Notes under the pieces: generated by a model
The model's input: the letters and a program-made list of their open reading frames with translations, nothing else
What the model was told of the DNA's origin: nothing
Database searches by the model: none
Virus record (IMG/VR): IMGVR_UViG_3300008448_000400
Span: 1-30,875 of that record
DNA from: a virus
Reading direction: 5' to 3' (one strand)
Length of the DNA stretch: 30,875 nt
Program-made: the position numbers and the translations under genes
Shown here: piece by piece, positions 1 through 30,875 of the stretch
Layout: every line of letters starts with the position of its first letter
Numbering within the stretch: the first letter of the stretch is position 1

Positions 1-224
1 CGGCCCCCTTTGCTCTATATAGAGGGAAGGGAAGGGGTAGAGGGAAGGGGGTAGACACCGGACAAGCTTTGCCGGTAACCCTTGCCGCGCTGCCGGTTGC
101 CCCAGGTCACCGGTTGCCCGGTTGCCAGGTCAACAGATCGCGCGATTGGCTGCCGGTAAAGTTATTAAAAACTTTCTTTCTTTTTCTCTTTACAAAGTAC
201 ACCGGCAACCCTATTCCTTTACCT
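1..224. other. Left-edge non-coding leader
   Basis: No convincing gene lies here. A reading frame opening on TTG at 69 runs into the first gene, but its first 52 codons are low-complexity and a normal ATG lies at 225. The stretch holds a 12-base palindrome CTCTATATAGAG (13-24), purine-rich sequence (24-55), three copies of CCGGTTGCC (93-126), and a small AT-rich inverted repeat AAAGTT/AACTTT (158-175) followed by a pyrimidine run. It may carry the promoter of the first plus-strand genes, but no clear -35/-10 pair is visible. Confidence 0.4.
93..126. repeat. Three direct copies of CCGGTTGCC
   Basis: The 9-mer CCGGTTGCC occurs at 93-101, 110-118 and 118-126; the last two share one base. AGGTCA follows the first copy at 104-109 and the last at 127-132. 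Closely spaced direct repeats upstream of the first gene could be binding sites for a regulator or replication protein; that role is inferred from arrangement only. Confidence 0.6.
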
Positions 225-524
225 ATGCAATCCGAAACACGTTTCAACCTTTCAACCCTTGCGGCAGCTAACGGCCGCATTTGCGGCATGAGTAGTCGAT
301 CACCTTTGAACCGGACGGTTGACCTTATCTTGTCAACGGGAACGGCCCAGGATCTGACAGATTTGCGACTTGCGCTTGCGGATAAAATTAAGGCAACCGA
401 AGAAAAGAGAAATGCCGCGTTAAAAAAGTTTAATCGGACAAACGCAAGATCGGCCGCAAATGCCTTCCGTCAATCGGATATAGCTTTAGCCGCTTTGCTT
501 TCCGCATCCCGTCGCCTTTCCTAA
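225..524 (+). CDS. Hypothetical protein, 99 aa
   Basis: Not recognised. The frame is open from a TTG at 69, but the ATG at 225 starts the part that looks like protein (MQSETRFNLST); an ATG at 289 (MSSRSPLNRT) is a second possibility. The C-terminal two thirds read as helical and charged, with Leu-rich and Lys/Arg/Glu-rich stretches (LRLALADKIKATEEKRNAAL), which fits a small helical or DNA-binding protein without showing one. There is no Shine-Dalgarno sequence before the ATG. The stop codon abuts the next micro-gene (ATG at 526). It uses the GATC-rich, GCC-rich sequence style of the whole left segment. Confidence 0.55.
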   Translation: MQSETRFNLSTLAAANGRICGMSSRSPLNRTVDLILSTGTAQDLTDLRLALADKIKATEEKRNAALKKFNRTNARSAANAFRQSDIALAALLSASRRLS

Positions 525-525
525 A

Positions 526-606
526 ATGACAAACCTACAAGCGATCGCCTGGGCCTTAATCATTGCCGGTTTAATTGCCGGTAACATTTGCAACTTACTT
601 TCTTAA
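526..606 (+). CDS. Single-span membrane micro-protein, 26 aa
   Basis: Starts one base after the stop of the preceding gene. The peptide begins MTNLQAIAWALIIAG and is almost entirely one hydrophobic helix with two small-residue AG pairs (AGLIAGN), followed by NICNLLS. It looks like a minimal membrane peptide, with the tight spacing expected of a co-transcribed gene. Function unknown. Two other single-span peptides of similar size occur at 5852 and 9550. The main doubt is length: 26 codons can stay open by chance, though the strong hydrophobicity and the junction argue against that. Confidence 0.45.
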   Translation: MTNLQAIAWALIIAGLIAGNICNLLS

Positions 607-633
607 TTCTTTCACCCCCAAAAAAATAAAAAC

Positions 634-978
634 ATGAAAAAACAAATAGATCGAACGATTGCCGCAACCCTGGTAACCTTGAATAAAGACATTTGCAACT
701 TAGGTTGCGCTGTCCTGGTTACCTATATGCCGGTTACAAATTGCCGCCCGTCCCGCTGGAAAGCGGAGATCGGCAATTCATACGGAACGGATAAGAAAAT
801 AACCGTTTTTTCTCCTTACTGTTATTCAGGCGGAGACAGCGGGAAAAGCCAAGCGGCCGTCAAATGCCTAGAAAAATGGGCAAAAACGTTTAACGTTCCC
901 CCGGCTTACATTTCTATTCACTCTAGGGGGTTCACCGGGGCAAACGGTGATCTCTATTTCTTTACTATTAACCGCTAA
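634..978 (+). CDS. Hypothetical protein, 114 aa
   Basis: Not recognised. ATG at 634 follows an A-rich leader (CCCCCAAAAAAATAAAAAC) with no Shine-Dalgarno sequence. The protein looks soluble and compact, with several cysteines (residues 21-25 and near 63) and aromatic-rich C-terminal strands (YISIHSRGF, DLYFFTINR). Its middle (ITVFSPYCYSGGDSGKSQAAVKCLEKWAKTF) suggests a strand, loop and helix. The stop is 19 bases before the next ATG, consistent with one operon. Codon and oligomer style match the left segment. Confidence 0.6.
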   Translation: MKKQIDRTIAATLVTLNKDICNLGCAVLVTYMPVTNCRPSRWKAEIGNSYGTDKKITVFSPYCYSGGDSGKSQAAVKCLEKWAKTFNVPPAYISIHSRGFTGANGDLYFFTINR

Positions 979-997
979 ACCTTTAACCCTTCTTAAA

Positions 998-1219
998 ATG
1001 TCAACTTTTTACCCTTCCCCTTCCTACCTGGCGAACGTCTACGATCGCAAGTATCTAGAAAGCAGGATAGAGCTTGTCACCTGGTCAATGCTTTGCCCGC
1101 CCCCTTATATCATGCGCTTGTCCGGCAAGGATCGTCGACGCGTCGAAGGTCAAGGCCATGCGCAAATTAAACTCTATAAAGAAGCCTTGGCCCTACGCAA
1201 AGCGCGTAAGCTTTCTTAA
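998..1219 (+). CDS. Hypothetical basic protein, 73 aa
   Basis: Not recognised. The frame is open from a GTG at 947, but that would overlap the preceding gene by 32 bases; ATG at 998 lies just after it and gives MSTFYPSPSYLAN. The C-terminal half is strongly basic (SGKDRRRVEGQG, then LYKEALALRKARKLS), suggesting nucleic-acid contact, but there is no recognisable motif. It sits directly upstream of the clamp homologue and does not resemble the missing clamp domain 1. Confidence 0.5.
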   Translation: MSTFYPSPSYLANVYDRKYLESRIELVTWSMLCPPPYIMRLSGKDRRRVEGQGHAQIKLYKEALALRKARKLS

Positions 1220-1263
1220 CCTTTGCCTACAAAGCAAAAACAAACAAACAAACAACAAAAAAC

Positions 1264-2235
1264 ATGGAAACACTACAAACCCAGGAAACGGTCACCGTTT
1301 CCCTTTCCCCCCAGCAAATGCGATCCGCCTTTTTAGGCGTTTCACCGTTTGCTTCTACTGATACCTGCCGGCATATTATTTGCGGGGTATATCTCCACCT
1401 CCAGGAAGATCTGCTGGAATTGGTCGCAACTGACGGCCGAACCTTGGCCGCCTTCGAGCTGCCGCTGGGGTATAAGGTAGAGAAAGAGATCCACGCAATT
1501 ATCCCCGCGGCAGCTGTTAAGCTGTTATTATCCCCTAAAGGTTTACTGTCTAAAAAGGCGGTTAAAGATGCCAAGGGTTTACTAAAGGTTACCTCTGGGG
1601 AAACTTACGCGGCCGGGGGCGGTTTGCTTTCCCTCTCTTTAGACGATCAAACCTTTTCAATACGTACCGTAGAGGGAAATTATCCTAAATGGCGGCAGGT
1701 AGTACCAAAGCACGATCAGACCTTAAACTTAGGCGGATGGAGAAAGTTAAAAGGCTATTCAACGCGGCAAGCGGAAGTTTTAGATGCCGCGGGGGCCGTT
1801 GCCCTTGAATCGGCCCGAATTACCTTGCAAGGCCTGGCAACGTGCGACGCGGATCGCATGGAAAAGGAAAGCCAGGTAACTAAAGCCATTAAGCGCAAAT
1901 TAAGGGAATTAAAGGGAACGGAACGGCAGCCGGTTTGCTTTACGCAACTTGGAACCCTTACGCCTGAGTTTGCCCCTCCTACGGTTACCGTTTCCGGCAA
2001 TGCGCTTGACCCGGTCTTTACCGTGGAACGTGCGAAACATGCGGAACCCTACGGGTTTAATTCTTTATACCTGGATCGAATTGCGGAAGCTTGCCCGTAT
2101 TTAGAGGAGGCAACGGGATCCACCTTTGGCTTTTCCGGCATGAAAGATAAAAAATCACCGTTAACCCTAACAGTTACAAGCTACGGCAACCTTGCCCGTG
2201 CTTCAGTTGTTATCATGCCTTGCCGCGTTTCCTAA
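1264..2235 (+). CDS. Two-domain sliding clamp homologue (DnaN beta-clamp family)
   Basis: Related to the DNA polymerase III beta clamp, the ring that tethers polymerase to DNA. Residues 8-150 match domain 2 of the bacterial protein: a CGVYLHLQ strand, the hallmark ATDGRTLA (55-62) and VEGNYPKWRQVVPK (136-149, compare VDGRFPDYRRVLPK in E. coli). Residues 264-323 match the end of domain 3, including YGFN and the terminal VVIMPCRV (compare VVMPMRL). Domain 1 is absent: the protein is 323 aa against about 366, and similarity starts at domain 2. Domain 3 is larger than usual, with a charged helical stretch near 195-222. Pocket residues used by clamp-binding peptides appear kept (Thr56, Gly58, Leu61, Pro148, Met318, Pro319, Arg321). 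The leader is A-rich with AAAC repeats. No polymerase gene is seen, so a host polymerase partner is inferred. Confidence 0.82.
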   Translation: METLQTQETVTVSLSPQQMRSAFLGVSPFASTDTCRHIICGVYLHLQEDLLELVATDGRTLAAFELPLGYKVEKEIHAIIPAAAVKLLLSPKGLLSKKAVKDAKGLLKVTSGETYAAGGGLLSLSLDDQTFSIRTVEGNYPKWRQVVPKHDQTLNLGGWRKLKGYSTRQAEVLDAAGAVALESARITLQGLATCDADRMEKESQVTKAIKRKLRELKGTERQPVCFTQLGTLTPEFAPPTVTVSGNALDPVFTVERAKHAEPYGFNSLYLDRIAEACPYLEEATGSTFGFSGMKDKKSPLTLTVTSYGNLARASVVIMPCRVS

Positions 2236-2236
2236 C

Positions 2237-2473
2237 ATGAGATTAACCGAAAAAGATTGGATTAAGGAAAGACAAGCGGCACACCTGGCGGCCTTTCAAA
2301 CCGTCCGACAAATGACAAACGCGGACAAGGTTGCCGCCTTTAAGTCCCTGGCAAATGATTGCGGGGAACGGGCCGGGGACGTTACAGATCACGACACCGC
2401 CTTGCCGGACTTAATCCAGGAAGCGCTTTGCCTATTGGCTGCCGAAGTTATTAAAAAGGGGGGGATAAAATGA
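2237..2473 (+). CDS. Hypothetical protein, 78 aa
   Basis: Not recognised. ATG at 2237 lies one base after the clamp stop; a longer frame from 2192 would run into the clamp gene. The protein (MRLTEKDWIKERQAAHL at the start) appears all-helical, with an acidic middle (ERAGDVTDHDTALPD) and a Leu/Ala-rich C-terminal helix ending in KKGGIK. Its final codons form a 4-base ATGA overlap with the next gene, so the two are probably translated together. Position right after the clamp makes a replication-related role possible, not demonstrated. Confidence 0.6.
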   Translation: MRLTEKDWIKERQAAHLAAFQTVRQMTNADKVAAFKSLANDCGERAGDVTDHDTALPDLIQEALCLLAAEVIKKGGIK

Positions 2474-2814
2474 GATCAATTCCTAAAACGTTTTTTTGGA
2501 CGGGGTTGCAACATACCTTGCCGGAAGGACATAAAGCAAAGGATGCCGTCATCTGGGGCAACCTAGACACCCTTGCGGCTTTGGCTGAAAGGCTAAACTC
2601 CCCGGGGCGGGATCTCCTCTTTATAGTGGAAAGGGATAACGTCCGCGCTTCCGTTTATATTAACCCCGGGCAAAGCTTATGCGCTGCCATAGAAGCGGCC
2701 GCGGATGAATTGGAGACAGATCAAACCCTTGGATTCAACGATCCTAAAGAGGAGGAGATTGCCCGATCCTATATCCCGGTTTGCCTGGAACGTTTAATGA
2801 ATCTAAACCTTTAA
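2470..2814 (+). CDS. Hypothetical protein, 114 aa, last gene of the left operon
   Basis: Not recognised. ATG at 2470 overlaps the upstream stop (ATGA) and is preceded by a G-run (AAAGGGGGGGAT) that could serve as a Shine-Dalgarno sequence, unusual in this segment. The protein looks alpha/beta, with strands DLLFIVERD and ASVYINPGQ, a helix AAIEAAADELE, and a C-terminal helix after EEEIARSYIPVCLERLMNL. No catalytic motif is visible. A hairpin terminator follows within 20 bases, marking the end of this transcription unit. Confidence 0.6.
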   Translation: MRSIPKTFFWTGLQHTLPEGHKAKDAVIWGNLDTLAALAERLNSPGRDLLFIVERDNVRASVYINPGQSLCAAIEAAADELETDQTLGFNDPKEEEIARSYIPVCLERLMNLNL

Positions 2815-2833
2815 CAAAGGTTACAAGCTTGCG

Positions 2834-2870
2834 AAAGGGGGAGGGGGCAACCCTTCCCCCTTTTCTTTCC
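2834..2870 (+). terminator. Rho-independent terminator after the left operon
   Basis: AAAGGGGGAGGG (2834-2845) can pair with CCCTTCCCCCTTT (2851-2863) with one bulged base and a short loop; the sequence then continues TTCTTTCC, a T-rich though imperfect tail. It lies 20 bases after the last stop codon of the left block and before the long gene-free region, exactly where a terminator is expected. Confidence 0.65.
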
Positions 2871-2903
2871 CCTGGCTGCCAGGGTCACGCCTTTGCCTTT
2901 TCC

Positions 2904-2916
2904 GGTAACCGTTACC
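2904..2916. repeat. GGTAAC-C-GTTACC inverted repeat
   Basis: A perfect 6-base inverted repeat around a single C, followed at once by a further GTTACC (2917-2922 region). The same GGTNACC word recurs throughout the first 3.3 kb. It could be a protein-binding site; no function can be assigned from sequence. Confidence 0.55.
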
Positions 2917-3532
2917 GTTACCCTATCCCTTTGCCGGCAGCTTTGCCGCCTATCCCTTCCCCCTTCCCTCTTTAACCCTTTGCCGCCTTTGCTTTCCCTT
3001 ATCCCGTACCGATCCAGGGCCGGCCCTGCCCCTCCTTTATGCCGGCAGCGCGTTGACCGTATAAGGTTACCCCTTGCCCCGCCTTGCCGCGCCAGGGATC
3101 GGCCCCGCCTTGCCCTATGGCCGCCAAAGTTGCCGGCAACGGCAAACCCTTGCGCAAGCTTTAGATCCTTATTCAAAGGGGGTTTGCCGGCAAACCGTCA
3201 ACAGTCCACCGGGCCGCCTGGCATTGCCGCGTTGCAAGGCCGCGGAGGGGGCATGCCGCCTTTCTATATCCCCGCAAGGGTCAAAGGTAGGGCCAGATCG
3301 CCTGGAGGTCACCTGGGGCAACCTTGGAATTGTGCCAAAACGCCCTGGAAAAACCCAAGAAAATCCATACTTTTACACTTTTTACAATCGAAATCTGAAG
3401 TCTCCCCATTTTTTTCGTTTTTTCAGACAATTTTTTTGAAAAATATATTTTGATTTGAAATAAGAAAAAAGTGTTTACAACGTTTTCTTTCTATCGTCGG
3501 TAAAAATAAACTAATTTGTTCCCGCATCGAGA

Positions 3533-3571
3533 GTTTAAGGTGCGTAGATTAAACCATGCTAATATAAGCAT
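3533..3571. repeat. Two adjacent short inverted repeats in the AT-rich leader
   Basis: GTTTAA (3533-3538) is repeated inverted as TTAAAC (3549-3554) across 10 bases, and ATGCT (3556-3560) as AGCAT (3567-3571) across AATATA. Both are exact, two bases apart, and lie upstream of the replication operon. Their pairing resembles operator half-sites or small stem-loops. The arms are short, so chance occurrence in AT-rich DNA is possible. Confidence 0.45.
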
Positions 3572-3641
3572 AAAGGATTCCGCACAGCAAATGGCCAATA
3601 GATTTGTAAACGCATTTGTGATCTAAACTTCAAAAAGCAGA

Positions 3642-3683
3642 GGGGGGGGTGTTAATTATCTCTAAAATATTTTGACCCCCCCC
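3642..3683. repeat. G8T / AC8 inverted repeat with AT-rich loop
   Basis: Eight G then T (3642-3650) faces A then eight C (3675-3683): a perfect 9-bp, nearly all-GC stem around a 24-base AT-rich loop containing TCTAAAATATTTTG. As RNA or single-stranded DNA this would be very stable. It is not followed by a T-run on either strand in the way of a standard terminator. Homopolymers this long are also error-prone in sequencing, so exact run lengths deserve caution. Confidence 0.6.
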
Positions 3684-3710
3684 ACCCCCCTAATATTTAC
3701 CCCCCGCCCC
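3676..3710 (-). other. Candidate G-quadruplex on the minus strand
   Basis: Plus-strand C-runs of 8 (3676-3683), 6 (3685-3690), 6 (3700-3705) and 4 (3707-3710) are separated by A, TAATATTTA and G. The minus strand therefore has four G-runs of at least four with loops of 1, 9 and 1 bases, a quadruplex-like pattern whose middle loop is slightly long. It shares the C8 run with the adjacent hairpin, so the two structures would compete. It sits about 45-80 bases before the first gene of the replication block. Confidence 0.5.
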
Positions 3711-3753
3711 TATTTTGTTGACTGATTACAAGTGAGTTCTAGTGATAGTCAAT

Positions 3754-4209
3754 ATGTTAGACCTATCCCTCTATCTCTCCGCGTCGGCTATTGCTGCGCT
3801 ACCACTTAATATGACAACTAAAGAAGCCGCTGACTGGAAGTTCCTTAAAGCCGTTGCACTCGTCGAGTCCGGTGACCGCTACAACACTATCGGAGACGGT
3901 GGTAGAGCATTGGGCAAGTACCAGATGCACATGGGAGCATGGGTCGACGGTAACGGTTGGCTCAAGGCACACGGTCGAAAGACTTGGACGCGTAGCTCCT
4001 GGCTTAACCCGAAGGCGCAAGACCAGGTTGCTTACGGATTTTTACAGGCGACTAAAGAGCGTCTAGTGAATGGTGGCCACGAAGCCGACCCTATCACAAT
4101 CTACCTTGTGTACGCTATGGGCTACCAAGGCTGGAAGGATGCCAAGGGAATGATTCCTAAAGAAAAGGCAGATGCAGCGGTACGCGTCGGCAATCTATTT
4201 GCACAATGA
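3754..4209 (+). CDS. Lysozyme-like / lytic transglycosylase domain protein
   Basis: Likely a peptidoglycan-cleaving enzyme of the lysozyme superfamily. ALVESGDRYN carries the ES(G) motif with the presumed catalytic Glu (residue 38 from this start), followed by GDGGRALGKYQMH, matching the G-x-x-Q substrate segment of soluble lytic transglycosylases, and a helical C-terminal part with TIYLVYAMGYQGW. At about 150 aa it is a bare catalytic domain without a cell-wall-binding part. A GTG at 3742 and an ATG at 3811 are other starts; the first 19 residues (MLDLSLYLSASAIAALPLN) are hydrophobic enough for a weak signal or signal-anchor, which the 3811 start would remove. It opens the replication operon, far from the lysis cassette, and overlaps the next gene by ATGA. 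Confidence 0.72.
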   Translation: MLDLSLYLSASAIAALPLNMTTKEAADWKFLKAVALVESGDRYNTIGDGGRALGKYQMHMGAWVDGNGWLKAHGRKTWTRSSWLNPKAQDQVAYGFLQATKERLVNGGHEADPITIYLVYAMGYQGWKDAKGMIPKEKADAAVRVGNLFAQ

Positions 4210-4655
4210 GTTCCTACATTGCTATCGACCCTGGCTCTAAAGGGGCAATCGCTTGCTTCTCCTGCACCTCACCGGAGAACGTCGGCATATCGTCTCTATC
4301 CGATCCACCACAACTGTCAGACTTCTCAGAGTTTAGCCCTTCGCACTATACCGCTATCATCGAGGAGATACCAATGGGAGGCTGGGGGCCTATCCCTCAG
4401 TCGACGGTTGCCAAGCTACATCAAGGCTATGGCCGTATCCTAGGCATCCTAGAGGTACGAGGCTTCCGTATCATCCGCGTACGTCCGCAGGAATGGCAGA
4501 AAACCATAGGCGCAGGTAAGAAGCGTGACCACGGCAAAGACTGGAAAAAGCACCTGGCGCAGATTGCCAAAGACAGATTCCCTGCTGTCGAGTTTAAGCA
4601 AGACCAAGCCGACGCTTTGCTATTGCTAGACCACGCCCGGCAACTCAACTTGTAA
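4206..4655 (+). CDS. RuvC-like Holliday junction resolvase
   Basis: A RNase H-fold endonuclease that would cut four-way junctions made during phage recombination and replication. Metal-binding acidic residues are at expected places: Asp8 in IAIDPGSKGA, Glu53/Glu54 in AIIEEIPMG, and Asp133, Asp136 and Asp142 in the C-terminal DQADALLLLDHAR helix. The 149 aa length suits compact phage RuvC-type resolvases. RVRPQEWQKTIGAGKKRDHGKDWKK is a basic stretch likely to touch DNA. It starts by ATGA overlap with the lysozyme-like gene and precedes the recombination genes. Confidence 0.82.
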   Translation: MSSYIAIDPGSKGAIACFSCTSPENVGISSLSDPPQLSDFSEFSPSHYTAIIEEIPMGGWGPIPQSTVAKLHQGYGRILGILEVRGFRIIRVRPQEWQKTIGAGKKRDHGKDWKKHLAQIAKDRFPAVEFKQDQADALLLLDHARQLNL

Positions 4656-4710
4656 CTTCACCTACACACATAACCAAAACAGCCCATAGCCACCATGAGC
4701 AAAAACCAAA

Positions 4711-4881
4711 ATGATAATCGACAACTCGCCTCAATACGAAGACTTATCCCAAAGGGTAAAGGACGCATTGAAAAGCAAGAAGCTAACCAAGGAGGACAAA
4801 AAAACAATATCGTATCTGTACGGATCGGTGTTGCTCCTTCAGTCAGCACTCAAGCTCGCTCTCCAGGACGTAGACGCGTAA
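4711..4881 (+). CDS. Hypothetical helical protein, 56 aa
   Basis: Not recognised. ATG at 4711 follows AACCAAA, the same context as several other starts in this operon, and the frame ends at TAA 4879-4881. The product (MIIDNSPQYEDLSQRVKDAL at the start) reads as two amphipathic helices (KKLTKEDKKTISYLYGSVLLL, then QSALKLALQDVDA), and codons such as TAC, GAC, AAG and CTC match the neighbours. A competing frame from ATG 4695 stays open through this interval to 5111; its N-terminal 72 residues are Arg/Gln/Asn-rich and look like an out-of-frame translation, so this frame was preferred. Confidence 0.5.
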   Translation: MIIDNSPQYEDLSQRVKDALKSKKLTKEDKKTISYLYGSVLLLQSALKLALQDVDA

Positions 4882-4910
4882 ATCACTTACCTAACGTCAT
4901 TCCTCAAGCA

Positions 4911-5111
4911 ATGCCGACGCGGTTGCTAATGAAAGTTGAGGGAAGCCGTTATTTTGTATCTCAAGACGGAACGGTGTTCGCTGCCCTAAAGCCGACGCTA
5001 GCCGGCACTCTAGAGCGTGAGATGTATAACCTCGCTATCGACGGCAAGGTAGTACACGTTTATCGCTCGTCGCTTCAAGATAAGATTAAGTCACTTTCTA
5101 ATAATAAATAA
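4911..5111 (+). CDS. Small protein with weak NUMOD4-like sequence, 66 aa
   Basis: The protein starts MPTRLLMKVEG and contains RYFVSQDGTVFAAL and YNLAIDGKVVHVYRSSL. These loosely resemble the Y-x-V-S-x-x-G-x-V and GK-x-x-x-VHR patterns of NUMOD4/HNH-associated DNA-binding segments, but no catalytic HNH residues are present. The same frame extends upstream to ATG 4695, which would give 138 aa; the shorter form was chosen because the interval 4711-4881 is better explained by the other frame and no start lies between. The stop is one base before the RecT-like gene. Function is uncertain. Confidence 0.5.
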   Translation: MPTRLLMKVEGSRYFVSQDGTVFAALKPTLAGTLEREMYNLAIDGKVVHVYRSSLQDKIKSLSNNK

Positions 5112-5112
5112 T

Positions 5113-5847
5113 ATGTCTAACGAAATCATCACTACAAACTCGTCGGTCGAAGTTTACGACCGCATTAGCAATCCGATGGAAGCCATCAAGGTATTGGGGC
5201 AGTCCATCTTTAAGTCGGGCTTGTTCGGTTGCGACCGTATCGAGCAGGGCGAAGTCTTGGCAATGCAATGCTTGTCCGAGCGTAAGTCTCCTTTGGAGTT
5301 GGCTCGTACCTATCACTTTATCCAGGGACAGCTCGCAATCCGATCTGATGCCCTACTTGCCAAATACCTTATGTCCGGTGGCGTAGTCGAATGGACTGAG
5401 CGCACAGACACGCGGGTAGTCGGTAAGTTCTCTAAGGCAGGTATGGCAGCGACTATCACCGCTGACATTGAGGAATATAAACGCAACGGAACGGCCTTCT
5501 CAGCACCTGGCAAGCTCAAGTCTAATTGGGAGAAGTGGCCTCGTCGTATGTTGACGGCACGTGCTATCAGCGAAGGTGTACGGCTTATCTCGCCAGACTG
5601 CTGCTTCGGGGTGGCGATTTATGAAGACGCTGAAATCTCCGAGAACGGTCGTCGCATCCAGCGCGTCGAGCCTATTGCCAAGTCTATTATCGAACTTGTA
5701 CCGCCAGGTAAGACCGAGAAGGCTGTAACCTTGCTCGTACAGGCGCAGATGCTTGAACCTGGACAGTCACTTTCAGACTTGTCTGCTTCAGATGAGGAAA
5801 CTATCTTGAAGAAACCTAAAGCGTTCCTATCCGCATTAAACTCTTAA
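5113..5847 (+). CDS. RecT-like single-strand annealing protein
   Basis: Likely the phage annealase that pairs complementary single strands during recombination. Typical RecT-family features run in order: AIKVLGQSIFKSGLF (25-38), a gatekeeping segment with GEVLAMQCLSERKSPLELARTYHFIQGQLAIRSDALLAKYLMSGG, then WEKWPRRMLTARAISEGVRLISPDCCFG and a short acidic IYEDAEI, matching the W-x-x-x-P-x-x-M-L-x-x-R-A pattern of the family. The length of 244 aa is normal to slightly short. An exonuclease gene two places downstream would supply resected ends, as in RecE/RecT pairs. The ATG follows AATAAATAAT without a Shine-Dalgarno sequence. Confidence 0.78.
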   Translation: MSNEIITTNSSVEVYDRISNPMEAIKVLGQSIFKSGLFGCDRIEQGEVLAMQCLSERKSPLELARTYHFIQGQLAIRSDALLAKYLMSGGVVEWTERTDTRVVGKFSKAGMAATITADIEEYKRNGTAFSAPGKLKSNWEKWPRRMLTARAISEGVRLISPDCCFGVAIYEDAEISENGRRIQRVEPIAKSIIELVPPGKTEKAVTLLVQAQMLEPGQSLSDLSASDEETILKKPKAFLSALNS

Positions 5848-5851
5848 TCTT

Positions 5852-5956
5852 ATGGTCGATCTAAATCAAATTACCAATATTGTCATTGGTTCAGTCCTAA
5901 CAGGTGCTTTCTGTTTAGGTATCGGAATCTGCATCGGTTGGAATCTTCGCAAATAA
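5852..5956 (+). CDS. Single-span membrane micro-protein, 34 aa
   Basis: Starts four bases after the RecT-like gene ends. The peptide (MVDLNQITNIVIGSVLTGAF at the start) has a short polar N-terminus, one hydrophobic helix with a glycine pattern (G-x-x-x-x-G, then GIGICIG) and a basic end WNLRK, a standard N-out/C-in arrangement by the positive-inside rule. The glycine spacing suggests helix packing or self-association. Function unknown; small membrane peptides in phage early operons may affect the host membrane, but that is conjecture. Confidence 0.6.
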   Translation: MVDLNQITNIVIGSVLTGAFCLGIGICIGWNLRK

Positions 5957-5960
5957 TTTT

Positions 5961-6296
5961 ATGTCCCAAATCCTAAAAACACACTACCTGGCATACTCAG
6001 CCGTTGGCTCAGTAGCTCAAACAGGTCAAATCCTAGAACGTCTTTCCGACGTTGCTTACCTCGTCAAGGTCGACACTCAACACGGTGTTGATGTTGATGT
6101 ATTCTTCCGCGTTGCTTCTCTCACAGAGATTGCGACGTGGCGTTTGTACGACAAACAATACCGGATGACGGCTGCCGTCGATGAGATTACCGACGCGTAC
6201 AACGCTCGCGTAGAAGCCGAAAAGCAAGCCGCTGACAAAGCTGCTGCTGAAGCGGTCAACGATGCGGTCAACGAAATTAAGCCCGAACAAAACTAA
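5961..6296 (+). CDS. Hypothetical protein, 111 aa
   Basis: Not recognised. The N-terminal 70 residues look beta-rich (THYLAYSAVGSV, VAYLVKVDTQHGVDVDVFFRVASL), and the C-terminal 40 form an Ala/Glu/Lys-rich helix (NARVEAEKQAADKAAAEAV) likely to be a coiled coil. It lies between the annealing protein and exonuclease genes, four bases after the membrane micro-gene and one base before the exonuclease start, so it is surely co-transcribed. A role as an accessory of the recombination module is possible from position only. Confidence 0.62.
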   Translation: MSQILKTHYLAYSAVGSVAQTGQILERLSDVAYLVKVDTQHGVDVDVFFRVASLTEIATWRLYDKQYRMTAAVDEITDAYNARVEAEKQAADKAAAEAVNDAVNEIKPEQN

Positions 6297-6297
6297 T

Positions 6298-7074
6298 ATG
6301 GATAACTATAAAGACATTATTGGATTAAATTACAGCGGTGCAAAAGTTCTGCTGAAGTCGCCAGCTCATTACCAGGCTTGGCTTACTGCGGAACATAAGG
6401 ACAGTCCGGCTATGAAGTTTGGTCGCCTTGTACACACGGCAACGCTCCAGCCTAAAGAGTTTAACGCAAAGGTCGCCATCTCTCCCGATGTAGATCGTCG
6501 CACAAAGGTCGGCAAAGAAGCATACGAGGCTTTCGTCTCTGCGCTGACTGCCGACACCGAAGTCGTCGACAAAGATACCTATGACATCGTTTGTGCTGTA
6601 ACTGAGTCTGCCGAGAAAGCCCTGGCATCGCTCGGTTGCGACACGACTAAATGGTCAACCGAAGAACCTGTTTCTAAACAATGGAACGGTGCGTTCATTA
6701 AGGGTCGCCCCGACCTTGTTACGGCCATCAACGGTGAGAAAGTTGTCATTGACTTGAAGACCACGCAGGATGCTTCCGCAGAGTCTTTTTCGCGTGACGT
6801 GTACAACTTCAAATACTTCCTCCAGGCGGCCTTCTATATGGAACTAACAGGTGCTAAACGGTTCCTGCTTATTGCGGTCGAGAAGGAAGCACCTTACGCA
6901 ACCAAAGTGTACGAGCTAGACGAGCCGGCTATTGCGGAAGGAAAGCGTTTGATGGAGTCGGCAATGGCGACATACGTCCAATGCTTAACCTTCAAGACTT
7001 GGCCTTCTTACGGTTCAGAGTTGACTACACTCTCACTTCCACGATACGCATTTACTTCATCCCAAACCCAATAA
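6298..7074 (+). CDS. PD-(D/E)XK exonuclease (RecE / exodeoxyribonuclease VIII-like)
   Basis: Likely a 5'-3' exonuclease that makes single-stranded tails for the annealing protein. It shows the pattern of phage PD-(D/E)XK nucleases of the DUF3799/RecE C-terminal type: LNYSGAKVLLKSPAHYQAWL near the start, KFGRLVHTATLQP with the conserved His, then GRPDLV (about 137-142) and VIDLKTT (about 150-156) supplying the Asp and the D-x-K pair, and a C-terminal YFLQAAFYMEL helix with the usual Q-x-x-x-Y. The ATG at 6298 was preferred to an upstream in-frame start at 6262, which overlaps the previous gene. The 258 aa are enough for the catalytic core only. Confidence 0.82.
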   Translation: MDNYKDIIGLNYSGAKVLLKSPAHYQAWLTAEHKDSPAMKFGRLVHTATLQPKEFNAKVAISPDVDRRTKVGKEAYEAFVSALTADTEVVDKDTYDIVCAVTESAEKALASLGCDTTKWSTEEPVSKQWNGAFIKGRPDLVTAINGEKVVIDLKTTQDASAESFSRDVYNFKYFLQAAFYMELTGAKRFLLIAVEKEAPYATKVYELDEPAIAEGKRLMESAMATYVQCLTFKTWPSYGSELTTLSLPRYAFTSSQTQ

Positions 7075-7080
7075 AATAAT

Positions 7081-7527
7081 ATGTCATTCAAGTTCGATCC
7101 AAAGGCCGCTGAAGGCCGTAAATATGTGTCCAAAGCAGGGACATACGACTGCACCGTTGAATCGGTGAAGTACGAGTATATGCCACCACGTAGCGACTTC
7201 TACGCGAAGTTCACGCTCGTCACCACCGAAGGCGAAACCACCTATGCTGACATCTTCCTCAAGCCGGAGAAGAATGGCGAGTACGGTCGTCTCCAACAGT
7301 TTATGGCAGCGTCCGCTACCAAAGACGAGATTGAGAAGTACCTTAGCCGTGGCGAGTTCGACATCGACGAGGAGTTTATTCGCCTCATCGGTGAACGTGC
7401 GACTGGTCGTAGTTTCAAGGTAGTTGTTACTGAGCGCAAGTACACGCGTAAGGACGGAACCGAAGGCGTTGCCTATAACGGATCGTTCTTTAAGCGTCTA
7501 CCAGAAGGCCCAGAGCAACCGTTTTAA
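7081..7527 (+). CDS. DUF669-like ssDNA-binding protein
   Basis: Probably the phage single-strand binding protein. Beta-rich sequence KAGTYDCTVESVKYEY, FYAKFTLVTTEGETTYADIFLKP, then a helical middle (GRLQQFMAASATKDEIEKYL) and a final strand pair SFKVVVTERKYTRKDGTEGVAYNGSFFKRL match the usual layout of DUF669 proteins, which occupy the SSB position in phage recombination operons. The end, EGPEQPF, resembles a weak version of the acidic ...PF tip by which bacterial SSBs recruit partners. It sits between exonuclease and helicase genes and overlaps the helicase start by one base (TAATG). Confidence 0.65.
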   Translation: MSFKFDPKAAEGRKYVSKAGTYDCTVESVKYEYMPPRSDFYAKFTLVTTEGETTYADIFLKPEKNGEYGRLQQFMAASATKDEIEKYLSRGEFDIDEEFIRLIGERATGRSFKVVVTERKYTRKDGTEGVAYNGSFFKRLPEGPEQPF

Positions 7528-8951
7528 TGCTACCGGCATTAAGAGATTACCAGGAGGACGCTGTTGAAAGCGTCCTTCTTTCTTTGCGGTCTGGAGTCAA
7601 CCCGCTACTAGTCGCCCCTACTGGTAGCGGTAAGACTCGGATTGCTGTTGAGGTTATGAAGCGTTGGCAGGAAGTGTACAAACGCCCTGTGGTCTTCCTG
7701 GCGCACCGTATCGAGCTGCTGAAGCAAGCCGAGGACGCAATGCGAGCAGGTGGAGTTAACGGCTTTGTGATGTCCGTGTTCGATAAAGACCAGCCAGACT
7801 TTATGAACGACAGTCTTACCATATGGGACGAGGCGCATCACGTATCCGCAGATGGCATATCGACATTACTCGCCAGGTTCAATGGCCCTAAAGTCGCTAT
7901 CACGGCTACACCGGACAGGCTAGATCGCCAACGTATTGAAGACGAAGGGTTCAGCTTGTGCCACGAAATCTATATCCGTGACCTTATTTGCAAAGGATAC
8001 CTGGTCAGACCAATGGCCAAGAAATTGGCGGTACATATCAACGGTGATGCGGGGACACTTGATAAGGTGCTAGAGCAGGTCGCAGCAAACGTGCTCGACG
8101 AGGTTGCTCGGCACGAAAGGAAGCGGTCGATTGCGTTCCTGCCGTCGGTACAATCATCTAAAGACTTCGCAGCGTCGATGTGTGCTCTAGGTGCTAAATG
8201 GGCGCACGTGGACGGAGAGACACCGGCAGATGAACGATGGCTGACAGTATATTCGTTTAAGAAAGGGGAGTTGGATGGACTGTCCAATGTGTCCCTATTC
8301 ACGGAGGGCTTTGACTGCCCAGAGGTAGACTGCGTGGTACTGCTACGCGAGACTAAGAGCAGGGCGTTATGGTCGCAAATGATTGGAAGGGGTTTACGCA
8401 AGTCGCCTGGCAAAAAGGATTGTCTCATCCTCGATCCATTTTGGACATCCGGGGAAAACACTTTGAACCCTGCCGACGCATTTACAGGTAATCCCGATGC
8501 CTATGCAGGTGCGCAAGATGGTCTTCGTGACTGCCTAGCCGATGCCGACGGTGCAGACTCCGACGCGGAGGAAAGGCTATTGGCCAAGTTCAAACGGTTA
8601 GAGCGTATGAAGGATGCTAAGGAAGCCAGAGAAAGAGGGCTAATCGACATATCCGTAGTGATACCTCTATTGGGCTTAATCCCGCCCCCAGAGGCTAGCC
8701 AAGGGGGTCAAATGACCGCTTCTCAGAAGGCTCTGCTAGAGACGCATAAGGTCTATGGTTCAGACTTCACTTATGCACAGGCAGCTTGGCTATTGCGCAA
8801 GTTGTCAGAACGTAGGTCGCTAGGTTTGGCGACGGTCAAGCAGGTACGCAAGTTGAGGCAGTTCGGACACCGGAACGCTCAATTTATTAACTTTACAACC
8901 GCTGGACAGTTAATAGGTTCTGACTGGCGCATTAAACGTTTCTCCAAATGA
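7527..8951 (+). CDS. SF2 DEAH-box helicase
   Basis: An ATP-driven nucleic acid helicase or translocase of superfamily 2, like the UvsW/RecG-type helicases of other phages. Visible motifs: LRDYQ (5-9), Walker A VAPTGSGKT (29-37), FLAHRIELLKQ (Ia), WDEAHH (DEAH at 101-104), ITATP (about 123-127), a second RecA-fold domain with FTEGFDCPEVDCVVLLRETKS (motif V), and QMIGRGLRKSPGKKD (about 284-298, motif VI). The C-terminal 150 residues are helical and unassigned. A role in fork remodelling or strand migration fits the neighbouring annealing protein and resolvase. It starts on the last base of the SSB-like gene's stop and ends in an ATGA overlap. Confidence 0.88.
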   Translation: MLPALRDYQEDAVESVLLSLRSGVNPLLVAPTGSGKTRIAVEVMKRWQEVYKRPVVFLAHRIELLKQAEDAMRAGGVNGFVMSVFDKDQPDFMNDSLTIWDEAHHVSADGISTLLARFNGPKVAITATPDRLDRQRIEDEGFSLCHEIYIRDLICKGYLVRPMAKKLAVHINGDAGTLDKVLEQVAANVLDEVARHERKRSIAFLPSVQSSKDFAASMCALGAKWAHVDGETPADERWLTVYSFKKGELDGLSNVSLFTEGFDCPEVDCVVLLRETKSRALWSQMIGRGLRKSPGKKDCLILDPFWTSGENTLNPADAFTGNPDAYAGAQDGLRDCLADADGADSDAEERLLAKFKRLERMKDAKEARERGLIDISVVIPLLGLIPPPEASQGGQMTASQKALLETHKVYGSDFTYAQAAWLLRKLSERRSLGLATVKQVRKLRQFGHRNAQFINFTTAGQLIGSDWRIKRFSK

Positions 8952-9553
8952 ATAAAAAACACATCATCGGTATCTCTGGCTATGCTAGATCGGGCAAGGA
9001 CACTCTTGCCGACGCACTCTTAAATGAGTTCACGTTTAGAAACACGGTAACTTGTAAGTTCAAGTTTGCCACGGCTTTACGCCAGGGCTTGAGCCGAGCG
9101 TTCCTTGAGGTAGACTTGCCGTTCTCCGTGGACACCGAAGTTGACGCAGAGAAAGCAGCTATTCGTCCGTTGATGGTAGAGTTTGGTAAGTTCTGCCGTA
9201 GCCGGGACGTAGACATCTTTGCCAAGAAAACGATTAAAGCGATTGAGGGTTACTTCCGCATCGGAGCACAGGTGGCCATTGTCTCCGACCTGCGGTATCA
9301 GAACGAAGGCGCGTTATTGCATGAGTGCGCCAAGCGTAACGGTTGGGGTTACCACCACGTTGACATCGAGCGTAAAGGTACATTCGCGGCCAACCAAGAG
9401 GAGCTAGACAGCATTGAGGCATTGCTCGACGCGACATATAAGGAATCTTGGTTTTACGGAACATCTTTTTCAGATCGTGACATTGCCGGCATTAACAACT
9501 GGGCTGCCGGCATTGCAGACAACTTAGTACATAACAGGGAGCATACCAAATGA
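8948..9553 (+). CDS. Deoxynucleoside monophosphate kinase-like P-loop protein
   Basis: Likely phosphorylates dNMPs to feed phage DNA synthesis, in the cytoplasm. The N-terminus IIGISGYARSGKDTLADAL has a P-loop (GYARSGKDT, residues 11-19) with Asp after the Lys, as in phage dNMP kinases. RPLMVEFGKFCRSRDVDIFAKK and VAIVSDLRYQNEGALLHECAKRNG match the FGxxxR... and SDxRxxNE elements that shape the nucleotide pocket in this family. At 201 aa it is close to phage relatives. ATGA overlaps tie it to the helicase before and the membrane micro-gene after. Confidence 0.8.
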   Translation: MNKKHIIGISGYARSGKDTLADALLNEFTFRNTVTCKFKFATALRQGLSRAFLEVDLPFSVDTEVDAEKAAIRPLMVEFGKFCRSRDVDIFAKKTIKAIEGYFRIGAQVAIVSDLRYQNEGALLHECAKRNGWGYHHVDIERKGTFAANQEELDSIEALLDATYKESWFYGTSFSDRDIAGINNWAAGIADNLVHNREHTK

Positions 9554-9648
9554 GCGATACAACCAAAATTGCTATGTGGGCTATCTTCCTTGCGGGAGTC
9601 TCTATTGGATTTTCTATTTCACAGTTAATTTATAAACTAAAACAATGA
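9550..9648 (+). CDS. Single-span membrane micro-protein, 32 aa
   Basis: ATGA overlaps on both sides (9550-9553 and 9645-9648) leave little doubt that this is translated. The peptide (MSDTTKIAMWAIFLAG at the start) has one hydrophobic helix with small residues (AGVSIGFSIS) followed by QLIYKLKQ, so a cytoplasmic basic C-terminus is likely. It resembles the peptide at 5852 in plan, not in sequence. Function unknown. Confidence 0.7.
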   Translation: MSDTTKIAMWAIFLAGVSIGFSISQLIYKLKQ

Positions 9649-9911
9649 GCAAAGCAAAAAGGTATGTCGCTCTACATCGCAACGGCCGTGAGGCCCTTAT
9701 TGTGGCGTGGGAATACAGGGAGGCAGATGAAAGTGATAAACACTTACCTAAATGGATTAAAGAGTCCGACTACGCTTCACTCCAAGCCGAGAACGAGCGT
9801 CTGCGGAAGGCAGGCAATGCAATGTACGATGCCGCAGTTCAAGACTCAATGGGTCTATGGGTGATGCCAGCGTTTGAACAATGGTCTAAGATTAAAAACG
9901 AAACCAAATGA
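9645..9911 (+). CDS. Hypothetical phage protein, 88 aa
   Basis: Function unknown. The N-terminal part (KRYVALHRNGREALIVAWEYR) looks like a small beta unit; the middle, YASLQAENERLRKAGNAM, is a short coiled-coil segment of a kind often seen in accessory phage proteins that carry a YxxLQAENERLR motif. The C-terminus includes WVMPAFEQWSKIK. It is joined by ATGA overlaps to the membrane micro-gene and to the phosphoesterase gene. Confidence 0.68.
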   Translation: MSKAKRYVALHRNGREALIVAWEYREADESDKHLPKWIKESDYASLQAENERLRKAGNAMYDAAVQDSMGLWVMPAFEQWSKIKNETK

Positions 9912-10654
9912 GCACCGAAACACGCATCGTCGTCATGGGCGACAACCACGGCAACCACGGTGATCAGGACACGCTCAAGGCCGTCCTCGACTTCTGCAAA
10001 GACTTTAAGCCTACCTACCGCGTACACCTCGGAGATAATTGGGATTACGCTGCTCTACGCAAAGGGGTATCAAATCAAGATAAGGAAGCATCTTGGGCAG
10101 TCCTTAAAGATGACATGGAGCAAGGTGCAGCATGGCTGGCTAAATACCGCCCGACGCATTTTCTAATGGGTAACCACGATTGGCGAGTAAGAGATGCTAT
10201 GTATAACACCGACAGCATTACGAAGCTCGACGCGTTAAAAGACGTAGACCACGCAATGAGTAAGGCTATCAGCAAATCCGGCTGTCAGGTCATTAAGCCC
10301 TACACGGTGCAGAAGGGATATGTGGACATTGGCCCGATGACATTCACACACGGCTTTTTCCACGGTAACGATGCCATCCTTAAAATGGCGCACCGATTTA
10401 ACAGCGGCCCAGGGCATGGACTAGTAATGGGTCATTTGCACAGAGCCGAGCAGCACAACCTAGAGCGACGCGGTGGCGGGGCGGTGTGGATCTGCGGCTG
10501 TGCCTGCGACACTCAACTGCAATACGCGGAACGTCGCCCCTCGACCCTACGCTGGCAAAATAGCTTCATGGCTTTTATCATCAAGGGTGAGCACTACATC
10601 GGGCGACAGGCTCACAAGTTTAACGGACGCTGGGAAATGCCTTTCAACAAATGA
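9908..10654 (+). CDS. Calcineurin-like metallophosphoesterase
   Basis: A metal-dependent phosphoesterase acting on DNA ends, nucleotides or phosphoproteins; the substrate cannot be told. All family motifs are in order: GDNHGN (Asp12, His14), HLGDNWD (about 40-46, Asp43), MGNHD (87-91), THGFFHG and MGHLHRA. The spacing is normal for the 248 aa length. A Cys-containing strand WICGCACDTQLQY follows the last motif. It lies in the nucleic-acid block between an unknown gene and the methyltransferase, coupled to both by ATGA, so DNA or nucleotide processing is the more likely role. Confidence 0.85.
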   Translation: MSTETRIVVMGDNHGNHGDQDTLKAVLDFCKDFKPTYRVHLGDNWDYAALRKGVSNQDKEASWAVLKDDMEQGAAWLAKYRPTHFLMGNHDWRVRDAMYNTDSITKLDALKDVDHAMSKAISKSGCQVIKPYTVQKGYVDIGPMTFTHGFFHGNDAILKMAHRFNSGPGHGLVMGHLHRAEQHNLERRGGGAVWICGCACDTQLQYAERRPSTLRWQNSFMAFIIKGEHYIGRQAHKFNGRWEMPFNK

Positions 10655-11910
10655 GTACTTACAAAATACATCACGGAAGCAACTTGGACATTTTGCCAAC
10701 TTTGGCAGACAACTCTATCGACTCCATCGTTACCGACCCGCCCTATGAGCTTGGCTTTATGGGTAAGTCATGGGACTCAACAGGCATCGCCTACAACGTC
10801 GAGCTGTGGAAACAATGTCTCCGAGTGCTTAAACCCGGAGGTCACTTGGTCGCCTTTAGCGGTTCGCGCACTTATCACCGCATGGCAGTTGCAATCGAGG
10901 ATGCTGGCTTTCAAATCCGTGATCAGATGATGTGGGTTTACGGTTCGGGCTTTCCGAAGTCGCACAATGTCGCAAACGACATAGATAAGAGGATGGGGCA
11001 TCCTCCGAGGGGACGAGCTATTCCTATGGCATCTACTAACTTACCAACGGGAAAGTATGCTGAAGAAAAACTGACTGGAAACAAGGTCGAGGCTTATGAG
11101 CCGAGAAGCGAGGAGGCAAAACCTTGGGCTGGTTGGGGAACAGCGCTAAAGCCATCGCATGAACCAATGGTATTGGCAAGAAAGCCCCTAGAGGGAACGG
11201 TTGCTGCTAATGTCCTCAAGTGGGGCGTTGGAGGATTGAACATTGATGGTTGTCGGGTTGGGACGGATGGTGGGACTCAAAGAGGAAGCCAATCGCCTTA
11301 CCCAAAAAATCTTGATGGAACAGAAGATAGGTCTAAAAGTTGGGCTAGAACAGGTCACGAAATACTTGAGGCAAACACAGGACGCTGGCCGGCAAACCTT
11401 ATGCACGATGGAAGCCAAGAGGTGCTGGATTTGTTTCCGCAGACAGGAAAAAGCCAAGGAGGAAGGTCTGGTCATACAGCTGCTTATGGAGGTGGCTATA
11501 AGCAAGAACACTATGGCGAGGAAGCCCCCGGGTATGGCGATAGCGGCTCTGCCGCCCGTTTCTTCTACTGCCCCAAAGCCAGCAAGAAAGACAGGGACGA
11601 AGGTTGCGACGAAATAGAGGAAAAACGCGAAAGCGATAGAGAAAAAGACGATGGCGTAGGCGGTGACAATCCACGCAACAGAAGCAACACACCTCGCAAA
11701 AACTCTCACCCAACGGTCAAGCCTACCGACCTTATGCGCTACCTTTGCCGGCTTGTCACGCCTCCTGGTGCTACCGTTCTCGACCCTTTCAATGGATCAG
11801 GCTCAACAGGTAAGGCAGCAGTCTTAGAAGGCTTTAATTATGTCGGTATCGAGTTGGATGCTGACTATATAAAGATTTCCGAAGCCCGAATTAAAGCCGT
11901 AATCAAATGA
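10651..11910 (+). CDS. DNA N6-adenine/N4-cytosine methyltransferase (beta-type order)
   Basis: Transfers methyl groups from S-adenosylmethionine to an amino group of A or C in DNA. DPPY (29-32) is the catalytic motif IV, and VLDPFNGSGSTGKAAVLEGF (about 375-394) is the SAM-binding motif I followed by VGIELDADYI. Motif IV before motif I is the beta-class order. HPTVKPTDLMRYL, just before motif I, is typical. The stretch of some 230 residues between (about 100-340) is Gly/Lys/Glu-rich and presumably holds target recognition; site specificity cannot be read. No restriction enzyme is adjacent, so host-defence evasion or regulation is likelier than a restriction-modification pair. Confidence 0.87.
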   Translation: MSTYKIHHGSNLDILPTLADNSIDSIVTDPPYELGFMGKSWDSTGIAYNVELWKQCLRVLKPGGHLVAFSGSRTYHRMAVAIEDAGFQIRDQMMWVYGSGFPKSHNVANDIDKRMGHPPRGRAIPMASTNLPTGKYAEEKLTGNKVEAYEPRSEEAKPWAGWGTALKPSHEPMVLARKPLEGTVAANVLKWGVGGLNIDGCRVGTDGGTQRGSQSPYPKNLDGTEDRSKSWARTGHEILEANTGRWPANLMHDGSQEVLDLFPQTGKSQGGRSGHTAAYGGGYKQEHYGEEAPGYGDSGSAARFFYCPKASKKDRDEGCDEIEEKRESDREKDDGVGGDNPRNRSNTPRKNSHPTVKPTDLMRYLCRLVTPPGATVLDPFNGSGSTGKAAVLEGFNYVGIELDADYIKISEARIKAVIK

Positions 11911-12137
11911 CCGACGACCTATTCGATAAACTCAAGGCCGCGTATTATTCTAAAGATGATACCGTTCCTAAAGGTTTTAAGACCCGACAGGAGTGGCAGA
12001 CCGAGTGGAAGATTGGCCGTCACGCTGCGACTGAGATGCTAGCAGTCGGCATCCGAGATGGACTTGTATCTAAGGTTGAGTTGATGAAGGGTGGAAGGCG
12101 CACACCTTTCTACGGAGCTATAAAGAAAAAGAATTGA
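11907..12137 (+). CDS. Hypothetical protein, 76 aa, possible winged helix
   Basis: Starts by ATGA overlap with the methyltransferase. The sequence TRQEWQTEWKIGRHAATEMLAVGIRDGLVSKVELMKGGRRTPFYGAIKK has a helix-turn-helix feel (two helices, then a strand-turn-strand with a basic wing, GGRRTPFYG), so a small winged-helix DNA-binding protein is plausible. No family was recognised. It could regulate the operon or help the primase-helicase; both are guesses from position. Confidence 0.6.
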   Translation: MTDDLFDKLKAAYYSKDDTVPKGFKTRQEWQTEWKIGRHAATEMLAVGIRDGLVSKVELMKGGRRTPFYGAIKKKN

Positions 12138-12174
12138 CGGAATAGGGAAGGTGGCAGATAAGAGGAACGCCACT

Positions 12175-12399
12175 ATGAAACAATATAAGCTTAAAAAAGG
12201 AGCAATGGTTCTGGAACCTAAAGCAGAGTTCCAGGGATGTATTCTCCGAATTAACAAGGAAGGGCAGTATGTCTATTCCTACTCTCGTCTAGTCAAGATG
12301 TTCGTCTCGCAAGGTATGAAACAAGAAGATGCCGTAGAATGGGTAGATTACAATATTGTAAGTCTAAAGCCTATGGGACTTACTATATCTAAAAAATGA
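12175..12399 (+). CDS. Hypothetical protein, 74 aa
   Basis: Not recognised. ATG at 12175 has AGAGGAA upstream; a GTG at 12151 behind GGGAAG would add eight residues and cannot be excluded. The protein has a basic start (MKQYKLKKGAMVLEP), a strand RINKEGQYVYSYSRLV and a helix KMFVSQGMKQEDAVEWV ending in VDYNIVSLKPMG. It ends in ATGA overlap with the primase-helicase gene. Confidence 0.58.
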   Translation: MKQYKLKKGAMVLEPKAEFQGCILRINKEGQYVYSYSRLVKMFVSQGMKQEDAVEWVDYNIVSLKPMGLTISKK

Positions 12400-14375
12400 C
12401 TATTACAGATCGCACAGCCGGTGCTCAAGCGTACTTGGCTAAACTTCCACGTGCTGTCTCTGGACAGGGTGGGCATCCAGCAACCTATCGGGCTGCCTCT
12501 ATCCTAGCACACGGCTTCGACCTGCCCTATACAGACGCTTGGACATTGCTTTCAGCCTGGAACGTTTCGCATTGCTCGCCGCCTTGGTCTGAAAGCGACT
12601 TGAAGCATAAGCTGAACGACGCGTATGTTAAACCGCACACCAATCCTAAAGGTTGGCTAGTCAGTCAGAATAGATCCGTTGGTACAAATGGAAGGATGAT
12701 ATTCGACCCTAAGCGTGTAGCCGAGATTGCGTTTGGTTCAGTACCGTTAACTACTGCCGACTTACTTCTCGCTGCGTTCAAAGACGACGAGGTGGTTTGT
12801 ATTACTAATGAGGCAGGAGAGAATGACGGTCGGTTCTTCCCTGCGTCTAAGGGCAACTTCTTAACCAGGCGGGAATGGCTAGACAGGTTCTTTGGGCCAG
12901 CCGGCATTGATAAGGTTTATTACAAGGAACGCGAGGCTGGTGCTTGGATGCGCATTAACCCTTTCACTAAGGACGACTTCTCTGGGACGGACACTTCAGT
13001 TAGCTCTTATCGGCACGTCTTGGTAGAGTTCGATAAGTTGAAGAAGGAAGAACAGGTAGCAATTTTCAATCAGTCCAATCTGCCCATTACTGCCCTTATT
13101 GATAGTGGCGGTAAGTCTGTCCACGCTTGGGTACGCGTCGATGCTCCGGACAAAGCCGAATGGGAGAAGCGCAGAGATGCGATATACGAGTTCCTAGCCG
13201 ACCACGAACCCGATCCACAGAACAAGAATCCTTCCCGCTGGAGTCGACTAGGCGGGGTGATGCGTGGCGATAAAGAGCAGAAGGTGTTAGCCTTGAATGT
13301 TGGCGCACACGATTGGAGTGCCTGGACGGTTTGGAAGGACGGACAAGACTTGCCCCAAGAGATGTCGGTTAATCAGTTGATGGAGTTTGATATCAACAAT
13401 GACAAAGACCACGTGATTGGACACGGACGCTGGTTATGTAAGGGTGCGTCGCTTCTAGTCACCGGGCAGTCGGGTGTCGGTAAGTCATCATTCCTTATGC
13501 AGATGGCTTGCTCGTTTGCTGTTGGACGTGAGTTGTTTGGTATCCCTACTAAGTATCCTTTACGGACGGCTGTGATACAGGCCGAAAATAACGAGGGTGA
13601 CCTTGCTTGCGCAGCCCAGGGTGTCATCGGCTCGATGTCGCTTACTTCCGAGGAGCGTGTGACTTTGAATGAAAACCTAAAGTTCTATACTGAGACTTCT
13701 AAGACAGGTGCAGCTTTTGCGGAGATGCTCCGTAAGATTGTAGTTCGCAATAAATTACAGTTCGTGGTTTGCGATCCACTTTTAAGCTACATCGGGGGGG
13801 ACGTATCTAAACAGGAGGTAGCCTCAAACTTCCTCCGTAACCTTATCCAGCCCATCCTAAATGACACAGGTGTTATCCTTTGCTTCATTCACCATGAAGG
13901 CAAACCCAAGCCGAAGGAGCAGACAGATGGCCAGACTATCAGCGATATGTCTTATAGCGGTCTAGGTTCGTCCGAGTTGGTTAACTGGGCTAGGGCTATC
14001 ATTAACATTCGACGCGAGTCTAAAGACTTGCCAGAGTTTTCGTTCAATCTGACTAAACGTGGCAAGTTAGCCGGTATGCGTAAGCCGGACGGACACGAAA
14101 CACTTTCCCTCAAGTTGCGCCACGCGGACGGCAAGGTGCTCTGGGAGGTAGTCCCGCCTGTCTCCAAGTTTGAGCTACTCAAGATCGGTAAGCAGTACGC
14201 TCACTTTGGGGCTAAGGAAAGCACCGCCAGGGGTGTGCTCATCAAGGAACTTATCGACGAGTATGGCCTAGACGGTCAACAGGCTGAGTCAGTCCTCAAG
14301 GCACTAGTAACCAATGGGGTAATGGTTCCGCGTAAGGTAGGTGCGGCCATCTTCTACGAGGGTACTGAGAAATAG
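12396..14375 (+). CDS. Primase-helicase (AEP-like primase plus RecA-fold ATPase)
   Basis: Probably the main replication protein. Residues 10-90 (GHPATYRAASILAHGFDLPY... then SDLKHKLNDAY) form a helical domain like those next to phage primases. Residues about 205-285 carry an archaeo-eukaryotic-primase-like signature: HVLVEFD (acidic pair), IDSGGKSVHAWVRVD with the conserved His, and NPSRWSRLGGVMR. Residues about 340-600 are a RepA/AAA_25-type ATPase: Walker A TGQSGVGKSS (near 354-364), FVVCDPLLSYIGGD (Walker B), CFIHHEGKPK, and GLGSSELVNWARAIINI. A winged-helix-like tail closes the 659 aa. It ends the plus-strand block; no terminator is evident before the convergent genes. Confidence 0.82.
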   Translation: MTITDRTAGAQAYLAKLPRAVSGQGGHPATYRAASILAHGFDLPYTDAWTLLSAWNVSHCSPPWSESDLKHKLNDAYVKPHTNPKGWLVSQNRSVGTNGRMIFDPKRVAEIAFGSVPLTTADLLLAAFKDDEVVCITNEAGENDGRFFPASKGNFLTRREWLDRFFGPAGIDKVYYKEREAGAWMRINPFTKDDFSGTDTSVSSYRHVLVEFDKLKKEEQVAIFNQSNLPITALIDSGGKSVHAWVRVDAPDKAEWEKRRDAIYEFLADHEPDPQNKNPSRWSRLGGVMRGDKEQKVLALNVGAHDWSAWTVWKDGQDLPQEMSVNQLMEFDINNDKDHVIGHGRWLCKGASLLVTGQSGVGKSSFLMQMACSFAVGRELFGIPTKYPLRTAVIQAENNEGDLACAAQGVIGSMSLTSEERVTLNENLKFYTETSKTGAAFAEMLRKIVVRNKLQFVVCDPLLSYIGGDVSKQEVASNFLRNLIQPILNDTGVILCFIHHEGKPKPKEQTDGQTISDMSYSGLGSSELVNWARAIINIRRESKDLPEFSFNLTKRGKLAGMRKPDGHETLSLKLRHADGKVLWEVVPPVSKFELLKIGKQYAHFGAKESTARGVLIKELIDEYGLDGQQAESVLKALVTNGVMVPRKVGAAIFYEGTEK

Positions 14376-14400
14376 GTCAATAGACCCCTCTAGGATGCCC

Positions 14401-14745
14401 TCAGAGACGCTTTGTTTGTCTGTATGTCCGAATACCTAGGGCAGTACCTATAAGCCCACAGGCAATCATCATACCCAGGGCTTGCGTCTGGGCATCCATC
14501 AACTTCTCACGGCCTTGGTTAACCTCGTTGGCTAACCTTTCGTTGTCTGACTGAATATCTTTCTTTCCGTCTGCGTGTTCGACGACGAAGGCTACATAGG
14601 TGTCCTTGTCAACGGCCAGGTCTAATACGGAATCGGCAGCTTGATATACGCGGAATGAGCAGAATGAAGCCAGGAGAAGAACGCCAGCAAGTCCAACGGT
14701 AAGGGGGTCAAGTCCTTTTGCTTCGATGGACTTCTTCTTCCTCAT
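14401..14745 (-). CDS. Two-span membrane protein of the lysis cassette
   Basis: Last gene of the late block. After a basic N-terminus (MRKKKSIEAKG) come a membrane segment PLTVGLAGVLLLASFCSF (about 14-32), a polar helical middle that may be coiled coil (NERLANEVNQGREKLMDAQTQ), and a second membrane segment ALGMMIACGLIGTALGIRTY. No family was recognised. Next to a holin-like gene, with which it shares an ATGA overlap, it could be an antiholin, a second holin or a spanin partner. Its end lies 25 bases from the end of the convergent primase-helicase gene. Confidence 0.6.
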   Translation of the reverse strand: MRKKKSIEAKGLDPLTVGLAGVLLLASFCSFRVYQAADSVLDLAVDKDTYVAFVVEHADGKKDIQSDNERLANEVNQGREKLMDAQTQALGMMIACGLIGTALGIRTYRQTKRL

Positions 14746-15098
14746 TTCTTCTTTGCTTTAATCTTACCCGACACCTTGGCCATCTCTGCGTTGCCTTTAG
14801 CCTTTAGCCACTTGATAGCAAAATCTGCGACCTCCGGGGCGGCATAACCGCTTGCGCCTACGGCAGCGAAACGTAACCCTTGAGATTGAATGTAACCGTC
14901 CGTTGCCCAACCGACGAGACACGCGGTAACCGCTGCGAAGAACATACGCCTAGCGATCCAGCCAAAAGATACCGGCTCTTGTGACATTACGATTCTTGCT
15001 AACATTGCGGCTGCACCAATCGGAAGGAAGCGAGCAGCGTCGGCAATCAACTTGTCGGTATCTGGTGGAAGGTCGTTAGGGTTCGGTGCTGCGCTCAT
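14742..15098 (-). CDS. Probable holin (LydA / superfamily III-like)
   Basis: Likely the membrane pore former that triggers lysis. ATG at 15098 overlaps the previous stop by ATGA, better than an upstream in-frame ATG at 15143. The 118 aa protein has hydrophobic stretches FLPIGAAAMLARIV, MFFAAVTACLVGWATDGYI and LRFAAVGASGYAAPEVADF, and a strongly basic tail (KVSGKIKAKKK), as holins do. The G-x-S/G-Y-x-x-x-E-x-x-D-F ending of the third helix resembles LydA-type phage holins. The family call comes from overall look, so it remains moderate. Confidence 0.6.
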   Translation of the reverse strand: MSAAPNPNDLPPDTDKLIADAARFLPIGAAAMLARIVMSQEPVSFGWIARRMFFAAVTACLVGWATDGYIQSQGLRFAAVGASGYAAPEVADFAIKWLKAKGNAEMAKVSGKIKAKKK

Positions 15099-15388
15099 TT
15101 GATGTCGGTTCTGCGGTAGCCCTGTTTCCATAGCACGTTGCAAATCTGTGAGGCGATATGGTTCACCTCGGTCTCGTTAAGGTCTTTATCGCGTTGGCAG
15201 AGCCAGTCGCCTATATGGAGAGCCTCATGGATCAGCGTGTTGAGCTTCTCCTTTGCTGGCTGTTGTGGGTGTATGGAGATGACTGCCTTACCTTCTTCTA
15301 GTTCTGCCAAGCCATAGTACTTCCTGCCCTTATGGGACAGTCTGCGCTCAACCACCGTGAGGCTCTTGAGCTTACGAGGCTTTGCCAT
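15095..15388 (-). CDS. Small HExxH metallopeptidase-like protein, 97 aa
   Basis: A minimal zincin: NTLIHEALHIGDWL contains HEALH at residues 54-58, the zinc-binding and catalytic HExxH, and 13-16 residues on, ETEVNHIASQI offers Glu72/Glu74 or His77 as third ligand. The N-terminal 45 residues are basic and then beta-rich (KYYGLAELEEGKAVISIH), as expected of the sheet that precedes the active-site helix. Small phage proteins of this plan are common but poorly characterised. It overlaps the upstream lipoprotein gene by 17 bases and the holin start by ATGA, placing it inside the lysis cassette, where a role in maturing or cleaving envelope proteins is possible. Confidence 0.68.
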   Translation of the reverse strand: MAKPRKLKSLTVVERRLSHKGRKYYGLAELEEGKAVISIHPQQPAKEKLNTLIHEALHIGDWLCQRDKDLNETEVNHIASQICNVLWKQGYRRTDIK

Positions 15389-16100
15389 CTTCGCCTTTGT
15401 CTCCTAATGCCCCAGGGTCGTCGGGGCAGTTGTGGGCAATCTTGTTCCAATTAAAGGCAAAGATGGACGCGGTGACGGTAACGATGATACCGCTGACAAT
15501 CCAGATGAAGGCGGGTGAATCCATATATTGTGGAAGTGATACGACGGACGCACCAATGGCGATACCTATGCCAGCATTCTTCTTGCTAGCACCGAACATA
15601 ATCATTGCTACTCCGGCTAGGATTAGGACACCGCCAATACCGATGATAATGGTATTACGGTGGGTCTTCTCAGCGGCTAGGAGTTCCTGCTGTTTGGCTT
15701 CCAACTGGTCTTTAGCCTTTTGCTTTTCGGCTTCGACTTTAGACCAGAGATCGTCGAGTTGGCGTTGATGCGAGTCCGCAACTGCTTTAGCCTTCTCATA
15801 TGCTTTCGGGTCGGCTTTGTCCGCACGTGCTTTTGCATAGGCTAGGTCTGTGGCTGTTGGGCGTGGTAGGTAGGATTGGGCAATGTCTAGTTCTGCTGAC
15901 GTGACATTGGTTAAGCCCTGGCGGTTAGCATCGGCAGCGACTTGGACGGCTGCTGCTGCGCGGGACATAACAAAGTCGTTCTTGTCCGCGTACTGGTCAA
16001 CCTGTCCTGCTTTGGTGGTGACCTCGGCAGGAGCTTCTGGACTGCGCCAGAGGAAGCAACCTTGGAGGAGCAGGGTAATGGCCAGTAATGCGTATCTCAT
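15372..16100 (-). CDS. Lipoprotein with coiled coil and C-terminal membrane spans (u-spanin-like)
   Basis: The N-terminus MRYALLAITLLLQGC is a lipoprotein signal with lipidation Cys15. Residues about 45-148 are Ala/Lys/Glu-rich helix, the last part (100-147, with LDDLWSKVEAEKQKAKDQL) a probable coiled coil. Hydrophobic segments follow at about 150-171 (IIIGIGGVLILAGVAMI), 176-192 and 198-217 (FIWIVSGIIVTVTASIFAF), then an acidic tail. A lipid anchor at one end and membrane spans at the other is the plan of unimolecular spanins, which bridge outer and inner membranes and fuse them in the last step of lysis of diderm hosts. Having three spans instead of one is unusual. It starts by ATGA overlap with the micro-lipoprotein gene. 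Confidence 0.68.
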   Translation of the reverse strand: MRYALLAITLLLQGCFLWRSPEAPAEVTTKAGQVDQYADKNDFVMSRAAAAVQVAADANRQGLTNVTSAELDIAQSYLPRPTATDLAYAKARADKADPKAYEKAKAVADSHQRQLDDLWSKVEAEKQKAKDQLEAKQQELLAAEKTHRNTIIIGIGGVLILAGVAMIMFGASKKNAGIGIAIGASVVSLPQYMDSPAFIWIVSGIIVTVTASIFAFNWNKIAHNCPDDPGALGDKGEDGKAS

Positions 16101-16252
16101 TTTGGTAGAGGTGGGTACTGTCCAGGAAATCGCTTATTCCATTCAGCGCGGTCTTTCGCCTGTTGCTCTGGAGAGTTGAGCTTGAGGTTGACGGTCTGAC
16201 TGACGCAACCGCTGACAGCCAAAGCAAGAGCTATGACTGTTAGGGTCTTCAC
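16097..16252 (-). CDS. Micro-lipoprotein, 51 aa (o-spanin-like)
   Basis: Starts on GTG at 16252, which overlaps the preceding stop as GTGA, and ends as ATGA over the next gene, so coupled translation is likely. MKTLTVIALALAVSGC is a good lipoprotein signal with a V-S-G-C lipobox and Cys16. The mature part is only 36 residues and ends Pro-rich (FPGQYPPLPK). Small, Pro-containing lipoproteins next to lysis genes are typical of outer-membrane spanin subunits (Rz1 type); mature length fits, partner unclear. A different frame on the same strand (15997-16227) is open across this interval but gives low-complexity sequence. Confidence 0.66.
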   Translation of the reverse strand: MKTLTVIALALAVSGCVSQTVNLKLNSPEQQAKDRAEWNKRFPGQYPPLPK

Positions 16253-16371
16253 TTTTTGATAGCGTCGAGGATGTCTTTCGCTTTGGCAATCTTGCTAGAC
16301 GCGGAGTTTTTGACACCAGCGTAGAAGCCGACAGCGAATGCGAGTGCGATGAGGATGAGTGTAGTAATCAT
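16249..16371 (-). CDS. Single-span membrane micro-protein, 40 aa
   Basis: ATG at 16371 overlaps the previous stop by ATGA and the stop overlaps the next GTG start by GTGA. The peptide begins MITTLILIALAFAVGFYAG, one membrane helix right at the N-terminus, followed by a basic amphipathic tail (KNSASSKIAKAKDILDAIKK). It could be a pinholin-like peptide or a very short inner-membrane spanin partner of the adjacent micro-lipoprotein. Neither is established. Confidence 0.66.
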   Translation of the reverse strand: MITTLILIALAFAVGFYAGVKNSASSKIAKAKDILDAIKK

Positions 16372-16562
16372 AGGAGTTCGATTTTGATAAGAGGGGAAAG
16401 GTTAAGGGGTTCGATGCCTTCGGGGACGGTGACGATGCACTCACTTTCGGAGAGCGTGACAGGCCATCCATCAAAGGCAGGAAAAATGGCAGAGACTAAA
16501 GGAGGTGGGCAAACTGATGCGTCCAACTTTCCAATGATAAAAGTGATTCGATAGGTTTTCAT
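16368..16562 (-). CDS. Hypothetical protein, 64 aa
   Basis: ATG at 16562 overlaps the fibre gene's stop by one base (TAATG), preferred to an in-frame start at 16595 inside that gene. The protein begins MKTYRITFIIGKLDASVCPP and looks beta-rich and Pro-rich (FDGWPVTLSESECIVTVPEG). No signal or membrane segment stands out. Placed directly after the collagen-like fibre, it might be a fibre assembly factor or small tail component; nothing in the sequence decides this. Confidence 0.58.
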   Translation of the reverse strand: MKTYRITFIIGKLDASVCPPPLVSAIFPAFDGWPVTLSESECIVTVPEGIEPLNLSPLIKIELL

Positions 16563-18061
16563 TAGCGTCCAAAGTCTGCTGTGAAGTTTGCACACAGGAT
16601 TTGCATCCTTACTCCAGAAGTTGCGGCTATGTTTTGTGCCTCAAGAATAACATTATTACTGCTACCTGTCGCAACAGTTGGCCCAGCAGTTGTTGTGGCT
16701 ACCTGTGTGCCTTGATTGTATAAAGTGACTGTTCCGTTTCCTTCTGAAACAATGCGTAGGTCAAAAACAAATGTGCTTCCAACTGCAAGCGAAGTTGCAA
16801 CCGCAGTTAAGGTTGTTCCGTCATGAACGATTAACTCAAGGAAACCTGTTCCATAGTTTCTAACGCCAACCGTTCTTGTTGTTGGGTCACCTGCTACACC
16901 ACTAAATGAAGGTTTGCCAATCACTAATCTTCCAACCGTATTTGGGTCAGTTGTGTTTACGCCTTTAACATACTGAAAAGTAAACTCATTCTTTTTGCTC
17001 CAATCGATTGCTGTGTTATAAGGAGTATTACCGTTAGTTAAAAGTAATGAATAATAAACTGTTCCATAGCCAATAGTCGGAGCAGTTGGGGCGGCCGCAG
17101 ATTTAGCATTAAAGTTTTGCCCACCACTTGCACCTGTTCCGCTTGTTGCACCTGTCCAAACTGCCGCTCCTATTGCTAATCTTGAAGGTTTATTTACATT
17201 GCTTCTTAGACCTTCGGGAGTCACAGCCCTTGCCGTATCCGTCCCAGCAATCGCTTCAGCCGTAGTAGCCAACTCAACCTTACCAGCCACCGTAGTCGAT
17301 GCGGAAGGGACTACTGGTAAAGTCTGCAACGCTCCTGTCCCATCAATGAACTGCGAGACTGTTCCACCAGCAGGAGGGAAGGCGGTAATCTGCGTTGTAG
17401 AGTCTTGGAAAACTATTCCAGAACCATAACTTGAACCTTGAAGATTCAATCCAGACTTTGACAAAACAGCACGAACAGGACTACCCATTCCAAACTCAAG
17501 GACAGTTAGTTGGTTGTTATTTACATAGATAGCATTACTATCACCGCTTACAGTATGTTGTACATTTGCAAACTGAACCGTGTCAGCAATGTTCAACGAC
17601 TGGTCGAAAGGGTTAGGCTTGTACGCGGGGTCTATGCTGATCGTCTGCGTACCGCTGTCGTACTGAATAGGCGCAGTCGCGTAAGCTACGCCAGAGTCAC
17701 CTGTATCGCCCTTATCGCCTTTCTCGCCTTGGATGCCCTGTATTCCTTGGATACCCTGTATGCCCTGTATGCCTTGGTCGCCTTGGTCACCTTTAACACC
17801 TTGGATACCTTGGTCTCCCTTATCTCCTTTTATCCCTTGGATGCCTTGGATACCTTGGATACCCTGCTCGCCTTGGATACCTTGCTCGCCTTGGATACCT
17901 TGGATGCCTTGAATCCCTTGGTCGCCTTTAGGACCAGGGGTGGCAATCTCCGCGTTAAGCGAAAACTGTGAAGGCGCAATCTCTACGGTAAATGTGTACT
18001 CGCTCTGCCCAATCGTCGCAGAGAAAGCCCCTAGCCCCTGGAGCGTGACGGTAAGGGCCAT
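16562..18061 (-). CDS. Collagen-like tail fibre protein, 499 aa
   Basis: Probable fibre or receptor-binding protein. Residues 1-42 are a beta-rich cap (MALTVTLQGLGAFSATIG). Residues 43-123 are 27 uninterrupted G-x-y triplets, mostly GIQ with GDK, GEQ and GPK, a collagen-like rod likely to be trimeric. Next comes NPFDQSLNIADTVQFANV, a repeat unit also found in the neighbouring 659-aa protein, then GIVFQDSTTQITAF, and a stretch VAGKVELATTAEAIAGTDTARAVTPEGL of a type common in phage fibres. The C-terminal 200 residues look like a beta-sandwich (TVGVRNYGTGFLELIVHDG), perhaps the binding head. It is coupled to the next gene by TAATG. Confidence 0.82.
   Translation of the reverse strand: MALTVTLQGLGAFSATIGQSEYTFTVEIAPSQFSLNAEIATPGPKGDQGIQGIQGIQGEQGIQGEQGIQGIQGIQGIKGDKGDQGIQGVKGDQGDQGIQGIQGIQGIQGIQGEKGDKGDTGDSGVAYATAPIQYDSGTQTISIDPAYKPNPFDQSLNIADTVQFANVQHTVSGDSNAIYVNNNQLTVLEFGMGSPVRAVLSKSGLNLQGSSYGSGIVFQDSTTQITAFPPAGGTVSQFIDGTGALQTLPVVPSASTTVAGKVELATTAEAIAGTDTARAVTPEGLRSNVNKPSRLAIGAAVWTGATSGTGASGGQNFNAKSAAAPTAPTIGYGTVYYSLLLTNGNTPYNTAIDWSKKNEFTFQYVKGVNTTDPNTVGRLVIGKPSFSGVAGDPTTRTVGVRNYGTGFLELIVHDGTTLTAVATSLAVGSTFVFDLRIVSEGNGTVTLYNQGTQVATTTAGPTVATGSSNNVILEAQNIAATSGVRMQILCANFTADFGR
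17690..17935 (-). repeat. DNA repeat tract encoding 27 Gly-x-y triplets
   Basis: Short repeats of 9-18 bases (CTTGGATAC, CCTTGGATGCCCTGTAT and variants on the plus strand) arise from GIQ/GDK codons of the collagen-like rod. Synonymous variation between units suggests an old or selected array. Such tracts can gain or lose units by recombination, which would change the rod length in 9-base or larger steps. Confidence 0.75.
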
Positions 18062-18064
18062 AGG

Positions 18065-18382
18065 TTAGAGCGTGACCTGTGAGGCCACCGTTAACATTAT
18101 TGTCTGTGAATAGAAGACTACTCCACCGATCTCAAAGCGGATATCCCATTGAGCATCTCCGGTGTCCCAGGTTGCCGTGTTAGCAGAGTCAGCTTCGCAA
18201 GTGAAAGATAGACCGTCACCGGCTAAGGTCACAGTTAAAGGATAACGGTTGCGCCCAGAATCGAGAATCGACGAGGTGACTGTGCAGCCGATTAGATTGG
18301 GCAGCCCTCCTGGATCGGGAGCGTAAGTAACGGTGGCAAGAAATGTTGCCTCGCGTTTGAATATGATGTCGGTGTCGGCCAT
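18065..18382 (-). CDS. Small beta-rich tail-associated protein, 105 aa
   Basis: Not assigned to a family. The sequence (MADTDIIFKREATFLATVTY at the start, then GCTVTSSILDSGRNRYPLTVTL, WDIRFEIGGVVFYSQTIMLTV) looks like a single beta-sandwich domain of the BppU/Ig-like kind often found in phage baseplate or fibre-attachment proteins. Lying between two fibre-type genes, coupled to the upstream one by TAATG and three bases before the collagen-like gene, it is probably an adaptor of the fibre assembly. Confidence 0.58.
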   Translation of the reverse strand: MADTDIIFKREATFLATVTYAPDPGGLPNLIGCTVTSSILDSGRNRYPLTVTLAGDGLSFTCEADSANTATWDTGDAQWDIRFEIGGVVFYSQTIMLTVASQVTL

Positions 18383-20361
18383 TATGCGAGTCGGGCGGGA
18401 ACCCAGTAAGCAGTACCAGTATCGTCAATGACTTTCACTTCGTCTGGGTAATGCGATGTGAAACTTGTTCCAATACCGCTACCGTTGGCTTGAATCTCAC
18501 GGACGACGCGAGTGTTCTGTACGGTAGTATCTGCAAATGTGATACCAGTTCCAGCAGTAATGTTTAGAGTTCCGCTAAAGATGTCTATAAAGTCAATACT
18601 TGCCGCAGACCAAGTTGCCGTTCCGTCATTGATGAACGCAGTCGTTTGCAATGTCGAGTCGTTGAATGTTATTCCAGACGAATCGAGATTAACAGGACTT
18701 GCACCGCCAGATGATACTGGAGCCGTGATGCTGACAAACGAAGGACTGTCCGTGGTCTTTAGGCTCTGGTTAAACGACGAGAGTAACGCGTAGGTGCTGG
18801 CCGCAGTCGTGATAGTTAAGTAAGTCGAAGCCGCAGTCGTGACCGTCAAATAGTCAGCAGGAATAAACGCTGAATCTTGGAATGTAGCGTCTTGGAATGT
18901 GATACCTGTACCAGCGTATTCTGTGACCTTTCCAGCGGCAGGGTCTGATACACGAACTTTTGCACCGTTGGCAACAATGTCGATACCTGTTGAACTTGTA
19001 CCGAACACAAAACCAGTAGTACTTATTGAAGCAAACTCAACATTGTCAGTTGTGTTCAAGTCTTGGTCAAATGGGTTTGAACCAACTAGAGCATAACGAG
19101 TGTCACCGTCAGATACCGTTAAGAAAGGATTACCGCTAGCAGGTGAGGATGACGCGTTGATGGCCGCAACCGTGTCTGATCCATCGGTAGTAACACCTAA
19201 GTTCTGCCATAGGATATCCTGGGTGGCAGTAGATGGCGCGTCCACTAAGTCCTTACGGATGAAACGAGCATTGGCTACTGTCTCCGTTAAGAGAGTACCA
19301 ATAGGAACAGGGCCAACTGCTCCAGATGCGATGACCGCGTTAGCGACGGTGCAACCAACTTGTACTAAAACAGCATTGTTGCCGGCAGATTCAACAGAAA
19401 CTTCGAGGCTAGCCGATTCAGATGCTAGGTTGCCTAAGAAGGCAATCAGCTCGGAGGTAGCAAAGGATATGTCGCCAACTAAAGCGTCTGAAGCAACTAA
19501 ACCAGTACCGTCTACCGACGCGGTGAAGTTTCTAGTAAGTACGATATCATACTGATTCTGGTCAGTTTGGTTTACACTTCCGACCTGTCCGGCATCAACG
19601 CTGCCCGATAATGACGAGGTGATTGCTGTACGAACATCGCCAGAAGATGCGCCAACCCGGATGGCAGATATGTAGGTGTTTGTACCTCTTACCAAGGTTA
19701 ATGTCCAGAAGCCAGACTTTGGACTATTGATGAGGTTTACGCGGATGACTTGATTAACAGTATTCCAACCCGAAACGATTGAAGTAGCCACCGAAGGGCT
19801 GCCAATAGGTGCGAAGGTCGTAGCAAGGGCAAGTGGAGTCTGGCGCAGCTCTACGAAGACGATCTCGCGGGTGGACACGTCTCCAGCCTGGAGAACCAGT
19901 ATGGACTCATAGGATGAGGGCGTGAGCGTGTCCGACCCAGCGAGAATAGAAGGTTTAGTGCCTACGGTGTTCCAGGTAATGCTGTACCCTCCACCTAAGG
20001 AGGCTACGACTACGCCACCTGCGGTGCTAACCGCTGATAGGGCATTTAGGGCTGTTTGAACCGCAGAGGCCGATGCGTTGTAAGGAAGGTCGGATGTCTC
20101 GGTTGAACTAACAGACAGCCTCCATTCGCCTCCTAGGGGGTTCTTTGCCACCGTCCCCACGGCTACCTTGACGCTAGCACCGGCAGGGAATGGAATCTCG
20201 TATGGCGCACGTGCTACCCCTGCACCGGCAAGAAGGTGTAACTCTAGGGAAATGGTGTCCCCAGCGTGGAAAGTAGGGCTAGACGACGATATAAACGAAG
20301 AACCGCTGGATAACAAACGTCCAGTCTCCGCGTTAATCCATAGCTTGAGATTGTTAGCCAT
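18382..20361 (-). CDS. Tail fibre / tail tip protein with repeated modules, 659 aa
   Basis: Probable adhesin-type tail protein. ATG at 20361 (MANNLKLWINAETGRLL) follows the 16-base late element; an in-frame TTG inside that element (20385) is rejected because GAAGG within it acts as ribosome binding site. The N-terminal half is beta-rich, with GEWRLSVSSTETSDLPYNAS and SGFWTLTLVRGTNTYISAIRVG as two copies of one domain type. The C-terminal third repeats NPFDQDLNTTDNVEFASI and SFNQSLKTTDSPSFVSI, and GITFQDATFQDSAF, GITFNDSTLQTTAF and GITFADTTVQNT. These units also occur in the collagen-like fibre, so the two proteins share building blocks. No C-terminal peptidase S74 chaperone is seen. Confidence 0.72.
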   Translation of the reverse strand: MANNLKLWINAETGRLLSSGSSFISSSSPTFHAGDTISLELHLLAGAGVARAPYEIPFPAGASVKVAVGTVAKNPLGGEWRLSVSSTETSDLPYNASASAVQTALNALSAVSTAGGVVVASLGGGYSITWNTVGTKPSILAGSDTLTPSSYESILVLQAGDVSTREIVFVELRQTPLALATTFAPIGSPSVATSIVSGWNTVNQVIRVNLINSPKSGFWTLTLVRGTNTYISAIRVGASSGDVRTAITSSLSGSVDAGQVGSVNQTDQNQYDIVLTRNFTASVDGTGLVASDALVGDISFATSELIAFLGNLASESASLEVSVESAGNNAVLVQVGCTVANAVIASGAVGPVPIGTLLTETVANARFIRKDLVDAPSTATQDILWQNLGVTTDGSDTVAAINASSSPASGNPFLTVSDGDTRYALVGSNPFDQDLNTTDNVEFASISTTGFVFGTSSTGIDIVANGAKVRVSDPAAGKVTEYAGTGITFQDATFQDSAFIPADYLTVTTAASTYLTITTAASTYALLSSFNQSLKTTDSPSFVSITAPVSSGGASPVNLDSSGITFNDSTLQTTAFINDGTATWSAASIDFIDIFSGTLNITAGTGITFADTTVQNTRVVREIQANGSGIGTSFTSHYPDEVKVIDDTGTAYWVPARLA

Positions 20362-20369
20362 ACTGTCTT

Positions 20370-20385
20370 TATCGCCTTCAGTCAA
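20370..20385 (-). promoter_or_regulatory. Late 16-base element, copy 1 (before the 659-aa tail gene)
   Basis: Minus-strand TTGACTGAAGGCGATA, ending nine bases before the ATG. GAAGG lies at a usable Shine-Dalgarno distance. This is the only copy preceded by T instead of C. The element fills most of the 33-base gap after the upstream gene. Confidence 0.75.
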
Positions 20386-20394
20386 AGTAGACCA

Positions 20395-21378
20395 TTATTG
20401 GTCTTCGTAACGATCAATCATTTCAACTTGTTGAATGAATCCGATTGATGGTTCGCTTGAAAGCAAAAAACTAGCGTCAACATATGGTTCAATAATGGGA
20501 CTTTCAAACTTTACTCCGTGTTGCATATTTTCTTCAGAAAACCCATCGTGAAACTCACCGCTTGAAACTTCTCCTTCTTCTGGAGGGCCATAAACTGTGA
20601 TTCCTTCTGCATCCGTAAATGTCCTTACAAATCTAAACTTAAACTTTTTTCCAAAGCAATTAAACAAAGCCATAAACAATGAATTAGTTAAGTCTGGAGC
20701 TTGAAGAACAACAGAGTTTTTTAAAGGATAAGCATAAACATACAGCACAGCTTTTGTTGATGTTTCTTTCACAATTTCATAACCCATTGTGATATGAATT
20801 GGTTGACCGTCTGGTAAGCCAGGTGAATAACCGTATTCTGTTAAATTATAAGACCAAGTAGAACTTGGGCCATTTGAATATGTTGATTTGTATTCTGCGT
20901 TGAATCCAGTTCCATCATCAACATAAACACCTTGCTCAAAATATTTTTCAAGAAGCTGGTCTGGGGTGTAAGGTGGGCTAACGTAAGCCCTCGGCCCATT
21001 ACCTATTTCTTCTATTGATGTTCCGTCCTTAGCCTTCCAAGGATTTATTGTTGGCAAATACTCAAATCTAGGCTGTGGCTTCTTAGTGCCTGGAGTTGCG
21101 TTTCCGTTTGCAATTCCTGGGTCTTTATCAAGTTCTCTGATTTGAAAATGTCCTCCAGGTAAATATACAGCCGCAGAAGATGGGATTACATACTCAAATA
21201 AAGTCCACGATCTAACATATCTGCTTTCGTCTTTGTATGTTAAGTTAAATGTTTCTTCGTTTGGAGGAGAACCAACATTAGATGGATTATCTTTATTTAT
21301 GTAAATATAACGGTATCCGTTATAATATACAGACTCATTTAATGAGTAAGATTTTGTTTTATCCCATTCCGCTGACAT
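20395..21378 (-). CDS. Tail-associated protein with N-terminal carbohydrate-binding-like module
   Basis: The first 45 residues (AEWDKTKSYSLNESVYYNG, then YRYIYINKD) resemble the W-x-x-x-x-x-Y-x-x-x-D/E-x-V-x-Y-x-G-x-x-Y pattern of small chitin/cellulose-binding modules of the CBM5/12 type found at the ends of phage tail proteins. The rest is aromatic-rich, beta-rich and unassigned, with acidic loops (GPPEEGEVSSGEFHDGFSEEN). The gene is clearly more AT-rich than its fibre neighbours, hinting at separate ancestry. Position after the tape measure suggests a tail tip or receptor-binding part. Confidence 0.55.
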   Translation of the reverse strand: MSAEWDKTKSYSLNESVYYNGYRYIYINKDNPSNVGSPPNEETFNLTYKDESRYVRSWTLFEYVIPSSAAVYLPGGHFQIRELDKDPGIANGNATPGTKKPQPRFEYLPTINPWKAKDGTSIEEIGNGPRAYVSPPYTPDQLLEKYFEQGVYVDDGTGFNAEYKSTYSNGPSSTWSYNLTEYGYSPGLPDGQPIHITMGYEIVKETSTKAVLYVYAYPLKNSVVLQAPDLTNSLFMALFNCFGKKFKFRFVRTFTDAEGITVYGPPEEGEVSSGEFHDGFSEENMQHGVKFESPIIEPYVDASFLLSSEPSIGFIQQVEMIDRYEDQ

Positions 21379-21379
21379 A

Positions 21380-22018
21380 TCATCGAGAAGTCCAATTCCA
21401 AACAGCGATAGAGCCTCCCTTGACGCGTATTAACGCCAAGGATGCATATATAAACTGATTTATGGAACTTATGGACTTAATTGTGCCGCCTTCCTTATTC
21501 AATGAGATGCTTGCAATAACTATTTTGCCTTCTTCCGGAGTGTCATAAATAGATTCAAGGTCATCAACTAGATAAACATCAGTTGTGTTTGGGAAAAACT
21601 TTTTTTCTGCATTAACAGTTGCCCTCAAGACCACATATTTAACCGTTCCAGAAGCCGAGTTTAATTCAAGGTAAGGGCGAGGAACTTCGTCTAAATACTT
21701 ACCAGCCATAGGGCCGTTAAATACTTTTGGTATGAAACTGTTTACTGTACCTGCTCTTATGTAAAGATTGAAGCTACCTGCCGTCGTTCCAGGTTCGATT
21801 GTTACCTTAAAAGGGTAATCAATATTATTTCCAATACCAGCGTCGCGTGATCCAGTAAGGTCAACCGTCCCAAATGGCCCTTGCGCTACAAGGTTTCCAG
21901 TTGAGTGCCATTGACGACCGTACCCAGCGTGACGAGCCAAGTCGTTTAACTTTGACGCGTACAATATCTCGCCAGGGTAAAACATACCACCCTCTGACCT
22001 ATTGCCTTCAATGCTCAT
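21380..22018 (-). CDS. Tail tip protein, unassigned, 212 aa
   Basis: ATG at 22018 overlaps the previous stop (TAATG); the longer frame from 22066 is rejected because it lies inside that gene. The protein starts MSIEGNRSEGGMFYPGEILYASKLNDLARHAGYGRQW. A motif of the F-x-P-G-x-x-x-x-A-x-x-x-N-x-L type near the N-terminus is frequent in phage structural proteins. The rest is beta-rich (FNLYIRAGTVNSFIPKV, VKYVVLRATVNAEKK). One base separates it from the next gene. Presumably a virion component; role unresolved. Confidence 0.55.
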   Translation of the reverse strand: MSIEGNRSEGGMFYPGEILYASKLNDLARHAGYGRQWHSTGNLVAQGPFGTVDLTGSRDAGIGNNIDYPFKVTIEPGTTAGSFNLYIRAGTVNSFIPKVFNGPMAGKYLDEVPRPYLELNSASGTVKYVVLRATVNAEKKFFPNTTDVYLVDDLESIYDTPEEGKIVIASISLNKEGGTIKSISSINQFIYASLALIRVKGGSIAVWNWTSR

Positions 22019-22980
22019 TATGATCCAAAGTCTTGGGTGAAGGTCGGGTAGATATCTGAATCCCAACCTAAGACACCGGACAGAAGCAAGTCAGCCGTTA
22101 CTTTATATAGGCCACCGTAGACTTCCATATTGGCACTTGTGCATAACCAATTCTTTCCTCCTGTTGCGCTACCAATATTTTGAGCAGTTATTGTCAATGG
22201 ATCGTTGTCAGTAATGTTTTTATAAACATCTGGAACGCTAAGAACTCCAAAGCTGCCGTATGGATGAACCCAACCTACGCGATTAACGGTGTCGGTAGCC
22301 GATGCCCCATCGCTTGTGTAAGCAGTCAATCTAAGTGTAACGGTCGGACGCATCCAGGAGCGAACACCGGCTTTCTCATTTGCTAATTTTGACGTTGTAT
22401 TATCCGTAGGAGAGAAGCCTACAAAATTAAACGCTTGCGCACCAACTTGAACGTTAAAGTTTTGCTGCCATAATGCCCTAAACTTATTTTTAGGGTTTGG
22501 TGTGCCAGGTGGCTTTTCAAGCGTTGGCGGTTTATTACCTTCCCACACCCCTCCTAAAACTTCGTTGTCATTACCGCTACCAATTTGAGGGCATTGGATA
22601 ACTGAGAAGTTGGGGTGAGACTCAATAGGCTCAGAAACAACTGCTGAAGTCATAGTTGCCTCTGTATCCGTAATCATTGCCTTATTAGCAATCGCAGCAT
22701 AATAAACCGTTACATAAGAAAGAGAACCGTCTTTACCTTTTTCTTCTGCCTTAACGACAGTCCAATTTGCAATGTCAGCCAAAGCTGCGGACATAGCTTC
22801 TGAGCCAGCCTTGAATCCGTCTCCGCGTTTGAATCTTACGGAAGAAAGACCTGCATATGCGCTGTCGATTGCGTAGTTAGCGGTTAATTGCAAAAGGCCA
22901 TACCCATTGTGCGAAAACTGGTAATCCGGCTGGATAATCCAATCTGCTGCTTGTCCGTACTCTAGGTGTGTCTGTGTCAT
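22018..22980 (-). CDS. Tail-associated structural protein, unassigned, 320 aa
   Basis: Follows the tape measure and so is probably a distal tail or tail tip protein. Sequence is beta-rich throughout (YGLLQLTANYAID, LSYVTVYYAAIANKA, TVTLRLTAYTSDG, YGGLYKVTADLLLSGVLGW) with Pro/Asn-rich loops (WEGNKPPTLEKPPG). No domain was recognised. The ATG sits six bases after a TATAAT on the minus strand, so an internal promoter giving a leaderless or nearly leaderless transcript is possible. Confidence 0.58.
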   Translation of the reverse strand: MTQTHLEYGQAADWIIQPDYQFSHNGYGLLQLTANYAIDSAYAGLSSVRFKRGDGFKAGSEAMSAALADIANWTVVKAEEKGKDGSLSYVTVYYAAIANKAMITDTEATMTSAVVSEPIESHPNFSVIQCPQIGSGNDNEVLGGVWEGNKPPTLEKPPGTPNPKNKFRALWQQNFNVQVGAQAFNFVGFSPTDNTTSKLANEKAGVRSWMRPTVTLRLTAYTSDGASATDTVNRVGWVHPYGSFGVLSVPDVYKNITDNDPLTITAQNIGSATGGKNWLCTSANMEVYGGLYKVTADLLLSGVLGWDSDIYPTFTQDFGS

Positions 22981-22986
22981 AATGGT

Positions 22987-22995
22987 ATTATAGCA
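22987..22995 (-). promoter_or_regulatory. Candidate extended -10 promoter (TGCTATAAT)
   Basis: On the minus strand the 18-base gap after the tape measure gene contains TGCTATAAT, a perfect extended -10, ending six bases before the ATG at 22980. No good -35 is visible. If active, transcription would start at or next to the start codon. It is one of few consensus -10 elements seen in the late block. Confidence 0.4.
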
Positions 22996-22998
22996 TAC

Positions 22999-24078
22999 TT
23001 ATTTTAGTACGATTCCAGTTTGGGATTCTCCCATAGTAGATTCATACCATTGAAGCAATGCTTCGCTTGCATCAGCAGTCCGCTGAGTATTGTCGACGAT
23101 CTTATCTTGAGGGCCGCGCGCCAGGGCAGATAGGACATCGCCACCGCCCATTGCTTGCAAGGATGTGACACCGGAAAGCATTTGAGGCGTTCTTCCTAGA
23201 CCTCCACCCATCGCCTCCCTTTGCGAAAGTTGTGAAAACTCATATTGGTTATAGTTTGCAGCAGCAGAATACGCTAATTCTTTATCGTAAGCTCTAGAAT
23301 CTGGTAATGCAGCAAGCTGCGTTGGAGCACTTTTCAAAGCTATGAACTTTCTTATTTCTTCATAATTATTGCCTAAAAGTGCTTTAGCGTGTTCTTCATA
23401 CAACTGAGTGCTTCCGCTTTCTCCATACTTCCTTGACATCCTAGTAAGCAAATCTCTGAAGTTTAGTTTGTCTGGATTTGATTCATCTCCCTTATATCCA
23501 AAATACTCAAAAGCCCTCGACGCTTGAAAATTGGTATTACGCTCGGATTCCATAGATGCCCTAAAAGCGGTATTCACCATTTCGCTCATTTTATCTTTAT
23601 CAATACTAGATATAGCCCCGATGTTTTCAGCTCCAAAGTATTGACCTCCAGGTACTCCGCTTGAAGCTCTCGATGTGAAGAAGTTTTTTGTTTTTTGATA
23701 ATTATCTTCAATTTGTTGGGTAACCGTTTCAACCACCTTCATCCCAACAGCAAATAGGCCCAATGAACCTAGCAAAGTTTTGCCAAGTTCTTTTCCAAAC
23801 TTCTTTAACCATTCGTCAGCACTTGAAGTTGTTTCATTTATGGACTGTTGCTTTTTCCTTTCGGCTTCCTGCGCCATCTTTAGGTCGTTAGCAGTACGAC
23901 TCATTGCGTCCTTTGGATCAATGAACTTAGTGCCCTTTGCGCTGATGTCTGTATAGCCCTGGGTAAAGTCACCGCGTTTCTTACTGCGTAACTTGCGGTC
24001 GATGCTATCCGGCAATGCGGCCGCGGCTGCCTCGGCTTGCGAGACATCCATGCTTACTGAAAGTTTTACTTCAGACAT
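22999..24078 (-). CDS. Probable tail tape measure protein, short (359 aa)
   Basis: Sets tail length by spanning the tube. Clues: position after a tail-assembly-chaperone-like gene; a mostly helical, Ala/Gln/Lys-rich sequence; a hydrophobic segment GKTLLGSLGLFAVGMKVVETV near residues 95-115; and Gly-rich parts towards the end (AMGGGLGRTPQML). At 359 aa it is short for a tape measure; by the usual rule of about 0.15 nm per residue it would specify roughly 50-55 nm. ATG at 24078 has a strong AGGAGG seven bases upstream, inside the preceding gene, which it overlaps by eight bases; this is one of the best ribosome binding sites in the window. Confidence 0.6.
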   Translation of the reverse strand: MSEVKLSVSMDVSQAEAAAAALPDSIDRKLRSKKRGDFTQGYTDISAKGTKFIDPKDAMSRTANDLKMAQEAERKKQQSINETTSSADEWLKKFGKELGKTLLGSLGLFAVGMKVVETVTQQIEDNYQKTKNFFTSRASSGVPGGQYFGAENIGAISSIDKDKMSEMVNTAFRASMESERNTNFQASRAFEYFGYKGDESNPDKLNFRDLLTRMSRKYGESGSTQLYEEHAKALLGNNYEEIRKFIALKSAPTQLAALPDSRAYDKELAYSAAANYNQYEFSQLSQREAMGGGLGRTPQMLSGVTSLQAMGGGDVLSALARGPQDKIVDNTQRTADASEALLQWYESTMGESQTGIVLK

Positions 24079-24667
24079 TGGATTCCTCCTCAATTTGTTC
24101 TTTTTCGGCCTTCTCAGCTTCCATCTTTGCTAGGAACGCTTGCATTTGAATATCTTGATCGGAGACGATATCAATATCAGCGCCAGCACCAATCGCAAAC
24201 GCAGCGTTCATCCACACGGCTTGTGCTTCTGGCATTGTCCAAGCTTGTTCAAGTTCTACACCGTTTTTAACAAGGTTACAGACAACAGATAAAGCCCAAG
24301 GTATTCCCCTGTCTTTACCGCCTTGTTTCTTCCAAAAGATTGGCCACTTCGCTTGGTCTTCAATGCAACCAAATGCTTCTTTAACTTGTTCGACTAATAT
24401 TTCCGTATCGTCGTTCATTTTTCTAGCCCACTCGCTATCTTCCTTGGTTGGCTTCTCTGGCATCATTTCGCCCATATCATATGACGAGACAATCTTTGAA
24501 AAAACTAAAACGTCTAAATAAGATGGTACGCGTGAACCGTCTACAAACGGTGAACCAAGTGACTCAAGCACCAAACGGTGACGCAAGCACAAAGGCTTAG
24601 TTGAACGACCACACACCTCCCTCTGCCGAGGAAGGAGCGTAAATGCGCTTAGGAAACGGCCGTCCAT
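24071..24667 (-). CDS. Tail assembly chaperone-like protein, 198 aa
   Basis: Between the tube-like gene and the tape measure, the usual place of the chaperone that coats the tape measure before tube polymerisation. The sequence LPRQREVCGRSTKPLCLRHRLVLESLGSPF is of a type seen near the start of several phage tail chaperones (listing what may be adopted from a T-number-of-residues helical scaffold), followed by helical segments WARKMNDDTEILVEQVKEAFG and a Glu/Lys-rich tail (KMEAEKAEKEQIEEE). A second, frameshifted product as in gpG/gpGT was looked for; no convincing slippery site with a long alternative frame was found. Family assignment rests mostly on position. Confidence 0.5.
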   Translation of the reverse strand: MDGRFLSAFTLLPRQREVCGRSTKPLCLRHRLVLESLGSPFVDGSRVPSYLDVLVFSKIVSSYDMGEMMPEKPTKEDSEWARKMNDDTEILVEQVKEAFGCIEDQAKWPIFWKKQGGKDRGIPWALSVVCNLVKNGVELEQAWTMPEAQAVWMNAAFAIGAGADIDIVSDQDIQMQAFLAKMEAEKAEKEQIEEESNV

Positions 24668-24682
24668 TAGGCCGATATCGCG

Positions 24683-25021
24683 TTAAGCGATCTCCTGGTA
24701 CTTAATTCCTTTGATGCTGACCTTGCGGTAATCGTTATTTACACCGCGGTCTGTGACACCCTTAACAATAAAGACAACGCCACCGTAGGTGAATTGAGTA
24801 CCGATTAAATCTTCTGTGCCGGTAGCTTTCATCACACCATCAATGGAAACTTCAATACGCTCGTCATCCAAGCGGTCAGTAATGACGCGGCCGTTTTCGT
24901 CCTTAACTTCAACGTCAAGGGCGTACTTGTGGTCGAAATCGTCTGATTGCACCGTTAAGGTGGAAACAGTACCGTTCAAACCGTAGATGTGAACTACTCC
25001 AAACTCTTTTTCGGCTGCCAT
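24683..25021 (-). CDS. Probable tail tube protein, small (112 aa)
   Basis: A compact beta-rich protein (GVVHIYGLNGTVSTLTVQSDDF, KYALDVEVKDENGR, RIEVSIDGVMKATGTE, FTYGGVVFIVKGV) in the slot between the tail-terminator-like and chaperone-like genes, where the major tail protein is expected. Alternating strands and short length could fit a minimal tube fold, but there is no diagnostic motif. It is preceded by a copy of the 16-base late element, in line with a need for strong expression. Confidence 0.5.
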   Translation of the reverse strand: MAAEKEFGVVHIYGLNGTVSTLTVQSDDFDHKYALDVEVKDENGRVITDRLDDERIEVSIDGVMKATGTEDLIGTQFTYGGVVFIVKGVTDRGVNNDYRKVSIKGIKYQEIA

Positions 25022-25028
25022 TGTAATC

Positions 25029-25044
25029 TATCGCCTTCAGTCAA
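25029..25044 (-). promoter_or_regulatory. Late 16-base element, copy 2 (before the tube-like gene)
   Basis: Minus-strand TTGACTGAAGGCGATA, preceded by C, with its last base eight bases before the coding start at 25021 (seven intervening bases). It occupies most of the 25-base gap after the upstream stop. Identical to the other three copies. Confidence 0.75.
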
Positions 25045-25046
25045 GA

Positions 25047-25478
25047 TTAGGAAGGAGGTAGGCAAACCATCAGCGTATAGGTCAAGACATTGCCGTACCT
25101 GCGCTGTGACATACCCTCATTATCCGTCTCGCACCAAATGTCGTAAAGAGTGCCATAGGTTGCCGAGGAACCCCAGGCTGTCTTTAGCGAGGCATCGTCG
25201 GCAAGTGCTCCGTGGACTAGGGTTACCCTATCCCGGTGCTGTTGGAGAGTCTCGTCATCAGCAGAGGAATAAACGTAAATCTTTAGGGTTACACGGTAGT
25301 TGCCTAAATTATGCGATCCAAGGGAATAGGGCCGTACTGCATCTGAGGCATGGGCCACGATGATTGGGACGACGCGTAGCTCATCTGTGACCCCCTTATT
25401 GACGGTTACAGCTGGGATGGCTGCGGAAAGGTAGGATTCTATCTTGTCCTCAACTATGGATCGGATGTGGTTGCTCAT
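25047..25478 (-). CDS. Tail terminator / completion protein-like, 143 aa
   Basis: Position and shape suggest the protein that caps the tail tube and joins it to the head. A helix at the start (MSNHIRSIVEDKIESYL) is followed by strands VVPIIVAHASDAVRPYSLGSHNLGNYRVTLKIYVYSSADD and a helix LQQHRDRVTLVHGAL, then DIWCETDNEGMSQRRYGNVLTYTLMVCLPPS. The helix-strand-helix-strand order resembles gpU/HK97 gp10-neighbour type tail terminators. ATG at 25478 shares one base with the upstream stop (TAATG). Confidence 0.55.
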   Translation of the reverse strand: MSNHIRSIVEDKIESYLSAAIPAVTVNKGVTDELRVVPIIVAHASDAVRPYSLGSHNLGNYRVTLKIYVYSSADDETLQQHRDRVTLVHGALADDASLKTAWGSSATYGTLYDIWCETDNEGMSQRRYGNVLTYTLMVCLPPS

Positions 25479-26443
25479 TATTCTAAAATATCTCCTGGGG
25501 CTATGCCAAGGCGACGTGCTGCCTCGCGGACATCTACTCCTGACCCTCTAGTTGCCCTCTCAAGGCGTTTTGCGATGTCATTGCGCATAGCGTATGCCCG
25601 GTAGTTAACAGCGGTCTTCCAAAGGTCACGCCCAGGGCTTTTAGTCATCAAACCTTGGATGCTGTTTCCGATAATAATTGTAGGAGTCTGTTTGTTGGAA
25701 GTCTGGTCAATGTAGATTCCAGTCCCCTGCCCTACGTGCCTAGAAATCCAAGCAGGTGCTCGCATATGGCGACCTATGGATAAACCAGCTTCAAGCCAGC
25801 CGGATTTAAGACGGCCGACGTGCTCCTTCATTTTAGATTTATAGGCTTTAATGTTCTTATCGTAATTACCGACAAAGAAAGTTGTGCTACGTGCCTTTAC
25901 GTTCTTGGAATAGTCGTCGACGTTTGTCCCACCGCGTATGCGTTGGTGCGCTTCGTCGATACCGTCTCCTTGGAAAGTTGAGAATACGCCTACCTTGCCT
26001 ACGCGCTTGCCGGCATAGGTGGTTCTAAACTTGTCCCACACCTTTACAGAATTGACGTAACCGCCTACGCCCTTGGAGACATATTTAGGAATCTCTTTTC
26101 CGGCTTTCTCTCTAGCAGCTACCCATTCCGCAAATACACCATACTCGCCTTGGTCGGCAATGGCAGAGAATGAAGCATTTTCAAGCGGCTTGAATATACG
26201 GTCAATGTCGGCTTCCATCGAAATCTCACCTACTGCTCTGGCATCTAAACCTTCACCGCGTCGACCGCCAGGTTGCCCGGAGATTGGCAAAGTGTAACTA
26301 AGCATATCTTGGCATAGAAGGCCAGCCTGTGTCCTAACTGTGTCTTCTGCTGTCTTGCCCATCACGTGCGACCAAACAGCAAGATGTTTCCTCAACTCGC
26401 TGCTATCAACCTTGATATTGGTCTGTGCCGTGACGATTGCCAT
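25478..26443 (-). CDS. Neck / minor structural protein, unassigned, 321 aa
   Basis: Lies between the head-tail connector and tail terminator genes, where HK97 gp10-type neck proteins occur. It has a helical N-terminus (SSELRKHLAVWSHVMGKTAEDTVRTQAGLLCQDML), a Gly/Arg-rich region (SGQPGGRRGEG) and a basic, aromatic C-terminal half (KSKMKEHVGRLKSGWLEAGLSIGRHM, RAYAMRNDIAKRLERATRGS). Helical start followed by R/K-rich sequence is common to such proteins, but at 321 aa it is about twice their usual length. TAATG junctions couple it on both sides. Confidence 0.5.
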   Translation of the reverse strand: MAIVTAQTNIKVDSSELRKHLAVWSHVMGKTAEDTVRTQAGLLCQDMLSYTLPISGQPGGRRGEGLDARAVGEISMEADIDRIFKPLENASFSAIADQGEYGVFAEWVAAREKAGKEIPKYVSKGVGGYVNSVKVWDKFRTTYAGKRVGKVGVFSTFQGDGIDEAHQRIRGGTNVDDYSKNVKARSTTFFVGNYDKNIKAYKSKMKEHVGRLKSGWLEAGLSIGRHMRAPAWISRHVGQGTGIYIDQTSNKQTPTIIIGNSIQGLMTKSPGRDLWKTAVNYRAYAMRNDIAKRLERATRGSGVDVREAARRLGIAPGDILE

Positions 26444-26778
26444 TATTGAACCTTGGTCTGTATCTTAGCGATGATCCAAGCGGAAGGTGGACGGTTAGCA
26501 ATGGCCACGATGCGGTAGTCTTCGCTGTTATAATTTACCACGTTACCGTAAGCGAATAGACCTGGATAAAGATTATGTTGAGCGCGTGTAATCTTAACCT
26601 CGAAAGAAGTTTGATTAAGGAAACCACCAGTCTCTAAATCCTGCATAACCATTGGCTGTGTCACCAATGCTTTTAGAGCAACAGGTGTGCCTCCTGGAAC
26701 GTTTTTAACAGTTATGTCCTTACCAATCTCAAGCAAGATAGACACGGCATCCGAACCGACTTCATCGTAAAGTCCCAT
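26443..26778 (-). CDS. Head-tail joining (stopper)-like protein, 111 aa
   Basis: A small beta-rich protein directly after the coat gene in transcription order. MGLYDEVGSDAVSILLEIGKDITVKNVPGGTPVALKALVTQPM and FEVKITRAQHNLYPGLFAYGNVVNYNSEDYRIVAIANRPPSAW resemble the beta-barrel head-tail joining proteins of the gpFII type, including an N-terminal acidic helix and a YRI strand near the end. It is the first gene after the coat gene's terminator and is preceded by a late element, so its expression must come from read-through or a local start. Confidence 0.58.
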   Translation of the reverse strand: MGLYDEVGSDAVSILLEIGKDITVKNVPGGTPVALKALVTQPMVMQDLETGGFLNQTSFEVKITRAQHNLYPGLFAYGNVVNYNSEDYRIVAIANRPPSAWIIAKIQTKVQ

Positions 26779-26782
26779 AGTC

Positions 26783-26798
26783 TATCGCCTTCAGTCAA
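26783..26798 (-). promoter_or_regulatory. Late 16-base element, copy 3 (after the coat-gene terminator)
   Basis: Minus-strand TTGACTGAAGGCGATA, preceded by C, with four bases (GACT) between it and the ATG at 26778; this is the closest spacing of the four copies. It begins only about a dozen bases after the terminator hairpin, so it could mark the 5' end of a separate translation or transcription unit. Confidence 0.75.
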
Positions 26799-26802
26799 GA
26801 TG

Positions 26803-26840
26803 CACAAAAGAGAGAGGCTCCCCGATTGGAGAGCCTCTCT
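26803..26840 (-). terminator. Rho-independent terminator downstream of the coat gene
   Basis: AGAGAGGCTC (26811-26820) and GAGCCTCTCT (26831-26840) form a perfect 10-bp stem with a 10-base loop. Read on the minus strand, the stem is followed by CTTTTGTGC, a short T-tract. Located 50-80 bases after the coat gene's stop, it would end or attenuate the portal-to-coat transcript. Confidence 0.72.
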
Positions 26841-26853
26841 TGCATTGGCGCGT

Positions 26854-26875
26854 GTGAAGGTCACTCGACCCTCAC
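26854..26875 (-). other. Second hairpin between coat gene and terminator
   Basis: GTGAAGGTC (26854-26862) faces GACCCTCAC (26867-26875) across a 4-base loop with one mismatch. It precedes the terminator in the minus-strand transcript and lacks a T-tract, so it may protect the coat mRNA 3' end or serve as a protein-binding stem-loop. Confidence 0.5.
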
Positions 26876-26891
26876 GAAAGCCGAACTGCTA

Positions 26892-27794
26892 TTAAGCAGT
26901 CAGATTGATGCGCTGGAGTGCGTCGGGGTTACCCTTAGCAGCACCGATGAGCCAGGTTGCGCTGATCTTGTGCAGACCTGCTGACCAATCATACCAGTAG
27001 CGAAGCGAGTAGGTGAAACCGCTGTCTTTGTCTTCGACGAGTTCTTGATAACCGCCACCAGTTGTAGGAGCAGCAGGAACGCGTGTGACGACCACTAAAC
27101 CTTCACGGCAGGAGACGACACCATTGAGTGTGGCATCCATACCGACAGCACCGAAGCCATTGTACTCGTAGAACTCGATACCGTGAATCATTCCGAGGCG
27201 ATTACCGCGGATGATTTCGTTAGTACCGATTGAGAACGCTTGAGCGATTACTGGATCGCTGATGAGCTGTTGATAGATGTCTGGGCTTACGAGAGCAGCG
27301 CGGCCTTCTTGGGGAAGGTTGGCTTTGGTTAAGCTCTTAGCGATGTTCGATACAGCGATACGGTTGAATGTGCTGAGAGCACCATTGAATCCGGAAGCGA
27401 ATGAACCGTCGACTTCAGCGAGGGCAACGTCGAACACCGACTTGACGACGGCATTAGCGAGAGGAGCCATGAACAAGTTACGAAGGCGCTCCAGGGAGAG
27501 CGTAGCAACTTCAGTATCCGTGAAGGATACGGTGACGTGCTTCTGAGCGTCGAGCGAGACAAACACGTCTGTCGATTCCGCATTGGATTCGACGAAGCCT
27601 GTTGCCTTGCTGTAATCAGCAGCGGTGAACTTACCCGCAAAGCGAGTGTGAACACCAGTACCGCGTTCAGCGGTGTAGGAGCCGAAGTCCGTGACCGCAA
27701 TCTTGGTCAAGGGCTGAAGCTGGGGGACGAGCGTCCGGAGGGATTCCTCTGCGACGAGCTGGAGGGATAAGCCTCCGATGCTGTTAGTAGCCAT
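26892..27794 (-). CDS. Major capsid (coat) protein, 300 aa
   Basis: Probable coat protein: about 300 aa, right after the scaffold-like gene, followed by strong hairpins as coat genes often are. The plan MATNSIGGLSLQLVAEESLRTL, then LTKIAVTDFGSYTAERGTGVHTRFAGKFTAADY (P-domain-like strand after an N-arm) and the E-loop-like VFVSLDAQKHVTVSFTDTEVATLSLERLRNLFMAPLANAVVKSVFDVAL spine helix resemble P22-type coat proteins (P22_CoatProtein family). Later parts have GRAALVSPDIYQQL and YSLRYWYDWSAGLHKISATWLIGAAKG. Its leader has no late element, only AATAATAACACATT. Confidence 0.8.
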   Translation of the reverse strand: MATNSIGGLSLQLVAEESLRTLVPQLQPLTKIAVTDFGSYTAERGTGVHTRFAGKFTAADYSKATGFVESNAESTDVFVSLDAQKHVTVSFTDTEVATLSLERLRNLFMAPLANAVVKSVFDVALAEVDGSFASGFNGALSTFNRIAVSNIAKSLTKANLPQEGRAALVSPDIYQQLISDPVIAQAFSIGTNEIIRGNRLGMIHGIEFYEYNGFGAVGMDATLNGVVSCREGLVVVTRVPAAPTTGGGYQELVEDKDSGFTYSLRYWYDWSAGLHKISATWLIGAAKGNPDALQRINLTA

Positions 27795-27820
27795 AATGTG
27801 TTATTATTGGGTGGGTGAAA

Positions 27821-28291
27821 TTAGCGAAGGCCGGCAGCAGCCTTGAGGGCTGGCAAGTTGCGGTCGTAAAACTCGCGGGCGGCCTTTGGATCAGTCTGCT
27901 TGAGTGCAACCCACTCGTCAGCGATGTCCTGTGGTGTCTTTGACTTCTCTGTGAAAACAGCAGGGGAAACTTCGACAGGCTCAACACCGACTGAAGCAGC
28001 GATAGCAGCGGCTTTCTTGCCGGCTGACTCAATCTTGCCTTCAGCTTCAGTCTTAGCGGTCTTTAGGAGAGTGTTCAACTCGATAGCCTTGGAAAGTTCT
28101 GCTTCCAGGGTTGCGACCTTAGTGGTCAATTCAGCTGCAACGGCTTTGATGGCTTCTGCGCCAGCAAGTGCTTCTGCGTTAGCAAGAATAGTTGCTTCAA
28201 GGGCAGTAACCTTTTCGGCTAATGCTTTTGCTTCATCCGATTTGCCACCGAGAGTGTTCTTCAAGGCGTTAAGAGTCTGTTCGAGCGTCAT
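27821..28291 (-). CDS. Scaffold-like protein, 156 aa
   Basis: An almost wholly helical, Ala/Glu/Lys-rich protein: LNALKNTLGGKSDEAKALAEKVTALEATILANAEAL continuing into a long coiled coil to about residue 95, then a flexible Pro-containing linker and a helical C-terminus (DIADEWVALKQTDPKAAREFYDRNLPALKAAAGLR). Position between the prohead protease and the coat gene, and coiled-coil composition, fit an internal scaffold removed on maturation. The helix-loop-helix end would be the coat-binding part by analogy with other scaffolds. Preceded by a late element. Confidence 0.72.
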   Translation of the reverse strand: MTLEQTLNALKNTLGGKSDEAKALAEKVTALEATILANAEALAGAEAIKAVAAELTTKVATLEAELSKAIELNTLLKTAKTEAEGKIESAGKKAAAIAASVGVEPVEVSPAVFTEKSKTPQDIADEWVALKQTDPKAAREFYDRNLPALKAAAGLR

Positions 28292-28298
28292 TGTGCTT

Positions 28299-28314
28299 TA
28301 TCGCCTTCAGTCAA
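28299..28314 (-). promoter_or_regulatory. Late 16-base element, copy 4 (before the scaffold-like gene)
   Basis: Minus-strand TTGACTGAAGGCGATA, preceded by C, with seven bases between it and the ATG at 28291. It fills the gap between the protease stop (28318) and the scaffold start. Identical to the other three copies. Confidence 0.75.
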
Positions 28315-28317
28315 GTT

Positions 28318-29238
28318 TCACTCGGATTCCTTTTCGTGCTCTTCTTTTTCTTCTTCAGCAGTTTCCGAATCTTCGTGCTTTTCGTGCTCGTCTTTTTCCT
28401 CTGTGAAAGCCCTCCATTGAGCAGAACGGCCAAGTGCTTCTTCCAAGTCGTCGGCAAGCCCTGTGACCATATTGTGTTCAGCAGACTTCTTACCGCTGAA
28501 CCCTTGGCCTTCCATGTGCTCGTCTTCAACTTCTGTGCGAACCATTTTAACGTCATTCTTAAAGTCTGTGTGGATTTCATTTACGTCGTCTTGAACGTGC
28601 TTGCGCTGTTCTTCGGTCATAGAAGTACCTGGGACACCGATAGCCTTGAGCTTGCCGGCTTTGATTACGTCCATTTTGATACCTTCCATGTCAAAAGCTT
28701 TGGTATAGTCGGGCATAGCAACGTACACGCCAACCGATCCGACCGTAGCCGAAGGGGTAGCGTAAAACTCGTTACATTGGCTAGCCATCCAGTACGCAGC
28801 CGAGCAAGCCTCACCGTCGGTGTATGCAATCGTGTGCTTGGCTTGGCCAAGTGCTCGTAGAACCTTTGCAACCTCTGGAACGCCTGTTACAGTACCGCCA
28901 GGGCTGTCCACGTCGAGGATGACGGTCTTAACGTCGTCTGACTCTAGGCAATGCTTTGCCCATCCCTTGATGTCTTCCACGTCGGTTGCACCCATCATTT
29001 TTTCCAGGGCCGTCAATTTGGAGCCGATTACGCCCTTGATCGGGATAATGGCCACGTCGTCCTCGATGGTCATCTCTGGCTGTTCGCCAAAGAGCATTGT
29101 CAGCACTTCTTTCATGTCTTCTGCCTTTTTAGCAGTCGAGATGTCGAGGCTGGCAACTCGGTCGAGGTAACCTTGTGCCTTCGATGGGTCGATGAGGATT
29201 GGTGTACCCGATTTAAGGGCTGAGGCTAGTTGACGCAT
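28318..29238 (-). CDS. Prohead protease, S49 (SppA-like) family
   Basis: A serine protease that trims head proteins during capsid maturation. The S49 hallmarks are present: VAIIPIKGVIGS, TVILDVDSPGGTVTGV (106-120), the presumed nucleophile Ser146 in GEACSAAYWMAS, VGSVGVYVAMPDY, and the presumed general-base Lys196 in IKAGKLKAIG. Residues from about 270 form an acidic, His-rich tail (EKHEDSETAEEEKEEHEKE) likely to be disordered. The N-terminal 50 residues are helical. It lies between portal and scaffold genes, the order of lambda-type head modules; here the scaffold is a separate gene. Confidence 0.88.
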   Translation of the reverse strand: MRQLASALKSGTPILIDPSKAQGYLDRVASLDISTAKKAEDMKEVLTMLFGEQPEMTIEDDVAIIPIKGVIGSKLTALEKMMGATDVEDIKGWAKHCLESDDVKTVILDVDSPGGTVTGVPEVAKVLRALGQAKHTIAYTDGEACSAAYWMASQCNEFYATPSATVGSVGVYVAMPDYTKAFDMEGIKMDVIKAGKLKAIGVPGTSMTEEQRKHVQDDVNEIHTDFKNDVKMVRTEVEDEHMEGQGFSGKKSAEHNMVTGLADDLEEALGRSAQWRAFTEEKDEHEKHEDSETAEEEKEEHEKESE

Positions 29239-29253
29239 AGTGTTAGTTAGAAA

Positions 29254-30864
29254 TTAGTCTCCGATGGTATCACCGGGGTCGAGATTCTCGTCGTCGAGGC
29301 GGTATGGTTTCGCTTTTTCGTCTTCATCCCTGTCGTCAATCATATCTTCGTCTTCGTTTGGAGGAGAAAGGGGTTTGGGTGACGCATTGACATCGGCTAG
29401 CGACGCGTTGCCAGGGTTGTAGACCATCCAGAGAGGTACGCCTTCGGCTGCGCACTCGTCGACAATCATCTTGGCTTCACGGACACGCTTCTTGAGCTGT
29501 GTGGAGTAATGTTCGCCTTCTTCTTGAGCGTTCTCGCTCATGTTCTTGATACCCATTACAATATCGGCACGATTTTGTGCGGCATCGCGTGAAGCATCGA
29601 CGGTGAGACGCTTAGGGGTAGTCCACATTACGCGTGTCCAGTTGTCATTGGCTGGCAATTCGCCATTGGCGATTGCGTCCCCGACCACGTATCCCCACAG
29701 GGGCGTGAGGAATCGTGAAATCAGCACATTTTGCATCTGCTTGAACTGACGGTCAGCCTTAGCAATGACTAGACGCATTGATGCGCCACCAGCCTTGGAT
29801 GGATCGTGTACGAACTCGTACGGAAGGACACCGGAAAGCGAGTCACGGACTAAATGCTCCATGAATCCTGTGAAAGTAGAATTAGGACGGTTTGATTGGA
29901 ACGACTCTAGTTTCTCACCAGGTGCAAGAGCGATAACCTTGCCACCGATAAAGGTAGAAGTCTGCTCTGGGTCAGTCATTCCGTTAGGGCCGTAATTTTG
30001 TGGCTTCATTCCAAACGCCTCAAAGTCGCCTTGTGATTGGTCAAATTGGCCGGTCTCTCGTGTGATAGTGCGAGTAATATCACCGTTCATTTTGCAAGCA
30101 AACTTTTCCAAGCTGATTATTTCTAGCATATCTATCACATTATTGATGCTATGCTGAAGTGGGCTGTACGCACGTGCTCCGCTTGCAACTTCCGGAGAGA
30201 ATACGTGCATCACCGCACCCGAAGGTACGCGACGATTGCCACCACTTGATTTTACAACGTTATACCATTCTGGCTTTCCGTAAGGGCCAAACTTGATGCC
30301 ATCGACTTCACCTTGCTCCGGTGCTCCGCTGTTAGCGCAAGCCACACGGTGACTTTCGATAAGTTGGATTTTTGGACGACCTGCACTATCACGTGCCTTA
30401 ATTGGGAAACACTCGCCATCTCGCATTACTAGACGTGCAACGATCTGTTGGATTTCGTAAAGGTTGAATCTGCCCGTAATGTCGCAAGGTACAGCAGCCC
30501 ATTTTGCAAAGTACTGTTCGTACTGCTCATCGAGCTGCGGGTTTCCGGTGCGTACTTGTGCGGTGATACCGTCACCAACGCTGTATAAAACGTAATCGGA
30601 TAGAACCTGGCGAATAACACCAGCGTTCAACTCCATCCAGCGCATCTTGCGCGTAGTTTCAAGACGGTCAAAGACCGTCATCGTCTTCTTAAAGTCAGTC
30701 GGCCAAGAAGACCATACCCACGATCTCTTGTTACTGAACTTTGCGGACTCGAAATTGGAGAAGATGCCAGGGCCGCCAGTAGCCTTTGGCTTCAAGTCTG
30801 GAGCCTTAGTACCACGAGCCTTCGGGATAGCCTTAGCCTTTTGAATAGTTTTTTTGCGCGCCAT
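29254..30864 (-). CDS. Portal protein, lambda gpB type
   Basis: Forms the dodecameric DNA channel at the capsid vertex. The sequence has the usual run of lambda-type portals: TTRKMRWMELNAGVIRQVLSDYVLYSVGDGI, ITGRFNLYEIQQIVARLVMRDGECFPI, IQLIESHRVA, a HVFSPEVASGARAYSPLQHSINNVIDM segment, a LAPGEKLESFQSNRPNSTFTGFMEHLVRDSLSGVLPYEFVHDPSKAGGASMRLVIAKADRQF segment read in pieces here as LAPGEKLE, GVLPYEF and GGASMRLV, and a Pro/Asp/Glu-rich C-terminal tail. The N-terminus is very basic (MARKKTIQKAKAIPKARG). At 536 aa its length is normal. It starts 11 bases from the window edge; the terminase genes are expected just beyond. Confidence 0.9.
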   Translation of the reverse strand: MARKKTIQKAKAIPKARGTKAPDLKPKATGGPGIFSNFESAKFSNKRSWVWSSWPTDFKKTMTVFDRLETTRKMRWMELNAGVIRQVLSDYVLYSVGDGITAQVRTGNPQLDEQYEQYFAKWAAVPCDITGRFNLYEIQQIVARLVMRDGECFPIKARDSAGRPKIQLIESHRVACANSGAPEQGEVDGIKFGPYGKPEWYNVVKSSGGNRRVPSGAVMHVFSPEVASGARAYSPLQHSINNVIDMLEIISLEKFACKMNGDITRTITRETGQFDQSQGDFEAFGMKPQNYGPNGMTDPEQTSTFIGGKVIALAPGEKLESFQSNRPNSTFTGFMEHLVRDSLSGVLPYEFVHDPSKAGGASMRLVIAKADRQFKQMQNVLISRFLTPLWGYVVGDAIANGELPANDNWTRVMWTTPKRLTVDASRDAAQNRADIVMGIKNMSENAQEEGEHYSTQLKKRVREAKMIVDECAAEGVPLWMVYNPGNASLADVNASPKPLSPPNEDEDMIDDRDEDEKAKPYRLDDENLDPGDTIGD

Positions 30865-30875
30865 AAATGCTTACA

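Follow-up and report, generated by a model that had tools for sequence, protein, structure and literature searches.

Late Genes and the Repeated Element

The window, by which we mean the whole analysed stretch of 30,875 nucleotides, carries its late structural genes on the minus strand (Table 1). PHROG support is limited to the portal, the protease, the major capsid protein (MCP) and the tail proteins. The tail label given in the initial annotation is therefore backed by a profile match, whereas its scaffold-, connector- and tube-like labels come from gene order. MCP is probably the most expressed gene. No tRNA was found in the window and no known RNA family was matched.

The 16-mer TTGACTGAAGGCGATA is present in four exact copies, all on the minus (late) strand and 4–8 nt 5' of ATGs, as had been described. 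The copies at 28299-28314, 26783-26798, 25029-25044 and 20370-20385 lie 7, 4, 7 and 8 nt from the ATG, within the range of four to nine bases given before, and the gaps from the preceding gene are, in the same order, 26, 113, 25 and 33 nt. The described placement in a short gap or just after a terminator thus agrees with the measurements, as the 113-nt gap contains an intrinsic terminator. Further matches with up to three mismatches do not occur in the window, and shuffled controls gave a mean of 0.20 matches and reached four in 0 of 100 cases. No other gene in the window is preceded by the element (best PWM score elsewhere 2.2, versus 11.3–18.5 for the element). The start codon of the tail gene is the ATG at 20361, and the ORF finder's TTG start at 20385 is the element's own TTG. 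In two close relatives (L025 and L028; 74–91% nucleotide identity over the aligned parts) all four copies are kept exactly. At their tail gene the flank upstream of the element is unrelated and the element itself is exact, which suggests that it is held by selection.

Table 1. Genes and sequence features of the window that bear on the repeated element.
Feature	Position	Strand	Remarks
Small conserved HTH-like early protein, 76 aa	11907..12137	+	Cluster 15 (6 of the 8 compared genomes); HTH by eye
Large tail protein, 659 aa	18382..20361	-	phrog_10909 tail, 6.5e-7
Late-promoter-like element, tail class	20366..20385	-	Exact copy; predicted +1 about 20364-20366
Tube-like gene, 112 aa	24683..25021	-	By position; class conserved in relatives
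Late-promoter-like element, tube-like class	25025..25044	-	Exact copy; predicted +1 about 25024
After-MCP, connector-like gene, 111 aa	26443..26778	-	By position; class conserved in relatives
Late-promoter-like element, after-MCP class: TTGACTGAAGGCGATAgact	26779..26798	-	Exact copy; leaderless, with +1 predicted at 26778, the A of the ATG
Intrinsic terminator: 13-bp stem, then CTTTTGTG	26811..26840	-	Between MCP and after-MCP element
Major capsid protein (MCP)	26892..27794	-	phrog_283, 1.8e-19; no element before MCP
Scaffold-like gene, 156 aa	27821..28291	-	First of scaffold-MCP block; by position; no PHROG match
Late-promoter-like element, scaffold-like class: TTGACTGAAGGCGATAaagc	28295..28314	-	Exact copy; orthologous in relatives; predicted +1 about 28294-28295
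Head maturation protease	28318..29238	-	phrog_53, 2.2e-55; no element before protease gene
Portal	29254..30864	-	phrog_21; fifth element (5' of small pre-portal gene) beyond window end

Other types of leader were also seen in the window. Positions 22981-22998 (minus strand) in the late region read TGCTATAAT-ACCATT-ATG. Transcription from this extended -10 would begin on the ATG, making it a possible leaderless host-type promoter. The early genes (window 1230-1263 and other early leaders) have A-rich leaders without Shine–Dalgarno sites.

Conservation in Related Phages

A capsid-protein search yielded 80 loci with MCPs that are 56–99% identical. Loci extending to the relevant gene starts mostly have start-adjacent elements, each in its own spelling. 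The comparison with related phages proposed in the initial annotation thus gave some 80 relatives with their own version of the element at the same five gene starts. Clustering of the downstream proteins assigned these to the small pre-portal gene, the scaffold-like gene, the after-MCP gene, the tube-like gene and the tail position, the last being either the large tail gene or a 107-aa tail gene. The sister phage L046 shows the fifth copy (TTGACTCAAGGCGATA, at 3643) 5' of the small gene upstream of the portal. Near-complete relatives have about five strong copies, on the late strand only, and a few weaker isolated matches elsewhere. Over 949 kb, at a PWM score of at least 14, the late strand had 266 matches adjoining an ATG and 9 elsewhere, and the other strand had 0. 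Repetition before late units on the late strand, which characterizes a phage-specific late promoter, was hence found in five classes and in 266 of 275 matches.

The exact 16-mer was rejected as a widespread element. Of its 40 matches in viral contigs, 37 are single and chance-like in unrelated contigs, and nearly all of them have no nearby ATG; this differs from the random occurrence inside genes of the phage or its relatives that had been named as an argument against the element. The refuting conditions given in the initial annotation thus leave the finding standing. In several lineages TTGACC or TTTACA replaces TTGACA/T, only in the pre-portal and after-MCP classes, and these variants are possibly weaker promoters for low-copy proteins.

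Consensus and Geometry

The family consensus, taken from a logo of 104 deduplicated sites, is TTGACW-N3-GGC-NA-N4-YA. Since the pattern used to collect sites fixed TTKAC and SGC-N-A, the presence of those letters is in part a product of the search. The pattern set no condition on the free spacer, the YA step or the distance to the ATG, and an unbiased 11-mer repeat scan recovered the same core independently. Offsets 6–8 hold about 0 bits of information across the 104 sites. Therefore, the GAAGG of the window, earlier noted to be at ribosome-binding distance, is incidental: its letters are free in relatives, and it is the TTGACW/GGC core that is conserved.

The pyrimidine–adenine (YA) step is found at offset 18–19 in 63 of the 75 sites (84%) with an ATG offset of at least 21, versus 4–22% at neighbouring offsets. 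The ATG offset ranges from 18 to 33 by gene class and is never earlier, while the distance of YA from TTGAC stays fixed. In three copies of the window's own clade YA comes one base later (offset 19–20), and in the tail copy its place is ambiguous, which is the main irregularity of the start-site reading. A pyrimidine before the ATG was rejected as a sign of leaderless starts, as it is non-specific and present also at sites with distant ATGs. In codons 2–13 divergence is 0.03–0.29 at positions 1–2 versus 0.44–0.56 at position 3, which indicates that coding truly begins at the element-adjacent ATG, and TTGAC can therefore not be the -35 of a start about 35 nt downstream.

It had been suggested that the copies are short homologies kept for recombinational exchange of modules. 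They do lie at module boundaries, but in most relatives the copies of one genome differ from one another in the three spacer bases and in all their flanks, while the core is fixed there and evolves per genome. Moreover, the fixed YA geometry and the strand bias would stay unexplained, and we regard module exchange as extremely improbable.

Known Promoter and Ribosome-Binding Site Classes

In a sigma-70 promoter the -35 and -10 hexamers are 16–18 nt apart and the start lies 5–9 nt after the -10. TTGACT had been noted to look like a -35 without a -10, and this holds for the family: no conserved hexamer is found 16–18 nt after TTGACW, so a sigma-70 promoter was rejected. No recognisable -10 of a known sigma factor is present in the element, and the late half has 16 sigma-70-like sites versus 17.9 expected by chance. 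The element could instead bind a late repressor or activator, as an operator overlapping ordinary host sigma-70 promoters, given that TTGACA resembles a -35 and that letters vary in concert within a genome. However, sigma-70-like pairs in the late half are at chance frequency, there is hardly any conservation in the stretch from -30 to -2 ahead of TTGAC, and a start 30–35 nt after TTGAC would fall in conserved coding sequence. An operator therefore seems very unlikely. A sigma-54 promoter (GG/GC at -24/-12) was also rejected, since the logo has no such pair and TTGAC and GGC are 9 bp apart from start to start.

Shine–Dalgarno or extended anti-Shine–Dalgarno pairing does not account for the element either, as offsets 6–8 are free and the distance to the ATG varies by 15 nt. 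In a wider sense, a signal in the mRNA leader could raise or time translation of the five genes through a phage protein or rRNA pairing. The element is always close to an ATG, obvious Shine–Dalgarno sites are absent from the early and most other late genes, and the SAS repeats of mycobacteriophages were interpreted in this way (PMC3203893). Still, YA keeps its place relative to TTGAC when the ATG moves, GAAGG is not conserved, MCP has no element, and the terminator just upstream is left unexplained, which makes a role in translation distinctly unlikely.

Probable Transcription Start and Late Units

In all 18 distinct sites of the after-MCP class, the 45 nt directly 5' of the element contain a strong hairpin (mean MFE -25.5, z -6); in the other classes no strong hairpin was found directly upstream of the element. 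Such a terminator, lying immediately 5' of the element, would stop the preceding transcript, and the following mRNA must then begin nearby. For the pre-portal and after-MCP classes, the position of the ATG requires an mRNA 5' end at or upstream of offset 18–20. The fixed YA with a moving ATG, the upstream terminator and the absence of an element before MCP all point to a transcription start, and from these we infer, as the simplest reading, that transcription starts at the YA step.

Alternatively, one long late transcript could be cut near YA by a host or phage endonuclease, with the hairpin behind MCP protecting the upstream 3' end. The strand specificity, the position next to gene starts, the fixed cut-like position and the hairpin before one class would fit with this. 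Processing would, however, require the strong hairpin to be read through at all 18 of the sites. In addition, the conserved letters extend over about 20 nt, interrupted by three free spacer positions, the other classes have no unusual upstream structure, and the genome-specific letters suggest a co-evolving specific reader. Processing thus seems unlikely. Of the options named in the initial annotation (translation enhancer, processing site or regulator-binding site), a fixed recognition site is supported, and the element behaves as a transcription-start element and not as a translational one.

On the basis of these sequence comparisons, each copy of the element is probably a phage-specific late promoter core at the head of one of five late units: pre-portal, portal and protease; scaffold and MCP; the after-MCP block; the tube block; and the tail block. 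With the presumed +1 purine as reference, TTGACW would be at about -19 to -14 and GGC-N-A at about -10 to -6. Transcription would start at the pyrimidine–adenine step, and the mRNA would begin with the A of the ATG or at most about 14 nt upstream of that base. The element is real and strongly conserved, and it most likely represents a new family of phage late promoters with leaderless or short-leader mRNAs. With its fixed geometry across some 80 relatives, the motif allows starts to be predicted exactly and divides the late region into five units. Dark phage contigs could be annotated with its help, and it points to a candidate trans-factor. If the reading is true, it would provide a clear example of leaderless or near-leaderless mRNAs serving the late genes of a phage.

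Genome-Specific Letters and a Candidate Trans-Factor

At offsets 5, 12 and 14–17 letter agreement is 0.44–0.72 within a genome versus 0.24–0.38 between genomes, and the spacer offsets 6–8 agree much less within a genome than these do. Such concerted change suggests a co-evolving trans-factor. In six host-like Verrucomicrobiota genomes the motif had 3 matches versus 5 for a reversed control, i.e. no enrichment. No RNA polymerase is among the Pfam and PHROG matches of the window. In 12 records PF00940 (T7-type polymerase) had no match, and its control likewise matched nowhere; PF04542 (sigma-70 region 2) had no match in 12 records that are possibly fragments, with controls positive in 10 of 14.

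A phage factor might direct host RNA polymerase to the elements, although this is more weakly inferred than the start itself. In most relatives that reach that far, two DNA-binding-type proteins are encoded just before the terminase genes. One is winged-helix-like (AlphaFold2 pLDDT 87), the other an HTH protein; in L046 they are encoded at 275-589 and 601-1113, respectively. The closest likeness of the HTH protein's C-terminal domain is to sigma region 4, but it is weak: the best VIA-align hit has Z 4.8 over 63 residues at 3.2 A in a list of mostly sigma region 4 chains, Pfam Sigma70_r4 gives only 0.08, and Foldseek E values are 0.2 or worse. Neither protein has a confident fold relative in the VIA-align and Foldseek lists. 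In a partial Mantel test of element against protein distance with portal distance removed, the HTH protein gave r 0.19 (p 0.03), which is not significant after correction for five tests, and the other four candidate proteins were negative. The HTH protein would be the best candidate for the factor, a lead and not proof. The 76-aa HTH-like early protein of the window (Table 1) is a secondary candidate regulator. Upstream of the winged-helix/HTH/terminase operon many relatives have large inverted repeats (ATTTACTATGTATCCCC...GGGGATAAGACATAGTAAAT; in L135 at about 4200–4260).

A more far-reaching idea is that a phage family lacking its own polymerase or sigma factor redirects host RNA polymerase by a small protein with a sigma-region-4-like HTH to bipartite -19/-10 promoters, with leaderless late mRNAs and a species-specific spelling that co-evolves with the factor. 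This may be so, but we consider it less likely than not.

Comparison with Known Systems

The late promoter of T4, TATAAATA, is read with the phage factor gp55. The present element is similar in that a small repeated motif, not recognisable as a host promoter, precedes each late unit, but its sequence is different, no sigma factor was found, the core is the bipartite TTGAC/GGC, and the start codon is at or just after the predicted +1. Promoters of the single-subunit RNA polymerases of T7 and SP6 occupy about 20 bp directly 5' of +1. Here, too, about 20 bp directly upstream of a predicted +1 are involved and genome-specific letters are common to all copies; however, the annotated genes include no T7-type polymerase and the sequence is unrelated.

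Among named phages, the nearest are P8625 (Puniceicoccales) and Akkermansia phage Moulinsart, at low identity. The capsid-based search found no prophage in genomes. Distant relatives turned up in a terminase-based search and lie mostly in Verrucomicrobiota genomes. The prophage L199 has looser TTGACA-N4-GGC leaders. Ahead of structural genes, P8625 and L203, a Verrucomicrobiales MAG contig, each have a repeated leader of their own that differs in sequence; in P8625 some of the gene positions are the same. The P8625 leader is TTGACA-N17-TATTGGATAC-N3-ATG with a GTATCCA/TGGATAC inverted repeat; at L181:5412, 10736 and 15558 it reads TTGACA-N17-TATTGG/TATCTG with the inverted repeat ending 2–3 nt before the ATG, and a further partial copy lies near 9647 after a terminator-like sequence. 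In L203 (12489-15030) five copies of GGGTCGCTGAGC-N6-CGTT, about 23–27 nt before the ATG, precede consecutive genes downstream of the terminase gene, an element of unrelated sequence in the same role. This could imply that phage-specific, start-adjacent late leaders are general in these phages. The word 'promoter' is absent from the P8625 genome paper (PMC4642752), and the literature searched held no account of late transcription in Verrucomicrobia phages.

The closest described pattern is that of the SAS/ESAS of cluster K mycobacteriophages, where a short, asymmetric, phage-specific repeat lies a few nucleotides before many ATGs, almost always in one orientation, and is absent from the host (PMC3203893, PMC11373665). 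The ESAS letters differ between subclusters, and ESAS were later read as SigA-like promoters with an inverted repeat (PMC3203893, PMC11373665). The SAS itself, a GGGATAGGAGCCC-like 13-mer located 3–9 nt before non-structural ATGs, was rejected as an identity for our element, since sequence and gene classes differ: SAS contain AGGAG and belong to the non-structural right arm, whereas the element described here is confined to the late structural block, has no conserved Shine–Dalgarno site, and combines a free 3-nt spacer with a YA step at fixed distance. Phage late promoters are a known class; this member, its geometry and its putative reader are new.
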